A stretch of 64,000 bases of DNA from Gautieria morchelliformis (Eukaryota > Basidiomycota > Agaricomycetes > Gomphales > Gomphaceae), in NCBI GenBank assembly GCA_015179125.1, contig WHVA01000344.1, forward strand, positions 61,909 through 125,908, in the 5' to 3' direction. Shown here piece after piece: positions 1 to 64,000 of the stretch. The position numbers and the translations under genes are program-made. The first letter of the stretch is position 1, and every line of letters begins with the position of its first letter. The notes below the pieces were generated by a model, which worked only from the letters and a program-made list of their open reading frames with translations, was not told the origin of the DNA and searched no databases.

Positions 1-1612
1 TGTAATGGAGACCGGGCACCTGACTGTACCCTTTAGCGACAATTCGAACCTTGCGCTTAGTAATCTTGTTATCATGACGCGTCGTACGCAACCCTGTGCC
101 AGTCTTGAGCACCTGCGTATTTGGTGGAGGGGTTTCAGGTGCGCTAAACACTTCATGGTCTATCATATTTTGCCACTCAGCTTGCCATGCACGTTCCCAT
201 GCTTCTCCCTCTTCTCCAGGTAAGTTCAACGCGTCGTGTATACTCATTGGTTCTCCTATAATGTTGGCTGACATCATTATAGAATCTTCGAATTGTTCAT
301 CGCCTGCTACTAAGGACTGGACCGCTCCACGCTGCTTCCCAGACCGCGCCGTTCCTGGTGGGAAATCAGGTAGGTTCGACACTAATGTTGATTGCTTCTG
401 CTCAGACTGATCCGGGGTTACTTCCTCAATCGTGGCATGGCCCTGATCTTCAGGACCGTATTCGACGCGAGGGGGACGCACTGGGATGCGTATGAAAAGC
501 CGTGGGGTTGCTTTGGGAGCCACAACAGGTGCGTTAGCGGTTTTCGCTACATTTCGTCGTTCGTTAACGTTGCGAGGCGCGTCATCCTCACCGTACAACG
601 TGGGTGTAGCAGGTGCTACGGCTTCCTCATGGAAGAACACGTCTCTAGCCTTCTCCTTGACCCTGGATACCAAATGAGGTACCCAGACGGATAAGGCTCG
701 TATCCTACCATATACCCCATACGTGAGCGATTTTCCCATTTCTTTCATTTTTCTTTTGGGACTGTGACACTGACAGGACAGCCAAAGACCTTGATATGGG
801 TGAGGTCTGGCTTCTGTCCAGTAATACGCTCAAGAGGCGTGACCCCATTATTTGCCCGAGCTGGCGATCTGTTGCGAAGGTATGACATCGTTTTGACAGC
901 TACTGACCACAGATATTTTGGCAGCTTGGACGCATAAAGCATAGCACGCGCCCCCTCTGTGATCGTACGGATCGCTCTCTCGGCGACTCCGTTTTGTTCA
1001 TGAGTGTACGGGACGGACGTGTACAAGGTGATTCCCTTCTCTTTGATGAATCGGTTCATGTCTGAATTGACAAATTCTGTCCCATTATCTGCCATGAAAC
1101 TTCGAACCTTCGCTCTCTATCCGGTCTCGAACACGCGAACAAAATCACGGATCTTGGACACTACTTCGAACTTCAGGGTGAGTGCTTCCACCCATATTCC
1201 ACGGGAGTAATCATCAACGATGATGAGGAAGTATTTCTTTCCATCAAAGCTCGTTGTTTCCATGGGACCAGCAAGATCCATATGTACTAATTCTCCAATG
1301 TGAGTAGCACGAGTTCTTCCGAGTTTAAACGGCAACTTATGCTGTTTTCCATGGATGCAAGCTAAACAGTCAGCACTTCCGACTGTATCTTCCTCAATTT
1401 CGATACCCGTGGCATGATTCCGAGCCAAAGTACGTACGTCGGCAACATTCAAATGACCTAGACGCTGATGCCAACGCATGACATCATTGTCGGCCTTCGC
1501 TGTATACGCAATATAGGTCTGATCCTCCAGATCCTCGGCCGTAGGCTCATGCACGGCGTTTATGATCGGGAGAGGGGAGCTTGGCTGCACAATCGAGAAA
1601 CTTGCAGGGTAA
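1..1612 (-). pseudogene. copia integrase and N-terminal RT of copy 1
   Basis: The zinc-binding integrase start is visible as WHQRLGHL (about 1455-1478) and CLACIHGK (about 1349-1372). The integrase core follows with MDLAGP (first Asp), ADNGTEF (second Asp, near 1085) and AERAIRT (Glu, near 985). A TAG at 1117-1119 interrupts the core and a TGA at 743-745, compatible with a CGA to TGA change, ends the next open stretch. After a frameshift near 655-665 the frame is open to position 1 and reaches the RT start, with WQNMIDHEVF and KVRIVAKGYSQVPG. No functional product is expected. Confidence 0.9.
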
Positions 1613-1928
1613 TGTCAGGGTTCACGTGTTTCCTTCCACAAGTCTCTATTTCCTTCCATGAGTTTCCGTCACCTTCCGTCAGTTTCCATAACCTTCCGTC
1701 ACCTTCTGTCACATGTCACTTTCCGTCACTTTCCGTAACCTTCTACAAGTTTCCATCTCCCCTATTATGTAAGCCTTGCCAGCGCTATAAGACTGTAGCC
1801 CGTGTGGTGGCGTTTCCTCAGCTTGATCTCTGAGGATACCCACTACACAGTTGGTCATTGTCCTAGTATCGGCTCTTATCTCTTTGAGTATCTTTGGTTG
1901 TGGCTTCGTCATTAGTGTTGCCCTCACA
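1613..1928. mobile_element. solo LTR inserted into copia copy 1
   Basis: A 316 bp block begins TGTCAGGG and ends CCCTCACA (imperfect inverted termini, TG...CA) and is flanked on both sides by the same 5 bp, GGTAA (1608-1612 and 1929-1933). Removing the block plus one target copy restores the open frame of the surrounding copia polyprotein, which proves insertion. About 120 bp inside it is a degenerate array of CCTTCCGTCA-like units. No matching full element is present in this window, so whether it is a copia or gypsy LTR is open. Confidence 0.88.
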
Positions 1929-3267
1929 GGTAAGTATTACCCTGCTCATGGATGTCTGCTAATAACCGATCAGCAGGATCCTTCAAAATGCCGCCGGTCC
2001 TATGCAAATGGACCGTAAAACCATCCTTGATCAATTGACCTGGGGAAAATAAATGTGTATGGATATCTGGCGCCCATTGAACATGTGGTACGTCAACGAT
2101 ATATGATCCTTTGTCACCACTGACGTTTATTTTGATTATTCCCATCCCTCTGGAGGTTACTTCACCCCCGTTCGCCACTGTAAATGCTTTGGGATGGGGA
2201 AATGGCTCGAAGCTGTGTAAGTCCTCTATCCTGGGCACAAAATTGCCTGATGCTGCCATGTCTATAAAATATCGCCTCGTGACAGGGCTCTCTCCCATAA
2301 ACATCGAGGTCTCAATCGTAGAGAATAGACCTCTCGTGGTTGTAGAGCCAGAGGCTTTATTTTTGTCTTGATCGCTGGACTGTGAGTCCTTCTTTGTATC
2401 CTGTTGCAAACCGCCGTCCCTCTTTTTCTTCGGAGAGGAACAATTTTTGGAGAAATGACCTTGACCTCCACAGTTATAACATTTGCCGGAGCGTCCCGAG
2501 GACTTCTTCGGTGTGCTCCCCTTCGCACCCTGCGAGGTGCCTTGTGAGGCCCCCTGCAAAGTTGAAGCTGAGGTCGATCCAGGTTTCTGCTGTTTCTTCT
2601 TCGCTACAGCAAATGCCGAGCCTTCTGTGGCGGTGCACAAACCCTTCCTTATCTCCCCCTGACGCAGATTACTAACCAATTCTGCCACTGTGTCGTGATC
2701 CCAGTCGATGGTGTTGGTAACTGCGTCAAACTCCTCAAGGAGTGTGTTGACAAAGAAGCTAAGATAGAGCGGCTCCGGAACAGGATGGCCTGCTTCTATA
2801 AGCCTCAACCGTAGTGAGTCCATCCTAGCTTTATGCTCCATGATTCCAGAACCGTCGTAATGAATGTGAGTGATCTCTCCGAGCAGCGACGCTCTCGTAT
2901 TTGCTAAATGATTGCCATACACTGTATGCAGTGTGTTCCAGGCCAAACATGGGTCGCAATTATCACGAATCGCCGTCCGTTGCTGTTCTTCAAGACGCAG
3001 ATCAATTTCTGTGTACGCACGCTCCATCCGGAGCGTCCAAGCTTCTTCTAGCTCTAGCTCCTCATCAGTAGGAGCTTTCGAATCAGCTCGTGTCGGACTT
3101 GGAACTCTTCCCATCACGACCTCCCACTGGTTGAGGGATCGCAACATCGACTCCATGCTTGCGCTCCATGAAAAGTAATTGTCATGGTGCAACTATGGGA
3201 ACACCGAATAGGCAGTACCAGTACTTGACTGGTAATTATTCATTTTCTCGAGAGGCGTAGCTGGCAT
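1929..3267 (-). pseudogene. copia Gag and protease part of copy 1
   Basis: Encodes the RNA-binding capsid polyprotein. I place the original start at 3267 (ATG), because the 24 codons upstream of the TAG at 3193-3195 are open and the stop falls just before the conserved N-terminal motif HDNYFSWSASME of copia Gag. A CCHC zinc knuckle (CYNCGGQGHFSKNC) lies at about 2440-2482. The aspartic protease motif expected as D-S/T-G reads FIDMAASG at about 2247-2275, so the catalytic triplet is lost. The reading frame runs directly into the solo LTR, where it stops at 1924-1926; past the insertion it continues in the same frame. Confidence 0.88.
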
Positions 3268-3311
3268 TGTCACAGTAGATTATGTGTTCAGAAGGTAGGG
3301 CCGGGGCCCAT

Positions 3312-3464
3312 AACCTAAAGACAGTTGTAAATTCCCAGTGGCAGCGAAAGACACTAGATAGTTATACACTACCTAAAGACAGTTGTAAACTACAAGCTAT
3401 AGTTAGCTTTGATACTCGTTACACAAACTATGTACTTACTTCCCAGTGGCAGCGAAAGACACTG
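3312..3464. repeat. direct repeats in the leader/LTR region of copia copy 1
   Basis: Two words recur: CCTAAAGACAGTTGTAAA (near 3314 and 3371) and CCCAGTGGCAGCGAAAGACA (near 3332 and 3442). They sit immediately 5' of the gag start on the minus strand, where the LTR end and primer binding site are expected. Their role is unknown; they may be duplicated LTR/leader sequence. Confidence 0.55.
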
Positions 3465-3599
3465 GGAAGACTATGCTACTATACATTCGCGCATACTTAT
3501 ACGCGCGTCTCAGAATGAGTAAGAATCAAGCACGAACCATTTCCTAGTTAAGCTTCGGACTACGCCGAACTACTCGACGCTCGTTTCCTAACAATTACA

Positions 3600-4165
3600 G
3601 CTACAACAGGCCATTCTACCGTTGGTATGCCACGCAAGCCGGCCTTGCTGTTAAATTTCACAGATACAGAGAGGGGTTTCACGAAGGACACAAATTTGAA
3701 GTGAATTTGGTCATGAAATCGTGTCTGAACTCCCGAGTTCACGTTCGAATTCACACCGATTTCGTGACCGAATTCACGTCGAATTCGCCTTCGTGAAACG
3801 CCCTAATGACACACGTACCATTCATCGTTAGCAAATCTTGCCAACTGTACAGGACGGGTTGAAATCGATGACAACCGTCCCAACCTCTCCTGCGACCGCG
3901 ACCGAAGCCTCAAGTCCACGAGTTCCGCTTGAAATGACCCCTTCCGATTCCTCCCTCGCACTGCAGACACCAACACCCGCACCTCGAGCGGGCAAGGTGG
4001 TGACCAAACAGATGTGGCCTCTAACTGAGACCGCTGACAAGAACGCGCCTCTGCAAAAGAGGTCCCTACATGTCACTGAATCAACTGAACGCGCGTCGAC
4101 TTCGAGTTAAGAATGGGAGCGACGGCTTATGTGCCACTTCAAACTTTTTCATTATTTCTTTCATC
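3600..4165. other. no gene recognised
   Basis: Short open frames occur on both strands but none shows domain similarity, a convincing start context or splice structure. The stretch 3715-3795 has repeated GAATTCAC-type words. I make no functional call. Confidence 0.4.
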
Positions 4166-4770
4166 TAAGATAGGGGACACCAGGAACCAACCACCCTTTA
4201 TGTAAGTGAGCAAGCCAGTAGCAGCCGCCTTCCGACATCCTCAATTCCACCCACATACATTAAGTTCTGACTTATTTGAGTCCTAAGAGTTTCTCTCAAT
4301 ATGTCTAGTTTGAATTTGTAGGAAAGAGTTTAGCTAAATAATGCAGGGTAGCTGAGTTATATACTCTTGAAGTGCAGACTAAGAATTTTTTCCAAATACT
4401 TTATTTTGTGTTTTGGAACGGACACATTTTGTATTTTCCAACCGCAACATTTGGCGCGTCACGTGTCATGCTTTGTCAGCTTTCTCAGCGCTTGGACGTT
4501 GGCGCTCAGTGACGGATGGCCATTCTGGGAGGTCACGTGCCACGTGACACAGCGAATTGGTCAAACATGGGCAGAGTCCCTTGCCCAGTAAGATATTAGC
4601 AAGTCAATCAAAAGTATAGTAATTAGATACAAAATTTGCACTTCTCTATATCAAAATTGAATTATCTGGCACACTTTTTGAAAAATTGAGATCCGAGTTC
4701 GATTTGCGCGTCACGTGATCTAGGCGCTAGCTTACGTCAGGGTGGTTGGTTCCTGGTGTCCCCTATCTTA
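4166..4770. mobile_element. 605 bp non-autonomous DNA transposon (MITE-like) with about 35 bp TIRs
   Basis: The two ends are inverted copies: both start TAAGATAGGGGACACCAGG and the match continues through the next ACCAACCACCC before diverging. The outermost TA on each side could be a TA target duplication, giving element ends AGATAGGGG...CCCCTATCT, as in Tc1/mariner-derived MITEs. There is no transposase inside. The interior is AT-rich and contains several CACGTG words. Family assignment rests only on the TA flanks and TIRs. Confidence 0.8.
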
Positions 4771-4925
4771 TGAAATGCAACGCCGGATTCAACTCCGGAC
4801 CGATGGGTGTCAACAACTGAGGTATCGCATATGACATGTAACGAGTACTTTGGTATATAACATTGCCATGGCTTATAAAGCTAGTCATTCCTGTAAAGGA
4901 GTCGGGGACTGGCGCTAAAGCGCCG

Positions 4926-6233
4926 CTACAGGATCGATCGCGCCCGAGGATACTCTTCGCAGAAAAAAACCACAGGCACACCTCGCTTGTCTAACATTGG
5001 ATGCACGTTAAGCACTTGCTCAACCTCACTATAGTACCTCAGGTAGCCCACCAACACTTTTATGTGCAGCTCCTCCAGTTTCCGAAACTTTTCTGCAAGA
5101 ATGCAGTCTACTTGGCTCCACCCAGCAGCTGAGCTCACCTCTTCAAACGTTTCAGGGTCAACAATTATCACTTGGAGAACGATCTGTTCTATTTTGTTAG
5201 AAGCATCAAAATTAGAAAGGAACCGTAGAAGCCAGGCCACCCCGAGTCCCGAGTCCGTTGTGCCGACTCCTTCCTCAATAGTGAAATTGGTCAAAGCAAG
5301 GAAGCGAATACTCGAATTATATTCCAGTTTGATGTCGAATGCTGGCTTTAGCTCTAGAAATGCCAACCTATAAAGTTAAACAAGTATATTTGAGTTCAAC
5401 GTAGGTGGTCACTCACCCGGCCGACCATCATCACATAGCGGATATGGCACCTCGAATTCGACTTGTTTGAGTGAGTCGCCAATGGTGCGAAACAGGCGGT
5501 TTAAAGCTTCCTCGTCCTTCCTGTCGAGATATTTTAGGTGCAAATTCTGTATGTGCGATATCTCAAAAGGCGATCGAGGCCCAAGAAACCAGTCAACGCA
5601 TGGGCCAAAGCCTTCAACTTCCTCCGCAAATTCTAAATTCAGGTGAGAAAGGTAACTCCGCTCCCGTGGTTCATCATCCTCTTGATCTCCTCGCGTAACG
5701 AGGTCCTGAAGCTGCCACGATGGCAAAATGACACAAGTTCACGATAAACCCATCAGACTTTCAGCGTAACATGCAAGGCTCACGAGGTCGACGTCCCCAG
5801 AGTCACCAATACGGAATGTTAGGGACGTGAGCGTGGGTAGCCGGAGTACCCATCGAAGCGATTGGCGGAGATCTACCGTCAATTTATCCATTTCCAGATT
5901 GCATAGCTCTATGCTCCGGAGCTTGCTGAGCTTGCATAACACCGCCGCGGGGAGTGATTGACCCCCTTCTCTGGCCTGCCAAAATTCTGCATCCACACAC
6001 ACCTCCAACTCTAGGATGTAATTGACAAGATGAGGAGAGTTGAGTAAAGCTTGAGCCAGTTGCTCGCAGTCATCCTCGTCCAGAGCAAAAGTTACCCGCC
6101 GGAAAAGATGACGTTGGCTCGAGGGAAGCCATGAGCGGCAAACCAGCGAACATGCGAGTAAAGCACCATGGTCCTCATGGAGGTTATCGGTAACAGCATC
6201 GATCAGCTCTTGTGGTAGCCTACTGGCCCCCAT
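4926..6233 (-). pseudogene. F-box protein, tandem copy 1 (nonsense mutation)
   Basis: F-box proteins recruit substrates to SCF ubiquitin ligases. Starting at 6233 (MGASRLPQELIDAV) the N-terminus shows an F-box: LPxELIDxV, ALLACSLVCRSWL, RHLFRRVTF; leucine-rich sequence follows. A TGA at 5739-5741 interrupts the frame where the neighbouring copy has AGA (Arg), and the frame is open again downstream. One intron is supported at 5354-5416 (63 bp, GTGAGT...TTTCTAG); the nearer TATAG acceptor would break the frame, and the duplicate has the same 63 bp intron. The end is at 4926. It may be a pseudogene or a shortened F-box protein. Confidence 0.8.
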
Positions 6234-6711
6234 GCTCGTGTATAGACTGCAGTAGTGACGATAGTGGGAGGACAAATCGATAATGGGGGCTTGGCGCCGT
6301 CGTCGAAACAAATGACACGTGGTGACGGTCAACACAGAATCGTCGCCAAGTGCCTCGTCCAAGACTTCGCAGTGCGCTCGATTGCACCAAGGGCCAGAAG
6401 GCTGCAGATCGACCAGAATGTAGATGCGAGCCGGCTTCACCTCCAGTGGCAAGAGGTCTCTGTTCACAGCGAGCCCTATATGCTCGTCAAGTCTACAGGT
6501 CATTATGTAGAATTGAACAAAGGGAGATGTACAAGGGAAAGGGGACGTACAAGGAGGGAGCCAAAATATTAATAAGCTTTCCTCGTTAATATCTTAGCTG
6601 TCAACTAGCTGATATCAGTCAAGAACAGAACGAAACTAAATGATGTTTGATGTTGGAGTGTTATGTAAGCCGAGTGATGCGAGGCAAACTGTATTGAACG
6701 CAGAGCCGACT

Positions 6712-6733
6712 GAGAGAGAGAGAGAGAGAGAGA
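6712..6733. repeat. (GA)11 microsatellite
   Basis: Uninterrupted GA dinucleotide run between the two F-box copies, upstream of copy 1's duplicate block boundary. Confidence 0.95.
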
Positions 6734-6877
6734 AAATCAATTATAGTGCTCGAAGCGCTGAGCGCTTATGGTGCAGTTTATCTACATGATATAGTAGCTT
6801 CCCTCCCGTGATAATAGTGGGAATAGACCTCACTCGAGATTCGAGAGTACGCTAGGGTGGAGCTTACACATATGTAT

Positions 6878-8175
6878 CTACTGCATGGGACGTTCTTCGC
6901 ACCAAACATCCACAGGCACACCCCGCTTTACTAACAATGGAAGCGCGTCAAGCATACACTGCCCAAACCCACTATACACCTCCGGGTCCGTGGAGGCCAC
7001 CAAAAGCTCCATGTCCAGCTGCTCCAGTTTTAGAAACTTTCCTGCGAGAATGCAGTCAATTTGGCCCCAACCAGCAGCTGAGTACGCCTCCTCAAACGTA
7101 TCAGTATCAAATACCACTTCGAGTTCGATCAGTTCTAATTTGTTAGAAGTGTCAATATTAGAAAGGAACCGTTGAAGCCAGGCCGTCCCGAACGACCCCG
7201 AGTCCGCTGTGCCGACTTCCTCAATATTGATATTGGTCAAAGATAGGAAGCGAATATTCGAATTATATTCCAGTTTGATGTCGAACCCTAACCCTAGATC
7301 TAGAAACGCCGACCTATAAAGTTAAACAAATATATTTGAGTTCAAAATAGGTGGTCACTCACTCGGCCAACTGATTGGATCTGGCACGTAGAATTCCACT
7401 TGTATGAGTGAGCTACCAATGGTGCGAAGCAGGCGGTTTAAAGCTTTCTCGTCCTTGTCCTTGAGGAGATCTACGCGCAAATTCTGTATGTGCGATATCT
7501 CAAAAGGCGATCGAGGCCCAAGAAACCAGTCAACGTATAGGTCAAGGTTGCCTTCCATCGCCAATTCTAAATTCAGGTGAGAAAGGTAACTCCGCTCCCA
7601 TGGTTCATCATCCTCTTGATCTCCTCGCGTCAAGAGGTCCTGAAGCTGCCACGACGGCAAAATGACACAAGTTCTCAATATACCCATTAGACTTTCAGCG
7701 TGACATGCAAGGCTCACGAAGCTCGACCAATACAGTGCGTTAGGGACGTGAGCGAGGGTAGCAGGAGTATCCATCGAAGCGATTGGCAGAGATCTACTGT
7801 CAATTTACCCATTTCCAGATTGCATAGCTGTATGCTCTGGAGCTCGCTGAGCTTGCGTAACGCCGCCGCGGAGAGTGATTGATCTGGAGGCCTATAAACA
7901 ATTGCCCGTTCCGTGGTCCCACATTGGTCTGCACGCACGCGCACCTCCAGCTCTCGAATGTAATTGGGAAGGTGAGGAGAATCGAGTAAAACTTGAGACA
8001 GCTGCTCGCAGTCATCCTCGTCCAGAGCAAAAGTTACCCTCCGGAAAAGATGCCGTTGGCTCGAGAGAAGCCATGAGCGGCAAACTAGCGAACACGCAAG
8101 TAAAGCACCATGGTCCTCATGGAGGTTATCGGTAATAGCATCGATCAGCTCTCGTGGTAGCCTACTGGCCCCCAT
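6878..8175 (-). pseudogene. F-box protein, tandem copy 2 (13 bp deletion)
   Basis: This is a near duplicate of the gene at 4926-6233 with the same F-box start (MGASRLPRELIDAI at 8175), the same leucine-rich tail and the same 63 bp intron (7300-7362). At about 7720-7735 it lacks 13 bp present in copy 1, which shifts the frame. It retains the AGA codon at the place where copy 1 has a stop. The two copies therefore carry complementary lesions, and neither encodes the full protein unless the truncated F-box half is functional. Confidence 0.8.
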
Positions 8176-8604
8176 GCTCGTGTATAGACTGCAGTAGTGA
8201 CGATGGTGGGAGGATAATCGATAATGGGGGCTTGGTGCCGTCGTCGAAACAAATGACACGTTGTCAGGTGCCCCGTCCAAGACTTCACAGTGCGCTCGAT
8301 CGCAGCCAGATTCAGAGGGCGGCAGATCCACAAGAATGTAGATATGAGCCCGGCTTCACCTCCAATGGCAAGAGCTGTATGATATCTGACGATTTGTCAG
8401 TTCCCAGTGGGGCCTTATATGCTCGTCAAGTCTACACGTGTGATGTTATGGTCATTGTGTAGAACTGAAGAAGGGAGACGTACAAAACGGGGGAGCCAAA
8501 ATATTCATGAGCTTTGCTCGCCAATATCTCAGCTGATCACCTAGCTGGTACCAGTCAAGAGCAGAACGAAACCAAAAAAGTGTGCTGGAGTGTTATGTAA
8601 TCCC

Positions 8605-9375
8605 AGTCAAACTCCGTCAAAACATTTCTTGATTTCATTCCTACTCTTACGGTCGCCCAATCTAGGGATCTGACTGTGCTGTAAATTACGGTAATGGGAA
8701 GTCGGTGTTAGGTATGTACTTACCTGTAAATACCACAGTTATTCAGTTAGCCCCGGCGTTCATTAACATTGTCCGCCCGAGCGTAAGCACTCCACAATCG
8801 TTGCAGTTCTTCGTCGCATCATCATGAAGTCTCAGCAAGCAGCTCCTGGACGCCTGCAAGCCCGCACCTCCCCCCTTCCCCAATGTCGTGGTACCGATGC
8901 GATATCATGAATTATATCGTCTGGCCTGCGAGCTTGCTTATGGCGCTTTCGCGCTCACAGAAGACATCCTGAGCGAAAGTGACGTCCTTGCAACAATCGC
9001 CGCTTTCACTTCCCCCAGAAACCCCGGCAATAGCATAAGCTCACGGCCTACAACATGTGACACGCCAAAGTCAGCCCACCCACGCTCAAAGTTGCACTCC
9101 CAGTCCCATTTCAAGAGGTATCTTCAAGTTGAGCGTCAGTCATTCGGGCAAAGATGTTCTTTTCGACTGAAACTACGATCTCAAAGCTTCGGTCACTGTA
9201 ACGGGAAAGGAAACGCGCTTGCCTTGGGTCCTTCTCTTCAGTACACCATGAAACTAATCCATCGAGCAATGGGAGGAATACCCCTCGCCGACGCTTCGCA
9301 CGAACCCCTACACCTCGTAGATTGGGTACACCTCGGCTTGTGGCGAACATGACATTGACGTTTTACTTCGTTAGT
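8605..9375. other. no gene recognised
   Basis: An open frame at 8888-9352 (154 codons, plus strand) has no recognisable domain, signal peptide or homologue here, and no splice evidence. I leave it unassigned. Confidence 0.35.
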
Positions 9376-9379
9376 GACC

Positions 9380-12090
9380 AGCGACTGGGAAATGGGTGAA
9401 CCTGGGCATTAGCACCATGGAATGGATATCCAGACTCATGCCTGCACTCCGATCGCTGGAGCCAACAACCAAACTAGACGCCACGAATGATCGCTCGTTT
9501 GCATGTCGATTCGAGGAAGAGTGGGGGTAGCAAGGGGTGCTCTGGTCAGTTGATACGCTGGTCGTGACGTCACAACGTCGAGTCGGAATTGGTGCCGTAG
9601 AACGGTGCAAGGTCTAGATGCTCAAAGTCGGACGAGTATTCCAGAACGGTCAGACATCTTACAGAATGCCACGCGACGTAGAGTGGAACGGGGATCTTGT
9701 ATAATGATGATGAACACGGAATTCATCGATGACACTTACAGCTCCACATGCGCCGCTGATCAATGTTTCGCGGCCAAAACTCAAGATTCAAAGGTCAAAC
9801 GCAAGTCATATTACAGACCAGCAACTCTCAAACCTCCCAAGGCTGTAAGTATCGCAGAGATAACGTGGGATTGGTCTTCACGGGACAAGCGTGAATATTC
9901 GCGTTCGAGACAAGCCAACCTCGAATCACACACCTAAATGCTAGCAAACTTCAAGTTTTAAAAACGCAAGGCTACAAGATTGACAGATGTATTCGTCGTG
10001 CGGGGAGGAATGACAGGAAGTCAATATGGACGAAATGTGCTCATGGTCAATACAAGCGAGCCGCAAAGCGCAAAGGGTACGCACAGTACTTAAGAGACTA
10101 GCGAGTCTCAAATTTAGAAGAAAGCAAGATTACGAGCTTGACAGATAATTCAGGCGGGCACGCCTTGGAGAATCAAGACGGAAGTCAAATATGGATAGCA
10201 ACAATGGATGGCAACATGGGCCAAGCAGTAGAATACCATAGTGGATCTTGGCGTGGGGCATAGGCAATCTTGATCCTCTGCAGGAATGACGTGTTAGCGA
10301 TTAGTAGGTTTGCTGAGGCGGGCCATCAAGAGCGTCTGAAGGGAAGATGAGGAGTAAATTCCATAGAATCCCGGCAAGTAAGAGCAAGATGGAAGTTCTG
10401 TACAGACGATCCCACGCCAGAGGAAGAAGGTAATGGCGGAAGCGCGCGCGTAGGTGACTCGATCAACTTTAGGCCACGCTAGAAACCATGGCCATGTCCG
10501 GCTCACACACCATCGTCTGAAGGCCTCCACCCAGTGGAGCAAGGGTAGCACTATCTTAGGGGCTGCCAAGGGAAACCCAAGGGTCGACGATACACTCACC
10601 AGCGGGTTGATACGGAGTCGACAGCGAACGGACTTCAATTAGGTCTCAAAGCCAACCGTGTGTGATACCACAGCATAGTACCTTATCTGCGTCGCCCTCG
10701 TATGATCTACGGATGGTTACTTTCGGTATCGCGTTGCACCAGCTGTCCCTCCTGGCTTTCAAGATCGACAGGACATTGTAGATAGTACGAACCACCGAGG
10801 AAGTGAAGCGGCGCCGTGATACATGTAGATGTAGACAGCACCAGCAGGACAGGCGCTATGGGAAGGACTGGGACGGTTGTGAGTGCTTGACGATCCTACA
10901 GAAGATTTGATTGCTGAGATAGCTGGGATGCAGTTAGTTCGTGAATGGTGACACGGGGCCCTCCAAGTACGACCTTTTGTGTGTCTTGCAGGACAACAAT
11001 ACGCTGTGAGATCAATCAGTGTGTCATTATCCCCCACAAGCTGAAATCTCTTCAGCATTAGCTTGTATGGGACGTTACCGAGATCCCCTCCTCGACAACT
11101 AGGCGATACCCATTCTAATAGTGCCCCAACTATTCATTCGGGCTACTTCCAACGTTATCTCTGTTTCTCGTCAAACTCATCTCCACAACGGCTTTATCCT
11201 TTCGTGCTCTGCGCTCGTCCAGGACTACGGCTGGGTGGTTGCTTATCGAAACACGCACACATCCCCAAAGAACCATATATAAAACACAGACGGGGCCGCT
11301 ACACGCGCAATATCTTATTATGGCACGGCCACAATCAAATCCACCTGCGGCATGGTTAAAGACGCGGCTTCTTTATGCTCTGCCTATCCCTCAGTGGCAA
11401 CAAAGCTCTTATTCAAAGTTTACGGACATATTCAGTGACTGAATAGACTCACTGAAAAAGTGCCATTGAGCTGGCTTCCCATTTCGTCCCAGCTGCCGCC
11501 GGGTGTGGGGTCGTGGCATGGTCGACCAGTCCTTCCACTCAGCGATACCCTAGCGTGCAAACCAAGCACATTCACAATAAATCGGATGTCCGCCCACAGC
11601 CGGTATGGGTCTCCTCCCAGCTTCAGAAGGTTCCATCGAGGAATTGGCAAGTGCTTCCTCCAGTGGCTCAACCAACCCTGCGAGTCTCATACCGATATGT
11701 TCACTAGTCGTCACGTTATCCATGAAGGCGGACAACAGAGGAAGAGCGCGTTGGCGCGAGCATAAAGTTTTGAGCTTGCGTTGGACGGTGGTGCTCGAGC
11801 GGAGGCGCTTTCACGCAAGGCGGGCTTTTGTCGACGGTGCCTACAGGATCGCGCACAAGGCTGGTTCTCATCTTGCGCAACAGTGCCTATGGGCTCCATC
11901 GCGCGAGAGCATTGAAACCCGTTGGTGGTCGCTTGAAGAAGCGCGCAAGCGCTGGAGGCCGCTCGTAAACGGTCGCCTGGACGCGGAGAGAACGATCTGG
12001 ATCTGTGTAAGTCTATACGCCGCTGTTCGAGTTCAGAGTTGCTCTAAGGTTGTTGTTGTTGCCTTCTCAGTAGCCCTACAGCGTATGTGT
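9380..12090 (+). repeat. dispersed multi-kilobase repeat, copy A (inverted partner at 34110-37100)
   Basis: Blocks of this region match the reverse complement of 34110-37100 in the same order: 9600-9760 with 36750-36930, 9900-10260 with 36060-36770, 10500-10530 with 35610-35640 (CACACACCATCG.CTGAAGG), 10670-11060 with 35090-35470, 11215-11280 with 34870-34930, and 11840-12010 with 34140-34310. The identity is partial, with many indels. Some blocks translate similarly in both copies (for example SRE and DAER motifs near 11885-11990 followed by a GTAAGT donor), so this may be an old gene family with many small exons or a coding transposable element. I do not recognise the protein. Confidence 0.7.
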
Positions 12091-12099
12091 TAGAAATGT

Positions 12100-14090
12100 G
12101 TTAGAAGGATCCGTTCAATATTTCGCCCCCTCCAAAGCTTAGACTCTGCCCTGTATCGCGTGCTGTCAGCCCTGGGCACCATTACGCTCTATGTTCTACC
12201 CGGAGGACGCCAGGGTTTTAAGTGAAGTGTAGCCAGGGACGCAGAGGATGGATTCGGACCATCGCGTGTCATCCCCAGAGATCAGGAACGGGGTGTCCGT
12301 GGGGCGTTTTGAGTTGCTCTGTGCTTCAGAGAAGATAGAACTCTACACCGGTGCGAATGGCACGAGGGTTGGACGAAGATGCGTGTGACGCGCTACTCGA
12401 GGTTGACCTGATATGTAAGTGCGAAGATCTGCACAACTACTACTCCATTCTGATGCTGCGGCTTGTGCAGGGCCCGCAAACCATATAAGAGGAATACACG
12501 AAAATGGACTCTTCGTCGGTTACGGGAACGAAGGTGTTGCTCGAGAGCATGTATCCCGCGGCCATGTTCATCATAGATGTTCCACCAACGGCTCGTATAA
12601 CGCGTGCGTGGGACGTCCAGGTGAAGTATGCCGAAAGCGAACGAATGGAAAGTGAATCTTTTTTAGATGACAATGTATTACATTAATGTGAGGGTCCAAA
12701 TAGATTAATCTATGAGCTCCGAAGTGCACTTATTATTTCTTTTACACCTTTGTAGACATGGGTTGAGACGATGAGAGAAGGCAGTGAATAACGGAGTTCG
12801 TACCAGACGACATTTTGACCTGGTAGACAATAAAATCGGGGTATGGAGCAAGACGGCACACTTTATTCACCGCAAGTAGAACTGCATCTCAGTATACAAA
12901 CTTAATCGTCAGAACTCGAGCAATCTTTCAAAGTTTTCTGGTGATCACTGTCGTCGGAGCATCGCTGCAATGGGTATCCGTACAGGAAAAATCTCGTACG
13001 GTAACACCGTACAATTACTTACATACCAAGCAGTCAAACCCCGCTAATTAATGTCCAAACTCCCAACGTTCTGAGAAACAATACCGTCCCAACCGTCGAT
13101 GATGCCGTCTGTGTTGTTTACTGTATCCCAGAACGTCCTTACATTGGAGGTTCTACCCCCATTTGTGTCCACGGGTCCAGATGGCAACAATGCTTGCCAT
13201 CCGCATAGTACGACTGTATAATAGCTCTTAGTAAGATTTTCCGGGAAAGCCATATATTTCACATACCAGTATTGTGCTGTCAAATCCATAACTCATTGGT
13301 TCCATCTTAGAAACCGACATCCGGGAATCCGCAGGTACGTGAGATGACTCTCAGATTGGTCAATCGATATAAGACTCCTTAGTTGAGATATCGCAGAAGA
13401 AGTGGGCTCCGAACGCAGCAAGCCTTAGAATGTATATGGACGATGTGTCTTCGCGTAACCTGCATTAGTGTGAATTGCTTGTACCATCGAAAGAGTCGGG
13501 TATGAGGCCGGTTAACCGTGCAACAGAAAGTGTTCGTTCGCCTGGCTTTATCTTCAAGTTGTCTTTGACACCAACGCGGGGAATGTCCAAATTCCAGATC
13601 CATATACACTGTGCATTGTGACCATCCCAGGGCGATATACAAGCGTGAGATCACAGAACTTGACGAGGCTGAGTCTTGGCATCATGTTCCATGGTGATGC
13701 AGGCGGGTGTTAGGTACTAGGTGCCACGGGCTAGTAGGTGTGAGGTAGCACGCCGAGATAGTGGGAACATTGGGGGTAGGACTCCTGAATTTGAATGCAG
13801 AACCACCGGCAAACGTTAAACTGTGTACCAATTGCTGTATTCACGGTTAGTTAGGCGTCATTCTACTGCAAGCCATTGGAGTAATAGGGTGCTTACATAA
13901 TTAATGCTATGCATGATGGCTTTTGAGTTTGCAGTAGGTCAAAAAATCCAAATGGCGAAAAAAAAAAAAAAAAAAAAACACACCAGAACTGACTTAAAGA
14001 GTCACAATAGCAAAAGTAGATGACGAAGGAAGTATACTGCCGCCAGCGAGGCCGGAGTCGCCAGGTCGCCAGCCGGCTCTGGATGCGTGC
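12100..14090. other. no gene firmly recognised; contains a 21-base poly-A run
   Basis: Several 60-90 codon open frames (12419-12690, 13044-13289, 13379-13654) have no domain I can name and I could not chain them into a gene. A homopolymer of 21 A lies at 13958-13978. Confidence 0.4.
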
Positions 14091-14095
14091 CAGTG

Positions 14096-14163
14096 TGTTG
14101 CACAGCAAGATCCTGCCACCCTCATGTTGCACAGCAGCTCCTGGCATTCTCATGTTGCACACT
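14096..14163. repeat. three tandem copies of a roughly 29 bp unit
   Basis: CATGTTGCACA-type words recur at about 29 bp spacing (TGTTGCACAGCAAGATC, CTCATGTTGCACAGCAG, CTCATGTTGCACACTG). Confidence 0.6.
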
Positions 14164-14184
14164 GTGACTCGCCTTCTGTCCTAG

Positions 14185-14415
14185 ATAAGTACTGGATGTT
14201 CTGATGGAATTCTGACAGCGGCGCGGGTTGAAATTGCCGAGAAATATGTCTGGCGGTGCCCGATCGACAATTGCGTATGGGCAATGAAGAAACTGGTGGT
14301 CATGAACCACATCGACCGAGAGCACCCATTGCTCGATTTCAGACTAGCCAGGCAGACGGGAGGGAATACGAGGATCAGTGACAGAGACATTATTCAAGAC
14401 ATCCTGCAAGGTTGA
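14185..14415 (+). CDS. possible last exon with a C2H2-type zinc finger
   Basis: After a TCCTAG acceptor ending at 14184 the frame is open for 76 codons to a TGA at 14413-14415. It contains CPIDNC followed by 11 residues and HIDREH, which is C-x4-C-x11-H-x4-H, compatible with a C2H2 zinc finger. I could not find the preceding exons, so this may be a gene fragment. The start is an inferred splice acceptor, not an ATG. Confidence 0.35.
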   Translation: MSTGCSDGILTAARVEIAEKYVWRCPIDNCVWAMKKLVVMNHIDREHPLLDFRLARQTGGNTRISDRDIIQDILQG

Positions 14416-14893
14416 GGAATTGGTGAGTGAGGGGAACATCGATGACAGTCACCAAGGGAGCTTTATGTAAAGTAGACTTTAGTCAGTATAGGGCCCAGTC
14501 GCTAGACTTCTCTAAAATACCTATGGGAGTATTCCAGTTTATATATCCAAATCGTTGCTGCCATAATAATATCGTTCTCCAATTTGGTGACCATACTTCA
14601 ATCGATGAAACCGTACAGTAACAAAAGCAAGTTATAATCCAAAACATTACGTAAGTCGCCGATAAACTGCGGTTTTGTAGCGCCGCTTGAAACCGCCAAC
14701 TTTCCAGAAAGAGCTCGAATATAGTCGAAGAGTCGACCGTTGTATTCATCCGTTCCTATAAAGGTCACGTAAGTCTTTCCAGTTCAAGAAATTCGCAAAT
14801 CCGGTCATTTAAAAGCGGTTCTCCAAGTTTCAAGTCGCCTTGTCTGCCTGAACTTGAAGTCCGATTTTTTTTACTGGGAGTAACGTTGCAAAC

Positions 14894-16578
14894 ATGGCTA
14901 CTCCAGATCGCCCGATTGTGTTCTTCGATATTTCCATCGGAGGGCAGAGCGTCGGTAGAATCGCATTTAGCTTGTACTCGGACATCGTTCCCAAGACCGC
15001 AGAGAACTTCCGTGCGTCGACCGCTCATGTACTTTATACGATACCGGTGCTCAATCTGAGTATGCATGTCTCGATCAGGAGCGCTATGCACTGGCGAAAA
15101 GGGTTTGGGTACATCTGGCAAACCCCTCCACTTTGAAGGCAGTGGATTTCATCGTGTGATCAAAGGGTGCGGTTTATTCGGCCGCATGCTCCGCTCCCCT
15201 TGGAACCCATGTTAATGCCGGTGTCCGTGCAGGTTTATGATCCAGGGAGGTGATTTCACTATGGGAAACGGTTCGTACTTCCCGATGTTATCTTATCATC
15301 ACGTGCTCAAATGCCTGATCATGAAGGAACCGGTGGGATCAGCTCATGTTTTATTATAATTTGGCGAGACTCATCACAGTCCAGGCGGCGAATCCATATA
15401 CGGTGAAAAGTTTGCCGATGAAGATTTCACTACCAAGCACACAAAGCCATTTTTGGTTGGGATTGCTATATTCTCATATCGTGTATAACTCTGTTGACTT
15501 TGTTTCCGCCTAGCTGTCTATGGTAGGCTTTATATTATCCCACCTCTTCCTCAGCCTATTAAAGTCGCATCTAGGCTAACGCTGGGAAAGATACGAATGG
15601 CAGGTATGTTTTACCCGCCTCTGACCTATGTCTAGTTTATGATGTGCACACTAGTCAATTTTTTGTCACTGCTGCACCCACGCCGCACTTGGATGGAAAG
15701 CACGTCGTGTTTGGAGAGGTCATTCGAGGCAAATCCATTGGTAGGAGCTGGGCATCTTCTGTTATTCCGCCATTCAGAAGTCACGATCCCCAGTTCGTCA
15801 AATTGAACACCTCCCCACGTCGTCGGGTGACGTACCACAGGCTCCCGCCGTGATCACCAAGTCAGGTGTTCTAGAAGCGTCGGACCCATTCCTGACCCAA
15901 GACAATACGCCTGCTGATGGCGACAAATACGAGGATTTCCCCGAAGACGGCGACGATGACGTTCAAAACCCAGAAGTTGCACTTGCCATTGCGAAAGCGA
16001 TCAGGGAGGCGGGAAATAAACTTTTCAAAGAAGGAAACGCCCGTGACGCGTTACTGAAATACCAGAGTACGTTGTTCCCCTCTGAGCTTACTCTCTGGGA
16101 CCTGAACACCAGACCTGTACAGAGTCAATCCGATACCTTGATGTTCATCCTGTCTTGCCGGAAGACACTCCTGCCTCAATGCAGGAATCCTATAATTCTC
16201 TGCTGGCGCCTCTGTTGCTGAATACGGCGCTCGCTGCGCTTAAAGTGCCTTCCTCTGCAAATTACACGCTAGCAGTAGCTAGCACGACCCGAGCTCTCAA
16301 TAAATTGCAGCTTTCGGATGCTGATAAAGGTGTGTATTATGTGGATGTCATTGTGGCTCAGTCTAAACCATGGACACGTAGCCAAGGCGCTGTATCGACG
16401 TGCCATTGCACACGGGGGCTTGAAGGCAGATGATGAAGCGCAGAGCGATTTAATGCAGGCTAATCAGCTCGTCAAAGGCGACGCTGCTATTTTGGGCGAG
16501 CTGGAAAAGGTGAAACAACGCAAGCGGGCAGCTCGTGAAAAGGAGAAGAAAGCATTCAAGGGCCTCTTCGCTTCCTAG
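14894..16578 (+). CDS. CPR6: Cyclophilin 40 (Cpr6), peptidyl-prolyl isomerase with TPR domain
   Basis: Catalyses cis-trans isomerisation of prolyl bonds and, through its TPR domain, acts as an Hsp90 co-chaperone in the cytosol. My exon chain is 14894-15011, 15079-15166, 15233-15270, 15327-15332, 15385-15455, 15514-15522, 15575-15603, 15655-15740, 15794-16066, 16123-16329, 16382-16578: 1122 nt, 373 residues, all junctions GT-AG and in phase. The PPIase domain (to about residue 180) shows TAENF, FHRVIKG, IQGGDFT, NGSQFF and [15 protein letters not shown] helices follow, with the usual acidic linker. The length is normal for the family. Exons 4 and 6 are only 6 and 9 nt. It converges with the phosphatase gene, with 73 bp between the stop codons. 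Confidence 0.93.
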
Positions 16579-16651
16579 TCACTTGCGAAAATTTAAATAT
16601 GAATAATATCGATTGGGGTAATACACAAGTTTACAACCAATTTTAGAACCA

Positions 16652-19600
16652 TTAGGCAATGGTGTAAAGCACAAAGTTGCGTTTGGCAAGTGGTGTCAAA
16701 GCTGGTACACCAGGGGGTGCCCTGGGATTATCACGTAACAGAACATCAGCAAAGGCTCGCGCTATATAGATGCGTCTCAGTTGCGTGTGGAACATATAAC
16801 CCGAGTCGACATACCCAATGCGATTGCTCGTTCAGGCCCGCCACTGTGGGCGATGTAATGAAGAAATGCGGTGACAGTAACGTATACCTGTCAGCAGTTG
16901 TTAGTCGTCAAACATACTGCTAAATGGTTTTCCTGACGTTACGTGCGAAGCTGGGGACGTGATCCAAAATCTGGGGGTGCAGCGTCAGGAGACGCCACAA
17001 TATACTGTTAGTTTACAAACCTCAAAAGCATCTTCGCGATCCTGCGCTAAGGCGCATCGTGGATGCAGAACCCAAGGGATCACTGGTTCTGCTAAGGAAT
17101 CGAGGAACTGCAGCAAAGCTTCTCCATAAGCTAATGCAATGGCTCTTTGATCGTTGTCCTCAGGGAACGAAACATCCGTCCCTTTTCCAGAGTCTAGAGG
17201 TTGTGTGTCCATATGCTTGAAAAAAAGGGTTTTTTTTCAATAAGGAGCGGGCTGTGGAATAGAGAACTTGCTTACTTCCCGGATAGCATGTACTAGAGAC
17301 TCATCAGCAGATGCCACAAAAAGGTCAGCCTTTTAAAGAATTTAGCTGAGAACGGTCTCAGTCAGTGTGATGCACGTACGACATCATGCGCATTTGTGAT
17401 AAGCCATTCAATGAGAAACATCAATTCCCGAGGTGCACTCAAAGTATTTCCTTCTGGCAATAAAGCAGTGTTACCGTGCGTGCGAATGGGTCCAACGGAG
17501 CGCACAAGCCAGGCCAAGCTGGTGGCGAAACAAGTTGGTACTGTCATAAAAATCAGTAAACTCGGTAAACTTGGGAAGAACTCGTCTCCTACGGTATGAT
17601 CCCGAGACAGAAATGATATAGTCAGATCCTTTGGAGAGACGAAATATCATCTTGTCTTCCAATCGTGTGTTCCCGTGATTAAGGGATGAGGCGGTCCGTT
17701 TGCCGATATTGATAGTAAAGTGAATTGATACTTTTTCCCCGGGCAACAGTAGTCCCTATGGATAAGGCTCGTAAGTATGTACCGAGCGAGACGCTGCTGA
17801 GAAACATTACTTCTTCAGGCTGCACCTGCAGCCACTCTTTGCCTGAATTGGGGCGTTCAATCCAGACATCAAGGAGCGGGAATGAAGTACTAACAAATGG
17901 GTGATCCTGCTTCCAAAGGCACAAACCGAAAGGCACATGCAACCTACAGATGCAAGCATACGAACGTGACCATGATGCCCGCACAGTTGCTCACATACCA
18001 TGCCAGTATTTTTCACCCGGATCGATCCCGACGCGGGCGTCATATATCTATGACACAACGTGGAGCGGCCGGGATGTTCCAAAGAGGCTGCGTACTCACG
18101 ATATTAACCCCAAATCGAGGTCTGTGCCATCGAGAATGGTTACAGTAGGGCTCTCCGTCGAGTATTCAAAACCATCAAATTTGTCGTATAAGGCTTGTGC
18201 GATTTGAAGATACTTATGAGGGTCGTGTTGGCATACCTGTAGATTAAATCACTGAGGCGAAATCTCTTACAGTAAGCACAAGGATAGCACTCACATATAT
18301 ATCGTAATCCGCAGACACAGGGTGATGATCACTCAGAGTGACCATGGGACAACTCTCATAAGATTTTTGTGAGACCATGATTGGATCGGCGGCCATATGA
18401 AGGAGGCGATCCGTCCACGCTGGTTTTCGCCTGTCAAAACCAGTTAGAGGCCCTGCGTTGTCGGGCTTACGTGACACACTTTTTGTCGTAACGAAGTTGG
18501 TCCGCTGATTCCTCGGCGAATCGGTATGTTCTAGTAGCCAGCGATATATCAGGGGTGGTACGGTTGCAATATTCCAACATCAAGAGCAAGCATCACTTAC
18601 GGTGGAAATTTGATATCATGCTCTAGGAACCCAACGAATGCTCGTTTGTGACGAATGGCTGTTCGGAGCTGCACTTTTGATTCAGTATTCCTAATCTTGT
18701 TAGACAGCTATGCAAACAGTGTACCTGGTCATACGCCAGCAAGGTCCCGTACTCGATCCCGCGTGGCTCAGACATCAACAGCGTGCGAATTTCTTCGTCT
18801 GGAAGATCGATTCTATAATTGAGATCTATGGTGCAATCAGTGGATGGCAAATAATGAGACATGGGTAAACACACCACCCTAGATCGTAGGTTAAAAAAAT
18901 AAAATAAGCGAAAGCGACTGGAATAAGTCTACATAAACTTACCAGCCAGAAGAGCATGTCAGTTTCCCATAAGTTAGCAGTCAAAGGACGGGTATTGCGT
19001 GTCCCTTTCCACGTGATAGGGAACTCCAATTTCCGCGCGACCTCTTGAAAATCACTGTTGCGCCTGTCGACATAGTCGTCAAATGCGGCCAGATGAGCGC
19101 ACACAAACGTGGCTGTAGTCGAATTGAGACGTAAACGGACAGCCGCAGCTCCTTTATTTCCCTGAAAGAGGTGTGTTATATTGAAGGGAAGAATGTTCTG
19201 AAATTTTCAGAAATAACTCACCATGATTCCCATAAGTCCTACTGCTGCGGTGCCAGTGCTGACTTCTTTGACGATAGGCTGTATGTCTCTTCGCACAATG
19301 ACGACGATAAGGACGCCTACAAGTTGCTTAGATACCAGCTGCGTGAAACCCGCGTAAGGTCAGAATATATTCGACTCCGGTTGTGCATGTACGACAGCAG
19401 CCTCATCGTGAGGTCGAGGATGACATACTTTGATATAATCATTTGCACTTTTCCCTAATGCCGCGAATATGGCAGATATCCATGCGTCCGCCTTCAGCGT
19501 CGAGGTGCTATATAGCAGAGCTTCGGTGGAGAGGTCTAACTCTTGAAGTCCGAGGATAAACATATCTGGAAGATCTTCGTCATTGGCCGAGATGATGGAT

Positions 19601-21299
19601 GACGGAGGCGATGATTGCGTAAAGGTATCTGTCGAGCTTCGAACATCGAAGGAAGCAGCCATCGAGGTCTTGACCGAAGAGTCGTCAAAGGTTTCCACCG
19701 TTGATGGAATAGACTTGTGGTTAGACGAAGTCACCGCCGAGGGGATATCTGAGGAAGCTAAGGCAGGACGGCCATCATGCACTGGAGGTAACCGCGATTG
19801 TATGTTGCCGGAGTCCGAGCGTCCGCGAGAAGCACAAATCCAGGGAACCAAACTCTGTGTCGGTGGTTTACCATTGACATTGAATGTCCCTATTCGTAAT
19901 CTAGACAAACCAGAGTTTCACACGGCGTTTATGTCATCCCGTAGGCTGGATATACGCACCTCAAGCTTCGACGCTGGCAAAATTCATCCCTGCACCCAGC
20001 AAGACGTCGATCGATCCAATGGTCTCGGATAAGAGCAATGTCATTGCCTTCGTCCCCTGGGAGCCCAGCTGATGACGGAGAAAGCTTCGGTCGACTGTGA
20101 ATGAAGCGAATATCTGAAACTATCATCAGCCCCATGGAAACAAAACGTAGATAGGAATATACTAACCACGAGGTTTCGGTCGCTGGCAAGGTACTGATTG
20201 AATGGAAAAGCCCTTCAGCATAAGGATTCATTCATGCAGCACTCATAACTCACAGGTACGGCTGGCGCGGTGAGATAAGTAGAAATGCAACCATTCCCAA
20301 TACCGAGCTTCTTCGCCTTCGTGGATGGGGTTCTTAGATGAGTCCGAAGACTCAAATGAGGGATTTGGACCGCTACTACGCTCAGCTTCCGACTTCATTT
20401 CTGGCATTTTATTAGGCAGAGATTCTGGATCGCCATCAATATTGGTATGGTCAGGTTCTGACGATTCTTCTCCCGTTGGACCAGGATCAGCTCTGGACAG
20501 TTGCATCGTTTCCTGGCGAGGTTCAGAACTTGATTCTGGTCCTTCAGTCAAATTTGGATCACGTCCTGATGGCGAAGTGGTACTCTGCTCAGGTGGTATC
20601 GTCGGCGAAAGTGGATTAGCGTTCGGCTCTTAGAGGATGCGAGGAAGTGGGACAATCAGGTCAGAGCTCCTGGTCTCGATTTATAAACAGACCGTTTAAT
20701 TTTCTAAGCCGGCGTGTCTCCTCCAAGACTGAGGATAGCATTAGCATGTCGTTGCTTCCGAGCAGTATATTATCCGTTGGAATTGTGAGATAGATTTCAA
20801 ATTCTTATATTGCGTAGATCAATAATATTTCAACAAGGAAGAAGAAAAACCACCACCTGAGCTTTCTGACCCATCCTGCTGTGTCAATGAAGCGCGAAGG
20901 TTCGAGTCGATTGGGAAAAGTAGATATGGATATAGTTCTTCTCCCAACGGCACCTTATATTTCAAAATGAATATACTGCGAATGTTGGTTACATCAGAAT
21001 TTTAAGAGTAAACGTAGTTGTAGTAATACTCACCAACCCTGTTCTTCGCTTGAATCTCCCCCCTGCCCGTCAAGAACGTCCTCAAGATCCACGGCCTTCG
21101 GATGCCGGTGTGTTACGACAGCAAGAACACACCGCCCATCTTCAGAGGGTCCAAGCCCCGCAAGCTGGCGCACCTCTGCAGCCGCAGTGCACGTCTCTGT
21201 ATCGCGTAGTGCTAGCGAGACGGCGGCTTGAATCTTGTCCATGCTCACCACGGTTGTCACGCGCCCTGTGACAACCACGGCCTCAGTAGGCAACAACAT
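16652..21299 (-). CDS. OCRL-like inositol polyphosphate 5-phosphatase with ASH and RhoGAP domains
   Basis: Removes the 5-phosphate of PI(4,5)P2-type lipids on endosomal/Golgi membranes. Exons in transcript order: 21299-21034, 20975-20857, 20803-20693, 20628-20254, 20193-20167, 20113-19960, 19900-19429, 19338-19222, 19161-18943, 18878-18875, 18825-18725, 18668-18601, 18530-18480, 18430-18295, 18236-18100, 18047-17999, 17943-17895, 17842-17811, 17755-17593, 17540-17380, 17329-17276, 17215-17021, 16970-16938, 16887-16815, 16761-16652; total 3276 nt, 1091 residues, every junction in phase. Catalytic motifs: GTFNVNGK (about residue 351), GLQELDL, GNKGA, WLGDLNYR (619-626), KPAWTDRLL, TLSDHHPV. An ASH domain with SIRVKNTG and a C-terminal RhoGAP-like domain follow. 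Exon 10 is 4 nt long, inside the GDLNYR motif. Some splice sites were chosen by phase. Confidence 0.9.
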
Positions 21300-22600
21300 G
21301 GACCCACTTTGGCATGCCTACCAACCTTAACATTCCTTGTTCTGTTCCGTCTAGACTGTCAGGTACTGATGGTGATCAGAGTGCACGGTTTGATGTTCGA
21401 CTCCATGTCAGTTTGGAGTCGCTGGAACGACCAAAAGGCCGGCGCAAGTGGTGCGTTTGAGACCCTTGCTGGAGGTTACGATTCAGAAACGTACGTGCAT
21501 ACTTACACGTACAAGGTATCTTGGACACCGGATTCGTAAGTGGATCCATAAGTTAACGCTGCATGTAGCGGCGGCATGATCGCCGGATTGGACCTGTACA
21601 CTGGTTTCGTGGGCAATGTCAGGACCCTCGCAACGTTCAAAAGAAGCTCGACAACAGCCTATATTTGGCGTCCCGTCGCCGCGCCGAACAAACCATAGTA
21701 AGTATACTCTGTTAAGGTCGAACCTGCATCTGGTGTCTGCTATACGGTACGTTAACGTAGTTTAAGATGTGACAGGGGGATAATGTGGCAGCTTTGGCGA
21801 GGTGCGACGAAGAGGTTGTGATTGTGTTGTCCAACATCCATGAACACGTGAGAAGCTGCAAGTGTATAATATGGCTGTGAGTGGCAGTCACCGCGTTTTG
21901 TGGGGTCAAATTTGCCATCCAAATAGATGAGTCCAGCCGGGCATTTAGCGCCGTATTACAGTGTGATTACCCCAACACACCGAACACTCAGTAGATCCGC
22001 CCCCATATCTTTGGGCCAAAAATCCAAATTTATCCAATGCTCTAGATACACTGTCTAATTCCCTCGTCAAGTATTTTAGCTCCCTGACATCTAATTAAGT
22101 TCGAAAGATAGCTACGCTCGAGTACCAAATATACTCGTCCACGTTTGCCCCAGTCCGCACACAGCTCATGATCACAGAGCAAATACATGCTCCGACCTAC
22201 ACCTAGGCCGCACTTACGCATTTTGAATACATTAGACTACTAATCACCACTTTATATCAATTGGACAACTCAGGCCACAGCGACATACAGCGGTATACAC
22301 ACAAAGCACGTAAACATATAATTATTGCTCACATATATATAGTAGTTCAATCCAAATTAAATACGACCTCAACACGTTGCGTCATGCGGTGCGGCTGCAG
22401 CCTGTCGTGAGGGAACGGCCACCGAGCCATGCTGCAGCTGCTAGTGCAGGAACCTCCCATACATCCTCGGGGTGAGCGTCTCGTCAACTGACGCCGCGGG
22501 CATCGGGAGGAACAACACCATTCAGCGAAACACGTGCAGAAGCAAAATGGCAGCCAACACACCTGAGCAGAAATGCGCCTCAGAACCAGCCCATCAGGAA
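21300..22600. other. no gene recognised
   Basis: Upstream region of the phosphatase gene. An open frame on the plus strand at 21228-21539 overlaps its first exon and has no domain I recognise. From 21930 to 22340 I see only AT-richer intergenic sequence. Confidence 0.4.
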
Positions 22601-22619
22601 GAAGCACTCAGGTGCATAC

Positions 22620-23884
22620 CGCAGGATCCCCAGTGCTGCAGACACTAGCAAGATGCACGTCGGGCAAACCATCCCATCCCGTCCGCCCCACGCACCTCTG
22701 CGAAGAACATGTCCCCCAGCTCGACGCCGCAGCACGTCCATGCCGTCCCAAAGCTGAACAAGAATATCACCAGATGCATGTAGTCCTCGAATATCAGGAC
22801 ACCCATGGTGTGGAATAGGCACACCATGTCTGTGCAGCGTCAACGTCAGTGCAAGCGCGAGGACGCGACGGGGGTTAGGATGGGTGCATGCACAAATAAA
22901 CGGACCATTGTGATTGGACTCGTTCCCATAGTTTGTCGTGCCACGCTCTGATCTCCGTCTCCTCCATGATTGCCTGAAGGTCGCACTGCTAGCGAGTAGA
23001 CATCAGAAAGTAAATCAAATAGAAGCAAGGAAGCGCAGCGGCCATTGTAGATAGCAGAAAGTAAATCAAATTAAAGCAGCCATCAATGCAAAGGCAGGCC
23101 GCACAACTTAAAGCAGACCCTGACGCGTGACATACCTTGTTGAGGTTGTTCAGTGGCTTCGGATCTGAGTAGACTTTCTCGTGGAAACGTGACACAAAGC
23201 GCAGCAGCCCCATGTATGCCACGAGGTGTACGTCGTGCGCGTGGTTGTACCTGCCCGCCGGAATCCGCGTCGTCAACATTGTGTGCCACGCAGAGCGCAG
23301 CAGCAGCCTCAGCACTGGAAGAAAGCCCCGCTGCAGCACAGCGCACTTACCGGCTCCGCCGATACCATGCCTTCTGGGAGCTTGTTCGAGCTGTGGTTTG
23401 GGTACATGTGTGTGTGGGGGTGGGCAGGCGGCGACCCCGCGAGCGGGTAGGCGTGCGCGTGCTGCGTGGGCGTGGGCGTGGGCGAGGGCGAGGGCGGGAG
23501 AGCATGTGTGAGTGGAGTGGGGTACGCGTTGGGCGCCGGCGCGGGTCCGTTCCCGTTCCTAGGCGGCGTGCGGGGCGGGATCGCGAAGACGCATTTCATT
23601 TGCCCGCGGGTCGGCGGCGGGGTTTGGGGGGCTCTGGGAGGGGGCGGATAAGGGCAAGGGTGCGGTGGCGGCGGCGGTGGTAGGCGCGGGTAAGGGCGAT
23701 TGCGGGGCGTGTGTACCGCTGCGGGTGAGCCTGTAGGTGCTGAGGGCGCCGGCGGCATGTGTGTGCGGGGGTGCGGGGATGTGCCGTGCGCCAGCATGGC
23801 CGTGGTCCACCACGGCGTGCTGCGGATCGTTGCATCCTCCTGTGCGCCTGTCGGCTTCCCCCACTGCGTCGACGAGTGGTCCAT
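22620..23884 (-). CDS. hypothetical Pro/His-rich protein with hydrophobic C-terminal segments
   Basis: Not recognised. A long exon starting at 23884 (MDHSSTQWGKP) encodes about 170 residues rich in Pro, His and Thr and ends at a GTAAGT donor near 23349. Plausible further exons, each with consensus sites, encode HLVAYMGLLRFVSRFHEK (near 23200), EETEIRAWHDKLWERVQ (near 22950) and a hydrophobic stretch with GVLIFEDYMHLVIFLFSFG (near 22770), then LGILRYAPECFFLMGWF with a stop near 22580. That suggests at least one or two membrane segments. The strong GC skew of the first exon makes open frames on several strands, so the model is tentative. Confidence 0.4.
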
Positions 23885-24126
23885 GTTGTAGACAATCAGG
23901 CACAACATACCTGGTCCCAGCCGCTCCCAAGACCTAAGTCAACTCTCCCCAGTCCCATAACAGCTCGCAGATCTCAAAACAAGAAATAGGAGAAAGTAAA
24001 AGCAAAACAAAGCTCACGTGATTACAAAATGACATTAGTAGGAGTATAATTTGTTGAAGTCCAGCATATGACCCCGCCATATGGACTTGCATTTGCGCAA
24101 AAGCGTTGTGATGGGATGGAACGATC

Positions 24127-24369
24127 AATAGAGTAGCCAGCTGGAGCTGGCTAGATACCGTTGGACAGCATGCTTATGGGTTATTCTCAGGTTCGAATGC
24201 CTGGTCTAGACGCATCTGGTCGATCCCTTTCGGAAGCAGGCCGAGGCACTCGAACAATAAATAGAGTAGTTGGGTGGAGCTGGCTAGATATAGTTGGACA
24301 GCATGCTTATGGGTTATTCTCAGGTTCTAATGCCCGGTCTGGATGCATCTGGTCGATCCCTTTTGGAGG
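24127..24369 (+). repeat. tandem pair of tRNA-like SINE units, 133 bp apart
   Basis: Two copies share GGAGCTGGCTAGATA, GTTGGACAGCATGCTTATGG and TCTCAGGTTC. Each contains a pol III box B-like motif (GGTTCGAATGCC at 24190; the second copy has GGTTCTAATGCC at 24323) and a T-arm-like hairpin, but no pairing acceptor stem. The same tRNA-like core is found at 43514-43582. I read this as a tRNA-derived SINE head duplicated in tandem. Confidence 0.55.
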
Positions 24370-25480
24370 CAATCATCGCCTGAGAATAGATGCCATATGC
24401 GAACGTTTGGTAGGGTAACTATACATCCGCGTCAGCCGGCAGCTTATGGCCGGCCGCATTGACTAATATTGACTTTCAATCCGATTTTCAACCGCCAAAA
24501 CGCGGTGAGTGGGAGCCCTGTGAAGGTCCAGGGGGACAACCTGTGCTTTGTGGCGATGATGTATTTACTGGCTCATCTCACGCAAATGGTTTGCTGACAA
24601 TCCCGTCAGGCAGGGAGCTAATAAAGGAAGGGCTTCTCCATAGTTACATATTTTCAAATATTTGAGATAACTAGCCGTTCCAGCGTGAATGTGGGCGATG
24701 GGTATTGTGGACCATACTGAGTTGATTGTGATATCTTGGCGGAACTACAGGGCCCTCTGTGTGAGCCAACCTTCCCGATTCCTCTGTTGATTGATGTCAC
24801 GTCTAGGCTCGTGTATTTCGCAAGGAATCATACGGGCTGACCTTTATAAACTATACGCGTATGTGGTCAAGGCCTTGAACCCTTCCCCGGAGGAGTTGTG
24901 AGTAGTAGTGAACGGTCGAATGCATCGAACAAATTCTGGACATCATAGATCTTACTTTCCATTTTCGGCTGTTAACTTGCCCCTTATGCTTACCGACCGG
25001 TTACAAGTAATAGAGTGTAGACGTGTCTGATGCCAAACTGACACGCATCTCCCAGCCTCTACCGGATCCGACCCTCTCTAGCTATGCATAACGGCGACTA
25101 AGTAGTAAGCATGTGCGATTGTCTATTACTGTAGCTGGTCATCGACAGAACTTGACGGTTTTGACTCATCTGGGCCAGTGCTGGCAGGATGTGTGTACTT
25201 CTAGGACAGTACGCGCGCGGGGTGGGTCATCACAAGACCTGCTTACTGTTAGTGTGCCTCTACCGTGACATATTTGTTCGCCTCTTACCCACGGCGGCAA
25301 GGGACTGACGCCCGCGGTGACCAATCACAGTCGGTGCTTACTTTCCCGTTGACATGCGCGATCTGACACGGCCATAGCTCAGGCTGGAATATGCAATAAT
25401 GTGAGTGTCCTGTGTTCTATTGCATGTGAAGGGGCCGCTGACGTGAGCACTCCTGGGCAGCTGACCAACAGGTTGCGACC
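24370..25480. other. intergenic, no gene recognised
   Basis: Short open frames only (the longest, 24459-24665, has no recognisable domain). The right part is the upstream region of the glutathione S-transferase gene. Confidence 0.45.
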
Positions 25481-25490
25481 CGAGGTCAGC

Positions 25491-25497
25491 TATAAAA
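25491..25497 (+). promoter_or_regulatory. TATA box of the glutathione S-transferase gene
   Basis: TATAAAA lies 87 bp upstream of the ATG at 25584, followed by a CA-rich leader, a usual arrangement for a strongly or inducibly expressed fungal gene. Confidence 0.65.
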
Positions 25498-25583
25498 GGC
25501 GATGGGTTCGCGTCGACAACGCCCAGTATCGTTACACCGCACCACACCGCACCTATCTACCTCCACGCAAATAATATTTCACC

Positions 25584-26516
25584 ATGGTCCTTAAACTATA
25601 CGGCTCCGCCAACTCCACCTGCACAAAGCGCGTAGCGACTGTGTTCCACGAGAAAAAGGTCCCATTCGAGTTCATCGAGGTTGATGTCATGAAGGGTGCC
25701 AGCAAAACGCCCGAGTATCTCGCCCGCCAGCCGTTTGGGCAGGTCCCTTACCTCGTACGTTCTCAAGCCTTCCAGCGCACGGAGGCTGACGCTGCTTTAT
25801 TGCTTTGTTGTTAGGATGACGACGGGTTCATCCTGTACGAGAGCCGTGCGATCTGCAAGTACATCGACGAGAAGTTCCCCAATCAGGGAACTACTCTCGT
25901 GCCCAGGGAAGCGAAAGGTGAGTCTCCCGTTCATTACTTCTTGCAGCTACGGCCATCCCTGAACCACCACCGGCAGCCAAGGCGCTCTTCGAGCAAGCCG
26001 CCTCGATCGAATCTTCCAACTTCGATGTCTACGCCTCCCCGGCCGTGTTTGAGAAGGTCTTCAAACCGTAAGCGCGCAACATGTGCGTCTATGGCGTTGT
26101 TTGTTGACGGTAAACCGCAGATACTTGAATTTGACTCCAGACCAAGCCGCTTTCGACGCCCTCATCGCCAAGCTGGACGCTAAGCTTCAGGCGTACGATG
26201 CCATCCTCGGGAAGCAGAAATACCTTGCCGGCAACGTACGGGATTTCACTTGTTCTTTTTACATGGAATCCTGCCTCACATATGACCGTCTGATCAGGAA
26301 TTAACCATGGCGGATCTCTTCCATCTCCCCTACGGCACCCTCGTCGGCTTCGCCGGATCCGACGTGATGACCCGCAAGCCTAACGTCGCTAGGTAGGCCA
26401 ATAAGCACATCGCTTGTCAATCGATGCTCACATGTATATGTATCAGGTGGTGGAAGGAACTCCAAGCCCGCCCCTCGTGGCAGGCAGTTCAGGGCGGTGT
26501 CAAAGGAACTGCTTAA
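25584..26516 (+). CDS. glutathione S-transferase
   Basis: Conjugates glutathione to electrophiles in the cytosol. Six exons (25584-25754, 25815-25917, 25947-26067, 26121-26235, 26298-26392, 26447-26516) give 675 nt, 224 residues, in phase with GT-AG introns of 29 to 62 bp; the 25918-25946 intron is short at 29 bp but is fixed by the frame. The thioredoxin-fold N-terminus shows VLKLYGSANSTCTKRV, then PFGQVPYL with the cis-proline and YESRAICKYID with the Glu-Ser glutathione contact. The helical C-terminal domain has LTMADLFHLPY. The length is usual for the family, and the sequence resembles the phi-like fungal GSTs. A TATA box lies 87 bp upstream. Confidence 0.93.
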
Positions 26517-26759
26517 GTTGTGTCATTTGTCGTCTGTTCGTACAGTATACAGTCAAAACGAAGCGTGAATAGTAGTGATTACCATGGATCAACAACGAAA
26601 TTATTTAACATTTTTGAGTAAATGAGAATTGTGGACCAAACGATATCTCAAAAGTCTGTGGTGTAAGCGATGAGTTCCGTCAGCATGACAGTACTCGCGA
26701 CCCCTAATGGGATGCGCATAGTACGGATGCGAGAAATAATATATGGAAGTTCATATTAT

Positions 26760-27190
26760 GCTAGATGAATATTCTGTCGTAGTTGAGATCGAGACATGCG
26801 AGTAATAAAAGAGAAGCCACCGAGGTCGAAGGACTCGCTGATTAGTTTGGTAGAATTTCGTCTCCAGTATAGTAGGAATGCTGTGGACGACCATCTGCCG
26901 ATAACCATCACAATCGAAGGTCAATCCCCATGAGGAGCAGGCGAGCAGTCCCCCGATCCTGAAACTGTGACTCCCCAGGATCGGTGTGAGCTCGCCAGAG
27001 GACCACATTTCACGGCAGCGTTCTAGAAACCAGTCTTTGGTCCGACATCGGTGCCCATGCGCCGTCTGAGGTCTCGAAGGCGAAGCGTGGAGCGTGTGAT
27101 GGGACGCGCGAAATTGCACACGAGGTGGTGTTGGAAGGCGTGGATGGGGCTGCTGTGCTCGTTGGCGTCTATAAGTTGAAGATCGTCGCC
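26760..27190 (-). pseudogene. tyrosine recombinase remnant (Crypton/DIRS-like)
   Basis: Tyrosine recombinases cut and rejoin DNA through a tyrosine. On the minus strand I see, in order, IDANEHSSPIHAFQHHL (near 27160), TKDWFLERCREMW (near 27030), SHSFRIGG with the catalytic H-x-x-R (near 26960), and, in another frame, GRWSSTAFLLYWR, whose Tyr is the likely nucleophile (near 26860). At least two frameshifts separate these blocks. The arrangement matches the recombinase C-terminal domain common in Agaricomycete mobile elements. The first catalytic Arg is not visible, so the copy is truncated and inactive. Confidence 0.78.
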
Positions 27191-27279
27191 TTGTGATCTC
27201 TGGGTGGAATAGGGGATGCGAATATTAGGTGCCAGTCACTGTGTGTTTACCATAACTCACAGTAACAAATAGTGAAACA

Positions 27280-27470
27280 AGAGCAAATCTGGTAACAATG
27301 TGAAACTATGGGAAATGGTGAAGCCTTGGTTTTTTTTTTTTTTTTTACAATTTAAGACACCAAGGAAACCTGAATAAAAGGAGCAAATCTGGTAATAATT
27401 TGAAACTATGGGAAATGATGAAGAATCCTTTCTTTTTGTTTACAATTTAAAACATTAAGAACATCTAAAT
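27280..27470. repeat. two tandem 101 bp units with a poly-T run
   Basis: GAGCAAATCTGGTAA begins both units (27280 and 27381), which also share GAAACTATGGGAAAT and TTTACAATTTAA. The first unit contains an expanded T run near 27330-27348. Confidence 0.8.
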
Positions 27471-27960
27471 GATCACCATTCAGATTCATTACCCTCTGAC
27501 ATATGCATTCACTTGGTTTGCCACTTGACATGCTCGCCGAACCCATTTGCTATATGCATCATTCACTGTCGCCTCTGCCATCAGCTATGATCCACTGGGA
27601 TGTTTCTTCTATTTTTGCCCAACCCATCAGCATTCAATTCATGCTCCATCAATGTACCTGTTCACTTCATATCCCTGCATGCCATGAAGGCTTTTTCCTC
27701 CTGGTTTTTTACTGCCGCATGTCATCGTCAGGTTCACCTCTCTTCCTTCTCTCTTTACACCATGTCCTACTGTAAATTTACTTTTTTTTCTTGCTGTATT
27801 TTACTACCATCCACATCTTTCCCAATCAACTTTCTTGTTGTGGTGCCTCGCTTGGCACCGGTGTCCCTTATTGCTGAAAGGGCTCTAAAGCCACTTCTCG
27901 GGCTTACTGGAATTCAATATATTATATACTCATATATACTGTATCACATGACCTTTTTGA

Positions 27961-28594
27961 TTAACCTCCTTCCTCAACTTTGCCCACCACCTCTTTCAGC
28001 CTTTCTCCCACTTGTTGCACCATCGTCTCTCCAAGGTTCCTCACTGCTTCCTCCAACATGAGGATCACTATCGCCCTAACTCCTTCTTGGAGTGTCTTTC
28101 CTGGCATACTGTGGGTTATCGAGAGGAGGGTATGGCTGAGCAGCTCCGCAGTCAACGGCTTGGCTCATCCTTGGCGAAAAACATGTTTTTGTCCATAAAG
28201 GCCCGAGCAGCATCTTTTGTACATATCACAGTATATGGGTCTGATAGCAGCTCAGCCCTTGTCTTGTTGTTTCCCTGCTGATTTCTGGCATGCATTTGGG
28301 TTTGTGACATTGCAGGTGGTGTGGGGTCTGTGCTGAGCAGCATGGACCCTTTTTGTTTTGGTAGGTACGTTAGGGCTACTACTAGTGTCTGCTAGCAACA
28401 CTCTATGTGCCTTTTTGGGATGCGTTTGGATGATTAAAAGTGTTGTGGAAATTTTTGTTGTTGTGGTAAGCATGAGAAAAGTCCTCTGCCACCTCTTGAG
28501 TTGCAGGTTCCTTCTTTGCTTTGGGATTCACTTGGCTTGACTTGGCCAGGGTGAGGAGTTCTGGGACCAATTCCAGTTTCTCTTTGAGGGTCAT
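27961..28594 (-). pseudogene. degraded Gag/ORF1-like sequence of a retroelement
   Basis: Three open pieces on the minus strand, separated by stops, look like one charged, helical protein: MTLKEKLELVPELLTLAK (near 28570), a Thr/Pro/Asn-rich middle, and LLSHTLLSITHSMPGKT through VVQ/VGERLKEVVGKVEEGG (near 28000). The composition resembles the ORF1 or gag region of fungal retroelements, but I cannot name a domain. It lies on the strand opposite to the LINE at 29400. Confidence 0.4.
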
Positions 28595-28717
28595 GGTTCA
28601 AACGTCAAAGGCCTGGGGGCACTCTCAGGCATAGTGACCAGTTGCAGCACCAGCGGCAAGTTACTGATGGGGGGATGCTTTGGTGTCACTGCAGGCATAG
28701 AAAGGTTTTCTGGTCTG

Positions 28718-29054
28718 AAAAACTGTCAAAAAACTGTTAAGATTTTCCAAATATTTTTAGTGTTTTTTTTATGTAAAAAAAACTATAATAAAATTTTGTG
28801 TTTTTATTAGAATTTGTCAAGCAAGAAAATTGTAAAAAAATTCAAAGTTTTTTTCAGGGTTTTTTATGGGTTTCTTTGTGTTTTCACAAAGAAACTTATA
28901 AAAAGACATAAAAAACCCTACAAAAAACTTTAAACTTTTTTACAATTTTCTTGCTCAACAAATTCTAACAAAAACACAAAATTTTATTAAAGTTTTTTTA
29001 CATAAAAAACACTAAAAATATTTGGAAAATCTTTACAGTTTTTTAAACAGTTAA
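28718..29054. repeat. long AT-rich palindrome, arms about 163 bp, 4-nt loop
   Basis: The left arm (28718-28880) and right arm (28885-29054) are near-perfect reverse complements joined at TTTCTTTGTG TTTT CACAAAGAAA. Outer matches include AAGATTTTCCAAATATTTTT on the left with its reverse complement on the right, with a few single-base differences and small indels. It could fold as a cruciform or, if transcribed, as a long hairpin RNA. It has no open frame. Confidence 0.93.
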
Positions 29055-29359
29055 AACAGAGTAGGAGCTCAGAGTTGAACATCAGGACTCCAGCTGCCTT
29101 CAGGAAGGTGCCGGTACCTCAGATGGGTTTGCTGGCACTTTGGCTTGTCTTGAGGAATGCCTCGTTCATGTCTCAGTTTTTGGGACACTTCAGGTGGCCT
29201 CATACCACCCTTTAGGGTTGTAAAAGTCCAGGGCACTGTCTCCAAGTAAGGTGTATGATAAAATCTCTTCAATAGGTAGGACTGGGGATAGTAGAAGGAT
29301 ATCTTGACAGCACTCTTGATAATCCTGGGCACAAGATAGACTCAGAATAGAACTGGATG

Positions 29360-31897
29360 TCTACCCACCCGAGTGGAGGGACTCGGTCACCAGAGTCCTT
29401 CGCAAGCTGGGTAAAGCGGACTACACAGTCCCCAGAGCATACCAGCCCATCGGCTAGACACGATCGGGAAGGTGCTGTCAGCATGCATAGCAGAAGACCA
29501 GGTAATGATGACAGAGAGACACCACCTCCTGCCAGCAAACCACTTCGGATGCAGACCAGGCCGAACAATGACTGACGCACTCCACTATATCACCGCGACG
29601 CCATAGATGCATGGAGGAGGGGCAGAGTGATAGGGCTGTTGTTCCTAGACATCAAAGGCGCGTTTCCGAGCATCGTGTTAGACAGACTGATACACAATAT
29701 GCGAAGGAGGGGCATACCTGAGGAGTACACAAGATGGATCCACAGAAGGGTAGAGGGGCGCGCTACCACGATAAGCTTCGACGACTACACCGTGCCGGCA
29801 AGAACAGTCGGCAGAGGGATGGACCAGGGGTGCCCGGTGTCAGCCATTGCATACCAGTTTTACAATGCTGACTTACTTGAGACACTCAAAAGCAGAAACA
29901 AGGAAGACTGCATGGGCTTTGTGGATGACACCACACTGATGGCGGAGGGGAAGGACCTGCAGCAGGCCTTCGACAAGCTTGCGGGCATCATGAGCAGGAC
30001 AATGGGTGCAGGCGACTGGGCTGAGGTGCATCAGTGCTCTTTTGAGGTCAGCAAGTTTGGCCTCATGGGGCTCACCAGGAGAAGGGAAAAGGACCCAAAC
30101 GCACCCAAAAAGTCTAGACTGGTCACGAGGCCATCCATCAAGATCGGACAGCAGGTCATCAAGCCGACGGTCACGCACAAGTGTCTCGGAGTCATGATAG
30201 ATCAGGAGCTGCGATTCAGAGAGCACGTCAATTATGCACTCAAGAAGGGCGAGAAATACCTGGCACAGTACAAAAGGCTTGCGAGGGTCATGAGAGGGGT
30301 CAAAGCTAAGCACATGAGACGATACTATCTAGCAGTCACTGTCCCGAGAATGTTATACGCTGCTGACATCTTTCTTATACCAGGCACCAGAAACAATAAG
30401 GGCATAAAAGGCCACATAAACAAATTGGCCAGGATACAGAGGCAGGCTTCACTGTCCATCACTGGTGCGATGAACACGACAGCGACCGACACACTAGATG
30501 CGCATGCAAACCTCCACCCTTTTCCGCTACTTGTCACCAAATTAGTGCATAGAGCGGCGACAAGAATAGCATGCCTACCAGAAGACCACCCTCTGGCAGC
30601 AAGGGCACTAAAAGCCACGAAGCGATACATAAAGAGCCATAGGTCACCGCTGCACGAAATCATGCACGTGTTCGACATGTGACCCAAGAGGATGGAAAAG
30701 ATATGCATGGTATGCTTCGGGCCCAAATGGGTCCCAGCGTTTGGGATACGCATACCCCCTGACAAGCAGCAAGCCATCGAAGAACTGGAAGCTGACACGG
30801 CAGACGTCAAGGTATACACCAACGGGTCAAGCATCGATGGAGGGGTGGGAGCAGCTGCTGTATTATACAGGGGCGGCATCGAACAGAAGGTGGTAAGGCT
30901 ATATATAGGCACGGAGCAGGATCACACAGTTTTCGAGGCAGAACTGGTAGGGGCCACCATGGGGGCAAAGCTCCTGAATATGGAAAGGGGAAGGAGATAC
31001 GTCATAGCAACTGACAGTCACGCTGCTATACAAACCACTAGGAGGGAGAAACCGATGCCGGCGCAATACTTGGTCAATGCGATACATCAGCAGGTACAGG
31101 GACTGGTAAAGCTGCAGCCACAAGCTAAGGTCATCATGAGGTGGGTGCTGGGGCACGAGGGGGTGGAAGGGAATGAAAGAGCCAACAAGGAGGCAAAGAG
31201 GGTCGCGAGAGGGGAGACAAGCGAGGAAAGGCACATACCAATAGAGTGCAGAGGAGAGCTGCCCAGGAGCAAGGTGGCGGAGCTCCAGAGGTTCCAGAAA
31301 CAGGTCAGACAGGAGGCAAAAACCTACTTCAAGAGGTGGCCAAGAGCCAAAATAGCGCACAAGATTGATCCATCCATGCCATCCGTCGCTTACACCAAAC
31401 TCATATACGGGATGCCACACAGACACGCCAGTTTGCTTATACAACTCAGGACAGGACATGTGGGACTGAATAAACACCTTCACAAGATAGGAAAACACAT
31501 TTCCTGTTCAGATGTCCAGCTTACAGCAGGCAGAGAAGGGTCATGGAGGCCAAAACACTCCTAGCTAGACCGAAGGCAATGAAGCACCTCTTCAGGTATG
31601 TGCACAACACAGGGAGGTTCACGACAAAGCACCGTGACTCAGAGATGTCAGGAAGGATAGAGGCAGAGGAGTAGAGAGAACCGGAGACGAACATGCAGGT
31701 GCAACACGCACACACACCACCCCACTCACGAAGGCACGGACTTGCCCAGGGCCTTGCCCATGGAGCACAGGCAGAGACAGAAAAGGTCAGGCTGGATAGA
31801 CACGCATGTAGACAGGCACTTTGTAGAACATGTCTTACATAGGGCTCGGCCCCAAAAGACGTTAAATTGGATATAAAAATAAATAAAAATAAAAAGT
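29360..31897 (+). mobile_element. Tad-like LINE (non-LTR retrotransposon), 5' truncated
   Basis: The RT and RNase H domains of one ORF2 are followed by a short 3' UTR that ends in an A-rich simple tail (ATAAAAATAAATAAAAATAA, about 31873-31897), the signature of target-primed integration. The N-terminal endonuclease and ORF1 are not present in order upstream, so the copy is 5' truncated or rearranged near 29360. Several coding lesions (see the ORF2 entry) show that it is no longer autonomous. Confidence 0.88.
29400..31674 (+). pseudogene. LINE ORF2: reverse transcriptase and RNase H
   Basis: The RT starts near 29400 (KADYTVPRAYQPI), continues through LLPANHFGCRPGRTMTDALH and, after frameshifts near 29450 and 29605, FLDIKGAFPSIV, GMDQGCPVS and the catalytic FVDD (about 29920). 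A TGA at 30679-30681 follows HVFDM and the frame continues open into RNase H. There YTNGS replaces the usual YTDGS and NERANKEAK replaces NExADxxAK, so two metal-binding Asp are Asn, both G-to-A type changes; FEAEL and ATDSHAAI are kept. A deletion with frameshift near 31497 removes the usual CCHC motif, and the tail HFLFRCPAYS resumes to the TAG at 31672-31674. Confidence 0.88.
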
Positions 31898-32159
31898 GTT
31901 GTCCCTGGCTGCAGAGCATAGTATAATATGGGCTCGCTGACATTGGGGGTCCTTAGACTTTTCTCTTCGGATTTCCCCTTGTCAGGTGAGAATCCCCTCT
32001 CTTGTATACTCTGTTCATTTATACATACTTCAGATTTCCCCTTGTCAGCTGTGTGGTAGTGTGACCTTCACAGCCAGCTATGGTTGCCCTTACACTTGCC
32101 CTGGTACCAGCTGGTTGCTTTGGGTTTTGTAAGGGCGGTGCACTGCTTGTTCCCCTAGC

Positions 32160-32660
32160 AGAACTGATCTATGTGGTCTAGTCTATGAACTCCTTCTGGA
32201 AATCCACCCAAGTCCAAAAGTGCAGAGCTCGGGTTTTCACTTTGGCACATAGGACTTGGTTCACAAAACACGTGGCTCAGCTGGACTTGAAAAACGACAG
32301 GACCCAGTGGATGCAGGCCTGGTCTGAGGGCAACATGTCTCCACTGATCACGAAATATAGTGCCAGGGTGTTCAGGAAGGCTTGGCCCTGTTCTCGATCA
32401 CCATTAAAATCTGAGGGTGTTACCAGCTTCACCTTCCCTCATCTTGAACCCATCACCAGCCACTTGGCTTCTTCTGAATCTTCAAACCCCCTGAACTCTT
32501 CAGTTCGCACTTCTTCTCTTCTCAGCTCTTGGGCCATCGGTCTCACATCTAATTTAGCCATGATGAGGTGTAGTGTGTTTTCTATTTCCTCATTCTTCGC
32601 TCAGCTGACCTGGAGCTCTTCTTTGATATTCCGGAGCAATTCAGACTGATCCATCATCAC
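32160..32660 (-). pseudogene. Ty3/gypsy Gag fragment
   Basis: From a possible start near 32656 (MDQSELLRNIKEELQ) the minus strand encodes, with several stops, KVKLVTPSDFNGDREQGQAF and LNTLALYFVISGDMLPSDQ, then WVDFQKEFID. This is the capsid core pattern of fungal Ty3/gypsy Gag (P-x-F-x-GDR-x-x-(G/A)-x-x-F). No protease or RT follows in order. Non-functional fragment. Confidence 0.65.
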
Positions 32661-33267
32661 AGGATTTGAAGGGACACTCAGGGGCTGACACAAGGCTGAA
32701 GGAACAACTTCGAAGGAGGGGGTGTCAGGTGCGGTATGCTTGGAGGGCATTCCAAAACCTGACTCTGAATGGCTAATGCCAAAGTTGCCTATGGCTTTAC
32801 CATGCAACCCGACCACTGGTCCTTGGGGAAGAGCTTTTCCTGCTGTGAGAGCAACTCTCCCTAGACAGCAGAACTCATGGGAGGATCCAAAGATGGATAA
32901 GAGCTATCTACATGACATACAACTCACCTGGCAGAGGAGGATCCAAAGAGGAAAAGCTAAGGACCTCCGCTGTCAGAGCACTACCTGTATACCTTGTGCC
33001 CCTGATCAAAGTCAGGGACACCCACCCCACTCCTGATACAAGTCTGTGCCTCCGTGGCATTCACCTAACACACGACTTGACCCACTTGGTGCCATTCCAG
33101 GATAATTCCCAAAGCTGAAGGTTACTCAGCCTGGCCCTCGAGATATGCTTGGGTCAGAACCAAAGCTGAGACCAGAAATATCCTCAGGAGGAGGTTCCCC
33201 TGACAGGATCCATCTCTAGATCCTCATCCTGGTCATGCCATACAGCCACTGTCCATAGGCTGGACTT

Positions 33268-33640
33268 GAGCTGAGGGCATTCTGCCTTCCTGTGGCCCAT
33301 CTGGTCACACTGAAAGCAGGTGATACTGCTTTGATTGCTTACAGGTCAATCTGGCAGTCGCCCTGCTGGTTTTGGTAGGACGCTCAGTTTTGATGAGCTT
33401 CCCACTCATTGCCTGAGGCTGTTTAGTCTCTCCATCCAGATGGGGCTGGGCAGGGTTGAGTGGGGCAGTTGCAGGTGCTGGAATACACTGCCCCTTGGCA
33501 ATGAGACAGACCAGGTCAGGCCTGTTTGGGGCACTGGGTTGCTCACTGCAAGCCATGATGCGCTGGCCAATGTGGCCATGCTTTCTGCATGTCACATAGG
33601 GATGCTTCCTTGATCATGCAGGCTGTCTCATAGAGCTGCT
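33268..33640 (-). pseudogene. retroelement Gag fragment with CCHC zinc knuckle
   Basis: The minus strand encodes CFQCDQMGHRKAEC, a C-x2-C-x4-H-x4-C zinc knuckle, preceded by about 90 open codons ending at the same place (start near 33595). It lies upstream of the Gag core fragment at 32160-32660, which is the wrong order for one element. It is therefore a second copy or a rearrangement. Confidence 0.6.
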
Positions 33641-33644
33641 CAAT

Positions 33645-34105
33645 TGAGCTAGACTTTGCATTTAACATAGGAAGTAGAGAGGAGGGCATGCAATAAGGGC
33701 AAACGATATGTGATTACCTGTTTGAACATGGCTATGATCAATTGCGATTAATAGCCTCGGTCGTTCTGTAATCACGATCAAATGGCGATGAAGACAGGAT
33801 TCACGTCACAGTTAATTCCGAGGTTAGCAACTTACACAATTTTCATCCCAAGGTTGAGTGAGTTAGATAACCAGGTTAGTATGTCCGGAGGTCTCGGGTA
33901 TAACTTCCCGATCTGAGACAATGATAGCAATTAACGCAACACAGATGGTCCTGGGATCGTTCAATGCTTTACACTCACGGAAAAAAGTAACTGTAAGTAG
34001 TCTTTATCAAATGACTCCTGAGTAGGGAGGCGCGAAAGGTCCTCGATACAATACAAGGGCGGGGTAGATGTCATTAATCCTGGCTGAGAAAGTAGCTAGC
34101 CATTT
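33645..34105. other. intergenic, no gene recognised
   Basis: No open frame over 60 codons with recognisable content and no clear repeat boundary. Confidence 0.4.
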
Positions 34106-34109
34106 GTTC

Positions 34110-37100
34110 TAGGGTCGACGACGAAATGTTGACTTACATAAATTCCGATTGACTAGGACTTTGCTACTCCGCATCCTCGCTCCGCGTCCATGCCGGGGCG
34201 CCCTGGGGCCAGGCGCGACACAAGCTCTTCCGCTGCACTCCAGACCGTCCACCAAATCGCTCCAGTCTCGCGCGACAGTGCCCGTAGGCACCATCGTGCA
34301 AGACAAGAACACGCTCGCACCAACACTCCGATAGTGGCTCTGGCGGCGCGAACTTCACTGTCACGTCGACTGGACTTGCACTGTTCCTCCTTCATGAATA
34401 CGGCGACGACGATCGGATAAGTGGCTTTATTGGGGTCGGATTGCGATAGGGGTCAATCGAGCCACGGAGGAGCCGCTTGGCCATTGTGGAGGGGTCTGAA
34501 GTGGTTGCGAAGAGAACACAAACGAATGGTTATTGGCAGTCATGCGGTTGTTTGTGTGAATGTGCTTGGGTTGGGTACTGGGGAATTTCGGAGCGCAAGA
34601 ACAGGCCACCCACCCCAGGAGCGACAGCCAGCGGCCTCTGCGACGAACTCGAAGGTCAGCTTTTCAATGAGTACAAATACCCGCGCTAAGCAAGTCCGCC
34701 TCACTTTATTCAGGCGATACGTCCTTGAAATGGTATCCATATCGTCGCTGAGGGTCAGACAGGCTGAAAGGGTGAAAGGCATTGCTTCTATCCCCATGTC
34801 TTGGATGGAACTCCTTGGGGTCGTGCTAGAATAACTTACTGTGAGTTCGTTGACCTCGACCATATCTTTATTCCTTCCTTGGGGATGTTCGTGGTTTGAT
34901 AACAAACCATTCAACCGTGGTCCGGGACGAGCAAGGAACAAATCGCACACAATCGTAGTGAGGAGGAATCAGATGGGCGTTGGGCCAAGGTCGAAACGGC
35001 TGACTGGATGCTGGGGAAATATCCAAATTGTTTGTTCCCTTGCTATCGAGGAGGGGTCATCCCGGTAACGTCCCATACCTGTTGAAGCTGAAGAGAATTC
35101 AGGTTTGGGGAGATAATAACATACGGAGTGATCTCACAGTGAATGCTCTTATTTGTGGTGTCTTGATATGACTTCCCAAGGTCGTACTTCGAGATTCCAT
35201 GATGCTCAGGGTTAACTAAATCGCAGATATCTCAATCGAACTTAAGCAGGGTCGTGAAACACTCACAAAGATCCAACCTCTCCCCGTCCGGGCGAAAGTA
35301 CCTGTCCTGTTGATGCCTTTCCTATGTACCATGGCACTGCTTCGCTTCGTCTTCTCTCCAGTTTTCTGAAGGGCCACAGGGACAGCTGGTTTATCGCAAC
35401 ATCGCAAGTAACCACCTCGAAGCAGTATCGGGGCGACACAGGCACGGTATGCTGTTGCATCGCACATGGTTAGTTTTAGACCTAACTCAAGTCCTCTTGC
35501 TGTCGGCTCCGTATCGACCAGCGACTGATATATATGAGTGTATCATCCACCTTACCTTGGAGTTTCCTTGACAGTCTCCTAACACGGTGGGCTAGCCTTG
35601 TCCCACCGGATTGGATGCCTTCAGCCGATGGTGTGTGAGCCGTCTATGGACATGGTCCTTCATTGGAGGTGAATCGTGGCGTCGTTTGAGTATGCGCGCC
35701 TGGAGATTCGCCGAGGCTGGAAGAATACGAAGAATACCCTCTACTGTAGCTCCGCTGTTCCCCACCATTAGCTGCAATGGCGTCTTGAGGCAGAGCAGAA
35801 CTGCCGGTCTTTTCTTCCTTGGCGGACTGACGCTCTTCATGGCGCCTCGGCAGATCTACTAGTCAATCACACGACTAATCGACTATTTCTACCCCTAGCT
35901 TGGCCTTGTCAACTCTGCACAAAGCCACCTCACAATGGTCTCGGATTTGGCGGGTTGAAACGCGTCAAGGATATTGCTGATCATTCTTTGGTGCATAGTA
36001 GTCGGTATAACCTGCCTGGTGGTTTTTTAACGGTTGCGTGTCAGCTGGAACTGCATCCCTGTGTAATTTCCCCGCCCATACGCACAGACGGGGATGATCC
36101 AGGTTGCCTATACCCGATCCAGTATAGTATTCTACTGCAGACCTGTGGTTGCTACCCATATTGACTTCCGTCTTGATTCTTGAAGGTGCGCCTCGCTCTA
36201 CACTTCTATCAACCTTGTCATCTGGCGTTCTTGTAGCTTTGAGGCTTGCCAGTCTGTGTGTCTTTTGCAACTTGTGGCTCGCTTGTTTTGAACGTGAGCG
36301 ATTGTTTTCGTCCATACTGACTTGTGTTGATTCTTGATAGGTTTCTTGCCATGCTACTATTACATCTGTCAGTCTTGTACTCTTGGTTCTTGGAAACTTG
36401 AGGCCTGCTATTATTTAGGTGTGGCTTCTGCCGTTTGCGGCTTGCTTCTCTAGAACTGAATATTCACCGCCTACCCATTGAAAAGTAATACTACACAACG
36501 CTTGTCAGTCTTTTGATCTTGCCGTCTTGGTTTGAGACTTGCTGGGTCCTTGTCTGCGGTACGAAGTTTGACGCTTTCCGACTCGCTTGTCTTGAACGTG
36601 GAATATTCACATCTGCTCGTTTTAATCAAACAAAACGCTGGTGAAGCTTGTGTTCTTGCAGTCTTGATTTGAGACTTGCTGGACTCTTGTCTGGGGTACG
36701 AAAGTTTGACGGGTTCCTTGCCTTGTACTTGAATGTTGATATTTGGTCACGAAACATTGATCAGCAAATCATGCGAAGTTGTAGGTGTCAAGGTGCATTC
36801 CGTGGTTGTCGTCACTATACAAGGTTCCCATCCCACTCAACGTGACGCGGTAGTCTGCAGGAAAGCCGGACACTTTGTCAAGCGCAGTTCTTGCCCGATT
36901 CTGTGCGTTTAATCCTCCCACCCGTCCATGGCGCCCGTCCTCACCGATGCATGATTTGACGAGGTCCTCTCGATAAGCACGCCAAGCTGTCGACAAGCAA
37001 TCATTGACCACGGCGACGTCTAGCTGAATTCGGAGGAGGCACGGGCGTGCGCGTTCATTCAAGTTTCCCATGGCGCAACTTCCCCCTACAATGGTAGTCA
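34110..37100 (-). repeat. dispersed multi-kilobase repeat, copy B (inverted relative to copy A)
   Basis: This is the partner of 9380-12090, read on the minus strand. The leftmost block (about 34140-34400) encodes CLRALSRET and PGMDAERG where copy A has CLWAPSRES and GRLDAERT. A block at 36770-37071 encodes GGLNAQNRARTAL where copy A has GLDAQSRTSIP. A possible first exon lies upstream at 37055-37279 (MSTSTIIASTAAEVW). Both copies have GTAAGT or GTGAGT donors at matching places. Function unknown. Confidence 0.65.
36150..36750. repeat. diverged tandem array, about 130-150 bp unit, inside copy B
   Basis: About four units share the words CAGTCTTG, TTTGAGACTTGCTGG, CTTGTCTTGAACGTG and AATATTCAC (for example near 36284, 36440, 36588 and 36668). 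The matching part of copy A (about 9900-10230, opposite strand) shows fewer, similar units. No coding potential is apparent. Confidence 0.65.
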
Positions 37101-37284
37101 GTCCTGGTTACTGTACAATAACGACTCAAAGTTAATATCATACGCACCACACGGAAGTGTACCAACCATTTATTAGATGCGAAGTGTCGAGAAAGGACGT
37201 TAGAGATGAGGGCCCTTGTTTGTGGGGTCTCAAGCCAAACCTCTGCAGCCGTAGATGCGATGATAGTCGAGGTGGACACAGGAT

Positions 37285-37950
37285 CACAGCGTCGTTAGTG
37301 CCAACTCAAAGTCGCCGCCAGAAATATTAAAGAATGTCGACACGTGGACTGCTGATTGAATTTACAGCAAAGGCGACAAGTCAGGAGGGACATTGTCTAT
37401 AAGGTTGAGTGTCGTACGTACCAGCATGTTTCCGCCGCCTATCGCGTCATTTCATCATGGCAATGGATGAATCGCTGACATGCAGGCAAGCTAGCTTGTC
37501 GATAATAGTTTGCTCCTGAGTTGGATTAGGTATCCTCAACGATGACCAACGGTCTGATTATCCCATATCAATCATGAGGCTAATACTGTTAGAACAGAAA
37601 CGAGGTAGAAACACACATTCCCAGTACTTTGAGCCTCGACGGGTGTGATTGCTGGCCGACTATAATGAGAGCCGCGCAAGCCATGAGAGGCAGGTGTAAG
37701 ATCAATCGGGCGCTTATTCTGGTCGTTCTCATGCCAACGATACACGAATCAAAATTTGACCTCAGAGGATTACTGAGATGCTAGTACTATCCACCATCCT
37801 TAGACAATCATGTCAAGCTCGTACGTGAGGATAAACCCTTGCATGTGCCAACACGTCAACTGTGCGCAGCAGAACAGTATGTTTCGAATAGGCGTAAAAC
37901 CAGTACTGGTTACAGCTCCGCGTGTCGAGTCATGGCCACCTCAAGGCAGT
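37285..37950. other. intergenic, no gene recognised
   Basis: Only short open frames with no domain similarity. It precedes the small inverted-repeat element at 37955. Confidence 0.4.
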
Positions 37951-37954
37951 ACTA

Positions 37955-38138
37955 GGGGCTTTCAGTCCCGAGCTGAGAAGCAGCTTGTACGACCAGCCGG
38001 GGTCGCTGGTCGAAGAAGCTGCTTGTTGAAGTAGAGGGGTAGTTCAAGTGTTTTGGACAATCGCCCTCTGCCGGGTTCACCGCAAGAGTACCTGTCATTT
38101 TCCAACAAGCTGCTTCTCACCTCGGGACTGAAAGCCCC
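37955..38138. mobile_element. 184 bp MITE with about 35 bp TIRs and TA flanks
   Basis: The ends are inverted: GGGGCTTTCAGTCCCGAG...GAGAAGCAGCTTGT on the left, and the reverse complement of the same words on the right (ACAAGCTGCTTCTCACC and GGGACTGAAAGCCCC). TA lies directly outside both ends (37953-37954, 38139-38140), as for Tc1/mariner-type insertions. A second hairpin (GACCAGC/GCTGGTC) lies near the left end. No coding capacity. Confidence 0.85.
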
Positions 38139-38140
38139 TA

Positions 38141-38930
38141 CTCTTTCAGTCCAGCTTTCGATTCTCGATTCTCGGATCGCCCAACCCTGACCTAAATAAA
38201 TTAACATAACCGAGCTGTTAAATAGGTCGCTACTGTAAAGTTGGTATCAATTCCATACTTATAACAACGTAATATTTAATAAATAAAGATTATTTTTATT
38301 AATAAAATGTAACATTATCCCTCTCGTAGATCTCGATAACCTCCTCAAAGCATTACTCAGCATGCAGGCCCCAGACACACTACTTCCCCTAACCGCAATT
38401 ATTACTACGGTAAGATCAACGCCGTTACATTAGAATCCAGCATATAAGTAGAGCGTGCTTCCTCGAGCCACAGTGGAATGCATTGTGTATAGGCGTATGA
38501 GCGGTAGATTCAAATGGTATATATGATACGTATCGGCTGATGTGAAGTGCACGCGAGGCATATAAGGTCTCTGGATTCATGTATATTCCCCAGTCAAGCT
38601 TTCCTGACGTGACGGGCAGTGAGCGGCGGTCCGGCGGAGCCTCGGAGCCCGTTACGGTGGCCGTTGTGACGGTGGAATTTGGAAAATGGTAATTTTCTTT
38701 TTAAGTCCGAAATCTCAAGACATGGTCCATGTGACAGTGCTGAGATCCCGATACAGCACCGCCATGCAGCAAGTGTTAGAGCCTGTCCGAGATTTCCTCC
38801 ACCGCGGGCGAACTCCGCGGTGCCGGAGCCGCTTCTGATGATTACCTCTCTGGCTGGCCTTTTAATGGCCAGGAAAAATAATAGGCTCGAGTCTTTTTTC
38901 ACCCTCAAATCCTTTCATTATCCCCCACAT
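38141..38930. other. intergenic; upstream region of the F-box gene
   Basis: AT-rich to 38460, then mixed composition. No gene or clear repeat seen. Confidence 0.4.
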
Positions 38931-38935
38931 TCTCC

Positions 38936-41004
38936 ATGCCCCTCCCTGCCCCTCTTCGTTCATGGCTAGAAATCTGTCCCGCCGAGGTTTTGGAAGGTAT
39001 CGCCCTCGCCACAGTTTGCGAGAACCAGCCTGGTCCTCCGGCAGACATAGCTTCGCTCCTGCGAGTTTCCAAATCTATATTCTTCACAATATCCATGGAA
39101 AACAATCCGGGACTCTACGCAAAAATCTTTTCTATAAAATTCGACGACCGGGCAGCGGTGCGCAGACTAGGCGAAACGTGCAGGTATACGAGAAATAGAG
39201 CGAACGAACTCGCCAAAAGATTTCGTTCGTTGAAAAGGTTTAAGCTTATGGCATGTCGCCAGTTCTGTGCTTCCCCAACGGCTCGGGACGATCTCTGGTT
39301 GGCGTACCTGCTGTTTCTAGAACACGACCGGCACAACTACCAGCAGTTAGTTTCCTATGCGGCTGTCGACGAGTTTGCCAGCAGCTTTATATTAAATGGA
39401 GGACCCTTCCATGACGGGGTCGACGGCAATGGCGGTTGGAAAATCGACAGCGAGATTAATGCTCTAGCAGCATGGATATTTTGGTTCACAGATAAGGGTA
39501 ACTTCAATCATTTGCCGTATTCGTGAAGTCTGACGAGGTCATACACTACCAGATCGCGTCGCGAATGAAACTGGAGCTGACCGTAACCGCGTACTGACCG
39601 CCTTTGCACATACGTTTGTAGGGTCGTTCAAGGTGACTGACTTATTCATTCTATTCGTACACTTCCTGACACAACGCCGATCAGTACGCATCTACCCACG
39701 CCCCAATAACTTCGTTCCACCTTCCACCAAATATTACACCACTGCCACTGCCACTTTCGCCTGCACTTCCTCTCGCAGCGCGGCCGTCCTCGCGCCCAAC
39801 TTATTTGCAACACTTCGGCTTATATCTTTCGATAACCCCACCGTTGCTTACACCCGCAGCACTTTTGAGCTGCGCTGTCCGCCTTGAGACAGAGTATGCT
39901 GAGACCGGTGATGACCTGGCAGAACAAAAACAACCAACAACTAAGTTTGCGGAATGGGGTCAGGACGGCGGTAGCGAGCGGCATGAGCATGACTGGACCC
40001 GTCTGCTCACTTGCTACAGCCCGTGGACGCAACCCGTGACCAGGCGCGGCTGCGTGTTCACGCCCGGCATGGTCACTGGTACCTGGGTCGGTCGCATGTT
40101 TGTACGTCTCTTTCTCTGCGTACACCGTTGGCGTCCCGTTGACCTCGGTCTTCATCAAGGAAATTCCTCGGGACGAATATGATGCTCTTCTAGCACCAGA
40201 CCACTTTGCAGCAGCTCCTACCCCACCGCTTCTCTGTGTATATCCCAAGCCGATGCAGTTCGACGTTTGGTGAGCATGGATGGCACTAGATGAGCGGGAC
40301 ACTGAGCGCTTCCGTAAACCAGCGAATATCATGCTCACGACGATTCTCAGAAGATTGGTTATAACGACTTGAGTACTCAGGGCTCCGCAGGCGATGGGGT
40401 GCTCATGGCTTGGTGGCCTAGGGGTGTCGTCATGGACGAGACTGAGGTGTGTCATATAAATACCGCTACTATGCCCGAGTCCTTCGCCGCTCATCAGGAA
40501 TGGGTAGCGGAAGTTATACTTATCTTCGAACAATCCCCTGTGGTCATCGACCTACGATATCTTTGATCCGGTTTCAGCAGCAAGACGTACACTAGACAAT
40601 GAATACAGACGCACTGGTCCCTACACCCATGGCGTCTACGACATCATTATAACCGCTACGGTAGGTATAAGGAAGTGCCAGGCATATATTTTTCTGAACC
40701 TTTCCGCACGTACAGACCGGTGCTCACTTGGGTCACAAGTGGTTCTACGGGCGGGTCAGAGACTGGGATGGCCTTATTCTGCTGGTTAGCGTGGAAGTAC
40801 GTCTTTGTTTGCTGCTTGTGTGCAATGTGTACAAGCCATTGATTCTCATGCTTGGGAGAACAGCCGCCACTACCGACACCGACCCGGATATTCAGTGGCT
40901 ATATCCACGGAAATATGCATCTTGTGGGTAGATGGCGTGAAACTGCGACACCAGTGGATCAGCCAGGCTGGGAGGGTGTTTGGAGTATGACGAAGGTTGA
41001 GTAA
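38936..41004 (+). CDS. F-box-like protein of a large Agaricomycete family
   Basis: Probably a substrate adaptor for SCF ubiquitin ligase, inferred from the F-box-like start. Exons 38936-39497, 39553-39632, 39685-40101, 40160-40269, 40323-40446, 40508-40660, 40716-40796, 40864-41004 total 1668 nt (555 residues). All junctions are GT-AG and in phase. The N-terminus has CPAEVLEGIAL and SLLRVSKSIFF (F-box-like), then ALYARIF-type sequence (GLYAKIFSIKFD) and DDLWLAYLLFLEHD. The C-terminal half carries HDWTRLLTCYSPWT, TGTWVGRMF, GPYTHGVYDI, FYGRVRDWDGLILLV and SGYIHGNMHLVGRW, motifs I know from lineage-expanded Agaricomycete F-box proteins. No lesion was found, in contrast to the F-box pair at 4926-8175. 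Confidence 0.85.
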
Positions 41005-41009
41005 TTCAC

Positions 41010-43430
41010 GACCACACAGGCCAATTTCCATATCTCGACGGAATAAATATCCAAGTCTCTGAAGCATTCTGGTTGCGTGAAATTCAGTCTCCGATTTTAC
41101 GTCTTGAATTGGTAGTTGGACTGTACCAGCAGCCTGCTCATGCCTATTACTGTTCTCGAGTCGATATTGTATGAAGCTCCCGTACGTCTAGCCCAGCGTG
41201 ATATGGTGTTGTTTGTGTACCTGAAACAAACGCCAGCCGACCAACACTACTACTCAAGCAAATATCCTAGAAGCGACATTGGATACAGTTGCGATGCCAC
41301 AATCTCCCACACACTATTGTTTGGTGAAGAAACGTCAACATCAGCATTCTTCTCTAAGCTCGTATCGACCCTGTCGCTAAGAGGGTCGAGCAGCTGCGCA
41401 GGTAGGCGGCTGTTGTCCCTCTGTGCTTTTCTTGTGCTATCCTGACGTACTCGTGTAATAGCCCGTCATACACGAAGGTTCTAGTACCAGGATTCGCCAC
41501 CTAGCATGTGTCAGCGTGAGGTTAAGCCTTGGTTGTAAAGCGAGGAGGGGACTCAGCGATGATCGTGCTCTAACTCTATCTCCTGGAAAATTCACCTACA
41601 TTCATGCCTTCGTCGTGCGCTGCCGCGTTGGCCTCAACATTGGCAGTCTAAGGCACCCCTTATCTTTGGTCGTATGTCAGAAAACTCCAATTGAGTACGC
41701 TCTTTGCAGTGAACTGAAACTTTGTGCCTGACAGACTTAACCTCGGGGCTTCCGTCAAAGACCTTACCTGATGTTGTTCATCCAACCGCAATGGCATCGA
41801 GAACGTTGAGTTGACGTTCTAGGTAGCATTGCGGTTAAATCCTCATCGGGTACGGACTACAGGTTCCTGCCGCCGGTGCTCATTGTCAAAGTATGATCTT
41901 CCAGCTTCTTTCTCAGTAGGCATTGCGAGGTACCTCAAATGAATTCCCAAGAGACATCATACTCCCACATCTCCTGGAAGATCGTTCGCCTGCCGCCGTG
42001 TGACTCAACCACGGCGGTGACATATGCGACCTCAGGCTCATGCTACAAAATGATCCACGGAATACCCTATCCACGCTATCAGTTTCTTGGACATACGGGG
42101 CAGATTCAACTCCAAGCGTGTGGCCTGCAGGATTCGACGGCTAAGCCATCCGGGCGTGGCCGGCCTGCCTGTCCACTTTGGATACTCTCTTCTTCTCCTC
42201 ACTCTGAATCCGGGGCTTCCCACCCTGTCTAGATGACGAGAACTCGGGAAACCTACGCCTCATGGACGAGGTCTAATGTGGTCATAGCCTGAATTTTCCA
42301 GATTTTGTCGTGTGAGACAAAATCTGGAAAATTTTGTTCTCTTCAGGCGACTGCCTTAGACCCCTTCATGTAGGCTCTCACAGGTTCAGAAACAATACTA
42401 CATATACATATGGGCCGGAGCCGCCAAAAAAAAAGGTAAGCCCACGGCATTCATACTCCGCTCTGGCATCACGTGCATCTACTCATAATTCCTCAGGATT
42501 TCGTTGAAATTACCATGGTATCTGATTCGACGCTGTCGACCCAGTTCGATCTCCTCAGGGGACTCTACTAGCTCGGGGACTCATATACAAATCTTGATAT
42601 ATAGATATCAGCTATCCATGTGGATGTAAGTTCAAAATAACGTACGTCAACTTCGTCCCATGCTGCGACTGTCCCTTCCATTTTTAGGTGTTTCTCCATG
42701 TATTCCTGCCCTCTTTTCTCTATGACTTGGAGCAGTCCCCTCTCTACCTCACAGAACTGCCGTCCGAGCGAGACGGGATAGATGACTGCTTCCCTTCAGG
42801 GAAGTATTTCATGAGGTGCAATTAAGATAGATCTCCACCTCCTAGGCTATGGTGGTGTTCAGACCTCGCCTTGCGACAAGCCATGCCAGCTGGCTGATGC
42901 CTACCCAAGATGATGTCTTGTACAGCAGTGATGCGGACATACACTGAGTGAGTGTCGTGGTGCATGTATCAAGTAGCCTTTTAACAATGTTCACTCGATG
43001 AGCTATGCTGGCAAGCTTTTGCGGAAGTTGGGTGTATTATGTCTGCGGGCCATTTTACTGAGGCATCAGCCTGTCTGGAATCGGAAAGGCAACTGGGATG
43101 AATGTATAGGCCAACAGTGGCGTCCTGACCTTCGTGAGGCTGGCGTTATCGCTATTCTAATGCTGGTGCCCGAATCGACTCAGGTCTTTATCCAGCGCCT
43201 GCAACCACCTACGCTTAGGAGACCACCACCCACACTGAACCTTGGATTGCATAGCAGGAGAATGTTTTACCACTTCGATGATAGAAGATCAATGGTTGCC
43301 TCGGACGACCACGCTCCCATATAAGGACTGGTGCGCTGTGTGTCATTTAAACCTAATCTGAAGGCTCGAATATGGGCCTGCGCCGGACTGGTGCTTGAGT
43401 GAACCTGTTCCTAATATCATCATATTCCAT
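41010..43430. other. no gene firmly recognised
   Basis: Open frames of about 60-110 codons occur on the plus strand (41116-41445, 41939-42232, 42998-43324). Acceptor-like and donor-like sites surround them, so a spliced gene is possible, but I see no domain. One strong hairpin lies at 42288-42358. Confidence 0.35.
42288..42358. repeat. hairpin with 17 bp stem and outer GCCTGAA/TTCAGGC pair
   Basis: TTTTCCAGATTTTGTC is followed after six bases by its reverse complement GACAAAATCTGGAAAA. The outer words GCCTGAA (42288-42294) and TTCAGGC (42352-42358) also pair. There is no poly-T terminator context that would matter in a fungal nuclear gene. Confidence 0.75.
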
Positions 43431-43513
43431 GGTAACTATTACTGCAGGATATATGAGTGTATTTCTACCAAAATCAGATCTTATGATGTTAGATAGAATA
43501 CAGTATAATTACT

Positions 43514-43582
43514 TAGCATGTTATAGTTGGTAAAGCACCCTATATACTAATGGGGTTCCAGGTTCAAACTCCTGGTCTGGTT
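43514..43582 (+). repeat. tRNA-like SINE core
   Basis: TAGTTGGTAAAGCACCC, then GGGG and a perfect T-arm (CCAGG TTCAAAC TCCTGG, box B-like GGTTCAAACTCC). The acceptor ends do not pair, so this is not a working tRNA. It shares its layout and the final TCCTGGTCT-type sequence with the tandem units at 24127-24369. Confidence 0.5.
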
Positions 43583-43687
43583 AATTGAATTTTCATACTT
43601 GGGGTCTGTAATACTTTTGAGTATATATTCAATCATATATTCAATAATTTCACAGACCTCTAGTGAATCTTCTGTGATTTTTAAGGG

Positions 43688-44242
43688 TCAATATAAAGTA
43701 ATAGGAGTTGGACCTCCCTCTCCAGTTTTTGTTTTGTAAACCTTCATCCTTCCATCTTGTAGTATAAGTACACCATAGACTGTGATCTTTTCTTGTGATT
43801 GAGTTGTAGGATACAAGGCAAACATCATACTCCTTATTAGAGTATTATATATATAACATTCATTACATGTATCATATGCTACAACCAAAGGATACTTTGT
43901 TTTACCGTTCAATATGACTTTGGGAATCATTGTACAAAGGCAATCAGGACTTACCACCCATTGCAAAACCCTAAAATCTGAGATGCTTTGTATTATTAAT
44001 CTATGCAGCTCACCAGAACTATAGTCCTTTGGAAGGACAAGCTGTTGTCCACTAGAAAAATCTGACCATTTTTCCAAGAAATCATATTTGTCATGACAGA
44101 AGATGATTTCTGTGTGTATTTTCAAACCTCTTATTTGAATTACAGGCTTGTTGACAGTATCTAGTTCAAAGGTTTGGGTACTGCCTTTATTACCAAAAAA
44201 GGCAGATATCTTATGGACAATCCATTTTATAGTGAGCATCAT
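43688..44242 (-). CDS. hypothetical protein in an AT-rich island
   Basis: Uninterrupted 184-codon frame with an ATG at 44242. Not recognised. The protein is not low complexity: it starts MMLTIKWIVHKISAFFGN and contains ELHRLIIQSISDFRVLQW and CNECYIYNTLIRSMMF, and it ends in a basic segment KVYKTKTGEGG. Codon and base use are far more AT-rich than in the host genes of this window (CPR6, phosphatase, GST), which suggests a foreign or selfish origin. No introns are needed. It may be a real gene or the best preserved part of an element. Confidence 0.5.
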   Translation of the reverse strand: MMLTIKWIVHKISAFFGNKGSTQTFELDTVNKPVIQIRGLKIHTEIIFCHDKYDFLEKWSDFSSGQQLVLPKDYSSGELHRLIIQSISDFRVLQWVVSPDCLCTMIPKVILNGKTKYPLVVAYDTCNECYIYNTLIRSMMFALYPTTQSQEKITVYGVLILQDGRMKVYKTKTGEGGPTPITLY

Positions 44243-44904
44243 CTCCTAGTCCTTCATCCGTATGAATTAACAACTTATTACAGTCAGTTTTTATTTAGTA
44301 TGTTGTGTAGTCATGGTATTATATTATCAAACCTGGTAGAAATGCTAGCATTTATCTACCTGCTCATAGTTGCTTAGTGTATATAATCTTATGTCATTCT
44401 GTGATAATAGGCACTAAACAAATATTATCTATATCCGAAAACACAGCGCTAAGATATATAAAATACTCTCTACTGTCAAACAAGGCCATGAAACAAGGTA
44501 TGTCAACGAAGTCTAGATAAGAAAGAAACCCTTACACATATCAGCAGACACCAACACATATACAGTAACTGAACATGACAATGTCTTGTTGTTTGATATT
44601 ATTGCTGTTGGATCATGCATTCCTCCACCTTATGAAAAGTGAAAAGAGGACTACTACGATTTATAGTCCGAAACTTAGGTTATTCACAGTGACTGATATC
44701 ATAATTAGCCACTTACAGGCTGAAATATATAGCAAAAGGCATACAAAAAAGAGTCAAGTCTATTCTGCGACTGTAGATAATAATCACATGATTCTATAAC
44801 TAATAGAGGGTAGGAGCTGTAGTGATTATATGAATCCTGTCAGTTATCCAAAATGAAAAGTGGATATGAACTGAGTTTAATATAATATACAAGCTGAATG
44901 AACA

Positions 44905-45108
44905 ATGCCATATATCCCTACAACAGGAGATAAAGTGACATTCATACATCCAAGGACTGGGGAAGAGATGAAGGGTAATGTTAAAGAAGTACTTGACCTC
45001 CCAGGGAGAGCAATTATCATATATAAGAGAGTGAAAATCCCACCTTATGAAATACTGGTGCCGGTATCTTTACCTTTTGCGGCACTAACAAAAGTAGAAG
45101 ATAGTTGA
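44905..45108 (+). CDS. small hypothetical protein in the AT-rich island
   Basis: 67 codons starting MPYIPTTGDKVTFIHP, with alternating beta-strand-like sequence (KGNVKEVLDLPGRAIIIYKR). A small SH3/chromo-like barrel is imaginable but unsupported. AT-rich like its neighbours. Confidence 0.35.
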   Translation: MPYIPTTGDKVTFIHPRTGEEMKGNVKEVLDLPGRAIIIYKRVKIPPYEILVPVSLPFAALTKVEDS

Positions 45109-45475
45109 CCAGACCAACCCTGTTTATATACTAGAAAAGAATAAAATTGTCAGACATCACATTGGTAAGCTTTTTAAAACCCTTTTATACAACTAAATTT
45201 TTGTAAGGTGTCTGATTTGTTGCCAGATTATAGAAAAGAAGAGGGTGATATGGCAATTTTGTTGTAGGGAAATAAATAAATCTCCCTCCCAAGTGATAGC
45301 TGCACCAATGAGAATGTTTTTCCAGAAGCTTGTTAACTTCCTCAGTGAGTCACTCTTGTTGAGGCACAAGAAAAAAAAAAAAGAATGTGATAAGCTACAT
45401 AAAATGTTATCACGATATGTATCATTTTTTCAAATATATTGAATGATAAGAGTAGAGTTTTTTTAGAAGATAGAG

Positions 45476-46480
45476 ATGGATATCAAAGCTCTTTTGAGAA
45501 CCTCTATTGAAGTTGCTATAGACAAGCATATTAATTCCAATAACTTGGAGTGTTACTGGTATGCTCCCTGGACCATAATTCTCATGGGTTGCTTTGCTGA
45601 TAATATAATAATAACTCCTCAACATGCATTTGTTTATGCTGTAGAAATAGAGATGAGGATATAGAGTCTAGGATGTAATCCCAGCTTTTACCAATACTAA
45701 GTATATTAAGAAAAATAACTTTATAAATAGTACTACATATTTAACAGTAGAAATAAAAAGAAGTGTTAAAACTACAGAAGAACTTGAAAAGATCTTTAAG
45801 GATACTCAGGAGCAACTGATAAATTGGGTAACAGTACTATTCCTAGATACCAATTATGAAAGTGTATATGAAGTAGCTGCCATAGGGGAATATTGGAGAC
45901 TTATTAAATATAGAAATTGAAATCATAAGCAGCAACCCAAAAAACCTAGACTTTCTTGGGATAGTGATAGTTATGGTAAAAAAGTGGAGGTAGTAAAAAT
46001 AGTACAAGTATATGGACCGTTTGATAATTACAGGGGTATATATGAGGAAGGTCTTGATAAGCTGAAAAGATTGGTTATATGCTTAGAAACAAATTGATAT
46101 ACATATACTTGTTTAAAAGGATATTAGATATATACTACAGAACTCTAGTAGGATGGAAAGTAACAGAAGAAAAAATGATGGAACAATGTACTAGATTGGG
46201 AATGGAAAATGTTGAGAATGATTCCAATTATCTCAGTAAGCTAGTTGGAGTCATAAAAGGTCTTCACTGTCCCATAGTTAGATTCTCTTTAGAAAGACAA
46301 GAAGATCAAAAAGAAAAGGGTAAAGATATCCCTTTCGTACTGACAATATATGAAGGTCCCAAAAGAGAAGGAGAAATTGATGTAAATAAGATACTAAGTA
46401 CATTTCCTGATATATTTGAAACAATAAAAGGAGATCTTGGAATAAAAGGAGAACCTCAATTCATTTTAGGAGAACCGTAG
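45476..46480 (+). pseudogene. broken unrecognised protein in the AT-rich island
   Basis: Consecutive open pieces in different frames read as one protein: MDIKALLRTSIEVAIDK..CYWYAPWTIILMGCFADN (45476 on), then FTNTKYIKKNNF and TEELEKIFKDTQEQLINWV with LFLDTNYESVYEVAAIGEYW (45690-45917), a TGA at 45918-45920, QPKKPRLSWDSDSYGKKVEV (to about 46097), and KLVGVIKGLHCPIVRFSLE to the end at 46480. At least two indels and one stop separate them. I do not recognise the family. Confidence 0.5.
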
Positions 46481-46484
46481 AATA

Positions 46485-48380
46485 TAGTATTTATACATTT
46501 TAAAATGCTTTGCTAGGCAGATATTTATAACTGTCATATATATGTATATATAGCTTAGCTAATCTGTATTTCATAAAATATATCACAATTGAGGCAGTTA
46601 CCAGCAATTGTAAGGCATGCTTAATCCTAGCCCTAAAGTTCTTTCTCACAGTCTGCTGCTCCCCCAGGAAAGGGTGTATACCCTATTGTCTAAACATCAA
46701 TAGTTATATATCTTTGTACTATACATACAAATTATTTTAAACATATCTTCTAATCAGATCTATCAACCATCTATAATAATATAGTACAGTTATTGTCCAT
46801 ACTTGCTTCTACATTCTGTCATCATACATGTAACAAGCTTCATATATATTTCTAACATATACTCATATGGTCCATGCTTGCCTCTACATTCTATCATCAT
46901 ACATGTATTATACATGTAACAAACTTCATATATACTTTTAATATATAGTCATCCAAATCCTATCTGAAATGGCTCTGTTGTCTCAATTGAAGGTCTGGCT
47001 CCACACACAAAACATCATGACCACTTGTCCAATGAAGAGACTAGACCAAGTGGCTGGGCCCCTACACTGTTACAGCGCTTTGCAGTACATAAGTCATGCC
47101 CTGATTTTGTGCGTGTTTTAGCTGGAAGACTTAAAACAGTGATAACTCAGGGAGATATATGCGTTCTCGGTGACTGGTGGTTAGCTTTGAGTAGTGATAA
47201 GTATTGTTATGGTGGTCATAGCAGCATATTTTAGTGTTTTTATAACAGTCTTAAGCCCTCATCTCTAGGCTGCTACCTCCAACCAGAGCAGAGCTTAAAC
47301 ACCACTGGTGAGTCTCTATATCCTACCTTCACTACTTTTGCCTCCAAACCCTTGTCTGTGCTGTTGGCGAAGGGCTCCAAAGGAGTACCCTCACTGGCAA
47401 AAGGATTGTTACTACTAGATGACCTATCCGTGACACCTTGCATGTTACATCGTCAAGTGTCACAGGCTATTTTGCTGCTACTGTAGACGGGGCGAACTCC
47501 ATTTGAGTAGCCCCCTTACTTCATAACCTTTATTGGCTTTACATTATTCGCTGAACTACATATCTTATCACACAAGCCATTCAGGCATTCACCATGTTCA
47601 CTAATATGTGATATTAACACCCAAATCCAATATTGACACAAAGACGTGAAGACGGATGCAGGGCAGGACTGGTGGAAGAAGAGGACATGGAAGCCATGGA
47701 CATCTGGAATGAGCAATGACACAGAAAAATGCATAAAGAAGGACACGGCATGACACGGAATAGCGGGGATGATTGTAATAATGACACAGCATGACAGGGA
47801 AGAACAGCAATGGAGAAGGAAGATGACAATACACGTCAGCTATGGTGTAGAAGGATAAGAAGGCATAGTGTAACCTTAGAATAGTGGACGTGAGGTAGGG
47901 AAGAAAAGTCCAGAGGTAGACAGGGGAAAATGGTGGAAAATATATAAAAGTTGGTAGGCCAAAAATATAAAAGTCGGGCTTACCAGGCCATGATAACAAC
48001 AAAATATCTTTATCTCAGGCTCAAGATTATGCAGGGTAAAGAAAAAAGGAGAAACAGATACTTATTTAACATAATCTTATATTAAGCATACAATGTGTGA
48101 AAGTTTGCGTCCCTTTGCCCATGTTTGACACAGCTTTCTCTGCCTTTTTGAGCCACATCACGATTTGTCTCACTCTTTGTTCTTCCCATGCCTTTTTTGC
48201 CCTGAAACATTCGTATCACCGCCATCTTTCTTTCCATGCATTTACTGCTGCATGCTTGCGACGTCACCAGTTGGGGTCGATGAGGTATTGAATGATCCTT
48301 TTTCTGTCATTCTGTTGTCACCCCTTCGTCGTTATCGCATCATACCTGTTTCTTTTCTCGTGACCATGGATGTCTGTGTT
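46485..48380. other. no gene recognised
   Basis: Very AT-rich to about 47000 with repeated words (CATACATGTA, TTCATATATA). Open frames further right are low complexity or overlap on opposite strands. No call. Confidence 0.4.
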
Positions 48381-48389
48381 GTCATAGGT

Positions 48390-48645
48390 CACAAGACAGC
48401 TGTCTAGAAATGACGTACTCAAAGGGCATGCTTGGAGGCAGGGATAAGGGCCATTGATTCGGATTCGGTAGTGGATAAGGCGATGCGGGGCTGCTTCTTG
48501 GAGAACCAAGCTGACGCCACCTGCGTAGAGGCAAAAATAGCCACCGATGGATTTAGAATCGGCTAGATTAGCAAAGTCGGTGTCTCGGTGTCTGTGTAAA
48601 TCTCCGTTGGTTGTCGATGGATCGACGCAGGACAATGCCGAGATC
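48390..48645 (-). pseudogene. copia RNase H fragment
   Basis: The minus strand encodes TDFANLADSKSIGGYFC and LYAGGVS, then after a frameshift WFSKKQPRIALSTTES and ESMALIPASKHAL. This is the RNase H end of Ty1/copia polyproteins (usual form: ADxRKSTSGY, SKKQPxxALSTTEAEY). It is isolated from any RT or LTR here. It is not the missing end of the copia element at 56657, which lies on the other strand. Confidence 0.75.
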
Positions 48646-48649
48646 TCGA

Positions 48650-50285
48650 GTGCCTTTACATAACCATTCTACGTAGAATTCTTCAAAATGACAACATTAA
48701 TGATATTTTTCACCTTCTCCGCTATTCATTATTTCATACACCGCACCTTAACCGCCCGCCGAAGCGAAGGGCAGGCGAGGCTTGTGGTGTTGATCGAAAT
48801 CTCGCCAGCAGCTCCAAAATCATCGGCTCGTGTGGATGTTACGTTTGCCAGTCATGCCATGGAACGGACCAGGGGACATAAACCATGGCGGAAAACGGCG
48901 CAAAAAGACTCGTTGAAACATGCCTCTTGAGCCGTTTCTGCTTTGGGCCGTTTTCTGCACACTGAGCCACACACATTTTGGAGCAGTGCCATCAGTACAG
49001 CAGTTGAAACGGGCACATTGTGCCCATCTGGCTGCCGCCACGCTGCTCAGCGGCCTTTGCAACCAATCTGCATACAGGTAATACTTGTAATTCACGCCGC
49101 GTCCGGGGCAACCCAATGGCACTAGTTAGAGGCAAGCGACCAGTCTGCCTCGGTGACGGATGCACTAACATTGGCCGCCCAGAACACGAGGGATGCGCGT
49201 GCGACGTACATGCGGTGCGGATTTATTGGCAGACACCGGTCACGGTCCCAGACGCACGTAAGGTCCCGAACGCCATTTACAGGCAGACACCGAAGGTCTG
49301 GGCGTTTACGGACATGGACATCGCCATGCCGCCGCGTATCACGCACAGGGAAAGAAGGCCTTGCGTTGCAGGCTGAGGGCGTGTCGGCTGTCGAGAGATA
49401 TATGCATGGCGCTTCTGTGGATTAAGCGGCGAGACGGGCGGATGGACAGTGGAGGCGAGTGAACAGTGGCATTGTACGGACTTGGACCAGGACGTAGCGA
49501 TTGTGCTTGTGTAGTGTGGAATCGGTGTCGGGCGTAACGCTCCGCGCGGGCTGCACCCAGAAAGTTAAAGTTAAAGTTATGTAATGGGCAAAAGGCACGC
49601 TGAAGCTTGAAGCTTGATTGAATGTCGGAGGTGAGTTGTTACAGTAATTTTAGAGTTTGGAGTTTGGGTTGGAGGCTTGGGAACTGAGATAGAGACGGAG
49701 ACGGAGACGGAGATGGAGATGGAGTTTGAGTTTTGGGTTGTGGGTGCAGGTGCAGTGTGCTCTGGGAGGCCCGGGCTTGGAGGACCACCCGATAGGTACG
49801 AGGCACGGGACACGGATCAGGAAGAAACCAAGCAGTGGGTCTTCATACACGATACAGGACCCGCTGCCCCAACGCGGTCCTATAGCGCCAAAGCAGGTCG
49901 GAAGTCCGGAGCACGCTGCACGCTGGCAGTGTCGACGAGGTTCCAGTGCCCGATGCTGGCGTCTCCTGTCCCGAGGCGTACTGCCCAGACCCAGAACTGC
50001 CGGATCGTAAACGCGACTCTACGCCCCCGGCTCCTTCGAAGTACGAGTCGCGTTCGGCCCAGTGTATTGCGTGACCCGAAGCGAAGGCAGCGTACGAGTA
50101 AACACGCTGTCCGCGCTTCGGCCTGCGGACTCAGGCCTGTCCTGCATGGGGCCGCACGCCCCAGGCGTGCTCCAAACTCCAAAGACGAGTGAAGTGTCAT
50201 AACGTGCACGGCGATGGTGTCGGTTTACGAACGGGATTTCCAGGGTTGAACGTCCTCGAGCGTGCTATGATAATAAGCAGAGCAG
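48650..50285. other. GC-rich region without recognised gene; short GAGACG array
   Basis: Many overlapping open frames exist on both strands because stop codons are rare in this composition. None has a domain. A short minisatellite of GAGACG/GAGATG units lies at about 49686-49722. Confidence 0.4.
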
Positions 50286-50289
50286 TCGA

Positions 50290-51970
50290 CAAACATGGGA
50301 GGCAGCGTCGAAAGGGCGGACACATGTACATGCACGGCGTTGCAATTGACGCAGCGGAGTAGAGGTCGATATCTAAATGGCGCTACCCGTTCCTCGTGGA
50401 GCCCGGAGATCAATCACGTCGAGCACGCATTCGTCCGCATGCCAGGCCTTGTGTCGTTTCATGCGCATCGCGAACAGAAGCCGCAGTGACGCATGCAACG
50501 CTGATGGAAACGTTGTAAATGAACTCGTCGGCCTCCGGGAACGACGCTCTTTACAAACGTGAATTGAGGGGCACTGGCAGTGTATTATGAGTTCGTGCAA
50601 CAGGAGCGAGATTACAGTCATGAAGGTTACCTACCACATCGGAGACACTTTGAAGAGCGTCGAGACCCCACATGGCATTGGACTATGGCGCATGGGCACA
50701 GGGTGGGTGCGTCCAGATCCGCAAGCTTGGACAACGCGGCCCGCGGGCGCGACTGTCTTGTAGTCTTGTACGGTTGCGTCGGTGCGGACTCGTACACCGC
50801 CCGGAGAGTCTGGCTGCGCGGCGCGGTCCGAACGCACATCCCAGAGGCGTGTATGCGTGTGCAGGCCATCGCAGGCTGTCCTCGTCCACACAACGCAGCA
50901 CGAGGCATGTATGGGATCGAGCTTGCTGGCTGTATGTCCGGCCCCGCGCGGAGCAGAGCACGGTGCATGGATACGCATGAATATGCATGCCTCGGGATGC
51001 GGCGGGTGGTGCGCGACGCTCATGCTTTCGTCTGCTATAGAAAACCAGCATTACAGTGACTGCCAGCGTCAAACGTGAATTGAGGGGCACTGGCAGAGTA
51101 TTATGAGTACGTGCAACAGAAGCTAGAGTACAGTAACGAAGGTTACTTACCACATCGGAGAAATTTTGACGAGAGTCGAGGCTTGGTGCAGGTGCGGTGG
51201 ATTTGAGCTGCACAGCACATGGATGCATGTGTATGCGGTGACGGCGGGCTGACGGTGACGGTGTTAGGTAGCGCACCCCGTGGTGTTTGGCACGAGTATA
51301 GGTGGGTCTGGACGATGGGCCATGGCGCTTGGGGCACGGGTGGGTGCGTGGTCTGTTGCCAGAGCTGTGAGGACTTCCACACTATGGGAGGGTAGAGCAT
51401 GGCGTGGATGGGGGATGACATCTGGGAGCTGGGACAACGCGGCCCGCGGATGCGACGGTCTTCTAGTTTTGTACGGTGGGGTCGGTGCGGACTGAGGACT
51501 CGTACACCGCGCGGAGTGTCTGGCTGGGCAGGCGCGTGTGTGCATGGGGCATCGCAGGCCATCGCAGGCCGTCCTCGTCCACGCAGCGGCAGCGGCAGCG
51601 CGGGGCACGCACGTATGAGATCGAGCTTGCTGCGCGGAGCAGAGGACGGCCTATGCCTCGGCGCGACGCTCAGGGTTGGCATGGCGGCGGGACACAGGCT
51701 AGGTCGCCGACTCGTCCTCGCCCGCGGGCTTGCGCTGAAAAAAGGAGTAGTCGATGCAGCATGCACATGCACGCCCTCGCGATAGACAGAGCGCCGCGGC
51801 GCAGAGGCTGATATCTCGATGGTGCTTCCTGTTCCTCATGGAGCCTGGAGATTATAGTAAATAGTAATCTCGTGGCGCGTGTGGTACGTAGACCGCGATC
51901 GCGTTGAACGTGCGTCGCCAGCAGCGTGATCGAGAATTAGTTGTCGTGAATTGAGGGGCATCGAGTGTGT
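50290..51970. repeat. local tandem duplications
   Basis: GTGAATTGAGGGGCA recurs at 50562, 51077 and 51945. The roughly 107 bp following the first copy repeat after the second (50558-50665 and 51073-51180). A second shared block, ACAACGCGGCCCGCGG to GTACACCGC, lies at 50728-50820 and 51433-51530, so the second copy carries about 190 extra bases. A third pair (GTTCCTCRTGGAGCC) lies at 50391 and 51831. No gene is recognised in it. Confidence 0.8.
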
Positions 51971-51974
51971 GAGG

Positions 51975-53340
51975 GGCTAATGAAAAAGTCCTCCGGGCCT
52001 CGGGGATGGTCTGGACTGTAGGCCGCAGCCAGCGATAGGCGTGGAGTGATCAAGGCTCTCGCAGTGCACGAGGACAAGTTTGGAGCGGGATTAATACACG
52101 TTGCCGCCCTCCACTTCCTGTTTGAAGACCCTGTGTGATTTGAGCTCCGCAGGCATGTGCGGCTATCGATATCGAGGACGGGGACGGGGTTTGGCCTGTG
52201 GAAAACGAGTACCCGTGCGAGTGAGCGTGTCGTGGTGTGGGAGGCTGGGCGGCGACCTGGGTGGCGCCCGACCGGCGACGCCGGGGGGAGCTCGATTCGC
52301 ATCTCGGCTGACCTCTAAACTGCGGCAGCGGGGCGCACGGGCACCGCATTGCACTCACAAAGGGAGACCGAAAAAGACTGGGAACGTGTTCTCCCACGGT
52401 GACGCTGGCGCGCCTCTTCTCGCTCTAACTGGCTGTCCGCGGCGACGTATTGTATGTCGCCTAGGGTTTTCCCTTTCATATTTTTGTGCCATGCATCAGG
52501 CACCCATTGTCCCATTTTGGGGGAATCTCTTCAAGGGCACCTTCTTCGCTTCATGTATTATTTGGTCAAACCCGTCGCCTTCACTTACCTTCTTCGCTCA
52601 CTTATCATCCATGTTAACGGCTCCTACACTTGCCAAACGCGGTATTCCCCTATACGAGTCTGGAAATTTCTTGTAGAGCAGCTGCCTCGCTTCTCGTTCT
52701 CACGATCACCGATTTTGTTATTGTGCATTTATTTGTTACTCACAAACGCCTTTTCCCCTTGCGGTGGCAGATGCACCTGCTGACAACGTGCGGATTCGCC
52801 GCAACGCGCACTGGCAGATCGAAGGGAATTCGAGGTGACTCGACGCACGAGCGGGGCCGCATAGTCCGGGGATCAGACGAAGCCTGGAAAATGCTCGAGT
52901 CGTGATTCAGGCCGAGCTCAGTAGCGTCAGGGAAATTCGCCGGTTCCGCAGATGTATTGTACTAGCCCGGGAGTAGGCTATCGCTTGCTCCTCCAGGCGT
53001 AGTCTATCGCTTGCTCTGCGACACTATCAAGTGCTATGTGATGATGGTCTGAAAAGGGACATGCTTATGCAGCGTCCCCGATTGGATGAAATTGTTCCCA
53101 GGGGAGCCTCGGCGGTGGCGCAGGAGCAGCCGGGCACGTGCACTCATGGACCCTGTCGGCGCAACGGTCGCCCACGCCCGGGAACGTGTTCCAAAGGGAG
53201 CGGTCGGAGTGCGGATTCGGTTACGGACGTTTTACGTACTGTATTACACCTCCCCTACTATTTAATCCCCTCATCCCATCCACCGCTCTCTTCCTCTCCC
53301 GCCCCCACCCACCCTGATACACCATCCTCAAAACTGATCC
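51975..53340. other. no gene recognised
   Basis: Upstream region of the low-complexity gene at 53341. Open frames here show no domain. From about 53220 the plus strand turns C-rich, typical of a fungal promoter or 5' UTR. Confidence 0.4.
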
Positions 53341-55377
53341 GTGGGCGCACTGTATGCGTCGCGGTACGTCCCTTTCCCTGCGGACAATCTCCTTCCTTCT
53401 GTGTTGTGGCGCGTGCTGACTCCGTCCCCAGGACCCACAACGCCCCCGCCGCCGCCGCCCCCCGGGTACGGCCCCGGCGGCATCGACCCTGGGGTATTTT
53501 CAACCACCGGGGACCAGCCGGGCACGGCGCGTCGGGGTCCCCTCCACGCCCCCCCACCTTCGCCGCTCCAGCCGCTTAGCTCCCCTCCCCAGCAACACCC
53601 GCACCCGCACCCACACCACCCGGGCCCGTCGCGTCCCGCCGTGCAGGCCCCCGTCCACGCCTCCCCGCCTTCCCCGCCCCAGACGCATGGCCACCCTCCC
53701 CACCACCACCTCAACTACCCGCAATCGCACTCGCACCCGCACCCGCACATGTCTCCTGCGGACCCCGCCCACACCGTGCAGGGGTCCATGCCCCCCGACC
53801 CCGCATCGGATGACGGCGACGACGAGGACAGGTTCCACCCACTGCTGCCGCAGCTCATTTCCATGCTGGAGCGCATGCAGCGCCGGCAGGCCCGGCGCAA
53901 GCAGAAACGGCGGGCCCGGTACGACGATGCGGGGGGCGAGGGGCCGTCGCGGCACCCTGTGTCCCCGGCCCCGCAGCCGGCTCCACCGACCCTCGACGCG
54001 CATTCCCACACGCACCCCCACCTATACGCCCCGCGCCCACAGGCCGCTGTCAGGCATATGGATCCCAGCCGCCCCTTTACATTCCACCGTCCTCCTGCAC
54101 GCCCCGGTCCAGCCGCAGATCCTGCCTGTGGGGGCGCCGGCCATATGACAGGTGGGGCTCCTGCGACTGCCGTACACTGTACGTGTCCTTTCTCATTCCC
54201 ATCTCTTGCTCGTTATCTCTCCAACGCTGGAGGCTACTACGATTCCCCCCATCGTTTCTCCCTCATTTTTCCTGCTTTCCGCCTTTCTTCTTGTGCATCA
54301 TGCCCCTCCCATCCTTTCACCCTGACTAATGCGTGCTCTTCCCCACCCCCAGACCCTACCCACGAAAACGCACGGATACAAGTTCAGATCCCGACCTTCA
54401 CGGCCCCCGTGCCCAACCCTACACATGCCCGCCAGGTCCCCATCGGCAGGCGGCGCGAGGACGCCTTTTTATACCCGTACCGCATCACACGCCCGCGGCG
54501 TGCCGCCGTGGCTGGCTCGGGGTCTGGCTCCGCATCTGGGTCTGGGTCGCCACCTGCGCCTGCTTCTGCGCACGATGCGCTCGAGCAATGGAGCTATGGT
54601 CTTGCGCCTGGGTCCGGGTCCGCGCCTACGTCGGCAACGGACGTTGTGTCTCCGTTTTCGCCGTCGCCGCACGGCCGCGCGAGCGCGGGCTGGGGGGCGA
54701 GCGCGAGCACGAGCGCCGCGGGGTCTGTGTGGCCCGCCGGCACGAGTGAGGATGCAGCGCGTTGGCTGAGCACGAGCGCAGCGGCCGGTCCGTCTTCCGC
54801 GGGGTCTTCCGCGGGGTCTGCCACGGACACGGGCGCGGACAGGCAAACACATATCCCGAACGCACACGTGTTTCGACACGCGTATGCCCAGGCGCAGCAG
54901 CCCTCCTACAGTCCATATGGGTACGCATACACTCGCCCCGACTCCCTGTCCGCCGCCGCCGCCGCCGCCCTGCATTCAGACGCGATGCACTCGCACGTGC
55001 CCATGGACGTGGCGATGTCCGCCCACCAGGGACCCGGAACGGGCGCGCAGCCGGCACATGAGTCGCCGCCCGCCCCCGCCGCGCCCGCCAACCCCACCGC
55101 AACCGCAAACGCAACCGCAACCGCAACCGCCAACCGCAACCGCAATTTGCCGGCAGCGCCCGTGGACGGGGCCACGGTGGGCGCCGGCGCGCACTATGGG
55201 CATATAGACATGCGCGGGGCGTGGTGGGCGAGTCGGCGCCGCGGCGGCGCAGCCACGAGTGGGAGTGGCGGTGGCGCGGTCGCGAGTGGGAGTGGCAGCG
55301 GCGCCGGGCGTGGGCGGGGCGGGCGAAGAGGGCGTGGGCAGGGCGCGCGGGGCGGAGCCAGCACCAGGACCGTGTGA
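53341..55377 (+). CDS. low-complexity Pro/His/Ser-rich protein with RGG-type C-terminus
   Basis: Open for 678 codons. The true start may be the internal ATG at 53749 (MSPADPAHTVQGSMP), because the upstream part is poly-Pro. Features: an acidic DDGDDEDRF, a basic helix RMQRRQARRKQKRRARYD (near residue 180), long Ser/Gly/Ala tracts, NRNRN repeats, and a Gly/Arg-rich end (GRGRGGRRGRG) resembling RNA-binding RGG boxes. A probable intron at 54179-54352 (174 bp, GTACGT...CCCCCAG) is a multiple of three and stop-free, so splicing does not change the frame. Function unknown; an RNA-binding or regulatory protein is a guess. Confidence 0.5.
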   Translation: MGALYASRYVPFPADNLLPSVLWRVLTPSPGPTTPPPPPPPGYGPGGIDPGVFSTTGDQPGTARRGPLHAPPPSPLQPLSSPPQQHPHPHPHHPGPSRPAVQAPVHASPPSPPQTHGHPPHHHLNYPQSHSHPHPHMSPADPAHTVQGSMPPDPASDDGDDEDRFHPLLPQLISMLERMQRRQARRKQKRRARYDDAGGEGPSRHPVSPAPQPAPPTLDAHSHTHPHLYAPRPQAAVRHMDPSRPFTFHRPPARPGPAADPACGGAGHMTGGAPATAVHCTCPFSFPSLARYLSNAGGYYDSPHRFSLIFPAFRLSSCASCPSHPFTLTNACSSPPPDPTHENARIQVQIPTFTAPVPNPTHARQVPIGRRREDAFLYPYRITRPRRAAVAGSGSGSASGSGSPPAPASAHDALEQWSYGLAPGSGSAPTSATDVVSPFSPSPHGRASAGWGASASTSAAGSVWPAGTSEDAARWLSTSAAAGPSSAGSSAGSATDTGADRQTHIPNAHVFRHAYAQAQQPSYSPYGYAYTRPDSLSAAAAAALHSDAMHSHVPMDVAMSAHQGPGTGAQPAHESPPAPAAPANPTATANATATATANRNRNLPAAPVDGATVGAGAHYGHIDMRGAWWASRRRGGAATSGSGGGAVASGSGSGAGRGRGGRRGRGQGARGGASTRTV

Positions 55378-55379
55378 AA

Positions 55380-56350
55380 GGTGCTGGTGGAGCGGGAGCC
55401 GGTGGAGCGCGCGGAGCAGGTGCTGGAGCGGAGGATGGGGCAGTGCCAGAGTGGGGATGACGCTGGAGCAGACGCGGTGGGTATGCGAGGAGTGCGATGC
55501 GCAGGTTAGCAAGCAGGAGAGGGAGGCGCATTATAAGAGGTACGTGTGTAGCGGGTGAGCTGCGATTGTGTGCGCATGGAGCGTTTGAGGGGGTTTTCGC
55601 CGAGCGTGCGCGTGCGTGTTCCCAGTTCGGCGTTCAGGATCCTCTTGTTCCTTTCTCTTTATGTGACATCCTGTGCTTTGTGTTGACGTTCTCTGTTCTG
55701 CTCTTAACATGTCATCCGTCAACCCATCTACTACCACCCCTACCAGTTGAAAAGTCTTCGGCACCCCCAAGGACGCCGACAGACACAACAAGGACCAAGA
55801 TCCTGAGACGTGGCGCATCGTGCCCTACAAGCCGGCCTCGACCTCCCATATATACACGCACATCGGTGAATCAACGTTCAACGCGTGCCCCGACTCTGCG
55901 CGTCCCCCCCACACACCCTCCGACGTTGGGCCTAGCGCCGCGCGCCCGTTGTGCTGTGCTGTTTTGTGTTTCTCGAGAATTACGATTTTATTCTTGTTCT
56001 TTTTTGTTTCTTTTTTTTTTGTTTTTCTTTTTTTGTTCTGTCGTGTTTCATACGTTCTACGTTCTATGAGCCTTTATTTTCTTGTGCTATCCTTGTTTTC
56101 CTTGTTTTCTGTGTTTTCCATGTTGTCGTCGCTCTCGCTGCTTTCCCCGCCATTTCCCCGCTATCGAATCCCCAGTCTCTAATCCAAACACGGCTATACC
56201 GCACACTCGCATCCTGGCCCATTCCCACTCCATTACAAAAAAACATGCATCAGCAGACTCGCTCCGTATTAGGGCACGGGGGCAAAGTCCCCCAGAGACT
56301 TGACACGGGTTTGTAACACGTGACGGTGTTTCAAACATGACCATGAATAC
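55380..56350. other. no gene firmly recognised; possible exon with C-x2-C motif
   Basis: At 55457-55558 the plus strand encodes MTLEQTRWVCEECDAQVSK and ends YKRYVCSG, a cysteine pattern that could be a last exon of the preceding gene through a frame-changing splice. Pyrimidine-rich, 3' UTR-like sequence follows to about 56160. Confidence 0.35.
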
Positions 56351-56356
56351 AGAGAC

Positions 56357-56577
56357 TGTTAGTAATCGGGACGATGACACCGCCGAGGCAGAGCCGGCAC
56401 GCATTTAGCCGGAGGTTCGAGATCGCTCTCGACCCCGGGTTGCTGGTGCACCGGCATCGCATCGGCACAGCAGCTCGAAGAGATTGGTAATATAACGGAC
56501 ACCATATTTTGTATATAAAGGAACGATCTACTTGAGATCAAGATATAATATCAGATTATCTACTCCTTCGTTCCACA
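56357..56577 (+). mobile_element. probable 5' LTR of copia copy 2
   Basis: The block starts TGTTAG and ends CACA, 80 bp upstream of gag, with a TATA box (TATATAAA at 56512-56519) in its right half as expected for an LTR promoter. The sequence after it (GGTTATGGGCCCCGCGC) would be the primer binding site. The second LTR is outside the window, so the borders are unconfirmed. Confidence 0.55.
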
Positions 56578-56656
56578 GGTTATGGGCCCCGCGCATAACT
56601 AAACTACTACAAATCTAACTACGCTCCATACTCCAATAACTCAATACCGATCAACG

Positions 56657-59600
56657 ATGTCGAGTAGCAATAACACGTACAAGATCGATCCCTTAAACGG
56701 GGATAATTACGCGGCATGGCGCCGGCGGCTCGAGTGGATACTCGATGACTCAGATCTGTGGGACGTGGCTATCGGAGACGGAACCGAGACCGGCAGATGC
56801 CGACAACGTCACTGCGACCGAACAGCAGGAGATCGACGATTGGAGAAGGAAAGACAAGAAAGCTAGAAAAGAGATTTGCCTCAGAGTTGCCGATGAACAA
56901 CTAGTTTACATCAATCAGACGATGTCTGCATTTGCTGTATGGACTAGTCTACAAGCAATATTCGAATCTAAGGGAGCAGTGGGGATTGTAAATCTCCGAA
57001 GAGATTTCTTCCGGACGCTTGCCGAGGACGGCGCGAACATGGAGGAGCACGTACGCAAGCTCCGCGGCATTCAACAGGAATTGAATGCACGGGGGCATTA
57101 CATCAGTGACACCGAGTTCTCGAACACGTTGCTGACGTCATTACCAGATTCTTGGTCGGCGTTTATTACGGCAGTAAACGCCAGTGGAGCCGGGACAACA
57201 GCTGATATATTAATAGCTCGGGTCCTCGATGAGGATCGAGCACGGAAAGCTGGATCGGCACGGCAGACGGCGCTTAAGGCGCAACAACGTCACAGGACCA
57301 AGAAAGATGACTCAGGAGCAACAAAGGGAAAATGCCGAAATTGCGGCAAGAAGGGTCATTACGTGAAGGACTGTTGGGCGAAAGGTGGCGGCAAGGAGGG
57401 CCAAGCACCGAAATGGTTCAAACCAGGGAACAAAGAAACAGTCAAACAAGCAGAAGAAAAGGACTTCGCATTTGTATCTAAGGAGGTAGCATACAGTGCT
57501 ATATCTGCATCCGACTGGTTAGCCGATTCAGCGGCAACAACACACATAGCTAGAAGCCGAAATGATTTCGCTAGCTATGCCGAGGAACCATCAGAAATCG
57601 AAGGAATTTCACCCGGTGCGGTACTACATACACAAGGCCGAGGCACGATCTACATGGAATTCAAGGTCGGCGCCAAGACGAACACGATCGAGCTACGTGA
57701 CGTCAAACACGCACCAGATGCACCGAACAACCTTATCAGCGTAGGGCGTTTAACTGATAAGGGCAACACGGCCACATTTTCAGGCACCGGCGTCGAATTC
57801 AAATCACGCGCCGGAGTTACCTTCGCACAGGGACAGAAGCGTGGGCGGCTATTCTGTATGAAGGCACGGGTCACTCGATCAGTCGAGGCACGGGACTTTG
57901 CCGCAGCGGCAAAAGGACGGTCATGGGACAAATGGCACAGGATACTCGGGCACGTCAACATAAATTCTATAAAGATGTTGAAATCTAACGATCTAGTCAC
58001 CGGACTTGAGATCGACGAGTCAAACGAGCCGAGCCAGTGCAAAGCATGCATACAAGGCAAGCGGCATGTGGAGCCGTTCCCCAAAAGAGCCGAGGACACT
58101 GCAGAACAGGTCGGTGACCTGATAGTATCCGATGTATGGGGACCTGCCCAGACTGAGGGACCATCACGTGAAAAATACTTTTATTCTTTCACGGACATCA
58201 AATCGAGGTACACGGTAATCTATTTTGGGAGCACCAAAGATGAAGCGCTCAAACACTTCGAGACGTACAAGGCATTCCTCGAGACCCAAACAGGTCAGAA
58301 ACTGAAGAGGTTTCGCTCGGATAATGGAGGGGAATATGTCAATAAAAATTTCAAGGAATTTTGTGCAAAATATGGCATTATCATGGAGACCACAGCTCCA
58401 TACTCCCCAGCCCAGAATGGAATCGCCGAACGACTCAACCGGACCTTACTCGAGCACGCACGGGCAATGATATTTGCCAAGAACCTGCCAAAAATACTCT
58501 GGCCCGAGGCCGTGGCTTACGCGTGTTATATCAAAAATCGATCACCCACGCGAGCGCTTGGAGATGACGCAACGCCGTTCCAAGCACTATTCGGCAAGAA
58601 GCCGAACATAGCACGTCTAGAGGAATTCGGGACAAATTGTTGGGTTATGGTGCCGGATCAACGTCGAGCCAAACTTGATCCAAAAGCAGAAGAACATATA
58701 TTCGTCGGAGTAGCTGAACATGCAAAGGCCTGGAGGTATTACAATAAAGCCTCAAAGCACGTTCAAATCTCAAGAAATATCACATTCGACGAAAGTGACA
58801 ATAAACTGTACCCTATCCCAGATAACGATGATGACGACACTACTACGGCACCGCTCGAGGGGGAGCACTCACCACGCGAGCATGTGCCGGACCTGATCAC
58901 ATCTACCCCACAGACGTCATCACCCCAGACAACACCCGTTCCTGATCCACCTGAACAAGCGCCAGCTCCACAGATTCGACGGAGCGCGCGTATCACTCAA
59001 AGACCGGATTACCGGAAGCTGAATAATTCAGGACGCACCGAGCAGGTTTACATAACGAAAGAAATCGTCACTGAACCTGAGAATTACAGAGCGGCGGTAT
59101 CACGTGATGATGCGCCGATCTGGGAGAAAGCAATGGAAATTGAGATGGACCAACACAAGACGTTAGGAACATGGGAGCTAACAGAACTACCACCCGGACG
59201 AATAGCTATCGGTTGCCGATGGGTATACGCTGTCAAAACACAACCGGACGGACAATTCGATAAGGCTAAAGCAAGGGTTGTGGCTCAAGGATTCACACAG
59301 AGGCCAGGGATGGATTACTACGAGATAACCTCACCCGTGGTCAAATTCGATTCACTACGTGTTCTATTAGCGATCGCAAACACACTCGATTGGGAAATCG
59401 AAATGATGGATGTCAAAGGCGCCTACCTCAATTCAACTATAGATGAGGAGATCTACATCCGCCAGCCCGACGGTTTTGACGATGGATCTGGACGTGTTCT
59501 AAGAATATACAGAGCGCTCTACGGACTCAAACAATCGGGACGAGCTTGGCATCAGCGCTTACGCAAATTACTACTCGATCTCGGCTTCCATCAAAGTACA

Positions 59601-59983
59601 GCCGATGAATGCGTCTACATCAGACAAGATAAGGATTCAATCGAAGTCATATCAGTATATGTAGACGACTTTGGACTATTTGCTGACTCCAAAGGAGGGA
59701 TGATTAAGCTCAAGGGGGAGCTTCATGGGAAATTCCCTTTAACAGATTTAGGAGAAATGAAGAAAATCTTGGGAATTAGAGTTGAGAGGAATAGGGATGA
59801 GGGAACACTGATCATGTCACAAGGGCATTACATCGACATCATACTCGATCGATTCAACATGACAACAGCACATTCCGTATCTACACCTCTGCATAAAATG
59901 ATCAAACTCACGACACCCATGGACTCGACAGGTCCAACTGCCGAAGTACCCTATGCCAAGGCGATCGGATCACTCATGTATGC
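56657..59983 (+). pseudogene. copia Gag-Pol polyprotein, copy 2 (nearly intact, split by a gypsy insertion)
   Basis: Gag begins at 56657 (MSSSNNTYKIDPLNGDNY). A single-base indel near 56790 shifts into the long frame that runs to the insertion. Order and landmarks: CCHC knuckle CRNCGKKGHYVKDC (about 57333), protease LADSAATTH where D-S-G is expected, integrase WHRILGHV and CKACIQGK, VSDVWGP, RSDNGGEY and AERLNRTLL for the DDE triad, then RT with RVVAQGFTQRPG and YVDD (about 59660). Coding stops being copia at 59983, after GSLMYA, exactly where the gypsy LTR begins. The RNase H end should lie beyond the right edge. Apart from the frameshift it looks young. Confidence 0.9.
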
Positions 59984-60684
59984 TGTTACGTATCGAGATT
60001 TCCACTAAGTCGGAACTGGAAAGGACAGCGGCTTCAACTTATAGGTTGCGCCCCCAATGAACTATCGTCCTAGGTATTTCGGAAATGAGCCGGAAGTCGG
60101 AAGGTACTGGACCAGAGGTTTGGTCGGAACCTGAGTCGGAACAGAGGCGGAAGGCGGAAAGCGGAAGACGGAAGGCTGAGAGAGAGACTGAGATCTTGCT
60201 AGACTCGCTGTGCTAAGAACAGGAGATGGAGCGAAGGAAATCAAGTATCGAAGGTGATTATCTGATTGCAGAATAACAGACATACATGAGGGGGGTTTTA
60301 TACAAAGCGCAGAGCAACAAGTAATGGTGTTGTACTAAGCAAATTCCGGAGGAAGCGGAAGTCGAGTACAATGTGTGGGAACTAACTAATTGGGAACAAT
60401 GGGACTACAAGGGGGGTTCAGGGTAAGGTAGAACAATGGCAAAGAACAAGGGGTCGGGAAAACATATCTGACAACGAACTACAAGGGTGACCGGATATAA
60501 GGTTTTGATGGATGACGAGGTGGGTCCGGTGGGTCCGGGTAATAGAGTCGAAAGAACAAGGGAAATGTACAAGGGGTGGAATGTCGGAAATGTCGGAGGG
60601 GCGGAACGTTGTGGCGGAACTATTGGAGAGGCGGAATGTATGGCGGAACTGAGGGTCGGAAGTCGGAAATGAACGGTCGTAACA
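59984..60684 (-). repeat. 3' LTR of the gypsy element
   Basis: A 701 bp block with perfect inverted ends TGTTACG...CGTAACA. Its left edge coincides with the point where copia coding ends. It contains about 18 CGGAA words, ten of them in the first 200 bp. The sequence just outside its right edge is purine-rich on the minus strand, as expected for the polypurine tract. Confidence 0.88.
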
Positions 60685-60697
60685 GTATCTCCCTTCT
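60685..60697 (-). promoter_or_regulatory. polypurine tract of the gypsy element
   Basis: Minus strand AGAAGGGAGATAC abuts the LTR start TGTTACG, the usual position for plus-strand priming. Confidence 0.65.
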
Positions 60698-60806
60698 AAG
60701 GTCGAGCCCCGCGAGACCACAAGTCGGAATCACGTGACCTGTGAACAAACGCGTCGGAGTTTGAAATATAGGCGGGAAACAAGACGCGTTTTCTGTTTAC
60801 TCCATC

Positions 60807-62012
60807 ATGAGCTCTTCAGTCGATTTCTCTAAAATGTCCAGTGCCGAGATGAAGCAGCACTTTGCTGATATTCTTGCGCAGAAGGAACTGGCCGAGAAGC
60901 GCGAGGCCGAGGAAGCCGCGCGGAAAGAGAGGGAGCGGCTGGAGGAGGAGCGCAAGGAACTGGAGCGTCGGGAGCAGGAACGGAAGGAGAAGGAGGAGCG
61001 TGACCGTAAGCGTCGCGAGGAGGAGTCGCGCGCCCGTGAAGAACAACGGAAACGGAATGCGGCCGAAAAGGCTGCGGAAGAAAAGGCCGTGGCGGAAAAG
61101 GCAGGGAAGTTCCGGGTGAGTCGGAAATGTCATGGGGAGGTTCCGGTGCTCACAGAGAACTGCCAGAGAGTTGCCGATTCCGAGGGGGAGTCGGAAGCGG
61201 AAAGCACGCCGACTCCAGAGGGCAAGGGGAAGCAAAGAGAAAGTGCTCCCATGCCGAACGTAGTTGAGGAGCGGAAACGGAGGGCGGACGAGTTCCAGCA
61301 GGCTCGGAAGGAGAAGCTGGCTCGGATACTGGAGTTGCGAGAGCTGGGACCGGAAAATCCTGCGAACCGGAAAAGGAAGACCAGGGACGGTGAGGAGGAG
61401 AAGGCTCCTTGCGATACGTGCGAGGTCAAGGGCCTGGAGTGCGTGTGGTCGGAAAATCCGCGGGAGACGGCCTGCGAGCGGTGCCGGGACAAGAAGTGCC
61501 GTTGCGTGGTGGATGGGTGTGCCGCTAGGGTGGAGCGGAAACGGCGCAGGGTTGAGACCGAGGGGCCTGAAACCCCCAAGTCAAAACCGGGACCAAGCGG
61601 AAAGAAGGCGGAAGGGTTTCCGGTGACCGGAACATCGGAAACAGCGGTGCTGAACCGCTTCAGCATGGCATCTCCGCTGCTAGACATCGCGGAGTCGCTG
61701 AGGGGGATCCGGAAAACCCAACGCGGGATCCGGAAGCTGCTGACGGATATGGCGGTGGTTCAGGAACAGCAGTTGCTGTCGTTCCAGAACCAGATGACCG
61801 TCATGTCGGCGGTCCTGGAGCAGTTCAAGCGCGAGTACCGGTGGCGGAACGAGATGGTCCGGGAAAGGATGGAACCACGGGTGCAGGAGGAGAACGAGGC
61901 GGAAACGAGGGAACGGTTAGACACGGAGTTGGTGGTCGTCGAGGTAGGAGGGTCGGAAAAGGACCCGGAAGCGGAAAGGGAGGTCGAGGCGGAGACCATG
62001 AGGGAGGAGTAG
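60807..62012 (+). CDS. coiled-coil Zn(II)2Cys6 protein encoded antisense inside the gypsy element
   Basis: Intact 401-codon frame opposite to pol, starting 123 bp inside the 3' LTR edge and ending 135 bp from the pol stop. Residues about 25-95 are a charged coiled coil (Glu/Lys/Arg-rich). At residues 202-233 the cysteines follow CX2CX6CX10CX2CX6C (C202, 205, 212, 223, 226, 233), matching the fungal Gal4-type binuclear zinc cluster; a basic run RVERKRRR follows. A second helical region lies at about 290-360 and the C-terminus is acidic. Family knowledge: such clusters bind CGG triplets. I infer a DNA-binding role on the element's own CGGAA-rich DNA. It could also be a captured host gene. Confidence 0.8.
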   Translation: MSSSVDFSKMSSAEMKQHFADILAQKELAEKREAEEAARKERERLEEERKELERREQERKEKEERDRKRREEESRAREEQRKRNAAEKAAEEKAVAEKAGKFRVSRKCHGEVPVLTENCQRVADSEGESEAESTPTPEGKGKQRESAPMPNVVEERKRRADEFQQARKEKLARILELRELGPENPANRKRKTRDGEEEKAPCDTCEVKGLECVWSENPRETACERCRDKKCRCVVDGCAARVERKRRRVETEGPETPKSKPGPSGKKAEGFPVTGTSETAVLNRFSMASPLLDIAESLRGIRKTQRGIRKLLTDMAVVQEQQLLSFQNQMTVMSAVLEQFKREYRWRNEMVRERMEPRVQEENEAETRERLDTELVVVEVGGSEKDPEAEREVEAETMREE

Positions 62013-62146
62013 GGTGTCAAGGTGACTTGTAGTATTTTTCTTGAAGTGTCGGAAATTAGCATATCGGAATAATAATCGGATTTTCTTTTGAATTATGACT
62101 TGAGAAATGTAAGCGAGCCGTGGTGTCGGAATGAGGTCGGAATTGA

Positions 62147-64000
62147 CTAGGGCGCGGAAATGGGGCCAGGCTTGTCAGGATATGACTTGTGGAAGTCAGA
62201 GACGAGGTCAGAGGCGTGGTCAAGTTCCGTGGCGGAAATCCACGAGGTCTCTTCGTCGGTGTTTTCATAGCCTGCCCACTTGACTAGGTACTGGAGTTGG
62301 CAGCGGTATCGTCTGTCGAGCTTGGAGTTGAGAATTTCCGAAATCTCATATTCCGGTTCTCCGTCGATGACGACTGGCGGAGGCGGAGGTTGTTCTCGAT
62401 TCGGAATTGTATTCGGAACTGCTGGCTCAAGCATAGAGACATGGAATACCGGATGTACTGCGCGCATATTGTCAGGAAGTCTGAGGGTGAAAGAACGACT
62501 GCCGGCCTTAGCGATGATCTCGTAAGGACCGAGGTATTTCTCAGAGAGCTTCTTCGAGGGGCGAGTGGTGCGGAAGTTTTCCGCTTTGACAAAGGCTTTG
62601 TCGCCTATCTCGAATGCCGGTTGCGGAAGGCGTTTCCGATCGGCGGAAGTTTGGTATCTCTTCTGGGCAGCGGTAATGTTCTCTCGGAGGTGCTGGTGAA
62701 GGTCGTCAAGTTCCACAACGAAATCTCGGGCTCTTGCAGAGGCGAGGTCGCGTTCAGGGTGGATGGCGAGATTCGGGTGGTAGCCCTTGTTGGCATAAAA
62801 GGGTGAAATTCCGGTGGTAGCGGAAGGCGCGTTGTTGTAGGCAAATTCCGCGAGCGGAAGAAGGTCGGACCAATTGCTATGTTGGTAGTTGCAATAGACG
62901 CGGAGATACTGCTCAAGGGTCTGATTAGTACGTTCCGTTTGTCCGTCTCCTTCGGGGTGATAACCGGAAGTGAAGTGGAGCTTCATGTCGAGAGCCTTGC
63001 CGAGTGTGCGGAAAAAGGAGGACACGAATTCGGACCCACGGTCGGAAGTGACATGGGAAGGGATTCCGTGCTTGGAAAAGACATGGAGCACAAAGAGCTG
63101 TGCGAGCTGGGCGGAAGTTATGGTGTCGTATGTTGGAATAAAGATGGACTGCTTTGTGAGGCGGTCAACGATCACTAGAATGGTATCGTAGCCGGATGAC
63201 TTAGGAAGTTTCTCAATGAAATCCATGGATATCGAATTCCACGGTTGGTCCGGGATCGGAAGTTGTTTCAGGAGGCCGTAGGGTTTGTGACGTTGAGGCT
63301 TGGCTCGCATACAGGTGGTGCATGACTTGCAGTAGTCTTGGACCATCGTGCGGAGGAGAGGCCAAGTATAGGTGCGTCGGATTATGTCGAGGGTCTTGTT
63401 CTGGCCTTGGTGTCCTGAGAGCGGATGATCGTGGTTTTGCTGGAGTACGCGAAGTCGTAGATCGTTGGTGTCCGGAACGTAAATCCGGGACTTGTACCGG
63501 AGAAATCCGTCGGAATCGAGGGACCATCCAGGACTGGTGGGGTAATCGAGGTGGGTTGCGGAGGTGGGGTCGGAACGGAGTGCGGAACGGATGTCGGAAT
63601 GGATAGACTCGGTGTCCATAATAATTGAGGCACGGAGTAGTGGAAACTGCAATGCTGTGGCACGCAGGGACGATGCCAGTTGCTCAGTGGAGAATACTGG
63701 GCGGAAATTGTGCGGATTAACGCTGGCATAGTCGCTACTTCCCTCTTTTGGGTAGACGTCCCAACGTCTAGTGAGCGCGTCGGGTTTTGCTCCGAGCTTT
63801 CCGGGGCGGAAGCGGATCACCATGTTGAACTGTGAGAGGTATTCAGACCAGCGGACTTGACGGCGAGTCAAAATCTTAGTGGTTGCAAAATACTCAAGGT
63901 TCTTATGATCCGTTACAACGTCGATCGGATAAGTTGGACCTTCGAGGTAATGTCTCCAGATTTTGAAGGCTTCGAAAATCGCAAGTAGTTCCTTATCGTG
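62147..64000 (-). CDS. gypsy Pol, C-terminal part: RNase H, integrase, chromodomain (partial)
   Basis: Open from the right edge to a TAG at 62147-62149, at least 617 residues. RNase [20 protein letters not shown] and [10 protein letters not shown]. Integrase zinc domain: H-D-H..H-x-G-x-x-KT and [11 protein letters not shown]. Core: SMDFIEKLP (Asp), TSDRGSEF (Asp), PEGDGQTER (Glu). Then a GPY/F-type KYLGPYEI and a chromodomain ending the protein ([28 protein letters not shown]), which in chromoviruses directs insertion to modified histones. No lesion is seen, so the element may be active. The N-terminal Gag, protease and RT lie outside the window. Confidence 0.93.

Follow-up and report, generated by a model that had tools for sequence, protein, structure and literature searches.

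A fungal Ty3/gypsy retrotransposon with an antisense gene that may encode a reader of its accumulated CGGAA word

Family A Element and Its Setting

The stretch of DNA analyzed here, termed the window, comprises 64,000 nucleotides from Gautieria morchelliformis, a truffle-like fungus. It contains part of a chromodomain Ty3/gypsy retrotransposon (family A; Table 1), with pol on the minus strand and running past the window end. An earlier note on this DNA had recognized a chromodomain gypsy element, an identification supported by the LTRs and by pol domain matches in the window (H2C2, rve, SH3_Tf2-1, and Chromo). As a Ty3/gypsy chromovirus, family A displays LTRs with short target duplications, RNase H, H2C2, an integrase core, and a C-terminal chromodomain, together with a gag that contains CCHC (read by eye). 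Two complete copies elsewhere possess 5-bp target duplications (read by eye) and LTR–LTR identities of 99.4% and 99.9%.

Table 1. Features of the family A element and adjoining DNA, in window positions
Feature	Position	Strand	Remarks
Copia pol frame	56745..60008	+	Broken by family A insertion at 59983/59984; CGGAA not enriched
3′ LTR of family A	59984..60684	-	701 bp, TGTTACG...CGTAACA; + strand: 18 CGGAA, 1 TTCCG
Tag field	60009..64000	+	70 CGGAA, 15 TTCCG across LTR, antisense ORF, and pol
Candidate polypurine tract	60688..60697	-	Purine-rich stretch adjoining 3′ LTR; read from sequence
TATA-like AATATA	60765..60770	+	42 nt upstream of ORF A start; putative promoter element
Antisense gene (ORF A)	60807..62012	+	401 codons; purifying selection
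Cysteine cluster	61410..61505	+	CX2CX6CX10CX2CX6C, residues 202-233; Pfam Zn_clus 12.4 bits, under cut-off
Hydrophobic-repeat helix	61650..61829	+	Residues 282-341; predicted, read by eye from protein
3′ part of pol	62147..64000	-	617 codons: RNase H, H2C2, integrase core, SH3, chromodomain
Chromodomain	62186..62350	-	Residues 551-605; domain match

Antisense Gene under Purifying Selection

Between pol and the 3′ LTR lies an antisense open reading frame, ORF A. The earlier note had described it as intact and as encoding a perfect cysteine cluster, and both descriptions hold: the 401 codons are free of stops, and the six cysteines, C202-X2-C205-X6-C212-X10-C223-X2-C226-X6-C233, form a cluster that is intact in 25 of the 25 copies examined. 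The dN/dS ratio, which the note had named as a check, is mostly 0.18–0.26 (0.18 among 22 close copies; 0.21–0.26 for 23 copies against 2 diverged ones), in a set that favors intact copies, since copies entered it through their protein score or as diverged frames that were open, and that left out L023 and L025–L030 (partial or frameshifted). A pol ratio of 0.368 (22 close copies) was not used because misaligned rows (L002, L009) were included. Among the matches listed (the best 103 of 1078 candidates scored), 74 of 107 have no in-frame stop, and in L001 the two remaining forward frames at ORF A contain 10–13 stops. ORF A is a real gene under purifying selection.

Gal4-type Zn2Cys6 proteins display the arrangement CX2CX6CX10CX2CX6C followed by a basic stretch and then a coiled-coil-like helix, and they read CGG triplets. 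ORF A shares with them the cysteine spacing, which fits the pattern CX2CX6CX5-12CX2CX6-8C, the basic stretch, and a putative following helix, but differs in its Pfam Zn_clus score, which at 12.4 bits fails the curated cut-off of 21. Because of that score, the link to Gal4-type proteins drawn in the earlier note rests on the cysteine spacing. Elsewhere, Zn_clus scored 13.3 bits in L034 and found no match in L033 or in family C (introduced below); no ORF A or C protein tested passes any Pfam cut-off. Judging from the protein sequence, the helix at residues 282–341 is likely a dimerization coiled coil. Part of ORF A is a charged repeat.

Protein searches with ORF A, a six-copy alignment of it, and the antisense ORF of family C matched two Gautieria gene models only; those with ORF A and the alignment, in which scoring covered the 8000 candidates with the most words in common, retrieved no homologue outside Gautieria. 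A search of solved structures gave two matches that are not meaningful (E 0.16 and 0.19), and a scan of viral contigs using pol retrieved no relative. While the dearth of outside homologues and of Pfam matches above cut-off is what a chance reading frame would give, a dN/dS of about 0.2, the preserved frame and cysteines, and the intron of the antisense gene in family C reduce that explanation to a negligible probability, and the selection test rules it out.

CGGAA Word in Family A

The earlier note had counted about 70 CGGAA per 4 kb on the plus strand, and the count was reproduced: positions 60009–64000 contain 70 against 9.6 expected from dinucleotides, along with 15 TTCCG. Nulls were generated by synonymous shuffling, which keeps proteins and codon usage, or by Markov shuffling. 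Of the five family A parts tested, four have CGGAA/TTCCG as their leading word, with z 7.3 in the ORF, 10.5 in pol, 6.9 in gag, and 13.0 in the LTR (99% point of the shuffled maximum 4.6–6.2); in the 256 nt of spacer on either side of ORF A it ranks third, without significance (z 4.0 vs 5.3). Between A subfamilies, CGGAA is kept more than other CpG 5-mers (194/253 vs 2800/4104, and 136/170 vs 1726/2628 in a second comparison, sites being counted in both directions), a modest excess that corresponds to ranks 15 and 21 of 63 CpG 5-mers in one comparison and 2 and 11 of 33 in the other. CGGAA is selected at the DNA level in both coding and noncoding parts of family A.

The word is piled up in family A and not in copia or the rest of the window, with family B, described below, as the exception. 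Window positions 1–56700 contain 25 CGGAA against 47.7 expected (summed), and CGGAA enrichment is absent from eight copia loci, which, together with six other window frames, fall within the shuffled null. In the window's copia frame a different word, CGGCA, is borderline (z 6.8 vs 5.1 in one run, 5.2 vs 5.3 in another). In a single-strand version with no best-word null, other words in copia frames reach z 5.7 and 5.5, close to the 5.9 of family C pol.

Family B Carries the Word, with No Antisense Gene Found

Family B, whose pol is 43% identical to that of A, is as strongly enriched in CGGAA as A itself, with CGGAA/TTCCG as the top word in all three parts tested (pol, gag, and LTR). Its coding DNA carries CGGAA on both strands, 42 and 33 in pol; the words therefore look to be read as DNA rather than RNA, and an RNA-level signal was ruled out on this basis. 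The flanks of CGGAA are alike in A and B: A rare at −1, T at +6, and G at +7 and +8. No antisense gene was found in 29 of 30 PF24626 loci, which extend at most 1.5 kb beyond the SH3 domain, or in two complete copies. The earlier note had suggested checking whether ORF and CGGAA density co-occur, and had listed equal density without the ORF as a refuting outcome; family B, dense in CGGAA and with no ORF found, provides that outcome. CGGAA density therefore does not require the ORF in cis, and the tag cannot be regarded as exclusive to the element that supplies its reader.

Family C Carries a Second Gene and Word

Family C, a sister family of A judged from one copy in a single 4.3-kb stretch, shares 73% pol identity with A within one genome and is enriched in CCGAG/CGAGG rather than CGGAA. 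CCTCG occurs 48 times in the 4.3 kb against 10.8 expected. CCGAG and CGAGG rank first and second in C pol (z 7.6 and 5.0; 99% null 4.8), CCGAG alone passes in the LTR (6.1 vs 5.9; CGAGG 4.1), and the family C words are not significant in exon 2 of the antisense ORF (best z 4.4 vs 4.9). The aligned pol stretch contains 8 CGGAA plus TTCCG in C vs 34 in A.

The antisense gene of family C is its own. Unspliced, the frame stops after 75 codons; splicing of a 46-nt GT-AG intron yields an open frame of 340 codons, preceded at −46 by the TATA-like GGATAAAA, in the same place as the AATATA of A. The encoded protein is unlike that of A except for the CX2CX6C pair, and hhalign gives only a weak alignment between their Cys clusters (E 0.035, probability 1.5%). 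The halves of the C cluster are separated by X15, outside the Zn2Cys6 range of X5-12, so that the 15-residue spacer sets it apart from Gal4-type proteins, as do its words, which are not a plain repeat of the CGG that those proteins read. Antisense protein and word change together between A and C, giving two gene/word pairs, of which that of C comes from a single copy.

Since the A and C pol sequences are 73% identical in one genome, genome-wide mutation bias fails to explain both words; it was ruled out on this ground and by the lack of enrichment in copia loci and elsewhere in the window, as codon or protein composition was by synonymous shuffling. More generally, simple repeats can yield over-represented words, ORF A is partly a charged repeat, and the window's copia frame has its borderline word, all of which would suit words that simply reflect composition, codon use, or mutation and serve no recognition role. 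This possibility is largely refuted and very improbable: the excess survives synonymous shuffling in three of three A genes, two of two B genes, and C pol (not C ORF exon 2), the null accommodates the eight copia loci and another six frames of the window, and one genome holds two different words.

Proposed Recognition of the Word

The earlier note had proposed that the element carries a self-recognition module, an interpretation that is partly supported. A gene under purifying selection, a DNA-level word, and the second gene/word pair of family C favor it, and the CGGAA of family B, where no ORF was found, counts against it. The best overall explanation, to which we give slightly more credence than doubt, is that the A protein binds CGGAA in trans, C is a diverged pair, and B freeloads. 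A promoter just inside the 3′ LTR would drive ORF A antisense to gag-pol, and the product, a putative dimeric zinc-cluster DNA-binding protein, would occupy CGGAA in trans on all copies. Occupancy may keep copies transcribable, by activation and/or anti-silencing, such that denser copies would amplify more and selection would have multiplied CGGAA across LTR and coding DNA. Both halves would have diverged in family C, yielding an unalike antisense Cys-cluster protein and the CCGAG/CGAGG word, and family B would have acquired the word of A without the gene, as a freeloader on protein A. Each antisense protein would then bind the tag of its own family, with B using the tag of A in trans or a host factor.

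Alternatively, the words could be sites for a host transcription factor or chromatin protein (CGGAA for A and B, another for C), with the antisense proteins serving elsewhere, e.g., in nuclear import, targeting, or repression. The CGGAA in pol, gag, and LTR of family B, where no antisense gene was found, and the similar flanks in A and B agree with host sites; the switch of word between A and C (73% pol identity) along with the antisense protein does not, nor does the lack of enrichment in the window outside the element and in the eight copia loci, and we consider this account unlikely. Still less probable is that the antisense protein binds the word but represses, controls copy number, or steers integrations to tagged copies. 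The antisense position of the gene, with a TATA-like site belonging to it, and the insertion of the window copy inside another retroelement would accord with such roles, but selection for many sites in three families is more readily understood if copies benefit from being bound.

Extending the preferred reading, in which the A protein binds CGGAA in trans, we tentatively suggest that fungal chromoviruses may carry modular self-recognition: in each family, an antisense zinc-cluster gene and a matching 5–6 base word spread across the whole DNA, including coding parts, via synonymous choice, gene and word switching together between sisters, and gene-less families cheating with a neighbor's word.

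Comparison with Known Systems

The gene brtn is reportedly the subject of Zhao et al. 2011 (Virology 417:248). It is the antisense gene of Boty-like Ty3/gypsy elements in Botrytis cinerea (PMC8365987, PMC4227169, PMC7264820). Like family A, Boty belongs to the chromodomain gypsy elements of fungi and bears an additional antisense gene between pol and the 3′ LTR; unlike for A, the portions of these sources that concern brtn mention neither a Cys cluster nor an accumulated word, a difference of description. Plant gypsy elements contain antisense aORFs (Grande gene23, RIRE2, Retand TRP28, and PvRetro13) that encode nuclear or predicted DNA-binding proteins and, in the excerpts available, are assigned no function, with Grande possessing its own promoter (PMC7264820, PMC11963269). 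These resemble ORF A in position and orientation but differ in hosts and protein domains, Retand is not a chromovirus, and the same excerpts describe no matching short word.

HTLV-1 HBZ is named in PMC11963269, and the HTLV antisense promoter lies in the 3′ LTR (PMC7264820), according to the portions available. As an antisense nuclear regulator of a retroelement, HBZ parallels the role proposed for ORF A, but HTLV-1 is an unrelated retrovirus. We know of no accumulated word associated with HBZ.

VANC proteins of Arabidopsis VANDAL transposons are anti-silencing factors for which excerpts of the literature report demonstrated binding and demethylation, and the VANC6 word also occurs in an unrelated TE, AT9TSD1 (PMC5735166, PMC10398659, PMC12859917). 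As described there, VANC and VANDAL share with the proposed A system piled-up short words and a TE-encoded sequence-specific protein (putative in A); protein and word diverge together as between A and C, and the VANC6 word in AT9TSD1 parallels the word of A in family B. VANDALs are, however, Mutator-like DNA transposons rather than LTR retrotransposons; their words lie mainly in noncoding tandem repeats, whereas those of A also occupy coding DNA at synonymous choices; and binding and demethylation are established for VANC, whereas binding and anti-silencing by the A protein are putative. Among the literature matches listed (title, abstract start, and term counts, with most subscription papers outside the coverage), none links an antisense gene of a retrotransposon to both a zinc cluster and a word that has accumulated.

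If the proposal is correct, VANC-like sequence-specific self-recognition evolved independently in fungal retrotransposons with a Gal4-like reader. This would point to a role for the antisense genes near 3′ LTRs, which have long lacked an explanation, and would supply natural reader/word pairs along with a candidate cheater. The word shows up in synonymous sites, so any genome can be screened for it, and simple binding assays can serve to test it.

An Antisense Gene in a Chromodomain Ty3/Gypsy Element

The host is Gautieria morchelliformis, an ectomycorrhizal fungus: one of its gene models agrees with this genome at 100% along the initial 81 residues. In the window (G000:C387:61909-125908), a copia pol frame is broken at 59984 by a minus-strand Ty3/gypsy element (family A) that runs to the window end, which is also the contig end. 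Two complete copies of family A possess LTRs of 682 bp (99.4% and 99.9% identical) and 5 bp target duplications; a zinc knuckle was recognized by eye in gag, and pol ends in an SH3 domain and a chromodomain. The element carries an additional gene, ORF A, with a TATA-like site 42 nt upstream of its ATG. Its position and orientation resemble those of the antisense extra genes known at the same place in plant elements and in Boty of Botrytis (PMC7264820), the Boty gene being termed brtn (PMC8365987, PMC4227169). DNA binding is predicted for one such protein, TRP28 of Retand (PMC11963269), and PMC7264820 and PMC11963269 call the function of the plant and Boty genes unknown.

Positions of the features discussed
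Feature	Position	Orientation	Remarks
Copia-like element	window 655-3102		distant second element, remnants only, 35% and 22% identity
Interrupted copia frame	window 56745-60008
Family A element	window 59984-64000	minus
ORF A	window 60807-62012	plus, opposite to pol	401 codons, between pol and 3' LTR
LTR junction of L033	L033 7398-8057		right LTR, then start of internal sequence (GTATCT)
JB92DRAFT_3134898	G000:C763:29442-31593		annotated gene

A third, diverged copy of family A (L033) displays 91% LTR identity and flanks without a matching target duplication; together with the GTATCT after its right LTR, this suggests a recombinant or tandem copy.

ORF A is a gene. A genome search with ORF A, in which the best 103 of 1078 first-look candidates were scored, returned at least 107 matches, and by hand count 74 of the 107 listed (the best matches of the 1078 candidates) are free of in-frame stops. 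The NG86 dN/dS ratio is 0.18 across 231 pairs of 22 close copies, 0.31 for L001 versus L024, and 0.21-0.26 (dS 0.45-0.56) when 23 copies (L001-L022, L024) are compared with L033 or L034, another diverged copy; L033 versus L034 gives 0.40, above the values against close copies. For L001 versus L033 and L034, the +1/+2 forward frames yield 1.2-1.45; among the reverse frames, the one sharing third positions yields 0.37 and the other two 1.1-1.6. All six cysteines of the ORF A cluster are kept in 25 of 25 copies examined, with a neighboring seventh (C231) variable, and independent 1-bp deletions occur within the gene in L028 and L030. Family A pol, for L001 versus L033/L034, evolves more slowly (dN 0.02, dS 0.16-0.20, ratio 0.12), so ORF A is the faster-evolving module. 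The ORF A dS of about 0.5 in this comparison also exceeds that of pol, as if the gene module had diverged faster or been swapped between subfamilies.

A DNA Word Common to Two Families

The CGGAA word is genuine, and it resembles a signal at the level of the DNA itself. The family A part of the window contains 70 CGGAA versus 9.6 expected, and the excess in ORF A, pol, and gag stays large after synonymous codon shuffling. When occurrences on either strand are counted and the null is set by the top word overall, CGGAA leads in ORF A (z 7.3), pol (10.5), gag (6.9), and the LTR (13.0); in the 256 nt of spacer flanking ORF A it comes third, short of significance. Eight copia loci used as a control lack enrichment (summed, CGGAA 16 versus ~28 expected, TTCCG 6 versus ~25), and their best words, like those of six other window frames, fall inside the null. 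For the interrupted copia frame a different word, CGGCA/TGCCG, is borderline (z 6.8 and 5.2 in two tests). The window's first 2 kb, in the area of the copia-like remnants, holds eight TTCCG.

The earlier note had proposed that family A encodes a reader of its own CGGAA-tagged DNA. The notion of a private tag was weakened by family B, which shows what the note had named as a refuting observation: CGGAA at a comparable density, with no ORF found. Its pol is 43% identical to that of A, and the family was judged from 29 of 30 PF24626 loci and two complete copies. Family B is compact, both complete copies having an open gag frame and a pol frame of 1429 codons, and CGGAA ranks first in its pol (z 14.8), gag (7.4), and LTR (8.7), with three more copies concurring (z 6.3-7.2). 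One copy (L065, 8.5 kb including flanks) contains 71 CGGAA versus 12.8 and 55 TTCCG versus 11.0 expected. At E 1e-3, searching the 29 loci with ORF A gave no match, and a scan for the Cys-cluster pattern came up empty in both these loci and the two complete copies. Aligned A and B pol have only 2 CGGAA and 5 TTCCG sites in common; the word therefore mostly arose separately in each. In the LTRs, CGGAA is polar, favoring the strand antisense to pol by 18:1 (A) and 9:2 (B).

A Sister Family with a Different Gene and Word

The idea of a reader and its word was itself strengthened by family C, which combines a different gene with a different word. Its pol is 73% identical to that of A (705 residues), and an antisense gene occupies the position of ORF A, with a first exon of 69 codons and a second of 271, separated by a 46-nt GT-AG intron that is presumably spliced. 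The encoded cluster, CX2CX6C-X15-CX2CX6C, is followed by basic and helical parts (by eye); in a profile comparison with the ORF A protein, the cluster alone aligns, weakly. Searching the genome with exon 2 (best 142 of 566 candidates scored) gave at least 267 matches. In the single 4.3-kb stretch read, family C contains 48 CCTCG versus 10.8 and 26 CCGAG versus 6.5 expected, the CCTCG/CGAGG excess appearing separately in a pol piece (L076, 19 versus 3.9) and an ORF/LTR piece (L075, 29 versus 7.0). C pol lacks CGGAA enrichment (rank 248), as does L075 (1 versus 2.7 expected; TTCCG 6 versus 4.0). Exon 2 has no significant word; in the LTR, CCGAG alone passes the null, narrowly, and is without polarity (4:5), and CGAGG lies 8:0 on the strand antisense to pol.

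A Possible Reader of the Word

The word is selected on both strands, in the antisense gene as well as in gag, pol, and the LTR, and it differs between A and C, as does the antisense Cys-cluster protein. The simplest account of this pattern would be that each family's protein reads its own family's word. Specificity could come from dense word arrays, as reported for VANC21, an anti-silencing protein of Arabidopsis VANDAL transposons whose target is described in PMC5735166 as marked by arrays of one short motif in a single orientation. Coevolution of VANC proteins and targets is mentioned in a meeting report as unpublished work (PMC12859917). Our best bet for the effect of such reading is that it keeps copies active, favored because selection multiplies sites. 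Family B, the key test, would be either a freeloader, much as the VANC6 word is also reported in the unrelated element AT9TSD1 (PMC5735166), or evidence for a host reader of CGGAA.

Two annotated proteins include parts of the antisense proteins. In JB92DRAFT_3134898, the N-terminal part of ORF A is fused to a PF20414 protein, which may reflect exon capture or a chimeric gene model; JB92DRAFT_3117889 ends in the C-terminal part of the family C protein, preceded by an unrelated N-terminal region.
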